NCBI RefSeq assembly: GCF_015355765.1 | Contig: NZ_JACWNA010000001.1 | Coordinates: 1 to 64,000, forward strand | Length of the DNA: 64,000 nucleotides | Reading direction: 5' to 3' | DNA from: Actinomyces haliotis | Lineage (GTDB): Bacteria; Actinomycetota; Actinomycetes; Actinomycetales; Actinomycetaceae | Shown here: piece after piece, positions 1 through 64,000 of the stretch | Layout: every line of letters begins with the position of its first letter | Position numbering within the stretch: position 1 is the first letter of the stretch | Translations under genes and position numbers: made by a program | The notes under the pieces: model-generated | The model's database searches: none | Told to the model about the DNA's origin: nothing | What the model saw: only the letters and a program-made list of their open reading frames with translations

Positions 1-1
1 C

Positions 2-109
2 TCCAACCAGGAGCGCCGCGACGCCCTTGCCCCCTGGATCGAGCACTACAACACTGAACGCGGACACACCGCGCTCAACGGTCTACCTCCAACCAGCCGA
101 CTGTCATGA
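2..109 (+). pseudogene. 3' end of an IS481/IS3-like transposase (cut by window edge)
   Basis: Only the last 35 codons lie in the window. They contain the motif HYNTERGHTALNGLPP followed by TSRLS and a TGA stop. This is the C-terminal end of a DDE (rve-type) integrase core, where a conserved YN-x2-R-x-H-x2-L-x-G-x-P pattern follows the catalytic Glu helix. The gene extends upstream of base 1, so it cannot be said whether the element is intact. Just after the stop comes a 22-bp sequence (112-133) that recurs at 13477-13498 and looks like the terminal repeat of the element. Family assignment between IS481 and IS3 is uncertain from this short piece. Confidence 0.75.
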
Positions 110-111
110 AC

Positions 112-133
112 CTGTCTGCCACCAACACCTAGG
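112..133 (+). repeat. IS right-end repeat, copy 1
   Basis: A 22-bp sequence beginning CTGTCTGCC and ending CACCTAGG lies 2 bases after the transposase stop codon. It is identical to 13477-13498. Including the bases before it, the match is 25 of 26. Its position directly after the transposase gene suggests it is the terminal inverted repeat. The partner end would lie left of the window. Confidence 0.65.
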
Positions 134-236
134 GGCGGGCCCATGGCCGCGCGCGCCGGGCGCCGGGTGAGGCGGCGCGCCCGGCCGGCACCCGCAAGCG
201 GGGTCGACGGTCCGGACGCAGCAGTCGCCGCCTCGC

Positions 237-1034
237 TCAGCGCGTGAGCGGGACGCTCGCCTCCGCCGTGTACGGCAGGAAGGTGAGCGACTCCTGGAGG
301 TAGAGCTCCACGGACTCGGCGTCGTGGGAGAGGTAGCCGATGGACAGGTCCTGGCCGAGGTGGAGCTCGAAGTCCCCGCCCCGGGTGGACAGGAGGAGCG
401 CGCCCTCGATGGCCGGTGCCCAGATAACCTCGCCGTCGAGGATGCGGTCCAGGTGCTTGCGCACGGGATAGCCGTCGTCGGTCTCCTCCGTGACCGCGGT
501 CCACAGCTCGGCGGAGAGCAGCAGCGAGTACGGGCCCTCGACGCCGGCCAGACGCAGCTCCTTGAGAGCCGCGGCGACGGCGTCGGGCAGCGCCTCGATG
601 GCCGTGGGCAGGGCGACCGCCTCGTTCTCGCTCGAGCTGATGAGGCCCTCGATGCCCGAGGCCTCGAGACCCGTGAAGACCAGGGCGTCCTCGGCGCGCG
701 CGATCGTCTCCGCGGCGTCCTTGACGGGCTGCCAGTCGGAGTCCTTAGCGCCGCGGTCGACGTCGTCGATGGCCTCGCGGGTCACGCGGAAGGGGACGCG
801 CAGCTCGACGACGGGCCGGACCTCGCGCTCGTGGGCCTGGACGCCCTCGAAGGGGACGTCGACGCTCCGGCGGTGCCCGGTGCGGACGGCAGCGAGGTCC
901 TCGCCGTCGGGGCCCTTGACGTCGACGACGCGGCGTCCGGCGATCCAGCGGGTGAAGGTCCGGCGCGCCTCCTCCTCGACCTCCGCCCAGGCGGCGGTGG
1001 AGACGGGGGCGAGCTCTCGGTGCAGGTTGTTCAT
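237..1034 (-). CDS. Encapsulin nanocompartment shell protein (family 1)
   Basis: This 265-residue protein forms an HK97-fold icosahedral protein shell in the cytoplasm that packages a cargo enzyme. The N-terminus MNNLHRELAPVSTAAW with the following EARRTFTRWIAGRR is the typical start of the linocin-M18/CFP29 encapsulin family, and the length is normal for family 1. The start codon lies 6 bases after the stop of the DyP-type peroxidase gene at 1041-2225. That protein carries an encapsulin targeting peptide at its C-terminus, so the two form a shell and cargo operon with the cargo gene first. No protease or bacteriocin function should be inferred from the old 'linocin' name. Downstream (1-236) the sequence holds only the IS end. 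Confidence 0.95.
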   Translation of the reverse strand: MNNLHRELAPVSTAAWAEVEEEARRTFTRWIAGRRVVDVKGPDGEDLAAVRTGHRRSVDVPFEGVQAHEREVRPVVELRVPFRVTREAIDDVDRGAKDSDWQPVKDAAETIARAEDALVFTGLEASGIEGLISSSENEAVALPTAIEALPDAVAAALKELRLAGVEGPYSLLLSAELWTAVTEETDDGYPVRKHLDRILDGEVIWAPAIEGALLLSTRGGDFELHLGQDLSIGYLSHDAESVELYLQESLTFLPYTAEASVPLTR

Positions 1035-1040
1035 GCGGTG

Positions 1041-2225
1041 TCAGCCTCTCAGGCTGCCGATCCCGAGGGATCCGTCAGCCGGTGCGGTGGTGGTCGGTGC
1101 GGTGGTGGTCGGTGCGCTCTGCGCGGGCGGGGCGGTCTCGGCGGAGCCGGCGTCGTCCGGGCCCAGGGGCTCTGCGACGTCCTCGGTGGACGCGGTGGGG
1201 TCCGTGAGCCCCAGCGCGGCCGCCTGGGGCAGTCCGAGGGCGGGCTGGGTCGGGTCCTCGGGCTCGTCGTCGTCCAGCAGGCCGGGGCGCGCGTGCTCCT
1301 CCGCGTCGTCGAGGAAGTCCGCCGGGGGCGCGAAGAAGAGGGCGCCGGTGACGGCGGTGGAGAAGTCGAGGATGCGGTCGTAGTTCCCCTCGGGCTCGCC
1401 GATGAACATGCGTCGGAGCATGAGCTCGGTGATGCGCGGGTCCGCGGCGTAGGACATGAAGAAGGTGCCCTGCTCCCCCGAGGCGTTGCCGAAGGCGAGG
1501 TTGTCCCGCACGATCTTGTGCTCGTTGCCCTCGGCGTCCTCGACGGTGTTGAGCGCGACGTGGGAGTTGTGGGGCTTGACGTCGTCGTCGAGCTCGACGT
1601 CGTCCATCTTGGTCCGGCCGATGACGAGCTCCTGCTCGCGGGTGCTCAGGGCGTCCCAGGCCGTGAGGTCGTGGGTGTAGCGCTGCTCGATGATGTACGA
1701 GCCTCCGGCCCACTTGCCTTCGGGGACGAGGGCCGACTCGACGGCCTCACGACCCTCCGGGCTCTCGGTGCCGTCGACGAAGCCGAGAGGATCCCGCGAC
1801 TCCCGGTAGCGGAAGCCGTGGACCTCGTCCTCCGGCCGGACCGCGTCTCCGAGGGCTCGCGTGACCTCACGAACCACCTCGAAGCAGGTGTCGAAGGTCT
1901 GGGAGCGGACGTGGAGGAAGAGGTCCCCCGGGGTCGACGGCGCGCTGTGGCGGGAACCGGTGACGGGCTCGAGGACGTGGAGCCGCTCCGGCCGGGGCGT
2001 CTCGAAGAGCCGGTCCCAGGCGCGCGCCCCGATCCCCACGACGCAGCTGACGCCGGCCTCCGGCGAGCGGAAGGCGACCGAGTGCGTGAGGGACTCGATC
2101 TCGGGCAGGGTCTCCAGGACGCGCGCCTCACCGCCCTCGCGAATCGTCAGCGTGAGGAAGATGGAGGCCTTCGCAGGCGCGCCGAGGACGGCCTGCGAGA
2201 GCTCGATCGCGTTCGCGTCGGTCAT
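1041..2225 (-). CDS. DyP-type peroxidase, encapsulin cargo
   Basis: This is a 394-residue heme peroxidase of the dye-decolorizing family. The distal GFVDGTES motif (residues 148-155) carries the catalytic Asp, and His in PHNSHVALN (about 222) is the expected proximal heme ligand. After the enzyme domain comes a flexible tail of about 60 residues, including repeated PTTTA units, that ends in DGSLGIGSLRG. This matches the known encapsulin-loading peptide consensus of DyP cargo. The ATG at 2225 was chosen because a TACCAT -10 element ends 7 bases before it; an in-frame GTG at 2255 would add 10 residues. It sits immediately upstream of the shell gene. Confidence 0.93.
   Translation of the reverse strand: MTDANAIELSQAVLGAPAKASIFLTLTIREGGEARVLETLPEIESLTHSVAFRSPEAGVSCVVGIGARAWDRLFETPRPERLHVLEPVTGSRHSAPSTPGDLFLHVRSQTFDTCFEVVREVTRALGDAVRPEDEVHGFRYRESRDPLGFVDGTESPEGREAVESALVPEGKWAGGSYIIEQRYTHDLTAWDALSTREQELVIGRTKMDDVELDDDVKPHNSHVALNTVEDAEGNEHKIVRDNLAFGNASGEQGTFFMSYAADPRITELMLRRMFIGEPEGNYDRILDFSTAVTGALFFAPPADFLDDAEEHARPGLLDDDEPEDPTQPALGLPQAAALGLTDPTASTEDVAEPLGPDDAGSAETAPPAQSAPTTTAPTTTAPADGSLGIGSLRG
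1081..1116. repeat. 15-bp tandem repeat in the DyP tail
   Basis: The unit GGTGCGGTGGTGGTC (plus strand) occurs twice and is followed by 6 bases of a third copy. On the minus strand it encodes the APTTTAPTTTAP linker just ahead of the targeting peptide. Copy number could vary by slippage and would change linker length in frame by 5 residues per unit. Confidence 0.8.
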
Positions 2226-2232
2226 GGCACCA

Positions 2233-2238
2233 ATGGTA
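2233..2238 (-). promoter_or_regulatory. -10 element of the peroxidase-encapsulin operon
   Basis: TACCAT reads on the minus strand and ends 7 bases before the ATG at 2225, with no Shine-Dalgarno sequence between. This suggests a leaderless transcript, the same layout seen at several other genes here. Confidence 0.5.
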
Positions 2239-2310
2239 GCCGGGAGCCACGACACGGTCGCACGGTGACGGCTCGGAGCGGAACCGGGTCCGGCCCGACG
2301 CCGTAGCGGA

Positions 2311-4695
2311 TCAGCTCGACGCTGAGGAGGTGAGGTCGTAGACCGTCACGCCGTCGACCGTCTGGGCCGTGAAGTTCTGCTTGACCCAGATCTCGATCTC
2401 GGAGGCCGAGGACTCGCCGGAGCCGCTCAACCCGCCCTGACCGGCGTCGGAGACGATGTAGTAGTGGATCTCTCCCTCCTCGACCCACTTCTCGAACTGG
2501 ACGAGGGTGGGCGAGTCGTCGGTGCCGGAGAAGCCGCCAATCGGCATGACCGAGGTCTCGGAGGCCAGCTCGTAGGAGGCGGCCGACTGGGAGGCGGTGA
2601 TGGCGGCCGTCCAGCGGTACTGGCTCGAGTCCTCCTGGAGCATCTTGACCAGCGTCGACGAGGTCGAGTTGCCCATGCCGAGCATGGCGCCGACGTTGTT
2701 GCCCCCGCCGGCCTGGCCGTCGGACTCGGTCGAGCCGGACTCAGAGTCGCTCGAGCCGGAACCGGACTCGGTCGAGCCGGACCCTGCTGAACCTGACTGA
2801 CCGTCGCTCGAGCCGGACCCGGACGGGGCCTCGCCCGTCATGCCCTCAGGCGCCTCACCGCTCGGAGGCTGGTTGTCGCCGCCCTCGGGAGCCTCGCCTG
2901 CGCCGCCCTCAGGGGCCTCGCCGTCGGTGCCCGACGGGGACTGGCCCATCCCGTCGGCCCCGGCCTCGGTCGAGCCGGACTCGGTGGAGTCGGAGCTGCT
3001 GCTGGAGGAGGTGCTCCCCGCGGACGGCGTCGCCGAGCCGCTCGCCCCGGACTCGGTGGAGCCGGAGCGGTCGGAGCCCTGAGCGCCGTCGGGCTGCCCG
3101 CCGGGGCCACCCTGGCCTCCCTGGCTGCCGCCGGGGCCACCGCCCGTGCCGTCGCCGTTCGAGGTGGTCGGACCGGCGATCGGGATGGAGCCCGTGTGAG
3201 CGGAGTCGATGGTGTTCGCAGACCAGGCCACGGGGCCGAGGAGCGCGGCGACGATCGCGAGGGTCGCGGCAGCGCGGGTGATGAGGCGGCCGCGCTTGGT
3301 CCCGGGGTCGGCCTCGTCCTTGCCGTAGCGCAGGGAGCCCGCGACCGTGAGACCGATGGCGCCGAGCGCGCCGAGGGCGACGACGGCCCACTTGAGCCAG
3401 GCCAACCAGTTCGTGGCGGTGGACAGGAGGAAGGCGCCCCAGGCCGTCGTGACGACGGTGGTGCCGGCGAGGGTGAAGAGCACCCAGGCCTTGCGGGCGT
3501 TCTCCTTGGCCAACCCCACGCCGATGCCGACGAGGGCGGCGATCGCGGGGGTGAGGGCCACCGTGTAGTACTGGTGGAAGGTACCGGACATGAAGGAGAA
3601 GACGAGCCACGTGATGGCGAGCCAGCTGAACCAGACGACGACCTGGGCGCGGCGCCCGTCGGTGCGGCGGGCGCGGCCGATGAGGATGAGCGCCAGGACC
3701 GTGAGGACGATGGCGGCGGGGGCCAGCCAGGACACCTGGTTGGCGTACGTGCCCTTCCACAGGCGCAGCAGGCCCGTGGCCCCACCGATGTTGTTGTTGC
3801 CGGAGCCGCCGCCGGTGATGCGGTCGAGGCCGTTGTAGGCGAAGGTAAGGTTGAGGAAGGAGTTATCCGTCGAGCCGCCCACGTAGGGGCGCGAGCTCGC
3901 GGGCCAGAGCTCGACGAGGGCGACCCACCAGCCGCCGGAGACGATCATGGCGACGATGGCGAGGAGGCCGTCGCGGATGCGGCGCTTCCACGAGACGGGC
4001 GCCGCCCAGAACCAGACGAGCGCGAAGCCGGGCAGGACGAGGAAGGCCTGCATCTGCTTGGTGAGGAAGGCGAAGCCGATGGCGACGCCCGCCAGGACCA
4101 TCCAGCGGCTCCGGCCCTCCTCGATCGCCCGCAGGACCGCGCCGGTGGCGAGGGTGAGCAGGAGGATGAGGAGCGCGTCGGGGTTGTTGAAGCGGAACAT
4201 CATGACCGCGACGGGCACGGTCAGCAGCACGATGGAGCCGGCCCAGGCGGCGAAGGCCGAGAAGCGACGGCGGATGATGCAGTAGAGCGAGGCGATGGTG
4301 CCGACTCCCATGGCCGCCTGCGGTGCGAGGACGGTGAAGGAGGACAGTCCGAAGGCCCGGATCATGAGGGCCGAGGCCCACAGGGAGGCCGGCGGCTTGT
4401 CGACCGTGATCGAGTTCCCCGAGTCCGAGGAGCCGAAGAGCATCGCCTTCCAGGACTGGGAGCCGGCCCACTCGGCGGCGGCGTAGAACTCGTTGCCGTA
4501 CTTGGAGACGGTGAGGTTGAAGAAGTAGACGAAGGCGGCCAGGACGAGGAGGCCGACGAAGCCCACCTTCTCCTTGCGGGACCAGTCGCGGGGCCTGGTG
4601 ACGACGGGCCGGTGCTCGACGGTCATCGCGGCCGCTCCGGTCGCGGTTGCTGCAGTGGGTCCTGAGCGCTTCGCGTCAGGCGTTGGTGAGGTCAC
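2311..4695 (-). CDS. GT39-family membrane glycosyltransferase, YkcB-like
   Basis: This 794-residue polytopic membrane protein belongs to the ArnT/PMT-like (GT39, GT-C) superfamily and is expected to transfer a sugar from a lipid-linked donor on the outer face of the membrane. The first TM segment is near residues 43-62, and an ITVDKPP motif near residues 96-102 carries the likely catalytic Asp in the first outside loop. About ten more TM helices follow. A Gly/Ser/Glu-rich low-complexity linker of about 160 residues (DNA 2697-3174) joins the membrane part to a C-terminal extracytoplasmic domain of the YkcA_C type. The GTG start overlaps the stop of the upstream GT2 gene (GTGA), with an AAGGAG 11 bases before it. 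The sugar and acceptor are unknown. Confidence 0.88.
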   Translation of the reverse strand: MTSPTPDAKRSGPTAATATGAAAMTVEHRPVVTRPRDWSRKEKVGFVGLLVLAAFVYFFNLTVSKYGNEFYAAAEWAGSQSWKAMLFGSSDSGNSITVDKPPASLWASALMIRAFGLSSFTVLAPQAAMGVGTIASLYCIIRRRFSAFAAWAGSIVLLTVPVAVMMFRFNNPDALLILLLTLATGAVLRAIEEGRSRWMVLAGVAIGFAFLTKQMQAFLVLPGFALVWFWAAPVSWKRRIRDGLLAIVAMIVSGGWWVALVELWPASSRPYVGGSTDNSFLNLTFAYNGLDRITGGGSGNNNIGGATGLLRLWKGTYANQVSWLAPAAIVLTVLALILIGRARRTDGRRAQVVVWFSWLAITWLVFSFMSGTFHQYYTVALTPAIAALVGIGVGLAKENARKAWVLFTLAGTTVVTTAWGAFLLSTATNWLAWLKWAVVALGALGAIGLTVAGSLRYGKDEADPGTKRGRLITRAAATLAIVAALLGPVAWSANTIDSAHTGSIPIAGPTTSNGDGTGGGPGGSQGGQGGPGGQPDGAQGSDRSGSTESGASGSATPSAGSTSSSSSSDSTESGSTEAGADGMGQSPSGTDGEAPEGGAGEAPEGGDNQPPSGEAPEGMTGEAPSGSGSSDGQSGSAGSGSTESGSGSSDSESGSTESDGQAGGGNNVGAMLGMGNSTSSTLVKMLQEDSSQYRWTAAITASQSAASYELASETSVMPIGGFSGTDDSPTLVQFEKWVEEGEIHYYIVSDAGQGGLSGSGESSASEIEIWVKQNFTAQTVDGVTVYDLTSSASS

Positions 4696-5951
4696 GGTCG
4701 GTCGGACTCCTTGGGGCCGGCGAAGACCCAGTGCTTGAGAAGGGTGAATCGGAGGATGGTGGCCACGAGGTTGCCGACGACGACGACCGCGAGCTGGACG
4801 CCTCGGGCGGCCCCGGGCCACAGGGCGTCGAGGACCACGAGGGCGCCGGAGGTGAGGCACCAGGCCAGCGCGAAGACGGCGAGGCCCTGCGCGTGGTGGC
4901 GGGCGAGATCGGTGCGGCCGCGCACTCCGAAGGTGAATCCGCGGTTCATGGCGGTGTTGAGGACCGCCGTCGTCGCCAGGGCCAGGGTGTTGCCGAGGAC
5001 GGCGCCCATGGGGCCGGCCCACCACCAGAACAGGAGGGCGTGCGCCAGGGTGCAGATGACGCCGACGACGCCGAAGCGCAGCACCTGGTTGAGGAGCGCC
5101 CAGGAGGGGTCGAGCTCGGGGTAGCCGCCGACGAGACGGTCGCGGATCTCCCGCAGGGGGATGCGCTCCTGGTGCAGATCACGCGCGACGCGGATCATGC
5201 CCTCGACGTCGGCCTTGGCGGTCTCGTAGATGTTGACGCGGGTGTCCGGGTCGTCGGTCCAGTCGACGGGGACCTCGTGGATGCGCAGTCCCGCCTTCTC
5301 GGCGAGGACGAGGACCTCGGTGTCGAAGAACCAGCCGGTGTCCTCGACGTACGGCAGGAGCTCGCGAGCGGCGTCGGCGCGCATGGCCTTGAAGCCGCAC
5401 TGGGCGTCGGAGAAGTGCGCCTGGAGCCCGGTGCGGAGCATGAGGTTGTAGGACCGCGAGATGAACTCGCGCTTGGCCCCCCGGCGGACGTGGGAGTCCG
5501 AGGACAGGCGGGTGCCGATGGCGACCTGCGAGTGCCCTGAGACGAGCGGCGTCACGAGCGGCAGGAGCGCTGAGAGGTCGGTGGACAGGTCGACGTCCAT
5601 GTAGGCGACCACCTCTGCGTCCGAGGCGAGCCAGACCTGCTTGAGGGCGCGTCCGCGTCCCTTCTGGTCGAGGTGGACGGCGCTGACGCCGGGGACGGTG
5701 GCGGCGAGGCGCTCGGTGATCGCCCAGGTGGCGTCGACCGAGGCGTTGTCGGCGATGGTGACGCGGGAGCTGAAGGGCACCTGCTCGTCAAGGAAGGCTC
5801 GGACGCGGTGCACGGAGCCCTCGAGTGCGCGCTCCTCATTGTAGACGGGGATGACGACGTCGAGGACGGGGCCGGTACGACGTCTGCTCGAGGAGCTCAT
5901 GGCGGGCACCGCCTCCGTGATCAGGGGCTGGTCGACTCGTGTCGTGGTCAT
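4692..5951 (-). CDS. GT2 glycosyltransferase fused to a GtrA-like membrane domain, YkcC-like
   Basis: This 419-residue protein has an N-terminal cytoplasmic GT2 domain similar to dolichyl-phosphate glucose/mannose synthases. DVVIPVYNEE binds nucleotide sugar and YMDVDLSTDL carries the DxD metal site. A C-terminal GtrA/DPMS-type four-helix membrane domain follows (FGVVGVICTLAHALLF onward). It likely makes a polyprenyl-phosphate sugar that the neighbouring GT39 protein uses; such YkcC/YkcB pairs are known in Gram-positive bacteria. The stop overlaps the start of that gene, so the two are translationally coupled. Start choice: ATG at 5951. A later ATG at 5900 with GGAGG upstream is also possible and would still keep the whole GT2 domain. 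Confidence 0.88.
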   Translation of the reverse strand: MTTTRVDQPLITEAVPAMSSSSRRRTGPVLDVVIPVYNEERALEGSVHRVRAFLDEQVPFSSRVTIADNASVDATWAITERLAATVPGVSAVHLDQKGRGRALKQVWLASDAEVVAYMDVDLSTDLSALLPLVTPLVSGHSQVAIGTRLSSDSHVRRGAKREFISRSYNLMLRTGLQAHFSDAQCGFKAMRADAARELLPYVEDTGWFFDTEVLVLAEKAGLRIHEVPVDWTDDPDTRVNIYETAKADVEGMIRVARDLHQERIPLREIRDRLVGGYPELDPSWALLNQVLRFGVVGVICTLAHALLFWWWAGPMGAVLGNTLALATTAVLNTAMNRGFTFGVRGRTDLARHHAQGLAVFALAWCLTSGALVVLDALWPGAARGVQLAVVVVGNLVATILRFTLLKHWVFAGPKESDRP

Positions 5952-6054
5952 GCCCTGATACAAGGACCGGGCGCTGTGCCCGGTGGAGGTCGGTGCTGTG
6001 GTGGACCTGTGAGGCGCGCGGGCCCGCCGTCAGCGCGGCGACGGGGCCATCCCC

Positions 6055-6654
6055 TCAGCGGCGGCGGCCGAGGCGCACGGCACGGCGCGGGCTCCGTGGT
6101 CGCGGGACCGTGAGGGCGAGGGCACCGCCGCCGAGGACCGCGAGCGAGACGAGGAGCGTCCACCCGGGGGCGCGCGTACCGGCCGGGGCGAGCTCGAGCA
6201 GCACCCAGGTGACGGCTGTGAGTAGGGCGACGACGACGGCCCGGCCCGCGGCCCGCCGGACGACCCGGCCCGGAACGGCGGCTCGCGCCGGTCCCGCGGA
6301 GGCGATGACGAGGCTCGTGTGCTCCGTGAGAAGCGCCAGGGCGAGCGCGAGCGATCCTGGCGTGGCCGGGTCGTGCCCGACCAGGGCCCAGGCGAGGACC
6401 ACGACGCCGGCCGTGGCGGGCCATGCCGCCGACTCCGGCGCGACGGCCGCGCAGACGACGCCGAGGCAGACGAGGAGCAGGAAGGGCACGGGCGTGCCGA
6501 CTGCGCCCGCGGTGGCGGCGAGGGTGAGGGCTCCGACCACGCGCACGAGGACCTGCGATCGTGACAGGTGCCCGGGGAGGTAGCGCACCAGGGTGCCCCG
6601 GATCCTGGGCCGGCGGTCGCCCGACGAGGGGGCCGGCCCCTTGCGGGTGCTCAT
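6055..6654 (-). CDS. Membrane protein at the end of the MoxR/DUF58 operon
   Basis: This 199-residue hydrophobic protein has about five or six TM segments, rich in Ala, Val and Leu, and ends in a basic tail (PRPRSPRRAVRLGRRR). No catalytic motif was recognised. The ATG overlaps the stop of the DUF58 gene (ATGA at 6651-6654), so it is the last member of a run of overlapping genes from 10421 down to 6055. It probably acts together with the MoxR/DUF58 system in the membrane. Function unknown. Confidence 0.72.
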   Translation of the reverse strand: MSTRKGPAPSSGDRRPRIRGTLVRYLPGHLSRSQVLVRVVGALTLAATAGAVGTPVPFLLLVCLGVVCAAVAPESAAWPATAGVVVLAWALVGHDPATPGSLALALALLTEHTSLVIASAGPARAAVPGRVVRRAAGRAVVVALLTAVTWVLLELAPAGTRAPGWTLLVSLAVLGGGALALTVPRPRSPRRAVRLGRRR

Positions 6655-8083
6655 CGACGGCTCCTCCTCGCACTCAGCGCCTCGAGCGTCGCGTCGAGGG
6701 TGCCGGGACCGCGCCAGGCGGCGACGGCGACGCCACGCCGTCGGAGCGCCTCCGCGGTGCGCTCGCGCTCGAGCCGGACGAGCCCCCAGGCGGCCAGCGC
6801 GACGGGGTCCTCGCCCGCCGGCTCGAGCGGGGCGGTGTCGATGACGAGGACGTCGAGGCCGGTCGAGGCCCGCTCCACGGCGGCGTCGACCAGGCGCCTC
6901 TCGGTGAGCGGCGAGAGGACGACGACGAGCGTGCCCGGAGCGAGGTCGAGACGCATGCGCTGCCCCTCGCCGGAGCGGTCGGAGTCGGGGACGGTGCGCG
7001 CAAGCGTGCCCAGGACGCGCGTGAGCTGACGGCGTCCGGCGCCCGCGGGGACCGGGGTGACGTCGGCGCCGAGGACCCGCATGGCGACGCGGTCCCCCGT
7101 GCGCGCGCACCAGGCGGCGACGGAGGCGGCGGCGTGGACGGTTCGGTCGAGGCTGCCCCCGTCGGCGCCCGGGAGGTCTCCGTACGCATCGACGAGGAGG
7201 AGGACCTCGGTGTCGTTCTCGGCGAGGGTGGTGCGCACGTGGAGCCGCCCCGTGCGCGCCGAGGTGGGCCAGTGGACGTGCCGGGGCCGGTCACCCGGAC
7301 GGAACTCCCGGATGGCGTCGAACTCGACGCCGTCGCCCCTGCGCCGCCCACCGTGGGCACCGAGGAGGGTGGAAGGGTGCGGGACGGGCGCGTCGGCGTC
7401 GAAGGCGCCCGGTGCCGGGGCGACGGTGAGGCGGACGGGGTTGCGGCGGCGCCAGCGTGCGTCCCACGCGCCCCAGGCGCTGCGCAGGTGGAGCTCGCCG
7501 GTGGCGAGCTCGGTGGGCCCCCAGGTCCTGGGCTGGACCGTGAAGGACGTCGTCACGGCGCGGGCTGGGCTCTCGTCCGAGGCAGGGGTGACGCCCGTGG
7601 CCCCGGGGCGGCCGGGTCTCAGCGTGGTGGCAAGGTCGAGCACCCCCTCGGGGACGACCCGGAGGGCGGGTCCGGCACCGAGCTCGTGGCCGACGGTCTC
7701 GGCGCCCTCGGTCCCGGTCGTGACGGCGCGGACTCGGACGGCCTGTCCCTCGAGGACGTCCCCGGAGGTCCCGAGGACGGCGGCGGCCGGGTGCCCGTCC
7801 GGACGAGCCAGGGCTCCCCACGCGGCGACGAGCAGCATCGGGGCGGCGAGGACGACGAGGTCCGGGCGGTGGAGGAGGACGGCCGCCAGGGCCGTGAGGA
7901 CCCCGACGGCGACGGCCGTGATGTGCAGGACCGTGAGACGCCACTCCCCCGCCGGCTCGGATCCCGGCGCGGCGGCGGACGCCGGCGGCGCGAGGCCGGG
8001 GGGCGCCGTCGGGTCGGCCGGCGCCGTGGGCGAGGACGGCTCCGGGAGCATCCCGTTGCCCGTGCCCGGGTCGAGGGGCTCGC

Positions 8084-8087
<4 letters not shown>
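6651..8087 (-). CDS. DUF58 domain membrane protein
   Basis: This 478-residue protein has a Pro/Ala-rich N-terminus, then two close TM segments (LTVLHITAVAVGVLTALAAV and VVLAAPMLLVAAWGAL). A soluble part follows with the DUF58 signature EFRPGDRPRHVHWPTSARTG, in which conserved Arg, Asp and His-Trp residues precede a von Willebrand factor A-like fold. DUF58 proteins are typically encoded next to MoxR ATPases, and MoxR is thought to act as a chaperone on them; the neighbour here fits that. The GTG start overlaps the stop of the moxR gene (GTGA). The start was chosen by this coupling; longer upstream frames would overlap moxR too far. Confidence 0.88.
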
Positions 8088-9093
<1,006 letters not shown>

Positions 9094-9097
<4 letters not shown>

Positions 9098-9567
9098 AGT
9101 GCGTGGATCCTCTCGATGAGGGCGGTGAGCGCCCGAGTCGTGCGTGGCGGGGCGGCGCTGCCGTCGACGAGGGCCCAGAGGCCCTCACCGAGGAGGGCGT
9201 GCGCAGCCTCGGGGTCGGTGGTGGCGTCCACGCCGTGGTGGTCGCGGAGGCGGTCGGCCGCGAGCTCGGCGAGCCGGGGGCGCACGCCCGTGGTCCACGT
9301 GCGCTGGTCGGAGGCGGAGCGGAGCATCCAGTCGACGTCGGCGAGGTGCCGGTCCCGAGGCGGCGCCGGCATGGTGGACGGCGGCTCGACGGGGAAGGCC
9401 GGGGAGGCGACGCTCAGCCGGCTCAAGCCGGTCCAGGTGAGGACCGCGACGAGGATGGCCAGGTAGGCGGCCGGGTGGACACGGGTCCCGACGGCGACGA
9501 GGAAGGCGAGCAGGCCCCACCCGGCGGCGATGAGGAGGGCGGCGTGGGACCAGGCGAGGGACTTCAC
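9094..9567 (-). CDS. Small membrane protein of the MoxR operon
   Basis: This 157-residue protein has two N-terminal TM helices (about residues 8-27 and 31-48) and a soluble C-terminal part with many charged residues. The sequence around RTWTTGVRPRLAELAADRL, and position in the operon, resemble the small membrane component often found between DUF4129 and MoxR genes in Actinobacteria. It overlaps both neighbours by 4 bases (ATGA upstream, GTGA downstream). Function unknown; by context it belongs to the MoxR/DUF58 complex. Confidence 0.78.
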
Positions 9568-10421
9568 GGGCGGTCCGTCCCATCGGTCCCGGCCCTGAGG
9601 CCTCGATGAGCGGCGTCGGAGGTAGAGCGAGCGGCAGGCTCTGGGAGAGCGTCCGAGGCGACCTCTGGGGCTGCGCCGGGGGACGACGCTCGGGGCCCGA
9701 CGCCGAGCGCGGTGTGGACGCGCTCGAGGTCGGCGACGGCGCGGCGCCGGTGCGCCTCGGTGAGCTCGTGCCGGGAGAAGCGGGCCTCGCGGAAGAGGCC
9801 GGCAAGGTCCGTGAGGGAGTCCGCAGGGGCGCTGGCCGTCGACAGGACCCGGACGGCGAGCTCCGAGGAGGTCTCGGTGGGGAGGCGTACGACGCCGGCG
9901 TCGGCGACGGTGCGCTCGAGCTCGAGCCAGGTCGCGACGACGGCGTTGCGCGGGGCGCCCTCGGTGAGGAGGCGGGCCTGGCGGGCGGCGCGCTCCTGGG
10001 TGAGGACGGAGAGGTCGAGGGCGGCGTCGTCGACGAGGGCGTCGTCCTGTGGGTCCCTGGCCGCCCGCAGGCGGCGCAGGAGCCCACGGAGGATGAGGAC
10101 GACGACGGTGAGCGCCGCGGCGACGGCGATGAGGGCCATGAGGACGGCGATGACGCGCCAGGCCGTGTCCGAGTAGCCGGGGTCCGTGACGTCCGGCGGG
10201 AGCGGGGCCTGGGTCTCGACGGCGGTGGCGGCGGGTGCCGGGACCGCCTCGGAGCCGGCGGTTCCGGTGGAGGAGGGTAGGGCGAGGATCGGGGCCTCGG
10301 CCAGGCTCGCCCAGGCGATGAGGGCGAGGCCGAGGACCGCTGCGAGGGCACCGAGGAGCCGCCCCGGGCTCGGTGGGGCGGTGCGACGGAGGGGGGACGC
10401 GCCGGAGCGCTGGGTGCTCAT
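9564..10421 (-). CDS. DUF4129 domain membrane protein
   Basis: This 285-residue protein has a first TM helix near residues 22-42, an extracytoplasmic Ala/Pro/Thr-rich loop, a second TM near 85-110, and a cytoplasmic C-terminal domain. The C-terminal segment (WLELERTVADAGVVRLPTETSSELAVRVL ... LFREARFSRHELTEAHRRRAVADLERV) matches the DUF4129 pattern, where a conserved ARYS/ARFS-like motif closes the domain. GGAGG lies just before the ATG at 10421, making it the first gene of the overlapping MoxR operon. DUF4129 is often linked to transglutaminase/DUF58/MoxR systems; no transglutaminase domain is present here. Confidence 0.82.
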   Translation of the reverse strand: MSTQRSGASPLRRTAPPSPGRLLGALAAVLGLALIAWASLAEAPILALPSSTGTAGSEAVPAPAATAVETQAPLPPDVTDPGYSDTAWRVIAVLMALIAVAAALTVVVLILRGLLRRLRAARDPQDDALVDDAALDLSVLTQERAARQARLLTEGAPRNAVVATWLELERTVADAGVVRLPTETSSELAVRVLSTASAPADSLTDLAGLFREARFSRHELTEAHRRRAVADLERVHTALGVGPRASSPGAAPEVASDALPEPAARSTSDAAHRGLRAGTDGTDRP

Positions 10422-10521
10422 CCGGCCTCCTCCCGTGGGTGCCGCCATCCTATCGACGAGGCGCGCAGCGCCGGAGGATTCGGGCACCTGCGACCGCCGC
10501 TCCCGGCCGCGCCCGCCCGAC

Positions 10522-11301
10522 TCAGTAGCCGAGGAGGGTGAGGAGGCAGCCGAGGGCGGCGAGGATGACGAACACCCAGTCGAGGAGCCGCAGGCGCCAC
10601 ACGGCCCAGCGTGCGTGCCGCTCGGCGCGCCGGAGCACCGGTTCCGGGGCATCGGCCTCGGCTGGTGTCGGCGGCGGGTAGCTCGCCGGGAGCGCGTCGG
10701 CCGCGTTGCCGTCCGCTGGATCCTCCGCGTCCGTCCCGGTCCCGGAGCCGGGGTCGGAGGGCGTGCGACCGTCCTCGGCCGTGTCGGCAGCGTCTCCGGC
10801 CGCGACGTCGGAGGCCGCGGGCTCGTCGTCGTTCTCAGCGGCGTCGGTCTCGACGACGGTCGGCTGCCCGGCACCGCGCAGGCGGCGCATCCCGATGACC
10901 GACCAGATGAGCAGGATGAGGTCGATGCCTCCGCCGACGGCAGGCGGCACGCGGAAGGCCACGGTGTGGAGCGAGACGGCCAGCCCCACCATGACGAGCA
11001 TGCCGAGGAGGATGCTCGTCACGAAGACGCCGCGGTGCCGCAGGATCCGGCCGAAGAGCACGACGGTCGCGATGATCATGACGGCCAGGAGGCCCAGGGC
11101 GGCGAGCTGCCCCCAGAAGAACAGGAGGCTGCGTCCCTCGAGGAACGCCTCGAGCGCGGAGACTGAGCCGGGGACGGCGATGAGGCCGGCGACGACCGGT
11201 GCGAGCATGGCGACCCAGTCGCGGGCGCGCGGAGCAGTCGTCTCAGCGGCCGCGGCGGCCTCAGTGGCCTCGGTCCGCGGGGCGTCGGTGGGAGCTGTCA
11301 T
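10522..11301 (-). CDS. Multi-pass membrane protein, function unknown
   Basis: This 259-residue protein begins with an Ala/Thr-rich cytoplasmic tail. Four TM segments follow between about residues 30 and 142, then a long acidic low-complexity region (about 145-215, rich in Asp, Glu, Ala and Thr), and a last TM helix at the C-terminus (LLDWVFVILAALGCLLTLLGY). No family was recognised. It lies 100 bases upstream of the DUF4129 gene on the same strand and may be part of the same transcription unit. The region between is GC-rich with no clear hairpin. Confidence 0.75.
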   Translation of the reverse strand: MTAPTDAPRTEATEAAAAAETTAPRARDWVAMLAPVVAGLIAVPGSVSALEAFLEGRSLLFFWGQLAALGLLAVMIIATVVLFGRILRHRGVFVTSILLGMLVMVGLAVSLHTVAFRVPPAVGGGIDLILLIWSVIGMRRLRGAGQPTVVETDAAENDDEPAASDVAAGDAADTAEDGRTPSDPGSGTGTDAEDPADGNAADALPASYPPPTPAEADAPEPVLRRAERHARWAVWRLRLLDWVFVILAALGCLLTLLGY

Positions 11302-11492
11302 GGGGGTGCTGCGTTCTGGTCTGTCAGGGCTGGCGGGACAGGGCCGACGTTAGGTCGGGGTCCAGGGGACGGCGGCACGACGCGCCGCGATCCCGGCCGG
11401 CGCAGGTCACGCACCCCGCCCGAATCGGCCCGTCGCCGGTGCTGGGGCGCGCCGACGACGGCGCTCGGGCCGCGCGGTGCGAGGCTTCACGC

Positions 11493-12347
11493 ATGATGCG
11501 CACGCACACCCTCACCCGGGAGGTCATCGGCCCCTGGTCATTGGTGACGAGCACGGCCTTCTGGGCCGGATTCACTCCCAACCGCCTCGCTGCGGATCCC
11601 GGACCGGACGCCCTGGCGACCGCCTTCGTGAGCGAGGCCGACTGGACGGCGGCGACCGCCGTCGTCACGCAGGAGGGGACGAGAGCACGCCTCGAGGTCA
11701 GCGGCTCCGGTGACCTCGACGCCGCGTCCGAGCAGGTGACGCGCTTCCTCGCGCTCGACGTCGACGCGAGCGCCTGGCCCGAGGTGGGCGCGCGGGACGG
11801 GGTGGTCGGCGCCGCCCAGCGGGCGCTGCCCGGCTTCCGGCCGTGCGGCTTCCACTCCCCCTACGAGGCGGCGACCTGGGCGGTGCTCTCACAGCGAGTC
11901 CGCGTCCCGGTCGCGGCAGCCCTGCGGCGCGGGATCGTCACGAGCCACGGCGAGGACGGGGCCTTCCCCTCACCGACTGCTCTCCTCGCCGCGCTCGGGA
12001 CCGGTCGGCTCACGCTGCCGGGGCGGAAGGCCGAGTACCTGGCGGCCGTGGCGGAGGCGGCGCTCGACGGACCGCGCCTGCGTGCGCTCCCGGAGGAGGC
12101 CGCCCGCGAGGAGGTCCAGAGGATCCTCGGAATCGGGCCCTTCGACGCCGACCTCATCCTCATCCGCGGCTGTAACGCGACCGACTGGCTGCCGCGCGCG
12201 GAGCCCCGCCTCGAGAAGGAGGTCGCGGAGCAATACGGCGCCGGCGCAACCCTGGCCGAGGTCTCGCAGGCGTGGAGGCCGTTCCGGTCCTGGGCGAGCG
12301 TCTACCTGCGCGCCGCCCGCGAGGGCCGCCTCCACGAGATGGGCTGA
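11493..12347 (+). CDS. AlkA-like DNA-3-methyladenine glycosylase
   Basis: This 284-residue protein resembles the HhH-GPD superfamily base-excision glycosylases that remove alkylated purines. Evidence: SPYEAATWAVLSQRVRV, the conserved helix of AlkA-type enzymes, and the helix-hairpin-helix LGIGPFDADLILIRG followed by TDWLPRAEPRLEKEV. The residue aligning with the catalytic Asp of AlkA appears to be the Glu in RAEPRL, or the position is shifted; this should be modelled. The start is ATG 11493, with a second ATG codon next to it. The gene is isolated, divergent from the membrane protein gene at 10522-11301 and convergent with the gene ending at 12359. Confidence 0.82.
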   Translation: MMRTHTLTREVIGPWSLVTSTAFWAGFTPNRLAADPGPDALATAFVSEADWTAATAVVTQEGTRARLEVSGSGDLDAASEQVTRFLALDVDASAWPEVGARDGVVGAAQRALPGFRPCGFHSPYEAATWAVLSQRVRVPVAAALRRGIVTSHGEDGAFPSPTALLAALGTGRLTLPGRKAEYLAAVAEAALDGPRLRALPEEAAREEVQRILGIGPFDADLILIRGCNATDWLPRAEPRLEKEVAEQYGAGATLAEVSQAWRPFRSWASVYLRAAREGRLHEMG

Positions 12348-12358
12348 GCGCCTGCGGA

Positions 12359-13201
12359 TCAGTCCTCGAGCCGGTTCCCGGGATCCGCGCCGTCATCGGT
12401 GCCGTCGTCACCGTCATCCCCGACGCCGTCCCCGGCCCCACCGTCGTCGTCCGCACCCTCGGGAGCCTGCGGGGCGGCGAAGACGTCGATGACCTCGAAG
12501 GGACCGATGATCCCGACGTCGTCGAGAGCGTCGGCGACGTCGTCGATGAGGTGGGACAGCGTCAGCTCCTCGACGGGGCTCGCCGCGGCGCCGAAGCCGT
12601 CGACCGCCTCGTCCTCAGCCGCCTCGTCCAGGATGACGGTCTCGACGTGCAGGCCGTCGAGGCCCGCGGCCGACTCGGCGCGATCGACCTCGAAGCGCTC
12701 GCCGAGGCGCGTCTCAAGCCGCAGGAGGTCAGCAGGGGCGCCGAGGAACCAGCCGTCGACGTCGCGGTGCCGGGTCTCGGAGCGAGGCCCCATGAGGAGT
12801 CGTCCCAGGACCACGCCGTCGGCGGCGTCGTGCGCCCGCGAGTCGATCCGGCGGAAGACGTCGACGTGCTCCCCGAGCAGCTCGCCGTGGGCGAGGACGT
12901 GGGCGAGGCTGATGACGCCCCTCTCGGACAGGGCGTCCGCGAGGGCGGCGAGGCGGTCGTCGGCGAAGTCCTCGTCCTCGAAGTAGACGGCGTAGGAGGG
13001 GTCCTTGCTGCTGCCGACGACGTTGAAGCCCGCGTCCTGGGCGATGCGCGCGATGGCGGAGGTGGCCTCCTCGGGCCAGCAGCGGACCAGCGCGGCGTTG
13101 GCTCCGATCCGGCTGAGGAAGGCGTGCCGGTGGCCGTCGGCCTCGAAGCGCGCCCAGAGCTCGTCGTCGGGCTGCCAGGCGGCATCAACGGCATCGACCA
13201 T
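12359..13201 (-). CDS. Conserved hypothetical protein with an acidic tail
   Basis: This 280-residue soluble protein was not assigned to a family. The first 210 residues are ordered-looking, with mixed alpha/beta character (for example DELWARFEADGHRHAFLSRIG and HAAD/RRID-type polar stretches). The last 45 residues are almost only Asp, Gly and Ala and are probably disordered. An AGGAAGGA sequence precedes the ATG at 13201, and TTAGGGT about 30 bases upstream is a plausible -10 element. It converges on the glycosylase gene with 11 bases between the stops. The acidic tail could be a binding or solubility element; no function is proposed. Confidence 0.7.
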   Translation of the reverse strand: MVDAVDAAWQPDDELWARFEADGHRHAFLSRIGANAALVRCWPEEATSAIARIAQDAGFNVVGSSKDPSYAVYFEDEDFADDRLAALADALSERGVISLAHVLAHGELLGEHVDVFRRIDSRAHDAADGVVLGRLLMGPRSETRHRDVDGWFLGAPADLLRLETRLGERFEVDRAESAAGLDGLHVETVILDEAAEDEAVDGFGAAASPVEELTLSHLIDDVADALDDVGIIGPFEVIDVFAAPQAPEGADDDGGAGDGVGDDGDDGTDDGADPGNRLED

Positions 13202-13301
13202 GGCGCGTCCTTCCTGGGGGTTCCGTCCCACCCTAACGGCGCCCCACGACACCAGAACTGCAGAGGGTCTGACGCGCCGTGGACGCGAGGAGACCCGGAG
13301 G

Positions 13302-13476
13302 GTGGCCGAACCGAACCCGTTCGCCTTCGTCGCGACCGAGGCCCTTGCCAGGAAGGTGTGCGAGGACGGCAGCGTCCTCGACGCCGCGGTCATGGACGCC
13401 ACGGGAGTCGACACCAGCAGACGACGCGGGTCCTGTGTGCCCCGTCGCCGCACCGGCGGTGGAGAGCTTCCCGAAT
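13302..13476 (+). pseudogene. Truncated 5' fragment of an unknown gene
   Basis: A GTG at 13302, closely preceded by GGAGACCCGGAG, opens a frame beginning VAEPNPFAFVATEALARKV and continuing for about 55 codons of plausible protein. It then runs directly into the IS-end repeat at 13477 and on into sequence antisense to the helicase gene. The reading frame stays open there only because of base composition. The likely reading is that a gene divergent from 12359-13201 lost its 3' part when the IS-related junction formed. The original product is not recognised. Confidence 0.4.
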
Positions 13477-13498
13477 CTGTCTGCCACCAACACCTAGG
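13477..13498 (+). repeat. IS right-end repeat, copy 2 (solo scar)
   Basis: Identical over 22 bp to 112-133 and in the same orientation, but with no transposase sequence on its left side. The CTAG near its right end supplies the TAG stop codon of the helicase gene read from the other strand (13494-13496). It therefore looks like a leftover element end at a rearrangement point. Confidence 0.65.
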
Positions 13499-16400
13499 CC
13501 GTCGGCAGCTCGCCCGCATCGGCCATCGAGACGATCAGCGCCCGAGCGGCCGCCGAGTAGATCGGCGCCGTGTACGGACCGCGCTTCGACTCGCCGTGAA
13601 AGACCGCGATGCCCGCTGCGATCCCGTCGACTGTCGGGAGCAGGTCGCCGTTGACGCGCTGGAGCAGCCCGGCGGCGATGAGCGCCTCGTTGAGCTCGTG
13701 CGCTGTGATGCCGCCGATGCGGCTGGCGATGGCGGAGACGATCTCGTAGCCGGGCGTCTCACGGTCCACCACCGGTGGACCCTCGGGATTCTTCTGGCGC
13801 GCGTGCGCAGCGTGCGCCGTCACCTCGGCGGTGTCGGCGTCGGACGCCGGTCGTCCCTCGCTCGGGCTCGGTGCAGGGGCGCCCGCGTCGAGGGACGCAG
13901 CCTCGGCCACCTCATTGCCGCTCGGGCCGGTGCCCGGTTCGGAGTCGCCCACCCATGGTTCGTCGGGCTTCGCCAGCTCGCGCACGAGTGAGAACACGGG
14001 ACCGGAGTCATTCCTCCGCCCCTCACCGCCGAACACTACGAAGAGGTCCTTCGCGCGGGACACGGCGACGTTCATGAGCTCCAAGGTGCTGTCGATGAAG
14101 GAGGCCTGCCCCGATGCGTCGCCGTATACCGAGGAGAAGAGCACCACGTGGCGTTCGGCGCCTTGGAGCTTGTGCGCGGTACCGACGGTCACTGTGCGCG
14201 CGAGGTCCTCGTCCTTGCGACGCAGGCACTCGTTGATGACGATCTCCTGGGCGTGGAACGGCGTCACGACACCGATGATGCCTCGCTCCTTGGTGTCGCT
14301 GCCCTCAGGGTTGTAGATCTGCCGCAGCGTGGCGATGTGATCGACGATCCACGTCGCGATGGCCTCCGCCTCGACGTCGTTGACCCGGCTGGACCCTTTC
14401 GTCCGGTCCTTCGAGCCCGCGACGAGGTGGAAGAGGAACGGTCCGGGAACGCGGTTCTTGAGGAGATAGTTCTCCACGGGGCGGCTCGGCTCGAGCAACC
14501 CTTTGTAGAGGAGCCGGTTGCAGTAGTCGATGATGTCCGGGTGGCACCGGAAGTGCTCGGACAGGAAGAGGCCCGGGTCGTCGTCCTCGCCGTAGCTCCA
14601 GCGACTGGCGTGGGACGCCGCGCGCATGAGCGAGGAGTGGTCGGACGCGGTCAGGCCGCTGGTCACGAGCTCAGACCATCGTGCAGACAGTCCGAAGGCC
14701 GCTGAGCCCTCCTCGTCGCTCACGGGGTCGATGCTCCACACGGGCGCCAGCTGACGCTCGTCCCCGACCACGAGCGCGCGCCTCGCGAGCGCCGCGGCGC
14801 AGGCTCCCAGCGAGGTGTCGACCTGGCCGGCCTCGTCGATGATGAGGAGATCGGCGCGGCCCAGATCGAACTCCGGCGCCTCACCGGGCTTCGTGTACAG
14901 GCTGAAGTACTTGGGGAGCTGGAAGACCGTCATGACGAAGCACGGCGTCAGTGCAGCGACCTGCGCCCAGTACCTGGCCTGGGTCTGCGAGGACCGCTGC
15001 CACCGCTGATCAGGGGGAAGGAGCTCGTCGCCGGAGATCGTCAGGAGCCACTGGGCCTCGTAGAGGTGCACGGCCAGCCAGAACTCCGCGTACCTCACGG
15101 TGACATCGAGCTGCTTCTCCAGGTCGAGGAGCGTTGGGGCGCTGAGCAGTCGATCCAGCCTCTCATCGGGCACGTGCCCGAGGTTCCTCAACCAGGTACG
15201 CGTCGGGGTGGCCTCCTTGGTGAAGGTGGCCCGGGCGCTCTCCAGCCTGGCTCGCGCTGCCGCACTCGCCGAGCGCGCACGATCCATCTGGGTCAGGACG
15301 CTCTTCAGGCGATCCTCGTAGTAGCCCCTCAGCTCCTCGCAGGACTGGAGCGAGTCGGGATCGTCCGCATCGCGGTTCATCGCCACGATGTACGCGGCCT
15401 CGTCGGGGTGCGCGACAGCGTCCTCGGCACGCTTGGTCCACAGTGCCCGCTTCTCAAACACTCGGTTCCACTCGATCGCGAGAGGTTCGACCGGGTCATC
15501 GAGGACCGTTGAGGAGATACCCGCCTCGATGTCGAGGCGGCTTCTGACGTCGATGAGCGTGCGCCGGGTCCTGTCCAGCTCGGCAAGGGCGGTCTTGAGG
15601 ATCTTGACGGCGTCGTCAAGGCTCGTCGGCTCGTGCAGCCGGGCTTGCTCCGCGTAGGCCTGCACCTTGGTGAGGAACGTGTCCGAGGCGATCTCGAGGT
15701 ACTCCGGCGTCGAGTACTCGGAGTAGACACCGGTCTTCCGTATGTCCTCGGTGAGGTAGCCGGACTCCTTCGCGGCGGATGTCTTGGCCTGCGACGGGCA
15801 GTAGGTGGCGAGACCTGAGAGCGGGACGGGGGCCGTTTCCGCCGCACTTCCTGCACGCGGGATCCAGCGGTGGTCGATGAGCCCAGGATCGTCCTTAGTC
15901 ACCTTGGAGAAGGAGTCGATGATGTTCGTGACGGCCTGGTTCGTCGCCGAGGTCCCGACGATGAGTGGTGCCGGGGCACCGTCGAGAGCGTGCTGCACGA
16001 CGAGCGAGGCGACGATGGCTTGCAGCATGGTCGTCTTGCCAGTTCCCGGCGGTCCGCTCACGGCGGTCACATCGCCGTCTCCGTCCTCCATGAAGGCGTG
16101 AACAGCGCGGCGCTGTGACGCCGTCAGCCCGTAGGAGTCGCTCATGCTGCCGCACACTCGCTTCGCGTTGTTGCACAGTCGCGTCACGTCGTCGTCGATG
16201 TGGTCCTCGCGGGTGCGCTCCGGATGAGCCAATGAGACGAGGCGCTCGTAGGGCGACGGCAAACCCAGCGTGTCCTGCCGCAGGATCGCATCGTAGAGAT
16301 CGAGGGCGCCCCTGTTGGCAACGATCTGAGCGCCCGGGACGACATAGCACTGCTCCCGCTCAATGATGACCCCGGCACCGTCGGCCGACCTCGCGGGCAG

Positions 16401-16922
16401 CCGCGAGGCCACCGCATCGAACATCCTGTCGGCGTAGGCCACGGCGTCGGACCAGCCCTCGACCTGGGACGCGGCCTCAGGTGCGTCTGAGTGCCTCCAC
16501 CGCCAGAACGCGGAGAGGTCCCCGACCATCACCTCCCGGTCCGCGACGCCCTCGGTATGAAGTCTGCTGGCCGGGATCCACGGCTCGTCAGCACCCGGAT
16601 CCGAGGAGAGAGCGCCGTCCGGGGCGAGGGTGGCCGGGAGGACGAGGAGCGCGGAGCGCCGCCCTCCCTGGCGCAGTGTGACGAGCGAGATCAGCACGGG
16701 GACGGGAGCGGGCTCGGCTGCGCACTTGGCCCTCGTACCACGACGTTGAGCAGCAGCCTGATCAAGGATCCACGTCGTCGCGTCCCCATCGAGCTTCCCG
16801 GCGGTGATGTCGGCCCGGTCAACCCGTCGATGAGGCGTGCTTCTGTCAAGCTCGAGATCCGTCAGATTGGCTCTGCGCTGAGTCTCCGAGAAGTAGTTCG
16901 TCAGTTCGGACCAGGCTGCCAT
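13494..16922 (-). CDS. Large Upf1-like superfamily 1 helicase
   Basis: This protein of about 1142 residues is of the AAA_11/AAA_12 (SF1B, Upf1/DNA2-like) type. Walker A GPPGTGKTT lies near residue 290 and Walker B LLIIDEAGQVDTS near 692, followed by VVGDERQLAPVW. The later motifs LSEHFRCHPDIIDYCN, VVTPFHAQ and GTAHKLQGAERHVV-LFSS with VAVSRAKD are complete. A coiled-coil region of about 300 residues separates the ATPase motifs. The last 80 residues (AHELNEALIAAGLLQRVNG...) resemble a KilAC-like DNA-binding domain. The start at 16922 was chosen for GGAAGAGG upstream; ATG 16961 is an alternative. GC is visibly lower than in neighbours, and the gene sits between tRNA-fMet and an IS scar, so it is probably acquired. 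A defence role is possible but unproven. Confidence 0.85.
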   Translation of the reverse strand: MAAWSELTNYFSETQRRANLTDLELDRSTPHRRVDRADITAGKLDGDATTWILDQAAAQRRGTRAKCAAEPAPVPVLISLVTLRQGGRRSALLVLPATLAPDGALSSDPGADEPWIPASRLHTEGVADREVMVGDLSAFWRWRHSDAPEAASQVEGWSDAVAYADRMFDAVASRLPARSADGAGVIIEREQCYVVPGAQIVANRGALDLYDAILRQDTLGLPSPYERLVSLAHPERTREDHIDDDVTRLCNNAKRVCGSMSDSYGLTASQRRAVHAFMEDGDGDVTAVSGPPGTGKTTMLQAIVASLVVQHALDGAPAPLIVGTSATNQAVTNIIDSFSKVTKDDPGLIDHRWIPRAGSAAETAPVPLSGLATYCPSQAKTSAAKESGYLTEDIRKTGVYSEYSTPEYLEIASDTFLTKVQAYAEQARLHEPTSLDDAVKILKTALAELDRTRRTLIDVRSRLDIEAGISSTVLDDPVEPLAIEWNRVFEKRALWTKRAEDAVAHPDEAAYIVAMNRDADDPDSLQSCEELRGYYEDRLKSVLTQMDRARSASAAARARLESARATFTKEATPTRTWLRNLGHVPDERLDRLLSAPTLLDLEKQLDVTVRYAEFWLAVHLYEAQWLLTISGDELLPPDQRWQRSSQTQARYWAQVAALTPCFVMTVFQLPKYFSLYTKPGEAPEFDLGRADLLIIDEAGQVDTSLGACAAALARRALVVGDERQLAPVWSIDPVSDEEGSAAFGLSARWSELVTSGLTASDHSSLMRAASHASRWSYGEDDDPGLFLSEHFRCHPDIIDYCNRLLYKGLLEPSRPVENYLLKNRVPGPFLFHLVAGSKDRTKGSSRVNDVEAEAIATWIVDHIATLRQIYNPEGSDTKERGIIGVVTPFHAQEIVINECLRRKDEDLARTVTVGTAHKLQGAERHVVLFSSVYGDASGQASFIDSTLELMNVAVSRAKDLFVVFGGEGRRNDSGPVFSLVRELAKPDEPWVGDSEPGTGPSGNEVAEAASLDAGAPAPSPSEGRPASDADTAEVTAHAAHARQKNPEGPPVVDRETPGYEIVSAIASRIGGITAHELNEALIAAGLLQRVNGDLLPTVDGIAAGIAVFHGESKRGPYTAPIYSAAARALIVSMADAGELPTA

Positions 16923-17041
16923 GTGTCGGGCCTCTTCCCTGCCGTTGGCGGTGCTGCTCATGGAATCGTAGGCGAGATCGTCCGGGCCCAGGTGGCATGG
17001 CACACCGTCCATGACCCGACGTACGTGAAGACATGTAAGAA

Positions 17042-17083
17042 AACCGCCCGGCTCCAACGATCTTTCGTTGGAACCGGGCGGTT
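17042..17083 (-). terminator. Rho-independent terminator of the tRNA-fMet gene
   Basis: Arms 17042-17051 and 17074-17083 pair perfectly and continue, after a small internal mismatch, into arms 17053-17060 and 17065-17072 with a 4-base loop. On the minus strand the hairpin is followed by TTTTCTTA. It is placed 3 bases after the tRNA 3' end. Confidence 0.85.
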
Positions 17084-17086
17084 CGG

Positions 17087-17163
17087 TGGTAGCGGGGGCA
17101 GGATTCGAACCTGCGACCTCCGGGTTATGAGCCCGGCGAGCTACCGAACTGCTCCACCCCGCG
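17087..17163 (-). tRNA. Initiator tRNA-fMet (CAT)
   Basis: This 77-nt tRNA has an encoded CCA and anticodon CAT. Initiator features are visible. The acceptor 5' strand CGCGGGG faces CCCCGCT, so base 1 (C) and base 72 (U) do not pair. The anticodon stem has three consecutive G-C pairs next to the loop (GGG-CTCATAA-CCC). The T-arm loop is TTCGAAT. U72 instead of the A72 of E. coli is also seen in mycobacterial initiators. A strong terminator follows. Confidence 0.95.
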
Positions 17164-17280
17164 TCGGTGATGTGAACACTAGTCGCCCTCCCCCGGGGAC
17201 TTCAAACCGAGGGGGCGTGCCCTTCCTCACCACCGTGTGAGGCAGGCGGCACGCAGGGCGCCACCGCGGCTCGGTCCCGA

Positions 17281-17339
17281 GGACGGCCGACGGGCGCCGG
17301 AGGAGCAGCCGCTCCCCCGACGCCCGCCGGTCACCGTCC
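17281..17339 (-). terminator. Hairpin after the UPF0182 gene
   Basis: Three bases after the stop codon (minus strand) a large imperfect hairpin starts. GGACGG pairs with CCGTCC on the outside, and the 14-base arms at 17287-17300 and 17317-17330 match at 12 positions. There is no U-tract, as is common in GC-rich Actinobacteria. Confidence 0.5.
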
Positions 17340-17341
17340 GC

Positions 17342-20300
17342 TCACTTCTTGAGCTGGTTCTGCGCGTCCACCGCCCGCTGGACCGCGTCGTCGAGCCGCT
17401 TCTGCGCGTCGCCGTAGGCGGCCCAGTCGCCCTTCTCGCGAGCGGTGTCGGAGTCGTCCATGGCCGTCTGCGCGTCGGAGAGCGCCTGGTCGAGCTGAGC
17501 CTGCGGGTTGCCGGACGGCACCGCCGTCGCCGCGGTCCCCGCGCTCGGAGCGGCCGTGGCACTGGCCTGCGCCGTCGCGGCGTCGGTCGGCGCCGCCGTC
17601 CCCGAGGTATCGCCGACGGCGCCGGCGGCCGCGGCCTCGGCGTCGGAGGTGCCGTTGGCCGCCGCGGCGTCCCCGTTGACGACCTCCTCACCCGTGGTCG
17701 CGCCCGAGTCTCCGCCGAAGACCTGGTTGAGCGCCCCGGAGAGGGTGTCGTCGAAGCCGACCTTGTCGCCGAAGGACACGAGGACCTTCCGCAGCAGCGG
17801 GTACTGCGTGCCCGAGGAGGACTGGACGTACACCGGCTGCACGTAGAGCAGACCGCCGCCCACCGGCAGGGTCAGGAGGTTGCCCTTGATGACCTGGGAG
17901 CCCTGCTGGCTCAGGAGGTTGAGGGTCTGCGACGCCGTCGGGTCGGAGTCGAAGGTGTTCTGCACCTGGCCCGGTCCGGACACGTTCGAGGAGCGCGGCA
18001 GCTCGAGGAGCCGCAGCTTGCCGTAGTCCGGGTTCCTCACGCCGGCCTTGCCCGAGGAGGTCTCGGAGTCGACCGCGAGGAAGCCGGTGAGGACGTTCCT
18101 GTCCGTGTTGCCACCGATGATGTAGACGCTCGACAGGGAGAAGCTCGCCTTGTCCTGGTCCGGCATCTTGAGCGTGAGGTAGTACGGTGCCTGCGGCTCG
18201 TTGCCGGACTTCGTCGGGTCGTCGGGGACCTTCCAGAAGTCACCGCCGGAGTAGAAGTCGGCCGCGTTGGTCACGTGGTACTTCGCCATGATCGTGCGCT
18301 GGGCCTTGAACAGGTCCTCCGGGTAGCGCATGTGCGCCATGAGGTCGGCGCTCATCTCGCTCATCGGGGCGACCGTGCCGGGGAAGACGGCGGACCAGGC
18401 CCTGAGGACCGGGTCGTTGTCGTCCCACTGGTAAAGCTTGACGGAGCCGTCGTAGGCGTCGACGACCGCCTTGACGGAGTTGCGCACGTAGTTCGACTCG
18501 TCGGGCGCGCCGAGGAGCGTGGACTCCTGGTTCGTACCGTCGGCCGTGACGTCGGAGAGGGACTCGTGCTGGGAGTACGGGTAGTTGTTCGTCGTCGTGT
18601 ACCCGTCGAGGATCCACACGACCCGCTTGGGCGTCTTGGGGTTGCCGTCCGTGTCGACGACCGCCGGGTAGGGGTTGCCGTCGAGGGTGAGCCACGGGGC
18701 CACCTTGGCGACGCGCTCCGCGGGGTCGCGGTCGTAGAGGATCTGCGAGCCCTTGTGGACCTCGTTGGAGAACAGGATGTTCATCTCCTGGAGCTTCACC
18801 GCGTAGAGGAGGCGGTTCCAGGGGTTCGAGATCGACGGACCGCCGTTGCCGGAGAACGTGGTGTTCACCTGGCCGGACTTGGCCGAGTCGTCCGGGTAGT
18901 CGAGCTCGCGGGGGCTGCCGCCGTCCTCGCCACCGACGATGGAGTACGACGGCGAGTCCTGCCCGAAATAGACGCGGGGCTCGTAGGTGCCCAGGTCGCC
19001 CTGGGACGGGATACCGCCCTCCCAGAAGGAGGGGTAGCCGCCAGAGGCCACGGTGTTGCCGTAGGCGGTGACGACGCCGTAACCGTGCGTGTAGACGGTG
19101 TGCTCGTTGACCCAGGTGCGCTGGCCGGAGTCGAGACCGTCAAGGTTGAGCTCGCGCACCGCGATGACGGTGTCGCGCGCGGAGTCCTGGACGCTGTAGC
19201 GGTCGACGTTGAGGTGGTCGGCGAAGGAGTAGTACTGCTTGTTCTGCTGCAGCTGCCGGAAGGTGGAGGACACGAGGTTCGGGTCGAGGAGCCGGATCGA
19301 CGTCGTCGACTCGGCGTCCTCCTTGAGCTGGCCGGCCTCGGCGCTGGTCTTCGCGTTGTAGCTGGTCGTCTCGACGTCATCGAGGCCGTAGGCCGCCAGG
19401 GTGGCCTTGATGTTGCGCGAGATGTACGGCGACTCGGCGCTCTGCGCGTTGGGGTCGACGACGAACTTCTGGATGACGGCCGGGTAGACGCTCCCGATGA
19501 GCAGGGCCGAGACGATCGAGACGACGACGCCGGTCACGGGCAGCTTCCACGAGCGCGCCCGGATGGAGACGACGAAGAGCACGGCGATCGCGAGACCGAT
19601 CGCCGCGAGGATGGCGTTCGCGGGAATCACGGCCTTGACGTCCGCGTAGCCGGCGCCGTCGAACTTGGAGTTCGAGGAGTACAGGGCCGAGTAGCGGCTG
19701 AGCCAGTACCCGATCGCCTGGAGGACGGAGAACACGGCGAGGAAGATCGCCAGGTGCCGCCGTGCCGGGCGCGTGAAGTGGGGGCGCCGGGAGACGGAGA
19801 CGCCTCCGTAGAGGTAGTGGGTCACGAGGCTCGCGACGCCCGCGAAGACGGTCACGCGCGAGAGGTAGCCGACGATCGTCTTGAGCACCGGGAGGATGAA
19901 GACGTAGAAGGACACGTCGATGCCGAACTGGGGGTCCTTCACCCCGAAGGACTGCGAGTGCATCGCGAGGAGGATCTCGCGCCAGCTCGGCACGAGCTCC
20001 CAGGCGGCGCCGAGGAGGGCGAGCAGCGCCGGCAGGCCCCAGAGGAGGACCCGTCGCATCGGCTCGATCGCGGTGCGGTAGGACTCGAGGTTGCGGCCGG
20101 CCTCGTCATCGGGCAGGTGGATCTCGCGGTCCTTGTAGGCGCGGGACATGGCCAGGAAGACGGCCCCGAACATGAGGGCGAAGCCGACGACGAAGAGCAC
20201 CGCCTTCGAGATCCACTCGGTCCAGATGATGCGCGAGAAGCCGAGCTGGTTGAACCAGAGGACCTCGGTCCACGTGCTCGACAGGAAGCCGAGGAGGACC

Positions 20301-20830
20301 GCGAGCGCGACGAGGATGCCGATGGTGAGCGCGAGAGGCCCAGGACGTCCTCGCTCGGCGCGGGCCCCGGCACCGCCACGGCCGCCTCCGCCGCCGTCAC
20401 CGCCCCACCCGGTGGATCCGTTGCCGCCCCGGCCGGAGCCGGCGCGGGCCGTGCGCGCGGCGTCGGCGCGCCGGCGCACGCCCTCGAAGGGGTTGGAGCG
20501 GCCCGCACCGCGGCCCATGCCGAAGACGGCCGCAGGGTCGAAGGCGAAGGGGTTGTCCTCCTCGTCGTCGGAGGATCGGCGGGAGGAGCCCTGAGCACCC
20601 GCGGCGCGGTCGGCACCGCGGGATCGGTCCGTGCCGCCGGCCCGATCGGCCGGGCGCTCCTCCTGACCGTCCCCCGAGGAGGAGTGGTCAGGCCGCTGCG
20701 GGTCTCGGCCGGCGTCGGACTGGAAGAAGCCTCCGCGCACACGGCCCTCGCGGCTCGTGGCGTCGCCGGAGGAGCTCTCCTCCGCGCCGTCGTCGGGCTG
20801 GTCGATGGGCTCGTCGTCGGGCCTGTTCAT
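17342..20830 (-). CDS. UPF0182 family large membrane protein
   Basis: This 1162-residue protein belongs to UPF0182 (COG1615), conserved across Actinobacteria and of unknown function. The first 180 residues are charged and Gly-rich, probably disordered. Seven or so TM helices follow, starting at LALTIGILVALAVLLGFLSS, with the characteristic WTEVLWFNQLGF just after the first. A long extracytoplasmic domain comes next. The C-terminus is an Ala/Gly/Thr-rich linker followed by a short helical segment (QLDQALSDAQTAMDD... AVDAQNQLKK) likely to be a coiled coil. The start is ATG 20830 with GGAG upstream. It is divergent from the PPA1309 gene; UPF0182, PPA1309, a PDZ/Lon protease and DUF2342 are usual neighbours. 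Confidence 0.92.
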   Translation of the reverse strand: MNRPDDEPIDQPDDGAEESSSGDATSREGRVRGGFFQSDAGRDPQRPDHSSSGDGQEERPADRAGGTDRSRGADRAAGAQGSSRRSSDDEEDNPFAFDPAAVFGMGRGAGRSNPFEGVRRRADAARTARAGSGRGGNGSTGWGGDGGGGGRGGAGARAERGRPGPLALTIGILVALAVLLGFLSSTWTEVLWFNQLGFSRIIWTEWISKAVLFVVGFALMFGAVFLAMSRAYKDREIHLPDDEAGRNLESYRTAIEPMRRVLLWGLPALLALLGAAWELVPSWREILLAMHSQSFGVKDPQFGIDVSFYVFILPVLKTIVGYLSRVTVFAGVASLVTHYLYGGVSVSRRPHFTRPARRHLAIFLAVFSVLQAIGYWLSRYSALYSSNSKFDGAGYADVKAVIPANAILAAIGLAIAVLFVVSIRARSWKLPVTGVVVSIVSALLIGSVYPAVIQKFVVDPNAQSAESPYISRNIKATLAAYGLDDVETTSYNAKTSAEAGQLKEDAESTTSIRLLDPNLVSSTFRQLQQNKQYYSFADHLNVDRYSVQDSARDTVIAVRELNLDGLDSGQRTWVNEHTVYTHGYGVVTAYGNTVASGGYPSFWEGGIPSQGDLGTYEPRVYFGQDSPSYSIVGGEDGGSPRELDYPDDSAKSGQVNTTFSGNGGPSISNPWNRLLYAVKLQEMNILFSNEVHKGSQILYDRDPAERVAKVAPWLTLDGNPYPAVVDTDGNPKTPKRVVWILDGYTTTNNYPYSQHESLSDVTADGTNQESTLLGAPDESNYVRNSVKAVVDAYDGSVKLYQWDDNDPVLRAWSAVFPGTVAPMSEMSADLMAHMRYPEDLFKAQRTIMAKYHVTNAADFYSGGDFWKVPDDPTKSGNEPQAPYYLTLKMPDQDKASFSLSSVYIIGGNTDRNVLTGFLAVDSETSSGKAGVRNPDYGKLRLLELPRSSNVSGPGQVQNTFDSDPTASQTLNLLSQQGSQVIKGNLLTLPVGGGLLYVQPVYVQSSSGTQYPLLRKVLVSFGDKVGFDDTLSGALNQVFGGDSGATTGEEVVNGDAAAANGTSDAEAAAAGAVGDTSGTAAPTDAATAQASATAAPSAGTAATAVPSGNPQAQLDQALSDAQTAMDDSDTAREKGDWAAYGDAQKRLDDAVQRAVDAQNQLKK

Positions 20831-21056
20831 CACGATCTCGCTCCGTGCTAGGGCCGGTGCGCGGGGCACGCACCGTGTCGTCACCGGCACCTGGGCGCCG
20901 GTAGCGCCATCGTCCCACAGGTCACGACAGCCACCCAAAACTCAGCCGCCTCCTGCCGGCGGGCGGAGCCAGCGGTTCACGGCGAGCGCAACGCGACGGC
21001 CCGCACCGGGCGCGTGGCGGGGCGTGCGACGTCCCGCCACGGGTGAGGATGACGGC

Positions 21057-21656
21057 ATGAGCCGTCAGAGCCCCGAGTCCTCCCCCACCCAGCCCGCGCC
21101 CCGGTCCAAGCCCAGGGGTGCCCGCGAGACCGCCCTCTCGCGCGCCGTCGTCGAGCTCGAGGAGCACGTCGCCAGGCTCGGCTGGGAGGCGCCCGTCGGA
21201 GTCTTCGCGCTCGTGCGCACGGCCGCGGCCCTGGAGACCGACCCTGCCATCGCGGACATCCTCGACGACGAGGCCCTCGCAGCGGCGCGCACGGACCCCG
21301 AGTCCCTCACCGTCATCGAGCAGGAGGACCTGCCCGGCTCGGCCGACCTCGAGGACCTCCTGGGCCAGCTCGCCTGGCCGGAGTCCGTCGACGGCGTCGC
21401 CCTGTCCGTCGAGCGCCTCACCCTCCCTGCGGCCGCCGAGGCGGAGGCCGCCGCCATCGAGGACCCCGAGGAGCGCGTCGCCTTCCTCCAGAACCGTCCG
21501 GACCGCGACGACGTCCGCATCGTCGTCGGGGTCCTGCGCTCCGGCGAGTCCTGGTGCGCGATCCGTGCCCGTTCCAAGGACCACAAGCGCTCCGTCGCCC
21601 AGGGCGACACCCTCGTCCCCGGCCTCATCGAGGCACTGCGCGCCACGCTGCTCTGA
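21057..21656 (+). CDS. PPA1309 family protein
   Basis: This 199-residue soluble protein is of the conserved actinobacterial PPA1309 type. It has an N-terminal polar stretch, then the characteristic segment ALSRAVVELEEHVARLGWEAPVGVFALV. Its end holds RDDVRIVVGVLRSGESWCAIRARS and DTLVPGLIEALRATLL. Function is unknown. It is divergent from the UPF0182 gene (226 bases between starts) and convergent with the DUF2342 gene, matching the usual synteny. GAGG precedes the ATG at 21057. Confidence 0.85.
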   Translation: MSRQSPESSPTQPAPRSKPRGARETALSRAVVELEEHVARLGWEAPVGVFALVRTAAALETDPAIADILDDEALAAARTDPESLTVIEQEDLPGSADLEDLLGQLAWPESVDGVALSVERLTLPAAAEAEAAAIEDPEERVAFLQNRPDRDDVRIVVGVLRSGESWCAIRARSKDHKRSVAQGDTLVPGLIEALRATLL

Positions 21657-21703
21657 CTCCCTGACGGGCCGACGCCCGCAGGCGTCGGTCCTGCGTCACG
21701 ACG

Positions 21704-21747
21704 ACGGCCGCCCGGTCCCTCCCTCGCGGAAAGCACCGGGCGGCCGT
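21704..21747. terminator. Bidirectional hairpin between convergent genes
   Basis: Arms 21704-21716 and 21735-21747 are perfect 13-bp complements (ACGGCCGCCCGGT and its reverse complement) around an 18-base loop. A smaller hairpin (21669-21676 with 21681-21688) precedes it. Both lie between the PPA1309 and DUF2342 stop codons. Confidence 0.65.
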
Positions 21748-21762
21748 TGAGGTCCGTGCCCG

Positions 21763-23289
21763 TCAGGCCGTGGGAGTCGGGCTGCCGCCCTCGTCCTCGT
21801 CCTCGCCGTCGTCGGACTCGTCAGTGGTGGAGCCGTCGTCAGGGTCCTCGACGGACGGCCCGTCACCGAGGCCCTCGGGGCTGTTCTCGTCGGCCTCCTG
21901 GGCGCCCTCGGCGTATCCGAGCGTCCCGTCCAGGAGCGAGGCGAGGTCGTCGTCGATCTCCGAGTCGAGGTCCTGCGCTGCGCGGCGCATGGCGAGGAAG
22001 TCCTCGGGGTTGGCGAGCTCCGACGGCGTCGGCATGACGTCGGGGTGCTGCCAGAAGGCGTCGCGCTCGGCGTCGCCGGCCTCGGCGCCGATCGTCTCCC
22101 ACAGCTGCGCGGCCTCACGGACGAGCCGCGGGCGGAACTCGAGGCCGATGAGGCGGGCGAAGACCTGCTCGGCGACGCCGCCCTGGAGGCGACGGCGCCG
22201 CACCATCTCGCGCAGGGCGACGGCCCGCGGCAGGTGCGGGATCGTGGCCCGCGCGGTGACGACCTCGACCCAGCCCTCCACGAGCGCGAGAAGGGTCTCG
22301 AGGCGCTCGAGGGCCTCGGCCTGCGCCTGCGTCTCCTGCGGGGCGAACATGCCGCCCTCGAGGGCGGCGCGCAGCGCCTCCGGGTCGCTGGGGTCGACCT
22401 GGGCGACCGCCTGCTCGACGGCCTCGGTGTCGATGGTGATCTCGCGGGCGTAGGTCTCCACGGCGGCCATGAGCTGGCTGCGCAGCCACGGCACGTGGGC
22501 GTAGAGCCGCGCTGCGGCGGCCTCGCGGACTGCGAGGAACATGCGGACCTGGTCCTCGTCGGCCTCGAGGCCCTCCGCGAAGGCGGCGACGTTGGCCGGT
22601 ACGAGCGCCGTGCCCGGCTCCTGGGTGAGAGGCAGGCCGACGTCGGTCGCGGAGACGGACTCCGCACCGAGCTGGCCGATGGCCTGGCCGAGCTGGAGCC
22701 CGAAGGCCGTCCCCGCCATGGAGCGCATGATCTTCGACAGCGCCCCCATCTGCTGCGTGGCGGCCGCCATCTCCGGCGGGAGCTGCTTCATCTGGCGCTC
22801 AAGGGCACCGGCCAGCGCGGTCGTGGCCGCCTCGGCCACGGGGGCGACGACCTCCTTCCACACCGGCAGGGTGCGCTCGACCCACGTCGAGCGGCTCCAC
22901 GCCTCGCGACCGCCGGGGGCGGGCATGAGGTCGGTGGCGGTGTCGAGCCAGAGGTCGGCGACGGACAGGGCCTGGCGGACCTGCTCCGCGGACCCGGAGG
23001 TGACCGTCGGGTCTCCCGTGGCGCGGGCCGTCTGGAGGGCGAGGTCCTGCCCCATCTTCCAGTTGACGGGCTCGTCCGAGGACGCCGCGAAGACCTGCTG
23101 GAGCTGGGCGCGCATCGCCATGAGCTGGCCGGGACTCAGCTCGGACAGGTCGCCCATGCCGCTCATGCGGGCCAGCTGGGTGGGGTCGACGCCCGAGGAG
23201 CGCAGGGCGTCGACGGCGTCACCCGCCATCTCGGGGCCGAACATCGCGGAGAGCAGCTCCTCGATCTCGTCGAAGGGGTCCTCGCTCAT
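21763..23289 (-). CDS. DUF2342 family protein (zincin-like hydrolase family)
   Basis: This 508-residue protein belongs to the DUF2342 family of putative zinc-dependent metalloproteases/hydrolases, typical of Actinobacteria. Family landmarks are MSEDPFDEIEELLSAMFG at the start, GTAFGLQLGQAIGQLG in the middle, and LYAHVPWLRSQLMAAVETYARE followed by DPEALRAALEGGMF later. No HExxH zinc motif can be seen: the helix before AHVPWL reads AVREAAAARLY. Peptidase activity is therefore doubtful. The C-terminal 60 residues are acidic and low in complexity. GGGAGGA precedes the ATG. The gene is divergent from the PDZ/Lon protease gene. Confidence 0.87.
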   Translation of the reverse strand: MSEDPFDEIEELLSAMFGPEMAGDAVDALRSSGVDPTQLARMSGMGDLSELSPGQLMAMRAQLQQVFAASSDEPVNWKMGQDLALQTARATGDPTVTSGSAEQVRQALSVADLWLDTATDLMPAPGGREAWSRSTWVERTLPVWKEVVAPVAEAATTALAGALERQMKQLPPEMAAATQQMGALSKIMRSMAGTAFGLQLGQAIGQLGAESVSATDVGLPLTQEPGTALVPANVAAFAEGLEADEDQVRMFLAVREAAAARLYAHVPWLRSQLMAAVETYAREITIDTEAVEQAVAQVDPSDPEALRAALEGGMFAPQETQAQAEALERLETLLALVEGWVEVVTARATIPHLPRAVALREMVRRRRLQGGVAEQVFARLIGLEFRPRLVREAAQLWETIGAEAGDAERDAFWQHPDVMPTPSELANPEDFLAMRRAAQDLDSEIDDDLASLLDGTLGYAEGAQEADENSPEGLGDGPSVEDPDDGSTTDESDDGEDEDEGGSPTPTA

Positions 23290-23460
23290 GGGTCCTCCCG
23301 GGCCTCGGGGTCTGGTGCGGGCGCCCGGACGGCCGGGCCCCTGTAGAACAGGAGGATCGTGCCACGCATTCCTGGGCGCGAGCCATGCGTCACCCGGGAC
23401 CGCTCGCGGCGCGCGGGTCCGCTGCGGGCGCATGACGGCGGGTGCCCCACAATGGCTCCC

Positions 23461-24945
23461 GTGACGCAGCAGAGCCCCAGCCCTCACCAGCAGCCCGCCG
23501 ACGCCGCGAGGACGAGCGCCCCTGCCGAGGGCGCCTCACCCGAGGACGCCCCCGCCGACCGCGCAGCGGGTGGCAGCGGCAGCAGCGCCACGGTGAGCCC
23601 CGCAGCCGACGAGGAGGACGGGCCCGGCGCGGGCGGCGCCCGCGGCTCGCGCCGCCGTCACCGCCGTCGCCAGCTGACGACCCTCGGCGCCGGCGTCCTC
23701 GTCGCGGGTCTTCTCGTGGCCGGAGCCACCGTCCCGATCAACAAGGTCATCGAGGCGCCGGGCCCGACCTGGAACGTCCTGGAGGGCTCGACGAGCTCGA
23801 CCCGCTCGACAGCGGGCTCCAGCGGAGCCGCGTCAGGCAGCTCCTCCGCGACGGGAGCCTCCGCGGGCGCCTCGGCCTCGGGCTCCTCCGCGATCCTCAC
23901 GGTGACGGGCACGCGCACCTACGCGGCCGACGGCGCCCTGCGGATGACCACCGTCTCCATCATGGGGTGCCCCGGGTACAAGGTGACGGTCTTCAGCCTC
24001 ATCGACGCCTGGCTCCACTCCGACCGGAAGGTCCTCGACCGCGACGCCGTCTGCCCCTCCTCGATGACCGCGGAGCAGGTCGACGCCGTCAACCAGGCTG
24101 AGATGACGAGCTCCCAGGACTCCGCCGTCGTCGCAGCCCTCATGGAGACCGGGCTCGCCAAGTCGATGGTCCTCACGATCGAGCAGGTCGCGGACGGCCA
24201 GAAGGACTCCGGTCTCAAGACCGGCGACGTCATCACCTCGGTCACCCCCGAGGGCGGGACGACGACGACGATCACCACCTACTCCCAGCTCCACGACCTC
24301 ATGGAGACGATCGCGCCCGGCACGCGCGTGACCGTGGAACTCACGCGCGACGGCAAGGACACCTCAGCCACGCTCACGACCCTCGCCCCGTCGAGCGACG
24401 ACCAGCGCAAGGGATCGATGCTCGGGGTGGCGCTGTCGGTGCGGGCCGACTCCGACGTCGACGCGACCTTCGGACTCTCCGACGTCGGCGGGCCCAGTGC
24501 CGGCACCATGCTCGCTCTCGGGATCATCGACGAGGTCACGCCGGGCGACCTCACCGGGGGCAAGGACATCGCCGGCACCGGCACGATCAGCGTGTCCGGG
24601 GAGGTCGGCGCGATCGGCGGCATCCAGCAGAAGATGGCCGGGGCGAAGGCCTCGGGCTCGGACTACTTCCTGGCACCGGCGTCCAACTGCGACGAGGTCG
24701 TCGGGCACGAGCCGGACGGGTTGAGCGTCTACGCCGTCTCGACGCTGCACGAGGCCGTCGAGACCGTGAAGGCGATCGCCGACGGGAAGACGTCGGGGCT
24801 GACCACCTGCGAGGCCGTCGAGGAGGAGTCGAGCGCAGCGGCGACCGCGAGCGCCGCCTCGTCCATGACACCGACCCCGTCGCCGACGGCGGCTGCCGGC
24901 GAGGCAGCCGTGGAGACCGCCACGGCGACAGCCACCGAGCACTGA
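23461..24945 (+). CDS. Membrane-anchored PDZ and Lon-type (S16) serine protease, YlbL-like
   Basis: This 494-residue protein has a disordered N-terminus of about 70 residues and one TM helix (LTTLGAGVLVAGLLVAG) that places the rest outside the cell. A PDZ domain follows (about residues 235-320, SGLKTGDVITSV ... APGTRVTVELTRDG), then a Lon-type S16 domain. The catalytic Ser is in DVGGPSAGTM (about 346) and the Lys in GAIGGIQQKMAGAKA (about 395). The end is Ala/Thr-rich. The start GTG 23461 was preferred because a CACAAT -10-like element ends 7 bases before it; ATG 23452 would add three residues. It is divergent from the DUF2342 gene, a common pairing. Confidence 0.9.
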   Translation: MTQQSPSPHQQPADAARTSAPAEGASPEDAPADRAAGGSGSSATVSPAADEEDGPGAGGARGSRRRHRRRQLTTLGAGVLVAGLLVAGATVPINKVIEAPGPTWNVLEGSTSSTRSTAGSSGAASGSSSATGASAGASASGSSAILTVTGTRTYAADGALRMTTVSIMGCPGYKVTVFSLIDAWLHSDRKVLDRDAVCPSSMTAEQVDAVNQAEMTSSQDSAVVAALMETGLAKSMVLTIEQVADGQKDSGLKTGDVITSVTPEGGTTTTITTYSQLHDLMETIAPGTRVTVELTRDGKDTSATLTTLAPSSDDQRKGSMLGVALSVRADSDVDATFGLSDVGGPSAGTMLALGIIDEVTPGDLTGGKDIAGTGTISVSGEVGAIGGIQQKMAGAKASGSDYFLAPASNCDEVVGHEPDGLSVYAVSTLHEAVETVKAIADGKTSGLTTCEAVEEESSAAATASAASSMTPTPSPTAAAGEAAVETATATATEH

Positions 24946-25104
24946 GCACCGAGCGCCCTGCCCGGGCACGCACGAGGTCTGGGGAGGCCGCGCCGCCGCC
25001 CGGTTGTCCACAGGCCCCGACCGGGCTCTCGCGCCGGGCGCCGACCGGGTGCGAGGCTCGCGGCGGCCGCCCCACCGTCCCCAGCCGGCGGCCGGGAGGT
25101 TCCC

Positions 25105-26094
25105 GTGCGTGTGAGAGGCCAGTCCCCCGTCCTGTGGCGCTGCGAGGGCTCCAGCCAGATCGGCTCCGAGCCCGGGATCGCGCTCGTCGTCGAGGGCCTC
25201 GACGGCCCGGCCCAGCGCTTCCTGGACCGCCTGCCCGCCGAGGAGCGCGACGCCGGTCCGGGGTGGGTGCGGCTCGCTGCCCGGTGGGCGGGGCTCGCGG
25301 TGGAGGACGCCGAGGCGCTCGTCTCCGGGCTCCTCGATGCTGGTGCCCTCACCCGCGCGGAGGCGCCCCGGACGGCCGACGAGCGCTACTGGGACCTCCT
25401 GTGCGAGGAGCCGAGGGAGCGCAGCCGGGCCCTGGCGGGCTCGGTCGTGGGGCTGGTGGGCTCCGGGGAGCTCGCGCTCGAGGTCGCGTGCCTCCTGGAG
25501 GAGGCCGGGATCGGGTCTGTGCTCCCGCACGACCCGCCGCTGGCCGCCTGGCTGGAGGAGCATCGGCCGGGCCTCACCGTCCGTGCGCCGGCGTCGACGG
25601 TCCCGGACCTCGTCGTCACGCTGGATCCGCACGTCATCGACCCGGTGCGGGCGAGGGCCCTCGCACAGGCCGGCGCGGCGCAGCTCCCGGTGACGGTTCG
25701 GGCGGCGAGCGTGAGGGTCGGCCCCGTCCTGGGACCGGGGGCGCGGGTGTGCCACTCCTGCCTCGACCTGGCGGAGCGGGACGCGGACCCGGCGTGGCCG
25801 GTTGTCGCGACGCAGCTGAGGATGACGCCCGTCCCTGCGACCGAGCGCCTGCTCGTCCACCAGTCGGCCGCGCTGGCCACGCGGGCGGCGCTCGACGCGC
25901 TGCTGGGCGAGCCGTGGTGGGGCCGGAGCGTCGAGCTGAGCGGTCGCGACGCAGTGGGCCTCGAGCGGGAGTGGGAGCCGCACCCGGAGTGCCTGTGCTC
26001 GGCCGGGCTCGAGACGGCGGCTCCGGACCCTGGGGAGACGTCCGCGAGCCCGGGAGGACCCGGGCCCGGGCGGGCCGACTCAGCCGGGCTCTGA
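25105..26094 (+). CDS. ThiF/cyclodehydratase-like protein
   Basis: This 329-residue protein resembles the ThiF/E1-like and TOMM 'leader-binding' proteins of Actinobacteria. A winged-helix-like N-terminal part is followed by a degenerate Rossmann segment, SVVGLVGSGELALEVACLLEEAGIG (about 113-138). It then has a Cys pair in VCHSCLDL (about 216-219) and a second in ECLCSAG near residue 300, a likely zinc site. No ATP-binding Arg/Lys set or YcaO partner was seen. The GTG start has GGGAGG 6 bases upstream. It converges on uvrD2, a neighbour seen in other Actinobacteria. The substrate is unknown. Confidence 0.7.
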   Translation: MRVRGQSPVLWRCEGSSQIGSEPGIALVVEGLDGPAQRFLDRLPAEERDAGPGWVRLAARWAGLAVEDAEALVSGLLDAGALTRAEAPRTADERYWDLLCEEPRERSRALAGSVVGLVGSGELALEVACLLEEAGIGSVLPHDPPLAAWLEEHRPGLTVRAPASTVPDLVVTLDPHVIDPVRARALAQAGAAQLPVTVRAASVRVGPVLGPGARVCHSCLDLAERDADPAWPVVATQLRMTPVPATERLLVHQSAALATRAALDALLGEPWWGRSVELSGRDAVGLEREWEPHPECLCSAGLETAAPDPGETSASPGGPGPGRADSAGL

Positions 26095-26112
26095 GGCCCT
26101 CCTCCTCGGCTG

Positions 26113-28233
26113 CTACTCGGAGGCGTCCGTGCCGCCGTGCTCGCGCACGATCCGCAGGACGTCGGCCCCGTACTCCTGGAGCTTGACGGCGCCGATGCCG
26201 CGGATGAGCGACAGCTGCGGAAGCGCCGTCGGCTTCACGACGGCGACAGAGCGCAGCGTCGCGTCGGCGAGCACGGTGTAGGCGGGCTTGGACCGCTCCT
26301 TGGCGACGCCGGCGCGCCAGGCCCGGAGCTCCTCGAAGAGGGCGACCGTGGCGGGGTCGTTCTCCTCCTCGAACTCGGCGGCGAGCTGCTTGGAGCGGGC
26401 CCGCTGGCTCGTGCCGGTCGAGCGGGTGCGGGAGGCGACCACTCCGGGGTCGTCGGCCGGCCAGATGCCGTCGAGGAAGCGGGAGGGCTTGCGCGAGGCG
26501 CGGCCGCCGGCGTTGCGGGCACGCGCGTAGGAGATGACGAGGTGCTCCCGGGCGCGGGTGACGCCCACGTAGAGCAGACGGCGCTCTTCCTCGATGGCGT
26601 CCGGCCCCTCGGCGAGCGAGATGGGCAGAAGGCCCTCGGAGGCGCCGATGAGGAGGACGGCGTCCCACTCCAGGCCCTTGGCGGCGTGCAGGGAGGACAG
26701 CGTCACTCCCTCCACGGTGGGGGCGTTCTGGGAGTCGGCGCGCTCCTGGAGCTCGGTGACGAGGCCGTCGACGTCCGCGCCGCGCTGCTTGGCGAGGTCG
26801 TCGGCGAGCTCGACGATGGCGTTGAGCGAGTCCCACCGCTCGCGCACGGCACCCCGGGCGCTCGGCGGCTCCTCGTTCCAGCCCTCGCGCGAGAGCACCA
26901 TCCGCGCGTCCTGACCGAGGTCCCCGGTGAGGCTCGCGCGCTCGGTGCGGGCGGCGGCCCGCAGGACGACCATGGCGCGCTTGACCTCGGGGCGCTCGAA
27001 GAAGCGCTCGCCGCCGCGCACGAGGTAGCCGATCCCGGCGTCCGAGAGCGCCGACTCGACGGCCTCGGACTGCGAGTTGGTGCGGTAGAGGACGGCGATC
27101 TCGGACAGGGGGACCCCGGCGGCCTGGAGCCGCTGGACCTGGGTGACGACGCCCGCGGCCTCGGCGACGTCGTCGTCGTAGGACTCGTAGCGGACGGCGG
27201 GACCGGAGGGGCGCTGGGCGACGAGCTCGACGGCGCCCGCCGGCAGGGCGAGGCGCCCGCCCCCGCGACGCGAGCGCGACAGCACCCGGTTCGCCAGGGA
27301 CACGACCTGCGGGGTGGAGCGGTAGTCACGGGAGAGGCGGACGGTGCGCGCGCCGTCGTAGCGCTGCGCGAAGTCCGTGAGGAAGCGGGGCGTGGCGCCG
27401 GTGAAGGAGTAGATCGTCTGGGAGACGTCGCCGACGACGCAGAGCTGGCGGCGGTTGCCGAGCCAGAGGTCGAGGAGGCGCTGCTGGAGCGGGGAGACGT
27501 CCTGGTACTCGTCGACGACGAAGTGCTTGTACTGGCCTCGGACCTGGGAGGCGATGTCGTCCCGGTCAAGGAGGACCCCGACGAGCAGAAGGAGGACGTC
27601 CTCGAAGTCGATGACGCCGCGCTCGGTCTTGGCCTCCTCGTAGGCCTCGAGGACGCGGGCGACGGCGGCCGGCTCGAGCCCGCCGACGTCGGTGCGGCCG
27701 GCGGACTGCGCTGCCTGCGCGTAGTCCTCCGGCAGGATCATGGAGACCTTGGCCCACTCGACCTCGGCGGCGAGGTCCCGGACGACCGCCTTGTCCGAGG
27801 GCATGCCGAGGCGCCGTGCGGCAGTGGCGACGAGGCCGGCCTTCCAGGGCTGGATCTCGGGCAGGCCGCCGCCGATCGCCGTGGGCCAGAAGTAGCGGAG
27901 CTGGCGCAGGGCGGCGGAGTGGAAGGTGCGGGCCTGGGCGCCGTGGACGCCCAGGTCCTTGAGGCGCGAGCGCATCTCCCCGGCGGCGCGGGAGGTGAAG
28001 GTGACGGCGAGGACCTGGGTGGGCTGGTAGGCGCCGACGGCGACGCCGTGGGCGATGCGGTAGGTGATGGCGCGGGTCTTGCCGGTGCCGGCGCCGGCGA
28101 GGACGCACAGCGCGCCCTCGAGGTGCTCGGCGACCTCCCGCTGGTCCGGGTCGAGCGCGTCGAGGAGCTCCGCGGGGCTCGGCGGTGCGAGGCGCGGGGC
28201 GGACGGCTGCTGGTTCGGGGAGGTCTGGCTCAT
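26113..28233 (-). CDS. uvrD2: ATP-dependent DNA helicase UvrD2
   Basis: This 706-residue SF1A 3'-5' helicase has Walker A GAGTGKT (residues 47-53), Walker B FVVDEYQDVSPLQ, the motif GDVSQTIYSFTGA and motif VI GVTRAREHLVISYAR all complete. The C-terminal 70 residues (PAYTVLADATLRSVAVVKP ... VLRIVREHGG) form an HRDC-type domain. This domain separates UvrD2 from UvrD1 and PcrA in Actinobacteria. It unwinds DNA in repair or recombination and is essential in mycobacteria. The start is ATG 28233. It converges on the ThiF-like gene with 18 bases between stops and is followed upstream by nudC in the same direction. Confidence 0.93.
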   Translation of the reverse strand: MSQTSPNQQPSAPRLAPPSPAELLDALDPDQREVAEHLEGALCVLAGAGTGKTRAITYRIAHGVAVGAYQPTQVLAVTFTSRAAGEMRSRLKDLGVHGAQARTFHSAALRQLRYFWPTAIGGGLPEIQPWKAGLVATAARRLGMPSDKAVVRDLAAEVEWAKVSMILPEDYAQAAQSAGRTDVGGLEPAAVARVLEAYEEAKTERGVIDFEDVLLLLVGVLLDRDDIASQVRGQYKHFVVDEYQDVSPLQQRLLDLWLGNRRQLCVVGDVSQTIYSFTGATPRFLTDFAQRYDGARTVRLSRDYRSTPQVVSLANRVLSRSRRGGGRLALPAGAVELVAQRPSGPAVRYESYDDDVAEAAGVVTQVQRLQAAGVPLSEIAVLYRTNSQSEAVESALSDAGIGYLVRGGERFFERPEVKRAMVVLRAAARTERASLTGDLGQDARMVLSREGWNEEPPSARGAVRERWDSLNAIVELADDLAKQRGADVDGLVTELQERADSQNAPTVEGVTLSSLHAAKGLEWDAVLLIGASEGLLPISLAEGPDAIEEERRLLYVGVTRAREHLVISYARARNAGGRASRKPSRFLDGIWPADDPGVVASRTRSTGTSQRARSKQLAAEFEEENDPATVALFEELRAWRAGVAKERSKPAYTVLADATLRSVAVVKPTALPQLSLIRGIGAVKLQEYGADVLRIVREHGGTDASE

Positions 28234-28281
28234 CGTGGTCCCAGCCTGCCACGGCCCGACGACACGAACCGACGCGTTCCC

Positions 28282-29544
28282 TCAGCCGCGGATCTCCTCG
28301 CCGTACCAGTCCTCGATGAGCATCCGCGCGATCGAGGTCGACCCGGGCAGGACGACGTCCCCGGCCTCGACGGCAGCGGCGAGCTCGGCGCGCGAGAGCA
28401 CGATAGCGCCCGTGACCTCCTCCTGGTCGGGACGGGCGACGTGCTCGCCCGGGGCGAGCCGGGCCCGGTACCCGAGCATGAGGGAGCGGGGGAAGGGCCA
28501 GGGCTGGGTGGCGACCTGCTCGACGGACGCGACGCGCAGGCCGGTCTCCTCCCCCACCTCGCGGACGACGGCGGCCTCGGCGGCCTCCCCGGCCTCGACG
28601 AAGCCGGCGACGGTCGAGTAGCGACCGGCGTCCCAGGCGGCTCCGTGGACGAGGACGATCCGGTCGGCGTCGTCGGTGACGGCCATGATGACGGCCGGGT
28701 CGGTGCGGGGGAACTGGAGGGCACCGCAGCCGGTGCAGCGGCGTGCCCATCCCGACTCGACGGGCTCGGTGCGCGACCCGCAGGAGGGGCAGTAGTGGTT
28801 GCGGGCGTGCCAGGCGGCGAGGGCCGCGGCGGGCGTGGCGAGCCCGGCGTCGTGGGCCGTGAGCTCGTCGCCGACGGCGCGCAGGGCGGACAGCGGGTAG
28901 CGCTCCAGGGCGTCGGCGAGGTCGGGATGGGGGCGGGAGGCGCCCTCGGCGTCGTCGGGCTCCGCGGCGGCGGCGCCGTCCGCGGGGACGACGACGGCGA
29001 GCCACGACGTCCCGGCGCCGTCGCCCGGCTCGCTGCCCAGGTAGAAGGTCTCCAGGCCCGTGGGGTCGACGTCGGTGGCCGTGAGGGGGGCGAGGTGGGG
29101 TCGTGGGCGTGCGGGACGGTCCTGGAACCCGGTGCGCTGGTCCTGGCGCTCCTGCTCCTCCTCGCCGGTGTCGGCGCCCTCGACGACGTCGTGGGCGGCC
29201 GCGCCTGGCGTGCCCGTGGGCAGCGCGTCCACCGGCCATGAGGGCGGCGTCAGGCCGTTCTCGGGCAGCTCCGGGTGGGAGGCGGGCACGTCGAGCGCGA
29301 CGCGTCCGCGGGCGTCGACGAGGACGAGGCGGGTAGCAGGGTCGGCGGCAAGGCTGTTGAGCAGGCCTGGCTCGCGGCGGCGAGCGGCGTCGCGGTCGAC
29401 GGTGAGGCGGGACAGGGAGCGGCGGCCGAAGGCGTCCTCGTCCCATCGCTCGGGCTCGTCGACGCGCCACGGGGAGCGGCGCAGGGCGCTCGTGGGGGTG
29501 CTCGTGGCGGCGGCGTCGGTGAGGTCGTTCCGTGAGGTGCTCAT
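28282..29544 (-). CDS. nudC: NAD(+)/NADH diphosphatase NudC
   Basis: This 420-residue Nudix hydrolase of the NudC family cleaves NAD(H) to NMN(H) and AMP and can remove NAD caps from RNA. A four-Cys zinc ribbon (YCPSCGSRTEP ... RCTGCGALQFPRTDP) precedes the Nudix box GFVEAGEAAEAAVVREVGEETGL. After the box comes QPWPFPRSLMLGY, matching the SQPWPFPxS motif that defines the family, with Thr in place of Ser. The N-terminal region is longer than in E. coli NudC. A TAGGGT -10 element ends 6 bases before the ATG, so the mRNA is probably leaderless. It is divergent from the cysteine desulfurase gene with only 22 bases between start codons. Confidence 0.93.
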   Translation of the reverse strand: MSTSRNDLTDAAATSTPTSALRRSPWRVDEPERWDEDAFGRRSLSRLTVDRDAARRREPGLLNSLAADPATRLVLVDARGRVALDVPASHPELPENGLTPPSWPVDALPTGTPGAAAHDVVEGADTGEEEQERQDQRTGFQDRPARPRPHLAPLTATDVDPTGLETFYLGSEPGDGAGTSWLAVVVPADGAAAAEPDDAEGASRPHPDLADALERYPLSALRAVGDELTAHDAGLATPAAALAAWHARNHYCPSCGSRTEPVESGWARRCTGCGALQFPRTDPAVIMAVTDDADRIVLVHGAAWDAGRYSTVAGFVEAGEAAEAAVVREVGEETGLRVASVEQVATQPWPFPRSLMLGYRARLAPGEHVARPDQEEVTGAIVLSRAELAAAVEAGDVVLPGSTSIARMLIEDWYGEEIRG

Positions 29545-29550
29545 GGCCTC

Positions 29551-29560
29551 ACCCTAGGCT
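29551..29560. promoter_or_regulatory. Overlapping divergent -10 elements of nudC and the desulfurase gene
   Basis: Within the 10 bases ACCCTAGGCT, TAGGCT (29555-29560, plus strand) ends 6 bases before the desulfurase ATG. TAGGGT (29556-29551, minus strand) ends 6 bases before the nudC ATG. The two hexamers share a TA dinucleotide. Confidence 0.55.
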
Positions 29561-29566
29561 GCGACC

Positions 29567-30832
29567 ATGACCGCCTCCCCCAGCGTCCGCCAGGTCCCCA
29601 CGGCGCCGGTGCGCGCCTACCTCGACCACGCGGCGACGGCTCCGCTGCGGCCCGAGGTCGTGGAGCAGATGACGCGAGACCTCGCCGACGGCCTCGCGTC
29701 GGGCACGCGGCCGCGGGCGAACCCGGCGGCGCAGCACGCCTCCGGGCGGCGGGACGGGGCGAGGCTGGCCGAGGCCCGCGCCAGGCTGGCCGCAGCACTC
29801 GGCGTCGACCCGCACGAGGTGCTGCTGACCTCGGGCGGCACGGAGGCGGACGCCCTCGCCGTCACGGGCAGGGTGCTCGCCGCCCGCTCGGCCGGTGTCG
29901 AACGGCCCGACGTCGTCATCTCGCCGACGGAGCACCCGGCGGTGCAGGACACGGCACGCGTCTGCGAGGCGGTGCACGGCGCGCACGTCACCGAGCTCGC
30001 GGTGGACGCCGCTGGGCGCGTCGAGCCGGGTTCGGTCGAGGACGCCGTCTCTACGGCGGACGTCGCCGTCGTGTCCGTCATGACGGCGAACAACGAGACG
30101 GGGCTCGTGCAGGACGTCGCGGGCGTCGTCGAGGCGGTGCGGCGCGCCTCCGGCGTGACACGTCCCGGGGAGGCGGGCTACGTGCCGGTGCACTCTGACG
30201 CTGTCGCCGCCGTCGGGCACGTCCCCGTGGACGTGCACGGCTGGGGCCTGGACGCGCTCACGCTCACCGGTCACAAGCTCGGGGCACCGGTCGGGACCGG
30301 GGCGCTCATCGCGCGGCGCGACCTCGCCCTCGTCTTCCCGACCGGGGGCGGGCGGCAGGAGCGCGGGCTGCGCTCGGGTACCGCGGACGTCGCCGGCGCG
30401 CGGGCGCTGGCACTCGCCGTCGAGCTGGCGATGGCGGAGCGCGAGGCGGAGGCGGCTCGCCTCGAGCTGCTGCGGTCCGAGGTACTGGCGAGGGCGACGG
30501 CCCTGCCCGGTGTGCACGCGACGCTGCCGGACGACGCTCCCCACCTGCCGGGGACGGCGCACCTGTGGTTCGAGGACGGCGACACCGAGGCGCTCCTCAT
30601 GGGGCTCGACATGGCGGGGGTCGACGTCTCGGCGGGGTCGGCGTGCCACGCCGGCGTCACGCAGTCGAGCCACGTGCTCCTCGCGATGGGCTTCGACGAC
30701 GAGGCGGCGCGCTCGACCCTGCGGGTGACGATGGGGCCGACGACGACGCACGGTGACGTCGAGCGCCTGCTGGCGGCCCTGCCGCGGGCGCTGGAGATGG
30801 CGCGACGGACGCAGGCGGCGAAGCGGCGCTGA
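29567..30832 (+). CDS. Cysteine desulfurase, NifS/IscS-like
   Basis: This 421-residue fold-type I PLP enzyme takes sulfur from cysteine to form a protein persulfide. It has AYLDHAATAPLRPEV at the N-terminus, TSGGTEADALAV for cofactor binding, and the PLP Lys in LTLTGHKLGAPVGTG (about residue 236). The active-site Cys is in SAGSACHAGVTQSSHVLLAMG (about 359). The MnmA gene, which uses such sulfur for tRNA thiolation, lies 2 kb downstream on the same strand, and actinobacterial desulfurase and mnmA genes are often adjacent. Sulfur donation to MnmA is therefore the likely main role. The two genes between them (31047-32662) look inserted. Confidence 0.93.
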   Translation: MTASPSVRQVPTAPVRAYLDHAATAPLRPEVVEQMTRDLADGLASGTRPRANPAAQHASGRRDGARLAEARARLAAALGVDPHEVLLTSGGTEADALAVTGRVLAARSAGVERPDVVISPTEHPAVQDTARVCEAVHGAHVTELAVDAAGRVEPGSVEDAVSTADVAVVSVMTANNETGLVQDVAGVVEAVRRASGVTRPGEAGYVPVHSDAVAAVGHVPVDVHGWGLDALTLTGHKLGAPVGTGALIARRDLALVFPTGGGRQERGLRSGTADVAGARALALAVELAMAEREAEAARLELLRSEVLARATALPGVHATLPDDAPHLPGTAHLWFEDGDTEALLMGLDMAGVDVSAGSACHAGVTQSSHVLLAMGFDDEAARSTLRVTMGPTTTHGDVERLLAALPRALEMARRTQAAKRR

Positions 30833-30841
30833 GGGACCGTG

Positions 30842-30858
30842 CTGCCGGCAACCGGCAG
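30842..30858. terminator. Small hairpin after the desulfurase gene
   Basis: CTGCCGG and CCGGCAG (7 bp) around a 3-base loop lie 10 bases after the stop codon. There is no U-tract, so it would be a weak terminator at best. The remaining part of the 214-base gap up to 31046 has no gene; TATGGT at 30949-30954 may be a -10 element for the lipoprotein gene. Confidence 0.3.
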
Positions 30859-31046
30859 GAGACGGAGTGTGGAGCCCTGCGCTCCGCAAGGGCCGCAGGT
30901 TCTCCACAGGGAGCCGGTAGGCGGTGGCTGCGGGCCGGAGGGTCTCGATATGGTCACGGAGGCGCGGCCGGCCGCTGGCTCTCCTGGCTCTGGCGGCGGG
31001 TCGCGCGCCCCACACCGCCCGAGATCCCCAACGTCGGAGGTCCCCC

Positions 31047-31760
31047 GTGCTCCCCGTCTCCCCCTCAGCCTCACACGCGCAGGCCTCCGCCAGGCCAGTG
31101 CTCCGACGTCGTCTGGGCGCACTCACCGCTGCGGCGGTCCTGATCGTGAGTGCGGTGGCGTGCTCCGGCGGTGGGACGAGCGCAGGGACAGGGGCGAGCC
31201 CCACCGTGGACCCGTACGACGTGGCGGCCTCCATGCGGGCGGATGACGGTGCGACGGCAACGTCCTCGGTCTCCTTGTCCCCTCAGGACGCCGCTGCGCG
31301 GGCGACGGCGCTCGCGATGGAGGCACCGGAGAAGCCGGCGAGAATGAGCGAGAACTCCCCTGAGGGAGCAGTAGCCGCGGCCGAGTACTTCATCAGCCTG
31401 TACCCCTACGTCTACGCGACGGGCGACCTGGCCGAGTGGGACGCCATGAGCGAGGAGAGCTGCGTCTTCTGCTCCTCGGTCCACGACAACGTCACGGAGC
31501 TGCACGACAGCGGCGGATGGGCCGAACCCGGTACCGCAGACGTAAACAGCGCAACCGTCGAACCGCCAGCAGATGGATACGAGTACTCGGCCGTCACCCT
31601 TCTGACGACCACGTCACCAAACCAGTTGCACGACATGAGTACTTCATCGACGTCGAAATCGTCTGCCGGAGCGACCTCAGCTCCCACACAGTCGTCGATC
31701 ACCGTTGCGATCCGATACTCGGAGCAGCACTGGTCCATCGGAGGCGTCCAGACGAAATGA
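31047..31760 (+). CDS. DUF6318 family lipoprotein
   Basis: This 237-residue protein has an N-terminal signal, an Arg-rich n-region, a hydrophobic stretch (ALTAAAVLIVSAVA) and a lipidation Cys followed by SGGGTSAG, so it should be anchored outside the membrane. The domain core AAEYFISLYPYVYATGDLAEWDAMSEESCVFCSSV, with its CVFC pair, is characteristic of DUF6318, known mainly from Actinomycetales. GGAGG precedes the GTG start by 6 bases. It overlaps the next gene by 4 bases (ATGA). The 3' third is clearly less GC-rich than the surroundings. Function unknown. Confidence 0.82.
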   Translation: MLPVSPSASHAQASARPVLRRRLGALTAAAVLIVSAVACSGGGTSAGTGASPTVDPYDVAASMRADDGATATSSVSLSPQDAAARATALAMEAPEKPARMSENSPEGAVAAAEYFISLYPYVYATGDLAEWDAMSEESCVFCSSVHDNVTELHDSGGWAEPGTADVNSATVEPPADGYEYSAVTLLTTTSPNQLHDMSTSSTSKSSAGATSAPTQSSITVAIRYSEQHWSIGGVQTK

Positions 31761-32662
31761 GGAGATCGTCGGGGCTCGTACTTGGTCTCGTAGTGGTTGC
31801 CGCGCTGACTGGCTACAGTCCATCCGCTCAAGCATCGACCGATGGCGAAGCCTTTTTCTCGACAGAAGCCCAGGATGACGCCATGACCATGACCGGCCGC
31901 GTAACCAAAGAGATCCCGGTTTCGGCATCGGAAGTAGCCGGGCCCCCCGCAGCGGCCCACTCAGGAGCGCCTGCCTCATCCACTCGTCACGCTGCCTCGG
32001 GGACCCGCTACGTCGGCCCACGCTCGTCCATCAAGTCGACCATGTCGCCGGCGGGCCTCCCCTGCCTGACTTCCGCTGAGATCAAGGCCTCAGCCTCCGC
32101 GCGCGGCGGCGGCTGCTCCCGCGTGGTCCCGGCCGCGACGCCCGTTGACCCAGCGTCCCCGGCTCAGCCAGCGCGAGCGGCGGCGGCCGCACCAGCACCG
32201 GAGCCCATCGTCATCACGAGCACCGACGTCACGCGGCTGATGGTCGACGGCTCCGGCATCACCCGCCAGCCACCCGGCACCGAGGTCCTCATCAACCTCG
32301 ACGCCATCGTCTACACCTCCGACGACCCCCGCACCCTCACCACCGAGGTCAACGGCACCCCCGTCACCGTCAAGGCGACCCCGACAAGCTACACCTGGTC
32401 CTGGGGCGACGGCTCCTCCACGACCACCACCGACCCTGGCGCCGCCTATCCGAACCAGACCGTCACGCACCACTACGCCTCCACCGCCCAAGACGTCTCG
32501 ATCAGCCTCACCACCACCTGGGACGCGACCTTCACCCCCGAGGGCCAGGACACCCAGCCCGTCACCGGCACCATCACCACCCGGGACACCACGCCGCCCT
32601 TCGACGTCGTCCGCACCATCTCCTACCTCACCGACGACGCCGAGGAGGCTCAGGGCCACTGA
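31757..32662 (+). CDS. Secreted PKD-like protein, partner of the DUF6318 lipoprotein
   Basis: This 301-residue protein begins with a signal peptide ([23 protein letters not shown]). A signal peptidase I site after AQA (residue 26) is plausible. The hydrophobic stretch ends in LTGY, one base change away from a LTGC lipobox. A variable Ala/Ser-rich region follows. The C-terminal part has [18 protein letters not shown] and a following HHYAS, the WxWGDG and YxxxG/HxY layout of PKD-type beta domains. It is translationally coupled to the DUF6318 gene. The first 200 bases share that gene's low GC. It is probably a surface or secreted protein; function unknown. Confidence 0.72.
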
Positions 32663-32798
32663 CCCGGCGCAGCGCCGACACGACCGACCCTGACACAACC
32701 GGTCCCACCACGCCGAGCTCCACCGCGGCACCGTCCTCGTACCGTCCCGCCCTGTACCCAAGTCCTCCTCCAACCCTCGACCGCCCCGAGCGCCCGGC

Positions 32799-32839
32799 GT
32801 TAGGCTGCCCGGGCCCGTCAGCCGACCGTGCCCGGGCAG
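32799..32839 (+). promoter_or_regulatory. Promoter -10 and leader hairpin of mnmA
   Basis: GTTAGGCT gives a likely -10 element (TAGGCT at 32801-32806). Overlapping it, arms 32805-32814 and 32830-32839 are perfect 10-bp complements (CTGCCCGGGC) around 15 bases. The second arm runs into the AGGAGG ribosome binding site at 32838-32843, so the hairpin could limit ribosome access. Confidence 0.4.
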
Positions 32840-32850
32840 GAGGGATCCCC

Positions 32851-33969
32851 GTGCGCGTCCTCGCGGCACTGTCCGGCGGAGTCGACTCGGCCGTGGCCGC
32901 AGCCCGCGCCGTCGACGCCGGCCACGACGTCGTCGGCGTCCACATGGCCCTCACCCGCAACCGCGCCCAGACCCGCTCCGGCTCCCGCGGCTGCTGCTCC
33001 ATCGAGGACGCGGGCGACGCCCGCTGGGCCGCGGAGATCCTCGGCATCCCCTTCTACGTCTGGGACCTGTCCGAGGAGTTCGAGGAGCGCGTCGTCGACG
33101 ACTTCCTCTCCGAGTACCGCGCCGGCCGCACCCCCAACCCGTGCGTGCGCTGCAACGAGCGCGTCAAGTTCGACGCCCTGCTCGAGCGGGGCCTCGCCAT
33201 GGGCTTCGACGCCGTCGCCACCGGCCACTACGCCCGTCTCACCGGCGGCGCCGCCTCCGGCCGCCCGGGCGACGAGACCGGCCTCACCCTCTCGCGCGCG
33301 GCCGACCACGCCAAGGACCAGTCCTACGTCCTCGCCGTCTCCGGGCCCCGGGGTCTTGCCCGTGCGCTCTTCCCACTCGGCGACGCTCCCTCCAAGGCGG
33401 AGGTGCGCGCGGAGGCCGAGCGCCGCGGCCTGCCCGTCGCCTCGAAGCCGGACTCCTACGACATCTGCTTCGTGGCCGACGGCGACACTCGTGGTTTTCT
33501 CCAGCGCTCCCTCGGCGTCCAGGAGGGTGCCATGGTCTCCCCCGACGGCGAGGTCCTGGGCACGCACGGCGGCTACTTCGGCTTCACCGTCGGCCAGCGC
33601 AAGGGTCTCGGCCTCACGCACCCGGCCCCGGACGGCCGCCCGCGCTACGTCATCGAGACGCGACCCGAGACGAACGAGGTCGTCGTCGGCCCCGAGGAGC
33701 TGCTCTCACGCACCACGGTCGACGCGAGCTCCCTCGTTCTCCTCGCCGAGCCCGGTGACGTCGGCGGAACGACGGGCTGGCCGGACGTCACCGTGCAGGT
33801 CCGTGCGCACGGCCGCCCGGTGCCCGCTGAGGTGAGCGTCGACGTGACCGCAGGGACGCTCCACGCCGACCTCCGCCAGCCGCTCCGCGGACTCGCGGCC
33901 GGCCAGAGCGTCGTCGTCTACGGGGGCGAGTCCGGCGAGCAGGTCCTCGCCCAGGCGACCGTCGCCTGA
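32851..33969 (+). CDS. mnmA: tRNA-specific 2-thiouridylase MnmA
   Basis: This 372-residue enzyme makes 2-thiouridine at wobble position 34 of tRNA-Lys, -Glu and -Gln using ATP and persulfide sulfur. The PP-loop SGGVDSAVA (residues 8-16) binds ATP. The first catalytic Cys is in [14 protein letters not shown] (98/101) and the second in [15 protein letters not shown] and KDQSYVL are family landmarks. GTG 32851 follows AGGAGG at a good distance. The normal sulfur source is a cysteine desulfurase, encoded here at 29567-30832. It is convergent with etfA; a large palindrome lies between. Confidence 0.96.
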
Positions 33970-34041
33970 CCGCACGTCATCCCGCGCGCGCCGGACTGGA
34001 CAGGCCGCCCGCAGCACCCGGTCCCGGGTCACCGAACGAGA

Positions 34042-34113
34042 TCGACCGTCAATGCACCGCTCGACCGTCCGATTTCCGGAAATCAGGCGGTCGAGCGGTG
34101 CATTGACGGTCGA
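34042..34113. repeat. 72-bp near-perfect palindrome between mnmA and etfA
   Basis: The two outer 26-bp arms (34042-34067 and 34088-34113) are perfect reverse complements, and the centre GATTTCCGGAAATC (34071-34084) is also perfect. Only two of 36 positions per arm mismatch (34068 and 34070), and there is no loop. TCGACCGT occurs twice in the left arm (34042 and 34061). No T-tract follows on either strand. It sits between convergent genes, so it may stop transcription, but it is far longer than a normal terminator. Confidence 0.85.
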
Positions 34114-34155
34114 CGGGCGGGGGCCGGGCGAGCGTGAGCCGCGCCCGGCGCATGC

Positions 34156-35181
34156 TCAGGCGCGCAGCGCGGCGAGCTCCTCGACGAGCTGGGGCACGAC
34201 CTCGGTGACGTCGCCGACGACGCCGAAGTCCGCCATCTCGAAGATCGGGGCCTCGGAGTCGTCGCAGACCGCGACGATCGTGCCGGCGCCCTGGATGCCG
34301 GAGGTGTGGTGGACCGCCCCGGAGACGCCGAGACCGATGTAGAGGCGCGGCGCGACCGAGGAGCCGGTCTGCCCGACCTGCGCGCTGCGCTCGATCCAGC
34401 CCTCGTCGCAGGCGACGCGGGTCGCGCCGACGGCGGCACCGAGCGGGTCGGCCAGCGAGTGGACGAGGTCGAAGTCGCCGTCGACCCCGCGCCCGCCGAC
34501 GACGACGGTGCGCGCCTCGGTGAGGACCGGCCCGGAGGCGGCCGCGGTGGCCTCGCGCGAGACGAGGCGGACGGCAAGGGCCTCGGGGCTGAGGACGACG
34601 TCGAGGGGCTCGACCGCCAGCGGCGCCGCCCCCTCCTCGACGCGCGCCTCGAAGGCGCCGGGCCGGACCGCGACGACGGGAGCGCGGCCGGCGTCCGGGG
34701 TCACGGAGATCGTCGTGGACCAGGAGCCGGAGAGGACCAGCTTGCCGGCGCGCAGCTCACCGTCCGCGACCTCGAGCTCGGCAGCGTCCGAGGTGGCGGC
34801 GGAGTCGAGGAGGACGGCGGCACGGCCGGCGAGCTCCTTGCCGCGGTAGTCGGAGATGACGAGCGCGGCGGCGGCGCCGGTGGCGCGCGCGGCGGAGACG
34901 AGGGCGTCGGCAGCGGCGGCCGCCTGGGTCTCGTGGCCGTCGAGGTCGGCGATGAGCAGGCGGGTGGCGCCGGCGCCGGCGAGCTGCGAGGAGGTCGTGG
35001 CACCGGGCGTGCCGAGCACGAGGGCGATGACGTCATCGCTCGTGAGGGTCCGGGCGGCGTTGAGGAGCTCGAGCGAGGGGCCGGTCGGTCGGGCGTCAGT
35101 CGCGGCCGCGGCGTCGGCGTGCTCCCCCTGGCCCTCGATGTCGACGAGGACGAGCACGGGTGCGGACAGGGTCTCAGTCAT
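34156..35181 (-). CDS. etfA: Electron transfer flavoprotein, alpha subunit
   Basis: This 341-residue ETF alpha (FixB) chain binds FAD and pairs with EtfB to carry electrons between dehydrogenases and a quinone or other acceptor. The C-terminal FAD domain is clear: VVVGGRGVDGDFDLV, VGATRVACDEGWIERSAQVGQTG, and APRLYIGLGVSGAVHHTSGIQGAGTIVAV. The N-terminal domain is poorly conserved and somewhat longer than usual. AAGGA precedes the ATG. It follows etfB with 31 bases between, in one operon. No dehydrogenase or ETF-quinone oxidoreductase gene is adjacent, so the partner enzymes are not known. Confidence 0.94.
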   Translation of the reverse strand: MTETLSAPVLVLVDIEGQGEHADAAAATDARPTGPSLELLNAARTLTSDDVIALVLGTPGATTSSQLAGAGATRLLIADLDGHETQAAAAADALVSAARATGAAAALVISDYRGKELAGRAAVLLDSAATSDAAELEVADGELRAGKLVLSGSWSTTISVTPDAGRAPVVAVRPGAFEARVEEGAAPLAVEPLDVVLSPEALAVRLVSREATAAASGPVLTEARTVVVGGRGVDGDFDLVHSLADPLGAAVGATRVACDEGWIERSAQVGQTGSSVAPRLYIGLGVSGAVHHTSGIQGAGTIVAVCDDSEAPIFEMADFGVVGDVTEVVPQLVEELAALRA

Positions 35182-35212
35182 GTTGTTGCGTCCTTCAGGC
35201 TTTCGTGCGCGC

Positions 35213-36004
35213 TCAGGCGAGCTTGTTCTCGACGAGCCAGGCGGCGAGCTCGCGCCCGGCCTCCCCGGCGTCGGTGCGGATGATCCCGGCCTCGCGGGCG
35301 GGGCGCTCCTCGGCGGAGACGACGCCGATGGCCGGCGTCGCGCCCTCGAGGGCGAGGTCGGCGAGGCTCCACTCGTCCAGGGGCTTCTTCTTCGCCGCGC
35401 GCATGGCGGCGAAGTTGGGGTAGCGGGGCTCGTTGGCCTGGTCGGTAACGGAGACGAGCGCGGGCGTCGGGGCGGTGAGCACCTCGCGGGTCGTGCCGAC
35501 GGCGCGGGTGACGGTGAGGCTGTCGGCCCCCTCGACCTCGATCCCGGTGGCGAGCGTGAGGGCAGGGACGCGCAGCGCCGCGGCGAGGGCCCCGGGCAGC
35601 ATCGAGGTCATGGCGTCCAGGGAGGCCATGCCGGTGATGACGAGGTCGACGTCGCCGAGCCCCTCCTCGCCCGGCTCGACCCCGCCGACGCGGCGGATCG
35701 CCGCGGCGAGGGTGCGGGCGGTGGTCACGACGTCGGATCCCGCGAGCTCGTCGTCGCTCACGAGGACGGCGGAGTCGGCGCCCATCTGGAGGGCGCGGCG
35801 CAGACCGTCCTCGGCGTCCTCGGGACCCATGGTGAGGGCGATGACCTCGCCGCCGAGGTCCTCGACGAGGGAGACGGCGGCCTCCACGGCGTTCTCGTCG
35901 AGCTCGTTGAGGACGTCGTCCTCGCCGCGGACCAGCCGCCCGTCCTCGAGGCGGCGCTCGGACTGCACGTCAGGGACGTGCTTGATGCAGACCACGATTT
36001 TCAT
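35213..36004 (-). CDS. etfB: Electron transfer flavoprotein, beta subunit
   Basis: This 263-residue ETF beta (FixA) chain starts MKIVVCIKHVPD and has the NELDENAVEAAVSL motif and ALTMGPEDAEDGLRRALQMGAD, all typical of the family. ETF beta holds AMP and docks on dehydrogenases. It is first in the etfBA operon. TATATG at 36019-36024 (minus strand) is a plausible -10 element for a short leader. Only a weak TTGGA precedes the start. It is divergent from glgX, with 172 bases between starts. Confidence 0.94.
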   Translation of the reverse strand: MKIVVCIKHVPDVQSERRLEDGRLVRGEDDVLNELDENAVEAAVSLVEDLGGEVIALTMGPEDAEDGLRRALQMGADSAVLVSDDELAGSDVVTTARTLAAAIRRVGGVEPGEEGLGDVDLVITGMASLDAMTSMLPGALAAALRVPALTLATGIEVEGADSLTVTRAVGTTREVLTAPTPALVSVTDQANEPRYPNFAAMRAAKKKPLDEWSLADLALEGATPAIGVVSAEERPAREAGIIRTDAGEAGRELAAWLVENKLA

Positions 36005-36164
36005 GCGTCCAAGGTTGCCATATACGGCGAGGCGCTCGACCGGCGTCTCCGGCGGTGAGACGGACGGAACGGCGACGTCCCTGCGTGCGCGGCGGGAGGG
36101 CAGGGCTGAGGCCTCCCTGTGACGCACGTGCGTCTCTCGCGTTGCCCGACGCGCGATCGCTCGT

Positions 36165-36170
36165 GAGAAT
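36165..36170 (+). promoter_or_regulatory. -10 element of glgX
   Basis: GAGAAT ends 6 bases before the glgX ATG, with only Cs and a G between. This suggests a leaderless mRNA. Confidence 0.4.
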
Positions 36171-36176
36171 GCCCCC

Positions 36177-38585
36177 ATGCCCGCCCAGACAGCCGTCGAG
36201 CCCGCCGTGACCGGACCCGAGGACGCTCGAGACCTCACGCGCCTCGGCGCCACCCCTGTCGACGGCGGGACCGACTTCGTCGTCGTCTCCCCCCACGCCG
36301 ACGCCGTCGACCTCTGCCTCCTCGACGTCGACGCCGAGGGCGAGGTCGTGCGTGAGCGCCGCACGGGGATGCACCGTCACGGGCGGGGCAGCTGGAGCGT
36401 CCACGCCTCCGGCGTCGGGCCCGGCCAGCGCTACGGCTATCGCGTTCACGGGCGCTGGGACCCCGCCGAGGGACTCCTGTTCAACCCGCGCAAGCTCCTC
36501 CTCGACCCCTACGCCCGGGCGATCGACGGCGCTCCGGAGCTCGGCCCGGAGCTCTATGCCCACGCCGTCGACGACTCCCTCGCCCCCACCACGGAGCCGC
36601 TCGAGCCCTCCGCGCTCGACTCCCTCGGGCGCGTCGCGCTCGGCGTCGTCACCGACGAGCCCTTCCCCGTCGTTCCAGGGCCACGCGTCCCGCCAGAGCG
36701 CGTCGTCGTCTACGAGACTCACGTCAAGGGCCTCACCCTCAACATGCCCGACGTCCCTCCCGAGCTGCGGGGCACCTACGCGGGCCTCGCCCACCCCTCG
36801 ACCGTCGAGTACCTGCGATCCCTCGGCGTGACGACCATCGAGCTCCTCCCGATCCACGCCGCCTTCTCCGAGGCCTTCCTCCTCCAGAACGGGCGCCGCA
36901 ACTACTGGGGCTACTCGACCCTGTCCTACTTCGCCCCGGAGCCGTCCTACGCGACGGCGGCCGCGCGCGCGGCCGGCCCGCAGGCCGTCCTCGACGAGGT
37001 CCGCGGCATGGTCTCGATCCTGCACGAGGCCGGCCTCGAGGTCGTCATGGACGTCGTCTACAACCACACCTGCGAGTCCGGCGTCACGGGACCGACCCTC
37101 TCCCTGCGAGGCCTGGACAACCTCGAGTACTACCTTCACGCCCCGCAGCGCCCCGCCCAGTACGTCGACACGACCGGCACCGGCAACACGGTCGACTTCC
37201 GCTCCACGCGCGCCGTCCAGCTGTGCCTCGACTCGCTCCGGTACTGGCACGAGCACGTCGGCGTCGACGGCTTCCGCTTCGACCTCGCGGTGACCCTGGG
37301 CCGCAACGCCGCCGAGTTCCAGGCCCGACACCCCCTCCTCATCGGGATGGCGACCGACCCGGTCCTCCAGGGCGCCCGGCTCATCGCGGAGCCGTGGGAC
37401 CTCGGCCCGGGCGGCTGGCGCACGGGAGAGTTCCCCGACCCCTTCCACGACTGGAACGACCGCTACCGCGGCACCGTCCGCGACTTCTGGCTCCACGACG
37501 CCTCCAAGCTGTCCAAGGGCCGCCCTGGGACGGACCTGCGCGACCTCGCGACCCGGCTGGCCGGCAGCGTCGACCTCTTCGGGCACGGCGAGTACCCCGG
37601 CGGACGTGGCCCGCTCGCCAGCGTCAACTTCGTGACCGCGCACGACGGCTTCACGCTGCGGGACCTCGTCTCCTACGACTACAAGCACAACCTCGCCAAC
37701 GGCGAGGACAACCGGGACGGCACGGACGACAACCGCTCCTGGAACCACGGCTTCGAGGGCCCGGTCACCGACGCCGCCCTCGAGCTCGGCATGGACCTCG
37801 GCCCCATCGAGGTGCTGCGCCGCCGCTCGTCCCGCAACGTGCTGGGCACGCTCCTCGTCTCCGCAGGTACCCCGATGATCCTCGGCGGCGACGAGCTGGG
37901 CCGCTCCCAGGAGGGGAACAACAACTCGTACTGCCAGGACTCCCCGATCTCCTGGTACGACTGGAACCTCGCCACCTGGCAGCGCGACCTCATCGCGACG
38001 ACCCGCTACCTCAACCGGCTGCGCTCGAAGCACCCCGTCATGCGCCCCACCGAGTTCGCCACGGGCCGCGTCGCCGAGGGCGACGCCATCAGGGACCTCG
38101 CCTGGTACCGCGCGACGGCCCAGGAGATGGACGCCGAGGGCTGGCACGACCCGTACACCCGCGTCGTGCAGATGCTCCGCTCGGGCAAGGGCGCCGACGA
38201 CGACCTCCTCGTCATCATCAACGGCTCCCTCGACCAGTGCGACGTGATCCTCCCCGAGGGACGGGGCACGGACTGGCACCTGGCCTGGGACTCGACCTGG
38301 GCGGTCCCGCGCCCGCACACCTCGGCCTTCGCGCTGGCCCGTCGCGTCCGCCGCGGGCACCGGGCGGCCGACGTCCCGGTCAATCCCGAGCGCGCCCGGG
38401 CGGCCCGGTCCGGCGCCACGGACTGCCGCCAGGACCGGCCCGGCGACACGACGACGATGGACCCGCTGTCGATGCGGATCTACCTCTCCGGTGAGGAGCT
38501 GCGCGCGCCCGAGCCACCGGCCGCCGCGACGGCGACGACGACGGCTCCTGCCTCAGACGCCGCGAGGAGGACGACCGCACGCTGA
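36177..38585 (+). CDS. glgX: Glycogen debranching enzyme GlgX
   Basis: This 802-residue GH13 isoamylase-type enzyme cuts alpha-1,6 branches of glycogen or maltodextrin. An N-terminal CBM48 domain (residues 20-110, with GQRYGYRVHGRWDP) precedes the TIM barrel. The nucleophile Asp is in VDGFRFDLAVTLGRN, the acid/base Glu in LIAEPWDLGPGGW, and the stabilising Asp in NFVTAHDGFTLRDLVSY, followed by NEANGE-like ANGEDNRDG. The last 60 residues are Ala/Thr/Arg-rich. It is the first of the glucan genes on this strand and would supply linear chains to GlgP. TreX activity cannot be excluded, but no treY/treZ genes are present here. Confidence 0.92.
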   Translation: MPAQTAVEPAVTGPEDARDLTRLGATPVDGGTDFVVVSPHADAVDLCLLDVDAEGEVVRERRTGMHRHGRGSWSVHASGVGPGQRYGYRVHGRWDPAEGLLFNPRKLLLDPYARAIDGAPELGPELYAHAVDDSLAPTTEPLEPSALDSLGRVALGVVTDEPFPVVPGPRVPPERVVVYETHVKGLTLNMPDVPPELRGTYAGLAHPSTVEYLRSLGVTTIELLPIHAAFSEAFLLQNGRRNYWGYSTLSYFAPEPSYATAAARAAGPQAVLDEVRGMVSILHEAGLEVVMDVVYNHTCESGVTGPTLSLRGLDNLEYYLHAPQRPAQYVDTTGTGNTVDFRSTRAVQLCLDSLRYWHEHVGVDGFRFDLAVTLGRNAAEFQARHPLLIGMATDPVLQGARLIAEPWDLGPGGWRTGEFPDPFHDWNDRYRGTVRDFWLHDASKLSKGRPGTDLRDLATRLAGSVDLFGHGEYPGGRGPLASVNFVTAHDGFTLRDLVSYDYKHNLANGEDNRDGTDDNRSWNHGFEGPVTDAALELGMDLGPIEVLRRRSSRNVLGTLLVSAGTPMILGGDELGRSQEGNNNSYCQDSPISWYDWNLATWQRDLIATTRYLNRLRSKHPVMRPTEFATGRVAEGDAIRDLAWYRATAQEMDAEGWHDPYTRVVQMLRSGKGADDDLLVIINGSLDQCDVILPEGRGTDWHLAWDSTWAVPRPHTSAFALARRVRRGHRAADVPVNPERARAARSGATDCRQDRPGDTTTMDPLSMRIYLSGEELRAPEPPAAATATTTAPASDAARRTTAR

Positions 38586-38668
38586 GCGCGCCGCCGCGGG
38601 CTGCGGGCCGGGTCCGCACGCCCGGGCGGGCCGGGCGCCGGGCCGTCGGGCCCCTCGGCGCCCTCCCC

Positions 38669-38674
38669 TAGGAT
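38669..38674 (+). promoter_or_regulatory. -10 element of trpS
   Basis: TAGGAT ends 7 bases before ATG 38682, which favours that start over the ATG at 38673 lying inside the element. The layout suggests a leaderless mRNA. Confidence 0.55.
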
Positions 38675-38681
38675 GGGCGCC

Positions 38682-39809
38682 ATGACGCAGTCCCCCGAGA
38701 CCCCCACCTCCTCCCAGGCCGAGGAGACGCTCGCCAACGCGACGAACGACGCCTCCCTCGCCCGCTCCATCGCCCGCTCCGCCGAGATCGAGGCCGACCT
38801 CGACGTCAACCCCGGTCGCTACCGCATGCTCACGGGCGTGCGTCCCACGGGCAACATGCACCTGGGCCACTACTTCGGGACGATGCGCTCGTGGCAGCTG
38901 ATCCAGGACCGCGGCGTCGACACCTGGATCCTCGTGGCGGACTACCAGGTCATCACGGACCGCGACGGCGTCGGGCCGATCCGCGAGCGCGTCCTCTCCC
39001 TCGTGGCGGACACCCTCTCCGTGGGCGTGGACCCGTCCCGCTCGACGATCTTCGCCCACTCCGCGGTGCCCGCCGAGAACCAGCTCATGCTGCCCTTCCT
39101 CTCACTCGTCACCGAGTCCGAGCTGCACCGCAACCCGACCGTCAAGGCCGAGCTCGAGGCCACCGACGGCCGCGCCATGAGCGGCCTCATGCTCACCTAT
39201 CCCGTCCACCAGGCCGCGGACATCCTCTTCTGCCAGGCGAACCTCGTGCCCGTCGGCAAGGACCAGCTCCCCCACCTCGAGCAGGCCCGGCTCATCGCCC
39301 AGCGCTTCGACAAGCGCTACGGCCGCGCCGACAAGAAGCACCCCGTGTTCCGCCGCCCCGAGGCGCTCCTGGGCGAGGCCCCGCTGCTCCTGGGCCTCGA
39401 CGGGGAGAAGATGAGCAAGTCCCGCGGCAACACCATCGAGCTGCGCATGAGCGCCGACGAGACCGCCAAGGCCCTCAAGAAGGCGAAGACGGACTCCGAC
39501 CGCGTCATCACCTACGACCCGGAGAACCGCCCGGAGGTCTCCAACCTCCTCATGCTCGCCTCCCTGTGCGGGGCGGGCACCCCGGAGGAGATCGCCGAGC
39601 GCATCGGCGACGGCGGCGCGGGCAGCCTCAAGAAGGTGACGACCGAGGCCGTCAATGAATTCTTCGCGCCGATCCGAGCCAGGCGCACCGAGCTCGTCGC
39701 GAACGAGGACTACCTCCTCTCCGTGCTCCACGAGGGCAACGCCCGGGCCAACGCGGTCGCGAACGAGACCCTCGATGCCGTGCGCACCGCCATGCACATG
39801 AGCTACTGA
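38682..39809 (+). CDS. trpS: Tryptophanyl-tRNA synthetase
   Basis: This 375-residue class I synthetase charges tRNA-Trp. The HIGH-type motif appears in MLTGVRPTGNMHLGHYFGT (HLGH at 60-63), and KMSKSRGNTIEL (about 243) is the second class I signature. VADYQVITD and GLMLTYPVHQAADIL line the Trp and adenylate pocket. The N-terminal 40 residues are an acidic extension. ATG 38682 was chosen from the -10 position. The gene lies between glgX and glgE but has its own promoter and is not part of glucan metabolism. The ATG at 38673 would add three residues. Confidence 0.95.
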   Translation: MTQSPETPTSSQAEETLANATNDASLARSIARSAEIEADLDVNPGRYRMLTGVRPTGNMHLGHYFGTMRSWQLIQDRGVDTWILVADYQVITDRDGVGPIRERVLSLVADTLSVGVDPSRSTIFAHSAVPAENQLMLPFLSLVTESELHRNPTVKAELEATDGRAMSGLMLTYPVHQAADILFCQANLVPVGKDQLPHLEQARLIAQRFDKRYGRADKKHPVFRRPEALLGEAPLLLGLDGEKMSKSRGNTIELRMSADETAKALKKAKTDSDRVITYDPENRPEVSNLLMLASLCGAGTPEEIAERIGDGGAGSLKKVTTEAVNEFFAPIRARRTELVANEDYLLSVLHEGNARANAVANETLDAVRTAMHMSY

Positions 39810-39956
39810 GCCGACTCCCTCCGGCTCGACGAGGTCGGCCCTCCTCACCGCCACCGGGCGGCGCCGAGGGTCGACCTCGTGTTGCGCCACGGGCGATATG
39901 CGGCCGCGGAACGGGATCCTGCGCCGCCTCGGTGTGACTCCCAGTGCCCGGCCCCG

Positions 39957-39962
39957 TACCCT
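39957..39962 (+). promoter_or_regulatory. -10 element of glgE
   Basis: TACCCT ends 6 bases before the GTG start of glgE. The 159-base gap after trpS otherwise holds no gene. Confidence 0.45.
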
Positions 39963-39968
39963 GGGCCT

Positions 39969-42056
39969 GTGACCCCGAACACGACAGACCCCCAGTCCGA
40001 GACTACCCGAGCCACCCAGGAGAGCCTCGCGCAGGCGCCCGCGCCCGCCCCCTTCTCCCTCATCGGCCGCATCCCCGTGACCGAGGTGTCGCCCGTCGTC
40101 GAGGACGGACGCTGGGCCGCCAAGGCCGTCCCCGGCGAGGTCTTCCCCGTGCGCGCCACCGTCTTCCGCGAGGGCCACGACCGCTTCGGCGCCACCGCCG
40201 TCCTCGTCCGCCCCGACGGCACCGACGGCCCCACCGCGCGCATGCACGAGTACGCCGTCGGCCTGGACCGCTACGAGGCCCGCCTCGCCGCGGACGAGCC
40301 CGGCGACTGGGGGATCCGTGTCGAGGGCTGGTCGGACCCCTACGCCACGTGGGAGCACGACGCCGGCATCAAGGTCCCCGCCGGCGTCGACGTCGAGCTC
40401 ATGCTCGAGGAGGGCGCCCGTGTCCTCGAGCGCGCCGCCGCCGTCCCCGGCCGCGGGGAGCAGGACGCCTCGCTCCTCAACCGCGCCGCCTACACGCTGC
40501 GCGACGGCCGCCTCAGCGCCGGCGAGCGCCTCGCCGCCGGCCGCTCCGCCGAGGTCGCCGAGGTCCTCGACCGCCTCCCGCTGCGCGACCACGTCTCGCC
40601 GTCGGCGACCTACCCGCTCCAGGTGGACCGTGAGCGAGCCCTCTACGGCTCCTGGTACGAGGTCTTCCCCCGTTCGCTCGGCGCCACCCGCGCCGAGGAC
40701 GGCACGATGGTGCCCGGCACCCTGCGCACCGCCGCCGAGCGGCTCGACCGCATCGCCGCCATGGGCTTCAACGTCCTCTACCTCACCCCGGTCTCCCCGA
40801 TCGGCGTCACCAACCGCAAGGGCCGCAACAACACCCTCAACGCCGAGCCGGGCGACCCGGGCTCGCCCTACGGGATCGGCTCGCCCGACGGCGGTCACGA
40901 CGTCATCCACCCCGACCTGGGCACCTTCGACGACTTCGACGCCTTCGTCGAGCGCTCGCGCGGCCTCGGCATGGAGGTCGCCCTCGACCTCGCCCTCCAG
41001 TGCTCCCCGGACCACCCGTGGGTCGCCGAGCACCCCGAGTGGTTCACGGTCCTGGCCGACGGTTCCATCGCCTACGCGGAGAACCCGCCGAAGAAGTACC
41101 AGGACATCTACCCGCTCAACTTCGACAACGACCCCGAGGGCATCTACGAGGCGATCCTCGAGGTCGTGCGCACCTGGATCAGCCACGGCGTGACGATCTT
41201 CCGCGTCGACAACCCCCACACGAAGCCCCTCGTGTTCTGGCAGCGGCTCCTGCGCGAGATCCGCCGCACCAACCCCGAGGTCCTGTTCCTCGCCGAGGCC
41301 TTCACGCGCCCGGCCATGATGCGGACCCTGGGCAAGATCGGCTTCCACCAGAGCTACACGTACTTCGCCTGGCGCAACACGAAGGAGGAGCTCACCGACT
41401 ACCTCGTCGAGCTCTCCCAGGACACCGCCCCCGTCCTGCGCCCCGCCTTCTGGCCGACGACGCACGACATCCTCACCCCGTTCATGACGAACGGGAAGGT
41501 GCCGGCCTTCAAGCTGCGTGCCGTCCTCGCTGCGACGCTGTCGCCCACCTGGGGCATCTACTCGGGCTACGAGCTCGCGGAGTCCACCCCGCGCCCGGGC
41601 TACGAGGAGCAGATCAACAACGAGAAGTACGAGATCAAGCGCCGCGACTTCGGCGCCGCCCGCGCCAACGGCATCGAGGAGCTCCTCACGCGTCTTAACG
41701 CCTCGCGTGCGGCGCACCCGGCCCTCCAGCAGCTGCGCGACATCTGGTTCCACGGCACGAGCGACGACTCCCTCATCGCGTACTCCAAGCGCGTCGACGC
41801 CGAGCACTCCCCCACGGGTGAGGAGGACGTGGTCCTCACGGTCGTCAACCTGGACCCGCACAGCGCCCACGAGGGCGGCGTCTACCTCAACCTGGAGCAG
41901 CTCGGCCTTCCTGCCGGCACGGACGGCTCGCAGCCGGTCATCCGAGTGACGGACGAGCTGACGGGCTGGGTCTTCGACTGGTCGGGCAGCAACTACGTCC
42001 GTCTCGACCCCTCTGAGGGCCGGGTCGCCCACGTCTTCCACGTCCAGCGGCTCTGA
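39969..42056 (+). CDS. glgE: Alpha-1,4-glucan:maltose-1-phosphate maltosyltransferase GlgE
   Basis: This 695-residue GH13_3 enzyme extends alpha-1,4-glucans by transferring maltosyl units from alpha-maltose-1-phosphate. The N-terminal domain is followed by the barrel with YGSWYEVFPRS. The nucleophile Asp is in TIFRVDNPHTKPLVFW and the acid Glu in VLFLAEAFTRPAMM, followed by LGKIGFHQSYTYFAWR. The KPxxFW and HQSYTYFAWR motifs separate GlgE from ordinary amylases. It is followed at 137 bases by treS and then mak-glgB, the complete GlgE pathway. The GTG start was chosen from the TACCCT element. No glgA or glgC gene is present in the window. Confidence 0.95.
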   Translation: MTPNTTDPQSETTRATQESLAQAPAPAPFSLIGRIPVTEVSPVVEDGRWAAKAVPGEVFPVRATVFREGHDRFGATAVLVRPDGTDGPTARMHEYAVGLDRYEARLAADEPGDWGIRVEGWSDPYATWEHDAGIKVPAGVDVELMLEEGARVLERAAAVPGRGEQDASLLNRAAYTLRDGRLSAGERLAAGRSAEVAEVLDRLPLRDHVSPSATYPLQVDRERALYGSWYEVFPRSLGATRAEDGTMVPGTLRTAAERLDRIAAMGFNVLYLTPVSPIGVTNRKGRNNTLNAEPGDPGSPYGIGSPDGGHDVIHPDLGTFDDFDAFVERSRGLGMEVALDLALQCSPDHPWVAEHPEWFTVLADGSIAYAENPPKKYQDIYPLNFDNDPEGIYEAILEVVRTWISHGVTIFRVDNPHTKPLVFWQRLLREIRRTNPEVLFLAEAFTRPAMMRTLGKIGFHQSYTYFAWRNTKEELTDYLVELSQDTAPVLRPAFWPTTHDILTPFMTNGKVPAFKLRAVLAATLSPTWGIYSGYELAESTPRPGYEEQINNEKYEIKRRDFGAARANGIEELLTRLNASRAAHPALQQLRDIWFHGTSDDSLIAYSKRVDAEHSPTGEEDVVLTVVNLDPHSAHEGGVYLNLEQLGLPAGTDGSQPVIRVTDELTGWVFDWSGSNYVRLDPSEGRVAHVFHVQRL

Positions 42057-42193
42057 GGCCGCCCAGACCGGGTACCCCGCTCCGGTCCGACAGCGGTTTC
42101 CCCTCCCGAGGGCCTCGCGCACCGAGAGGCGCTCTCGGGTCGGGTCACCGCACTCCTCACCGACCGCACGCCACCCACGAGAGGCACCTCCAC

Positions 42194-47868
<5,675 letters not shown>

Positions 47869-47948
47869 GGCACGGCGGACGCCGTCGGCGACGCTCACCA
47901 CGAGCCGGGTCTGACCGGCTCTGACGGCACCGACGGGATCACGGCCCC

Positions 47949-47983
47949 GGGGCGGGCACCGCGGACCACGCGGTGCCCGCCCC
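47949..47983 (+). terminator. Terminator of the glgE-treS-mak-glgB genes
   Basis: Arms 47949-47963 and 47969-47983 are perfect 15-bp complements (GGGGCGGGCACCGCG) with a 5-base loop, 80 bases after the glgB stop. No strong T-tract follows. Between it and 48170 nothing else was seen. Confidence 0.7.
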
Positions 47984-48170
47984 ATCGTCTGCGACGAGGC
48001 TCCGTCATGCGCGAGGCGCCGCCTCCGCCGCGGACGCACGCGTGCCGGTCTCCTGTGCGGCTCGTGTGCGGGTCATGCGTGGCCCGGATGACAGCCGGCG
48101 CTCAGCCCCTGCACAGCACCCTTCGCTAGGCTCAGGACGTACGCGCGATGAGATGATGGGACGGACGGCC

Positions 48171-48227
48171 TTGAGTGCGTCCACCCCCCGCGTCGTATGC
48201 TGTGATCGTTGCTGCAACAACTTGCAG
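48171..48227 (+). promoter_or_regulatory. glgP promoter with candidate repressor operator
   Basis: TTGAGT (48171-48176) and TATGCT (48196-48201) are a possible -35/-10 pair with 19-base spacing. Immediately downstream, CTGCAA-CAAC-TTGCAG (48212-48227) is a 6-bp inverted repeat with a 4-base centre, at the place where a repressor would block the start. LacI-type sugar regulators of Actinobacteria often use TTGC/GCAA-containing sites; which protein binds here is not known. Confidence 0.45.
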
Positions 48228-48261
48228 AGCGAGTCCCCGAGCCCATGACAAGGGAAGAACA

Positions 48262-50625
48262 ATGACGCAGAAGCTGGCCACCACGGTCCCCTCCCAGGTG
48301 CGCGCCGTCTCCGGCCGCCCGGCCGAGGTCTCCACCCCGATGGAGGTGTGGCAGGGCCTGTCCGCCGCCGTCGTCGACCGCATCGCGGACGACTGGAACG
48401 CCACCACCGAGAAGTACCGCGCCGGCCGCCGGGAGCACTACTTCTCCGCGGAGTTCCTCGAGGGCCGCGCCCTCCTCAACAACCTCACCAACCTCGGCAT
48501 GGTCGACGAGGCCGAGGAGGCCGTGGGCGCCTTCGGCCAGAACCTCTCCGACGTCCTCGAGCAGGAGCCCGACGCCGCGCTCGGCAACGGCGGTCTCGGC
48601 CGTCTCGCCGCCTGCTTCCTCGACTCCTGCGCCACCCTCGACCTCCCGGTCCAGGGCTACGGCATCCTCTACCGCTACGGCCTGTTCAAGCAGCTCTTCA
48701 ACGACGGCTTCCAGACCGAGCACCCGGACTCCTGGATGGAGGAGGGCTACCCCTTCGTCATCCGCCGCGAGGAGGCCCAGCGCATCGTCCGCTACAACGA
48801 CCTCACCGTGCGCGCCGTCCCCTACGACATGCCCATCACCGGCTACGGCACGAAGAACGTCAACACGCTGCGCCTGTGGAAGGCCGAGAGCATGGAGGAG
48901 TTCGACTACGACGCCTTCAACTCCCAGCGCTTCACCGACGCCATCGTCGAGCGCGAGCGCACCGCAGACATCTCCCGCGTCCTCTACCCCAACGACACCA
49001 CGTACGAGGGCAAGGTCCTGCGCGTGCGCCAGCAGTACTTCTTCTGCTCCGCCTCCCTCCAGGAGATCGTCGACGACTACGTCGCCGAGCACGGCAGCGA
49101 CCTGCGCTCCTTCGACGACTTCAACTCCATCCAGCTCAACGACACCCACCCGGTCCTCGCCATCCCCGAGCTCATGCGCATCCTCATGGACGAGCACGGC
49201 CTCGGCTGGGAGGACGCGTGGAAGGTCGTCTCGCGCACCTTCGCCTACACGAACCACACGGTGCTCGCCGAGGCCCTCGAGACCTGGGACATCTCCATCT
49301 TCGAGAGCCTCTTCCCGCGCATCATGGAGATCGTCCGGGAGATCGACCGTCGCTTCCGCGAGGACCTCGCCGCTCGCGGCGTCGAGCAGGGCACCATCGA
49401 CTACATCGCCCCGATCTCCGACGGCAAGGTCCACATGGCCTGGATCGCCTGCTACGCCTCCTACTCCATCAACGGCGTCGCCGCGCTCCACACCGACATC
49501 CTCAAGCGCGACACGCTCAAGGACTGGTACGCCATCTGGCCTGAGCGCTTCAACAACAAGACCAACGGCGTGACCCCGCGCCGCTGGCTGCGCCAGTGCA
49601 ACCCGCGCCTGTCCGCCCTCCTCGACGAGGTCACGGGCTCCGACGCGTGGGTCCGCGACCTCGCCCTCCTCGAGAAGTACTCCGACGCCGCCGATGACGC
49701 CGTCCTCGACAGGCTCGCCGAGGTCAAGCACGCCAACAAGGTCGACTTCGCCGCGTGGGTCCTGGACCGCGAGGGCATCGAGATCGACCCCGACGCCATC
49801 TTCGACGTCCAGATCAAGCGCCTCCACGAGTACAAGCGCCAGCTCCTCAACGCGATCTACATCCTGGACCTCTACTTCCGGATGAAGGAGGACCCGAGCC
49901 TCGAGGTCCCGAGCCGCGTCTTCGTCTTCGGCGCCAAGGCCGCCCCGGGCTACGTCCGCGCGAAGGCCGTCATCAAGCTCATCAACGAGATCGCGAACCT
50001 CGTCAACAACGACCCGGTGGTCTCCAAGACCCTCAAGGTCGTCTTCGTCCACAACTACAACGTCTCCCCCGCCGAGCACATCATCCCGGCGGCCGACGTC
50101 TCCGAGCAGATCTCGATGGCCGGCAAGGAGGCCTCGGGCACGTCCAACATGAAGTTCATGATGAACGGCGCCCTCACCCTGGGCACCCTCGACGGCGCTA
50201 ACGTCGAGATCCTCGACGCCGTCGGCGACGACAACGCCTACATCTTCGGCGCCACCGAGGACGAGCTCCCCGCCCTGCGCGAGAGCTACGACCCCAAGGC
50301 CGCCTACGAGACCGTCCCCGGCCTGCGCCGCGTCCTGGACTCCTTCACGGACGGCACGCTCGACGACAACGGCTCCGGCTGGTTCGCCGACCTGCGCCGC
50401 AGCCTCCTCGAGCCCTCCTACGAGCCCGCCGACGTCTACTACGTCCTGGGCGACTTCGCGAGCTACCGCGAGACGAAGGACCGCATGGCCGCCGACTACG
50501 CCGACCAGAAGGCTTGGCAGCGCAAGGCCTGGACGAACATCACCGCCTCCGGCCGCTTCTCCTCCGACCGCACCATCAGCGACTACGCGGAGGTCTGGAA
50601 CCTCCAGCCCGAGCCGGTCGCCTGA
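48262..50625 (+). CDS. glgP: Glycogen phosphorylase GlgP
   Basis: This 787-residue GT35 PLP enzyme releases glucose-1-phosphate from alpha-1,4-glucan ends. Landmarks are REHYFSAEFLEGRALLNNLTNLG, DAALGNGGLGRLAACFLDS, SIQLNDTHPVLAIPELMR, FTNHTVLAEALE-like YTNHTVLAEALETWD and IKRLHEYKRQLLN. The PLP Lys is in ASGTSNMKFMMNGALTLGTLDGANVEI. AGGGAAG precedes the ATG at 48262. It is separated from the glgB terminator by a promoter with a possible operator, so degradation is probably controlled apart from synthesis. A bidirectional terminator ends the gene. Confidence 0.96.
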   Translation: MTQKLATTVPSQVRAVSGRPAEVSTPMEVWQGLSAAVVDRIADDWNATTEKYRAGRREHYFSAEFLEGRALLNNLTNLGMVDEAEEAVGAFGQNLSDVLEQEPDAALGNGGLGRLAACFLDSCATLDLPVQGYGILYRYGLFKQLFNDGFQTEHPDSWMEEGYPFVIRREEAQRIVRYNDLTVRAVPYDMPITGYGTKNVNTLRLWKAESMEEFDYDAFNSQRFTDAIVERERTADISRVLYPNDTTYEGKVLRVRQQYFFCSASLQEIVDDYVAEHGSDLRSFDDFNSIQLNDTHPVLAIPELMRILMDEHGLGWEDAWKVVSRTFAYTNHTVLAEALETWDISIFESLFPRIMEIVREIDRRFREDLAARGVEQGTIDYIAPISDGKVHMAWIACYASYSINGVAALHTDILKRDTLKDWYAIWPERFNNKTNGVTPRRWLRQCNPRLSALLDEVTGSDAWVRDLALLEKYSDAADDAVLDRLAEVKHANKVDFAAWVLDREGIEIDPDAIFDVQIKRLHEYKRQLLNAIYILDLYFRMKEDPSLEVPSRVFVFGAKAAPGYVRAKAVIKLINEIANLVNNDPVVSKTLKVVFVHNYNVSPAEHIIPAADVSEQISMAGKEASGTSNMKFMMNGALTLGTLDGANVEILDAVGDDNAYIFGATEDELPALRESYDPKAAYETVPGLRRVLDSFTDGTLDDNGSGWFADLRRSLLEPSYEPADVYYVLGDFASYRETKDRMAADYADQKAWQRKAWTNITASGRFSSDRTISDYAEVWNLQPEPVA

Positions 50626-50674
50626 CGACCATTCCGTCCCCCGGTCGGTCGACCGGTCGGGTTGGTCTCGGAAT

Positions 50675-50724
50675 CACGACGGAGCCCCGTCATCCTCGCA
50701 GGAGGATGACGGGGCTCCGTCGTG
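50675..50724. terminator. Strong bidirectional terminator after glgP
   Basis: A perfect 23-bp stem (50675-50697 with 50702-50724) closes on a GCAG loop, between the convergent glgP and thioredoxin/TPR gene ends. Confidence 0.85.
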
Positions 50725-50766
50725 TGCCGGGGCAGCGGCCCCGAGACCGCAGTCAGAGCGCCAGGC

Positions 50767-51711
50767 TCAGAACAGGAGGCTCGCGAGCTGGCGGCGGGCG
50801 CGGGCGACCTCGGGGGCGCCGGAGCCGATGACGTCGAAGAGCTCGAGAAGCCGCTTTCGCGCCGTCTCCCGCTCCTCGTCACGATGGGTGCGTACGGCCT
50901 CGAGGGCGCGTCCCAGGGCAGCGTCGAGGTCGCCGAGGGCGAGGGAGACGTCCGCCGCCGCGAGAGCCTTGTCGAGGTCGGCCGGGTCGGCGTCGGCGGC
51001 GGCGATGAGAGCGGCAGGGTCCTGACCGTCCATCCGGCGCATCATCCGGACCTGGTCACGCGCGAGCCGGAGCTCGTCGTCGGCCGGGTTCTGGGCGATG
51101 GCGTGGTCGTAGACCTCCTCGGCGGCGGCGTAGTCGCCGCGCTCGAGCGCCTCACGGGCCGCGCGCTCCACCTCGGTCTCCTCCGGCTCGGCGGGCTCCT
51201 CGGCCGCCTCGCCGTCGGTCACGGCCAGCCGTCCGTTGACACCGTTCTGCGCGGCGACGTCGAGCAGCTGGTCGATGAGCGAGCGGAGCTGGTCGTCGGG
51301 GATGGCGCCCTGGAACATCGGCACGGGCTGCCCCGCGAGGAGGGCGACGACGGTCGGGACGGCGGTGGCCTGGAGCGCCTGGGCGACCTCCGGGGCGGCG
51401 TCGACGTCGACGCGTCCGAGCTCGAAGCGGCCCGCGTACTCGCGGGCGAGGGTCCCGAGCTGGGTCGCGAGGTCCTCGCTCACCTGGGAACGGGGCGTGT
51501 GCAGGACGATGACGACGGGGACCTGCGTGGAGACCTGGGCGACGTCGCGCAGGGTTGACGCGTCGACGTCGACGACGAGCGGCGCCGGGACGCCCTCGCC
51601 CGCGGCTCCCTCGGGTGCGGGGGTACCGGGGGCTCCTGGGGCGCGGCCAGGCGCCTGCGCATCATCGCGCGGGACGAGGGTGGACAGGTCGACGGCGCCG
51701 AACATGCTCAT
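50767..51711 (-). CDS. Thioredoxin-fold/TPR protein, YbbN (CnoX)-like
   Basis: This 314-residue protein has a disordered Ala/Pro-rich start. A thioredoxin-like domain follows (PVVIVLHTPRSQVSEDLATQLGTLA ... VDVDAAPEVAQALQATAVPTVVALLAGQPVPMFQGA), then tetratricopeptide-like helices (AAREALERGDYAAAEEVYDHAIAQNPADDELRLARDQVRM). The CxxC redox site is replaced by TPRS, so it should act as a chaperone-type scaffold rather than an oxidoreductase, as in other YbbN-like proteins. The ATG at 51711 has AAAGG upstream. The lipoprotein and membrane genes upstream (51845-54249) run in the same direction. Confidence 0.86.
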   Translation of the reverse strand: MSMFGAVDLSTLVPRDDAQAPGRAPGAPGTPAPEGAAGEGVPAPLVVDVDASTLRDVAQVSTQVPVVIVLHTPRSQVSEDLATQLGTLAREYAGRFELGRVDVDAAPEVAQALQATAVPTVVALLAGQPVPMFQGAIPDDQLRSLIDQLLDVAAQNGVNGRLAVTDGEAAEEPAEPEETEVERAAREALERGDYAAAEEVYDHAIAQNPADDELRLARDQVRMMRRMDGQDPAALIAAADADPADLDKALAAADVSLALGDLDAALGRALEAVRTHRDEERETARKRLLELFDVIGSGAPEVARARRQLASLLF

Positions 51712-51844
51712 GGTGAGGCCTTTCCGGGCGGTGCCCGATGGATCGGTGCGGGGCGGCGGAGGCCGACCCGCGGGAGCGGTGAGAACCCGAACGGCGCGGC
51801 GCACGGGGCGCCGCGCCGTCGGACGGTGGGTCTGCTGGGACGAC

Positions 51845-52867
51845 TCAGTTGTCGGAGTCGTCCTTGGGGGCCTTGGAGTCGTCCCGGTCGACCTTGGCCA
51901 GGACGAGCTCGCCGCCGAGGACGACGGGCTTGTCCTTGCTGCCCTTGACCGGGATGGAGAAGGCCACCATCGCGTCGTAGTGGGCGGTGACGGTCCCCTT
52001 GACGGACTTGTCGTCGCCCATGAGGAAGGAGACGGGCTCGCCCAGGTCGATCGTGGAGCCGGCCACCGTGTTCCGGTACTCGGTGTTGAACGAGAGCGTC
52101 GTCATGACGATGGCGCCGTCGTCGGTGGTGGCCAGGCCCTTGAATCCGTCCTTGCCGGCGGTCGCCCTGACGGTGACCTTGCCCATCCCGCCGAGGTCGA
52201 CGGCGCGCTCGGCCGCGACGCGCTGGCGGATCGGGTCGTCCGCGAAGGACTTGCCGTTGCTGCCGTCGGGGTTGTTGAGGGCGTCCACGTAGGCGGCGAG
52301 GACCTCGGCCGGGGTCTTGATGAACCCGGTCGTGTCGGCGTCGACCTGGGCGGAGCCGACCGAGGCGTTCGAGGTCGCGGGGACCTCGACACCGGCGTAG
52401 AGACGCGCCCAGCCCCAGAGCTCGAAGTCGTCGCGGGCGGAGTCCTGGGTGAGGGCCAGGAGGTAGGGGACGCTGTCGTCCTTGGTGCCCTCGGTGATGG
52501 TGAGGGCGGTGCGCGGGAAGCCCGAGGTGAGGCCGACGGCACCCGCCTGGCTCGTCGTGTCGAAGGCGTGGACGTGCGAGTCGTCCTTCGACTTCGTCGC
52601 GAGGGTGTACTCCTCGCCCCGCACGCGCTCCGCCGGGCCGGTGAGGTAGCCGTTGAGCTTCTTGGCGTCCTTGGCCTTGTCGGCGGCGTCGAGGCCCTTC
52701 TGGACCCTGCCGAGCACGGTCGTGAGCCGGTCGGAGTCGAGCGCCGGCTGGGCGGCCGGCGTACCGGTCTCCTTCGGGGTGGTGGGCAGGTCGGAGGAGC
52801 ACGCGGCCAGGGTCGTGGCCACGGCGGCCGCGAGGCCACCGGCGAGGAAGGTGCGGCGGGTCGTCAT
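51845..52867 (-). CDS. Lipoprotein with twin-arginine-like signal, function unknown
   Basis: This 340-residue protein begins MTTRRTFLAGGLAAAVATTLAAC. The paired Arg before TFL resembles a Tat signal, and LAAC is a clear lipobox, so the protein should be exported and lipid-anchored. The mature part has no recognised enzyme motif; it is rich in Asp, Lys and Thr, with beta-type stretches (for example TTLSFNTEYRNTVAGSTIDLGEPVSFLMG). It overlaps the upstream membrane protein gene by 4 bases (ATGA), so the two probably work together. It may belong to the actinobacterial DUF8094-type lipoproteins; this is uncertain. Confidence 0.78.
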   Translation of the reverse strand: MTTRRTFLAGGLAAAVATTLAACSSDLPTTPKETGTPAAQPALDSDRLTTVLGRVQKGLDAADKAKDAKKLNGYLTGPAERVRGEEYTLATKSKDDSHVHAFDTTSQAGAVGLTSGFPRTALTITEGTKDDSVPYLLALTQDSARDDFELWGWARLYAGVEVPATSNASVGSAQVDADTTGFIKTPAEVLAAYVDALNNPDGSNGKSFADDPIRQRVAAERAVDLGGMGKVTVRATAGKDGFKGLATTDDGAIVMTTLSFNTEYRNTVAGSTIDLGEPVSFLMGDDKSVKGTVTAHYDAMVAFSIPVKGSKDKPVVLGGELVLAKVDRDDSKAPKDDSDN

Positions 52868-54249
52868 CGGGCGTCCTCCTCCCCGTCGTGGGCATCGGCG
52901 TCCGAGGCGTCGGCCTCGGTCCGCGCGCCGTCGACGGGCTCGGTCTCGGTGGTGTGGTCAGTGGTGGAGGCGACCGTCTCAGGCGAGCCGGAGCCGGCGG
53001 CGTCATCCTCGGTCCCCAGGACCGGAGCATCGACGGGCTCGATGACGGTGGTCTCGGCGGAGGCAGCGTCCTCGGGGGCCGGCGCGGTGGCGGCCGCGGC
53101 CGGCTCGTCGTCGGACGCGATCGCGAAGGGGGCGTCGTCATCGAGCTCGCGGCCGGCGCGGTGGGCCGCGACGCTCTCCTCGTCCAGACCGGGCACGACG
53201 GCGGCGCCGCGGGCGGCACCGACCGAGGCCTCGGCGTCCTCGTCGGAGAGGGACTCGAGCTGCTCGGAGGCCGGGGCGGCCGGGACGTCAGGCGCCTCGA
53301 CACCGGCGAGGTAGACGCGTCCGGTGCGCGGGTCGATCCACTCCTCGCCGGCCCTCTCCGCGCGCTCCTTGTCCCGCTTCTCGCGGCGGGTGAGCGGGCG
53401 GTCGGGGTCGCCGACGGCGGGGATGCCGGCGGTCGAGGTGGAGTCGGCGCTGGACAGGCGTGCGGCGCGCTCCGCGGCGGCGGCACGGCGCTGCTCGTCC
53501 TCGCGGCGGGCCTGAAGGTCCATGAGCAGCATGAAGACGCCGACGAGGAGGAGGAGGCCGCCGACGATGAGTCCCGGGACGAGCCAGGGCGTGGAGACGT
53601 TCCGCGGCCAGCTCAGGCTGAGCTGCGGGGCGTCCGAGGAGCCGTCGGTGGCGGCGAGGACGACGAGGTCGGGGTCGGTGGCGTCGATCTCGAGGCTCGC
53701 GGAGCCCTTCCCGGTCTTCGTCGCGAGCCACAGGTCCGCGGAGTCGGCAGGGTCGGCGTCGGAAGCCTCGAGGACGGTGCATCCCTTGGCGTCAGTCGTG
53801 GCGGTCGCCGAGGCGGAGGGCTTCGAGGAGGCCTTCGCGGACGCGGCGGCCGACGGGGTGCCGGAGGCGCTCCCGCTCGCCGAGGCGGAGGCGGTCGAGC
53901 TCGCGGAGGCGCAGCGCTTGGTGACGTCGGTCGAGGACAGCTGCGTCCACGAGCTCAGCCCGGTGACGGAGACGTAGGGGTCGTTCTCGAGCCACGCCTG
54001 GACGTCGGAGGAGTGGGCCACGTAGAGCGTGACGTCCTCGTTCTTGGAGCCGGTCGCCTTGATGGTGACGTCGGAGTCGACGAGGCCCAGCACGCCAGGC
54101 TCCGTGACCACGTAGTGCTGGTGCGGGGTCGTGGCGAGGGTGGCCTCGGCGGTCGAGCTCGGTCGCCACACGGTGGCCGAGCACACGGCCAGGGCGATGA
54201 CGATCAGGCCGACGAGGGCGGTGATCGCGCTCAAGATACGTCGGTTCAC
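52864..54249 (-). CDS. Two-TM membrane protein with large acidic cytoplasmic tail
   Basis: This 461-residue protein has TM helices near residues 6-28 and about 220-243 (WLVPGLIVGGLLLLVGVFMLLMDL), enclosing an outside domain with a Ser/Ala-rich repeat region (SASSTASASASGSASGT). Inside the cell is a basic helix (RREDEQRRAAAAERAARL, RREKRDKERAERAGEEWIDPRTGRVY) and a long acidic Ala/Glu/Asp tail. No family is recognised. AAGGAG lies 9 bases before the GTG start. It is coupled to the lipoprotein gene and divergent from the coiled-coil gene at 54530. Confidence 0.74.
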   Translation of the reverse strand: MNRRILSAITALVGLIVIALAVCSATVWRPSSTAEATLATTPHQHYVVTEPGVLGLVDSDVTIKATGSKNEDVTLYVAHSSDVQAWLENDPYVSVTGLSSWTQLSSTDVTKRCASASSTASASASGSASGTPSAAASAKASSKPSASATATTDAKGCTVLEASDADPADSADLWLATKTGKGSASLEIDATDPDLVVLAATDGSSDAPQLSLSWPRNVSTPWLVPGLIVGGLLLLVGVFMLLMDLQARREDEQRRAAAAERAARLSSADSTSTAGIPAVGDPDRPLTRREKRDKERAERAGEEWIDPRTGRVYLAGVEAPDVPAAPASEQLESLSDEDAEASVGAARGAAVVPGLDEESVAAHRAGRELDDDAPFAIASDDEPAAAATAPAPEDAASAETTVIEPVDAPVLGTEDDAAGSGSPETVASTTDHTTETEPVDGARTEADASDADAHDGEEDAR

Positions 54250-54529
54250 GACGTTGGTCTCCTTGGTGTCGCGGACGGGTCCGCCCCTCGGGTGCCGCAC
54301 CGTGGTGCGGGCCGCAGCGGACGCTGCTCCGAGCCGGGCTGAGCAACCAGGGTCGCACGGCCTCCGGCGGGGCGCACCGGTCCCGGTCCAAGATCACAGA
54401 GACGTGCGCCACCGGCGCAACGCCTTCGGGTGCCGCCACGCCCGGCGCGGAGGCGCCTTCCGGCGGCTCCCCGCCGATACTCTTGGAGCCGGTCGGCGCG
54501 CTGCGACGCGCCAGGACGAGAGGACAGAC

Positions 54530-56215
54530 GTGGCAGAGGGCACCGAGGACTTCGCGATCACCATGCGCGGCTACGACCGCGCCCAGGTCGACCAGCGCCT
54601 GGAGGTGCTCGGCCGGCAGCTCGCCGACGCACGGCGCGAGGTTGCCAGCCTCGACCAGCGCGCCATGACGCTGGCCGGCGAGCTGGCGGACGCGCAGCAG
54701 AAGCTCAGCGAGACCGACAAGCCGACCTACGCGGGCCTCGGCTCGCGCATCGAGCAGCTGCTCCGCAGCGCCGAGGAGCAGAGCGCGTCCGTTCTCGCCA
54801 AGGCCAACTCCGAGGCGGACTCCCTCCTGTCCCGGACCCGGACGAACGCCTCCCAGCTCTCCAACCGCTCGGAGTCCGAGGCCGCGACGCTCCTGGCCGA
54901 CGCCCGCCGCGAGGCCGCCGAGCTCCGCGACACCGCCGAGGGCGAGGCGTCGACGACGCTCGAGAACGCTCGGGCGCGCGCCCAGGAGATGATCGACTCC
55001 GCGGAGCGCGACGCCGCCCGGATCCGGTCGGACGCCGAGTCCGCCGCCAACGCGCAGCGCTCCAGCGCCGAGCGCGACGCCCGCACGACCATCACCCGCG
55101 CGCAGACGACGGCCACCGAGATCGGCGTGGCCGCCGAGCAGGAGGCCGACGCCCTCCGTCAGCAGGTCGCCGCGGAGACCGACGCGCTGCGCCGCCAGAC
55201 CGAGGACACCACCCAGGCCCAGCTCGCCGACGCGAGCCAGAAGGCCCACACGACCCTCGAGGCCGCCCGCAGCGAGGCGGCCGAGCGCCGTCGCCAGTCC
55301 GTCCAGGCCGCGGAGGACCTGCACCGCACGTCCACCGAGGAGGCGGAGGCCCTGCGCCTGTCGTCCACCCAGGCCGCCGAGGAGCTGCGCGCCACCTCGA
55401 CCGCTGAGGCCGAGGAGCTGCGCGCCACGTCCACGGCGGCAGCCGAGGCGCTGCGCCTGGCCTCCACCCAGGAGGCCGACGAGCTGCGTCGCGTCTCCAC
55501 GGAGCGCGCCGAGGCACTGGTCTCGCACGCCGAGGAGCAGGCCGCCCGCACCCTTGCGGAGGCCCGTGAGGAGGCCGACCGACTCGTGACGGGGGCCCGC
55601 CTCGAGGCGGAGGAGCTGCGCCGCGCCGCCCACGAGGAGGCCGACGCAGCCAACGCCGAGGCCGCCACGACGCGTCACCAGCTCGAGCTCGACGTCGCGG
55701 CGGCGCACGCGGCCGCCGCCCAGGAGGACGCGGACGCCCACGAGAGCGCCGTCATGCGGATCCAGGAGATGAACGAGACGGCCCAGCTCCAGGCCGCAGA
55801 CGCCGAGGAGCGCCTGCAGGCCGCCATCGACCGCGCTGAGACGGTGCGCACGCAGACCGACGAGGCCGCGCGAGCCCGCACCCAGGAGGCCTCGCGCCAG
55901 GCGGAGGAGATCCTCCGACAGGCCCGTGAGGACGCCGGAAGGATCGTCGAGGACGCCCGCGACGACGCCCAGGCGCGCACGACCGCCGCGGAGCACGAGG
56001 TCGCCGAGCTGGGACGCCAGCGCGACGCCCTCGCCTCCTACCTGGAGGAGATGCGGGGCGTTCTCGCCTCCTCCGGCTCCCTCGAGACCGTCCTCTCGGA
56101 CGCCATCACGACCGCACCGGGCACCGACGACGCCGACGCGCGCGCCGAGGTCGAGCGAGCCGAGGCGGCCCTCGCGGACACGGACGCCGAGGAGGACGCG
56201 CCGGGCGCCGAGTGA
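54530..56215 (+). CDS. Scy/DivIVA-like coiled-coil protein
   Basis: This 561-residue protein has a short N-terminal DivIVA-type segment (DFAITMRGYDRAQVDQRLEVLGRQLADA), where the Arg-Gly-Tyr and V-D-x-R-L pattern is typical, followed by nearly continuous coiled coil. Composition is Ala, Glu, Arg, Thr and Ser with almost no Gly or Pro. Six exact 11-residue units lie at residues 267-332. Such proteins (Scy, FilP, Wag31 relatives) organise polar growth and the cytoskeleton in Actinobacteria. The GTG start has AGAGG upstream, and TACTCT at 54477-54482 is a possible -10. A 15-bp hairpin terminates it. Confidence 0.85.
   Translation: MAEGTEDFAITMRGYDRAQVDQRLEVLGRQLADARREVASLDQRAMTLAGELADAQQKLSETDKPTYAGLGSRIEQLLRSAEEQSASVLAKANSEADSLLSRTRTNASQLSNRSESEAATLLADARREAAELRDTAEGEASTTLENARARAQEMIDSAERDAARIRSDAESAANAQRSSAERDARTTITRAQTTATEIGVAAEQEADALRQQVAAETDALRRQTEDTTQAQLADASQKAHTTLEAARSEAAERRRQSVQAAEDLHRTSTEEAEALRLSSTQAAEELRATSTAEAEELRATSTAAAEALRLASTQEADELRRVSTERAEALVSHAEEQAARTLAEAREEADRLVTGARLEAEELRRAAHEEADAANAEAATTRHQLELDVAAAHAAAAQEDADAHESAVMRIQEMNETAQLQAADAEERLQAAIDRAETVRTQTDEAARARTQEASRQAEEILRQAREDAGRIVEDARDDAQARTTAAEHEVAELGRQRDALASYLEEMRGVLASSGSLETVLSDAITTAPGTDDADARAEVERAEAALADTDAEEDAPGAE
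55328..55525 (+). repeat. Six 33-bp repeats encoding hendecads
   Basis: Six consecutive 11-residue units of the form xSTxxAExLRx (TSTEEAEALRL, SSTQAAEELRA, TSTAEAEELRA and so on) lie without gaps inside the coiled-coil gene. Eleven-residue periodicity predicts a slightly right-handed coiled coil. Confidence 0.85.
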
Positions 56216-56264
56216 GTCGCCTCCCGGCGTCGTGACGGCGCGGGGCGCTCCCCAGGCACGAGAA

Positions 56265-56298
56265 CGGGGCGGGACCGCTGAGGAGCGGTTCCGCCCCG
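56265..56298. terminator. Bidirectional terminator between the coiled-coil and gntR genes
   Basis: Arms 56265-56279 and 56284-56298 form a 15-bp stem with one G-U pair and a 4-base loop. Confidence 0.75.
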
Positions 56299-56355
56299 CT
56301 GACGTCCGGGAGAGGGCCGGGCCGGGGCGTCAGCCGAGGCGCGCCGGGGCGAGGC

Positions 56356-56724
56356 TCAGGACCAGGCCCGGCGCACGAGGGCGAGCGCCTGCTCCTGGGT
56401 CACGCCCAGGGAGCGCATGGCGGTAACGAAGCGGAGCGCCTCGCGCTCCCCCGCCGTCCCGGACTGGTCGACGACGAAGGTGCCCTGTCGTCCGCGCCCC
56501 TCGATGATGCCCTCGATCTCCAGCTCGCGGTAGGCCTTGGCGACGGTGTTGACAGCGACCGAGAGCTCCGCGGCGAGGGCCCGCGTCGTGGGCAGGCGCG
56601 AGCCGGCGTCGAGACTGCCGTCGGTGACCGCGTCGCGCACGGAGGAGACGATCTGGGCGAAGACCGGCTCCGTCGAGGCGGGGTCGAGCGTGATCGTCAT
56701 GCTGCGTGAGGTCGGGCTGGCCAT
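56356..56724 (-). CDS. GntR family regulator, YtrA-like
   Basis: This 122-residue regulator has a winged-helix DNA-binding domain (PVFAQIVSSVRDAVTDGSLDAGSRLPTTRALAAELSVAVNTVAKAYRELEIEGIIEGRGRQGTFV, about residues 19-84). Only a short helical tail follows (ALRFVTAMRSLGVTQEQALALVRRAW), which may serve dimerisation. This size and layout are those of the YtrA subfamily, which usually controls an adjacent ABC transporter operon; none is present here. The gene is divergent from 56786-57304, with 61 bases between starts, so it may control that gene and itself. Confidence 0.9.
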   Translation of the reverse strand: MASPTSRSMTITLDPASTEPVFAQIVSSVRDAVTDGSLDAGSRLPTTRALAAELSVAVNTVAKAYRELEIEGIIEGRGRQGTFVVDQSGTAGEREALRFVTAMRSLGVTQEQALALVRRAWS

Positions 56725-56773
56725 GACACCAGTCTGCGATACATCTCCGTTCGGGGCATCCTGAAACAGCCTC

Positions 56774-56779
56774 TATGCT
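56774..56779 (+). promoter_or_regulatory. -10 element of the gene at 56786
   Basis: TATGCT ends 6 bases before the ATG; the transcript is probably leaderless. Confidence 0.55.
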
Positions 56780-56785
56780 GCAGGA

Positions 56786-57304
56786 ATGTCGCCCGATTCA
56801 TCCTCGCCGGTTCCCTCCTCCCGCCCGTCTGAGCCCTCCGCGCGGCCCTCGGAACCGTCTCCGTCGGGAGCGGAGCACGACTGGGCGGCGCAGCGCCGCG
56901 AGGCCGCCGTCGAGCGGGCGAGGCTGCTCCAGGACCGCCAGGACGCCGAGCACGCCCGCGCCGCGCGAGTCGTGTCCCTCTTCCTGCAGGTCGCGCGGTC
57001 GGAGGGCCTCGAGGCCCAGCCGCTGCGCGTGCGCGGCTACTCGGGAGGCACGGCGCGCACCGCCCTGCGAGGCTGGTACCTGCGCGCGGACGAGTCCGTG
57101 GCGCTCGATGACGAGGGCCGCTTCTACGTGCTGCGAGAGTCCCTCGGGCTGCGTGAGCGGCTCATGGGGGCCTCGCCCGTGGCGGAGCCCGTGCCGATGA
57201 CCATCGGCGAGGGAGGTCGCGACGGTGACGTCGTTCCCCTGCGCTTCGCGCTCGACCGGCTGCTGCCCGGGTGGGAGGAGCGCTCGCCCGAGCCTCTCGC
57301 CTGA
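56786..57304 (+). CDS. Conserved hypothetical protein
   Basis: This 172-residue soluble protein has a Ser/Pro-rich first 30 residues and a helical segment (WAAQRREAAVERARLLQDRQDAEHARAARVVSLFLQVA). A compact C-terminal part follows (LRVRGYSGGTARTALRGWYLRADESVALDDEGRFYVLRESLGLRERL), with a beta-like pattern. Homologues seem limited to Actinobacteria, but no function is known. It is divergent from gntR. Confidence 0.7.
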   Translation: MSPDSSSPVPSSRPSEPSARPSEPSPSGAEHDWAAQRREAAVERARLLQDRQDAEHARAARVVSLFLQVARSEGLEAQPLRVRGYSGGTARTALRGWYLRADESVALDDEGRFYVLRESLGLRERLMGASPVAEPVPMTIGEGGRDGDVVPLRFALDRLLPGWEERSPEPLA

Positions 57305-57375
57305 CCGGGCCCCGCGCCCCGCGACTGGGCGGTGCGGGAGGACGCGCCCGTGCCCGCCCCGAGCGCGCGGCATCC

Positions 57376-57666
57376 TCACCAGAGGTGGCGCTCCCAGCAG
57401 GAGGTGTGCCAGTGGCGGCGCTCCTCCAGGCCGCGGTCGACCCCGAAGAGGGACTCGTTGGACCAGGCGACGACGTGGGGCGTGCCGGGCGGGATCTGCC
57501 GGTGGCAGGCGGGACACGTGTACGGCTTGTCCCCGCCGCGCAGGTGGCGCACCGTGAACTCAGCGCCACCGGGTCCCGTCTGGGTGCGGGGCATGGAGGC
57601 GAGGCGGCTCATGTCGAGGGGAACGTGAGCCGCGCTGTAGGGGCGTTTCGAGCTTCGCCGGGCCAT
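57376..57666 (-). CDS. Small zinc-ribbon-like protein
   Basis: This 96-residue basic protein carries YTCPACHRQIPPGTPHVV and, near the end, RRHWHTSCWERHLW. The CxxC/H and HxxC spacing suggests one structural zinc site. Similar small proteins are conserved in Actinobacteria, sometimes labelled ATP/GTP-binding without evidence. TAGGGT (57678-57673, minus strand) ends 6 bases before the ATG, so the mRNA is probably leaderless. Function unknown. Confidence 0.78.
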   Translation of the reverse strand: MARRSSKRPYSAAHVPLDMSRLASMPRTQTGPGGAEFTVRHLRGGDKPYTCPACHRQIPPGTPHVVAWSNESLFGVDRGLEERRHWHTSCWERHLW

Positions 57667-57672
57667 GGGGCG

Positions 57673-57678
57673 ACCCTA
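57673..57678 (-). promoter_or_regulatory. -10 element of the small zinc-ribbon gene
   Basis: TAGGGT on the minus strand, 6 bases before ATG 57666; no Shine-Dalgarno sequence between. Confidence 0.5.
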
Positions 57679-57792
57679 GCGCCGCCGGCGGCGTCTGCAC
57701 GCGCCGCGGGCGCACGGTGGCCCCGCCCTCCGATGAGGACGAGGCCACCGCGAGTCCGGGTCCCCGGACGGACCGGGGAGGGCCGGTCAGGG

Positions 57793-60871
<3,079 letters not shown>

Positions 60872-61008
60872 GTGGCTGTCCTTCGTCGCAGGCTCGGGGC
60901 GCGCGCGTCCGTGCGCGTGCCCGGCGCCAGGCTACCGACCGCCCGGCCCGTCGAGGCCGCGGACGTGCTCGTGTGCCCTCCCCCGGGGCTGCCGCCCCAG
61001 TCGTGCGG

Positions 61009-61062
61009 ACGGCGCCGCCGCTCGGACGGCCGCGAGAGCGGTCGGCGAGGCGGCGGCGCCGT
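61009..61062 (-). terminator. Hairpin after the symporter gene
   Basis: Arms 61009-61019 and 61052-61062 are perfect 11-bp complements (ACGGCGCCGCC), with a smaller stem (CCGCTC/GAGCGG) partly inside the loop. It lies about 20 bases after the symporter stop. The rest of the 212-base gap holds no gene. Confidence 0.45.
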
Positions 61063-61083
61063 CAGGAGGGCGCGCGCGGCGGA

Positions 61084-62424
61084 TCAGCTCACGGCGTTGG
61101 GACCGGCCGCCTCGGCGGAGGCGGCGAGCTCCTCGGGGCTGACGAGTCCGTCGACGCTGACCTTGTCGAGGTAGGCCATGCCGTCGAAGGACAGCTCCTT
61201 GGTGTTCTCCGGGTCGCCGTCGGAGCCGATGTTCCCGCCCGCGAGGCGGTCCACGACGATGGCGATGGCGCCGTCGCCGGTGACGTTCGTGGCGGTCCCG
61301 AAGGAGTCCATGGCGATGTACGTGGCGATCATGAGCGCGACCTGCGCGTCGTTGAAGCCGAGCATGCTGGAGAGCAGACCGGTCGCGGCCATGATGGCGC
61401 CGCCGGGGACGCCGGGGGCGGCGACCATGGTGATGCCGAGCATGAAGATGAAGCCGGCCCACTGGACCGCGGAGACGTGGAGGCCCTGGGTGAGGACGAT
61501 GGCGTAGGCGAAGGCGAAGATCTTGGAGGTCGAGCCGGCGAGGTGGATCGTGGCGCACAGCGGGATGACGAAGGAGGCGACCGCGTCGGAGACCCCGTTC
61601 TTCCTGGTCTGCCGCAGGGTGACCGGGATGGTGGCCGCGGAGGAGGAGGTGCCGAGCGCGGTGAGGTAGGCGGGGGCCATCCCGACGAGGGACTTGACGG
61701 GGTTCTTCCTCCCCACGGCGCCGGCGATGCAGTACTGGGTGAGCAGGATGACGACCTCGAGGAGGAGGACGACGACGACCACGCGCAGCAGCGTCTTCAT
61801 GACCGCTGCCGCCTCACCCGTATAGGTGAGGTTGAGGAAGATGCCGAAGATGTGGATCGGCAGGAGCGGGATGATGATCGTCTCGATGAGCTTCGTGATG
61901 ATGGCGCGGAACTCGATGAAGCCCTTGCGCAGGACTCCGCGCGGGATGAGCGAGAGCCCGATGCCCATGACAAAGGAGAGCAGGAGCGCGGTCATGACCT
62001 CCAGCGGGGCGGGCATCTCGACGGTGAAGTAGGTGGTGAGGGCGCTGCCCGGCTTGGACACGCCGTCGAGGCTCGTCGAGCGCAGCAGGCTCGGGAGGAA
62101 CGCGGCGCAGACGGCGAAGGTGAGGAATCCGGAGAAGAGCGTGGAGCCGTAGGCGATGGCGGTCGTGATGCCGAGCCACTTGCCCGCACCACGGCCGAGG
62201 TCCGCGATCGCGGGGGTGACGAGCCCGACGATGATGAGCGGGATCGAGAAGGTGAGGAACTGGCTGAACAGGTCGGAGAAGGTCGCGAAGACGCGGCCGA
62301 CCGGCTTCGGGATGAGGGGGCTGCCGCCCACGTGGATGGAGCCCAGGACGAGGGCGAGGACGATCGCGACGATGACCCACGTGAGGATCCCGCCCTTGGC
62401 GAGGACCCGGCGCACGTTCGACAT
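61084..62424 (-). CDS. Dicarboxylate/amino acid:cation symporter (DAACS family)
   Basis: This 446-residue transporter of the GltP/SstT type imports a dicarboxylate or amino acid with Na+ or H+. About eight TM helices and two re-entrant loops are expected. The family motifs are LTALGTSSSAATIPVTLRQ (HP1 Ser-rich loop), FVIPLCATIHLAGS and GVPGGAIMAATGLL. MDSFGTATNVTGDGAIAIVVDRLAG replaces the usual D-R-xxT-xxN of glutamate carriers, so the substrate is not predicted with certainty. ATG 62424 was chosen at MSNVRRVL; longer frames upstream lack membrane logic. It lies upstream of the broken alpha-galactosidase in the same direction. Confidence 0.9.
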   Translation of the reverse strand: MSNVRRVLAKGGILTWVIVAIVLALVLGSIHVGGSPLIPKPVGRVFATFSDLFSQFLTFSIPLIIVGLVTPAIADLGRGAGKWLGITTAIAYGSTLFSGFLTFAVCAAFLPSLLRSTSLDGVSKPGSALTTYFTVEMPAPLEVMTALLLSFVMGIGLSLIPRGVLRKGFIEFRAIITKLIETIIIPLLPIHIFGIFLNLTYTGEAAAVMKTLLRVVVVVLLLEVVILLTQYCIAGAVGRKNPVKSLVGMAPAYLTALGTSSSAATIPVTLRQTRKNGVSDAVASFVIPLCATIHLAGSTSKIFAFAYAIVLTQGLHVSAVQWAGFIFMLGITMVAAPGVPGGAIMAATGLLSSMLGFNDAQVALMIATYIAMDSFGTATNVTGDGAIAIVVDRLAGGNIGSDGDPENTKELSFDGMAYLDKVSVDGLVSPEELAASAEAAGPNAVS

Positions 62425-62543
62425 GGTGATGACTTTCCGCTGGGGATGGACGGTGGGTACCGCCCGTGCCGGTTCAGGATGACACACGTCTTGTCATCCG
62501 GAACTCATCTGCCCAAGGCGTGGTCCGCGCGCCGCGCCGAGAC

Positions 62544-63023
62544 TCAGACTGACGGCAGCACGGCGTAGTAGGACAGCGCGGCGAGCCCTACCGCGAGGAG
62601 CAGGCCGATGACGACGTCGAAGGCCCTGCCGCGGGCCGCGATCCACGTCCCCGTCGGCCGACGCAGGCGGACGGCAGCGAGGACGGTCACCCCGGCGGCA
62701 AGCCACAGGACGGCCTGTCTGTTGTGCCCGAGCAGGGCCAGTGCGGGGACGAGGAGCAGGCCGGCGGCCACGGCGACGACGGCGAGCGTGCGGTAGGGCT
62801 CCTTGTGCTCCTCGGGCTTGTCCAGGGCGCGCACCTCGGCGACGACCGGGGCGGGAAGGTCCTCGAGCACCGCCTCGGGCACCCCCTCGAGACCGCCGAC
62901 GGTCTCAGACCCGATCTCGGACTCGATCTCGTGCGCGCGGGTCCCAGCAGCCCCGTCGGGCGTCTCGTCGCGCGCCTCGTCGGGGGCTGCGGAGCCGGTC
63001 GCGTCACTGGTCACGGCGGACAT
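62544..63023 (-). CDS. DUF3017 membrane protein
   Basis: This 159-residue protein has an acidic soluble N-terminal half and three TM helices (LAVVAVAAGLLLVPALALLG, VLWLAAGVTVLAAVRL, FDVVIGLLLAVGLAALSYYAV), with a conserved RPTGTWIAARGRAFDV loop. DUF3017 genes commonly follow purH in Actinobacteria, as here. Function unknown. A purH-terminating hairpin ends 3 bases before its ATG, so its transcription may depend on readthrough or on a promoter inside that region. Confidence 0.82.
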   Translation of the reverse strand: MSAVTSDATGSAAPDEARDETPDGAAGTRAHEIESEIGSETVGGLEGVPEAVLEDLPAPVVAEVRALDKPEEHKEPYRTLAVVAVAAGLLLVPALALLGHNRQAVLWLAAGVTVLAAVRLRRPTGTWIAARGRAFDVVIGLLLAVGLAALSYYAVLPSV

Positions 63024-63026
63024 GCT

Positions 63027-63060
63027 AGCGGCCCTCCCCGTGGAGACGGGGAGGGCCGCT
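63027..63060 (-). terminator. Hairpin between purH and the DUF3017 gene
   Basis: A perfect 15-bp stem (63027-63041 with 63046-63060) and GGAG loop lie directly before the DUF3017 start codon. Confidence 0.7.
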
Positions 63061-63116
63061 GGACGGACTCACGCTGACCGGCGCCGGACCTCTTGGTCAG
63101 CGCACGCCCGGGACGC

Positions 63117-64000
63117 TCAGTGCGCGAAGTGGCGGTTGCTGGTGAGGTACATCGTGACGCCGGCCGCCTTCGCGGCCTCGATGACCTCCTCGTCGCGGAT
63201 GGAGCCGCCGGGCTGGACGACGGCGGTGACGCCGGCGTCAATGAGGACCTGGAGGCCGTCGGCGAAGGGGAAGAAGGCGTCAGAGGCGGCGACGGAGCCG
63301 CGGGCGCGCTCGGGCGCCTGCGCCTCGAGGATCTCGGAGGCGTCGGCGCCGCCGACGGCGCCCTCCTCCTGCTTGTCGGCCGCGGCGTCGCCGGTCGAGC
63401 GAAGGCCCAGCGTGTTCGCGCGCTCGACGGCCAGGCGGCAGGAGTCGACGCGGTTGACCTGCCCCATGCCGACGCCGACGGTCGCGCCGTCCTTGGCGAG
63501 CAGGATCGCGTTGGAGCGGACGGCTCGGATGGTCTCCCAGGCGAAGCGGAGGTCAGCGAGGGTCGGGTCGTCGGCGGCCTCGCCGGAGACGAGCTCCCAG
63601 GCGGTCGGGTCGTCGTCGCCGGCCTGGTAGGAGTCGCGCTCCTGGATGACGGCGCCGCCGGAGACCTGCTTGATCTCGAGCCCGTCGCGGGCCGGGGGCT
63701 CGACGACGAGGACGCGCAGGTTCTTCTTGGTGGAGAGGATCTCGACGGCCTCGTCCTCGAAGGCGGGGGCGGCGACGACCTCGGTGAAGATCGGCTTGAT
63801 CTGACGCGCCATCTCCGCGGTGACCGTCGAGTTCGTGGCGATGACGCCGCCGTAGGCGGAGACGGGGTCGCAGGCGTGGGCCTTGCGGTGAGCCTCGGCG
63901 ACGTCGCCGGAGGCGGAGACGGCGATGCCGCAGGGGTTGGCGTGCTTGACGACCGCGACGGTGGCGGCGTCGCCGTGGTCGTAGGCGGCGCGGACGGCGG
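63117..64000 (-). CDS. purH: PurH, C-terminal part (5' end outside window)
   Basis: The visible 294 residues are the AICAR formyltransferase domain of the bifunctional PurH, which catalyses the last two steps of IMP synthesis. [23 protein letters not shown] holds the catalytic Lys-His. [69 protein letters not shown], and [31 protein letters not shown] are all conserved and end at a normal HFAH stop. The N-terminal cyclohydrolase domain lies beyond base 64000. No disruption is visible in the part seen. Confidence 0.95.

Follow-up and report, generated by a model that had tools for sequence, protein, structure and literature searches.

The analysed stretch of Actinomyces haliotis DNA (64,000 nucleotides; hereafter the window) holds a 72-bp palindrome between the convergent genes mnmA and an etfA-like gene, the closest relatives of which are found in Actinomyces (Table 1). 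The two 36-base arms meet without a loop at a symmetry axis between positions 34077 and 34078, and 34 of the 36 pairs are matched, the unmatched ones lying at arm positions 27 and 29. Among the short-loop palindromes of the window it had the highest score (28, compared to 23 for the runner-up), while simulating the whole window 30 times with a first-order Markov model gave zero-loop palindromes that scored 13 at best, which confirms the near-perfect symmetry with two mismatches described in an initial annotation of the locus. The octamer repeat reported there was likewise recovered: the left arm contains two occurrences of TCGACCGT at a spacing of 19 bases, and the right arm has one exact match to its complement and another that carries a single change. 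The predicted RNA fold of positions 34036–34119 was very stable (-63.6 kcal/mol, z -11 relative to 200 shuffles), and no T-run lies on either side of the palindrome, in line with the earlier remark that a U-tract is absent.

Table 1. Features of the palindrome and its surroundings in the window, and copies (c1–c6) of the element in the same genome
Feature	Position	Strand	Basis or remark	Intact TCGACCGnC motifs
mnmA (tRNA 2-thiouridine(34) synthase)	32851..33969	+	NCBIfam NF001138, TIGR00420 above cut-off; ends 72 nt before element	
c1, window copy of the element	34042..34113	.	best preserved of the six	4/4
Motif 1 (outer, left arm), TCGACCGTC	34042..34050	+	read in sequence	
Motif 2 (inner, left arm), TCGACCGTC	34061..34069	+	sequence; 19 bp from motif 1	
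Motif 3 (inner, right arm), TCGACCGCC	34086..34094	-	sequence	
Motif 4 (outer, right arm), TCGACCGTC	34105..34113	-	sequence	
Separate imperfect GC-rich hairpin between element and etfA	34123..34150 (approximate)	-	fold; not a scored strong stem	
etfA-like (electron transfer flavoprotein alpha-like)	34156..35181	-	NCBIfam ETF-alpha, below cut-offs; ends 42 nt from element	
c2	C27:150889			3/4
c3	C27:187873		overlaps 3' end of upstream ORF	2/4
c4	C7:14164			2/4
c5	C12:48237			1/4
c6	C8:80501			1/4

Searching the window against Rfam at the gathering score returned a tRNA at 17090–17163 as the sole match, leaving the palindrome without an Rfam family. The separate hairpin between the element and the etfA-like gene may possibly be the ordinary terminator of that gene, judging by its predicted fold. 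A perfect inverted repeat of 23 bp around a 4-base loop (score 23), at 50675–50724, lies in another convergent gap of the window; apart from its unusual length, it resembles an ordinary terminator hairpin.

Six copies of the element were found in the genome from which the window derives (G000) by DNA and covariance-model searches, all of them at convergent gene ends. The counts do not include C36:141381 (E 9.6e-4), a match that may be the decayed remnant of a seventh copy, nor a half-match at C27:154147 (E 0.12), and a 17-base match before a TetR-like ORF at C36:88250 (E 0.06) was taken as chance. In the sister genome G051, the model search identified at least 30 copies of 72 bp; it gave 63 matches, of which 62 were among the matches listed. 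Four weaker matches (L116:1104, L110:4319, L128:23 and L150:16) were dropped before the counts, and so was a 51-nt match at 1997073, an ordinary terminator. All 30 copies listed by the model are 72 long, and each of the 29 that were read (the copy at 44992 lies outside this set) is exactly 72 bp. The sequence occurs six times in its own genome and about 30 times in the sister genome, so that it is not confined to this site, as it would have to be for the mobile-repeat reading of the initial annotation to fail. The proposal of a palindromic element that is dispersed and lies between convergent genes was right.

The distribution of the family was assessed with a model of 72 positions and 34 pairs (R2), used in place of R1, which had 13 pairs only. 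R2 matched 15 of the 49 genomes of the genus at E <= 0.01, and inspection of one or more matches per genome showed that nine of these carry the family (G000, G051, G019, G060, G008, G020, G014, G050 and G005). The matches in the other six (G022, G023, G040, G047, G054 and G015) were ordinary GC-rich hairpins and were dropped. As the remaining 34 of the 49 genomes gave no match, and six more contained ordinary hairpins only, the element is not generally needed. Among 151 genomes of the same taxonomic family, representing 36 genera, four matched at E <= 1e-4; three of them belong to the genus, and the match in the fourth, G138 of another genus, was an ordinary GC-rich hairpin and was dropped. 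These searches of the genus and family sets used stricter filters, by which weak matches were lost. A DNA search of 39 relatives, including 14 from other families of the order, retrieved only the element's own genome and one match in G007, which is located inside a long ORF and was considered fortuitous. A phage or plasmid origin was rejected: no DNA similar to the element was found in phage and plasmid collections, and one pattern match in IMG/VR, which falls in open reading frames of a contig resembling a phage, was attributed to chance.

The surroundings of etfA (up to 7 kb) in 27 named genomes, which include two near relatives besides Actinomyces, contained one clear match, in Actinomyces glycerinitolerans about 0.5 kb past etfA. 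A short ordinary hairpin is frequent behind etfA in other Actinomyces. Downstream of etfA in A. denticolens (L054, ~897–976), a 79-nt imperfect palindrome of other sequence was observed, with 34-nt arms, six mismatches and an 11-nt loop. The element family is so far known only from Actinomyces.

The copies in the sister genome were used to define the placement of the element; the statistics on placement exclude those of G020, several of which lie within longer repeats. With genes from a simple caller, 14 of the 29 copies were convergent, 14 tandem and one divergent; assignment by hand, including a previously uncalled 361-aa ORF in L110, gave 13, 15 and one, respectively. A stop codon lay no more than 130 nt from 28 of the 29 copies, and the median distance was 31 nt to 3' ends (n = 42) compared to 114 nt to 5' ends (n = 16). 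In the tandem gaps, the copy was closer to the 3' end of the upstream gene in 13 of 14 cases (Wilcoxon p 0.0004). The L110 ORF itself (1952–3037, minus strand), whose 3' end runs into a palindrome copy, gave no Pfam match; we take it to be DUF559/AbiEi-like. A relative of it adjoins a copy in G020 (L146). A DUF559-like gene as the partner of the element was rejected, because such a gene was found beside the L110 and L146 copies only and no other relative was present among the ORFs of 66 sources.

Gaps that hold the element tend to lack other hairpins. In convergent and tandem gaps of 80–700 nt in G051, a second strong hairpin was present in 3 of 25 gaps with the element and in 12 of 17 without it (Fisher p 0.0002), the background gaps being taken from stretches picked for holding elements and the genes from the simple caller. 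The same was seen for the tandem gaps alone, where another hairpin was found in 1 of 13 gaps with the element compared to 11 of 16 without (p 0.002). Two of the three hairpin-bearing exceptions are old sites common to the window's genome and G051, where terminator hairpins conserved in both species adjoin the copy. Such ordinary hairpins beside the element characterise the orthologous sites c2/L124 and c6/L120, at which the element is thus not the sole stop. No U-tract follows the copies in G051: of the 58 flanks, 50 contain one T or none in 12 nt, and the maximum is four.

Each 36-bp half of the element consists of TCGACCGnC, ten bases, a second TCGACCGnC and an inner part of eight bases, so that the two motifs of a half are 19 bp apart and the 72 bp carry four. 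Across the 58 arms in G051, positions 2–6, 9, 21, 22, 24, 25, 26 and 35 are invariant. The pairwise difference amounted to 1.3% at 32 motif positions and 34.5% at the other 40, with the positions chosen on the same data; in a split-half check, in which positions taken from half of the copies were tested on the rest, the values were 3.8% and 32.6%. When the positions defined in G051 were applied to other carriers, the difference at motif positions versus the rest was 6% v 32% in G020, 21% v 32% in G060, 23% v 39% in G019 and 28% v 36% in G008, the contrast being weak in the latter three. GACC often recurs outward of the core in G019, G060, G008 and the G014/G050 group, so that the arrays in these genomes are longer. 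The spacing of GACCR around the copies of other species was most often 19 (69 pairs), followed by 38 (39 pairs) and 15 (21 pairs). In G051, the 72 bp are mostly bordered on both sides directly by GTGG, with a C-rich stretch beyond, whereas GTGG is absent just outside the window copy. A different palindromic array of ~110 bp, composed of direct and inverted GACCGAACTC units, was observed in a tandem gap of G051 (L107, ~690–935).

In the sister genome, the conserved motif and its fixed spacing exceed what pairing of the arms would need. Complementary pairs numbered 847 of 1044, compared to 839.5 +/- 7.5 with shuffled partners, and 353 of 2000 shuffles reached 847. Two single pairs, 10/63 and 32/41, exceeded the shuffles (0.006 each, among the 20 variable pairs shown). 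The arms differed at 6.8 positions within one copy and at 7.1 between copies, and no preference for G-U was seen in the transcript sense of the 14 tandem copies (23 G/T versus 21 A/C mismatches). The conserved motifs, together with arms lacking covariation or a G-U preference, indicate that selection in G051 appears to act on the motif in double-stranded form instead of on the hairpin; each half-site looks constrained to one consensus rather than each arm to its partner.

A different picture emerged in two other species. For the five copies in G008, 148 of 180 pairs were complementary compared to 126.8 +/- 4.1 in shuffles, and for the seven in G019, 198 of 252 compared to 176 +/- 4.7, with 0 of 1000 shuffles reaching the observed value in either case; both sets are small, and related sequences can beat shuffles without structure. 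This covariation fits a hairpin or arm-to-arm copying. In G060 it was at chance (211 of 1000 shuffles) and in G020 below chance. The test was confined to copies of exactly 72 bp, and L165 was excluded from the G020 set. The initial annotation had also considered a cruciform-forming site; as a selected feature, this gains no support from the G051 arms, which do not covary, although those of G008 and G019 do.

With regard to the history of the family, the window's genome and G051 have a copy in common at three gene pairs. Two of these pairs could be compared gap-free and differed at 13 and 18 of the 72 positions, while the old G051 copies at shared sites keep four and three of the four motifs, which suggests selection in place. 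Three copies each at L106 and L112 of G051 are without counterpart among the G000 matches; as the gaps at these six sites differ beyond the element, they provide no clean empty site in G000. Conversely, no copy was present at the window's site in G051 among the matches listed, where mnmA and etfA are 1.65 kb apart with other genes between them. The window copy differs from the G051 consensus at two bases, compared to 3 to 13 for the 29 G051 copies themselves. Intact motifs, in contrast, amount to 13 of 24 in the G000 copies and 110 of 116 in the 29 G051 copies, and by this measure the family seems to be eroding in the window's species, even though the window copy is near-consensus.

The copies in G051 are clustered, with nine neighbour pairs under 5 kb compared to 1.4 expected (0 of 5000 simulations), and neighbouring copies are more similar than distant ones (9.2 versus 13.0 differences). 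The family thus appears to combine persistence at its sites with local spreading. A search for target-site duplications of 2–9 bases at 0–6 from the edges of 32 copies (29 from G051 and three from G000) found none: edge repeats of at least four bases occurred in at most one of the 32 relative to shuffled partners, and a slight excess was seen solely for three bases at offset 3 (6 v 3.1). A scan for arms in G051 showed 29 of 30 palindromes with both arms, and 14 further single matches with no obvious separated inverted pair. In G020 (L154, L158–L164), several members of the family lie inside longer similar or near-identical repeats close to apparent insertion-sequence remains, and seem to have been multiplied along with these. 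Two other inverted repeats were noted in G000. One, identified by eye at L198 of C38 (~3636–3753), has ~20-bp arms and a long spacer, and occupies the same convergent gap in which G051 has a copy; the other, of unrelated sequence at L179 of C36 (1688–1756), has 29-nt arms that are 93% complementary and 11 nt apart.

The reading we prefer, with a probability of roughly 0.4, is that of a REP-like dispersed family at gene ends with a protein-recognised function acting in both directions, most likely termination. The existence of the family, its fixed length, the conservation of its motifs, its gene-end address and the scarcity of other hairpins in the same gaps were observed directly, and from these we infer that a putative sequence-specific DNA-binding protein would recognise the four-motif array and that the bound array, perhaps aided by an RNA hairpin, would stop or pause RNA polymerase arriving from either gene. 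Such a stop from both sides would insulate convergent and adjacent genes, and the copies would in addition spread within genomes. The earlier suggestion of a protein-binding site gains weight from the motif conservation and fixed spacing in G051. A more specific version, in which a putative protein on the four phased TCGACCGnC motifs blocks polymerase both ways and stands in for terminator hairpins behind about thirty genes of the sister species, with the system dying out in the window's species, is unlikely.

Spreading is better accounted for if the motifs are transposase sites. The element would then be a MITE-like, non-autonomous mobile element whose halves are back-to-back transposon ends, each with two transposase-binding repeats 19 bp apart, and its gene-end address would reflect harmless or targeted insertion. 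Copy positions that differ between the sister genomes (L106, L112 and the mnmA/etfA site), the local clustering of copies with neighbours more alike, the window copy only two bases off the G051 consensus and the longer direct-repeat arrays in G008, G019 and G060, which resemble transposase-binding arrays, all agree with mobility. We nevertheless consider this explanation rather doubtful, since target-site duplications of 4–9 bases did not exceed chance in the 32 copies, no clean empty site was found at the six sites compared, and the G051 scan gave two-armed palindromes in 29 of 30 cases and single matches without an obvious separated inverted pair in 14. The retention of motifs in the old copies at shared sites is also less well explained by transposase sites. 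A MITE-like origin, as put forward in the initial annotation, whose interpretation was partly supported overall, may apply, with no target-site duplication found at the copies.

Two further explanations were considered. If the element were a plain intrinsic two-way terminator or a stabiliser of mRNA 3' ends, spread by recombination and acting as an RNA hairpin with its DNA sequence unrecognised, the strong folds on both strands, the address after stop codons, in gaps that hold few other hairpins, and the arm covariation in G008 and G019 would all be expected. The absence of a U-tract (one T or none per 12 nt in 50 of 58 flanks) and of arm covariation or G-U preference in G051 speaks against it, as does a motif conservation and fixed 72-bp length that a hairpin would not need, and we regard such a function as quite improbable. 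A binding site for a topoisomerase or a protein of chromosome structure, located where supercoils build up through convergent transcription, would be consistent with the presence of the element in 13 of 14 convergent gaps of at least 80 nt compared to 15 of 37 others in G051 stretches that were chosen for holding elements (Fisher p 0.001). REPs, moreover, bind gyrase and IHF and occur between convergent genes, according to the available part of PMC1525189. Tandem gaps, however, account for about half of the copies in G051, and most genomes of the genus gave no match, which makes a supercoil-related site very improbable.

Compared to known systems, the element is a variant of the dispersed gene-end palindrome and not a REP. 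It resembles the REP/BIME class, as described in the available part of PMC3733652, in being a family of dispersed intergenic palindromes with clade-specific sequences near stop codons in convergent and unidirectional gaps. According to the same source, REPs in convergent gaps (conv-REPs) of two genomes were mostly located beside both 3' ends and those in unidirectional gaps (uni-REPs) near the end of the upstream gene, and the G051 copies are likewise dispersed near gene 3' ends. REPs are described there as stems of 5–13 bp with loops and a GTAG or CGTC tag, and the host phyla given in that part of the source do not include actinobacteria (PMC3733652). Unlike a REP, the element consists of loop-free 36-bp arms making up 72 bp, with four phased GACC motifs and, in the window copy, no unpaired tag. 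The Y1 (RAYT) transposase, PF01797, was not found in the element's own genome (0/1) or in the genus genomes (0/49), while 5 of 14 control genomes were positive. Membership of the REP/RAYT system, one of the possibilities raised in the initial annotation, was therefore rejected, given that no Y1 transposase was found and that size and motif are unlike those of GTAG/CGTC REPs.

With MITEs and REPINs the element shares its short, dispersed and locally clustered occurrence, inverted arms and lack of coding capacity; it differs in that the arms abut without an interior and that neither a target-site duplication nor an autonomous parent was found. The ends of Tn5090/Tn402-type transposons carry arrays of ~19-bp direct repeats that bind the transposase and are inverted between the two ends. 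The ~19-bp arrays of the element are similar, yet no transposon body lies between its arms and no matching terminal sequence was identified. Actinobacterial terminators without a U-tract, in turn, are GC-rich hairpins located after stop codons. Ordinary hairpins in the same gaps vary in sequence from gene to gene, whereas the element has a conserved motif and, at variable sites in G051, pairing at chance level. No account of such a family in Actinomyces was found within the open-licence literature.

Palindromes dispersed at gene ends have been known chiefly as REPs. The Actinomyces element, which has a REP-like address but another build and no REP transposase, offers separate ground on which to ask why repeats of this sort accumulate downstream of genes. 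If it is bound by a protein, it would represent a bacterial genome equipped with a dispersed stop site of the roadblock type.
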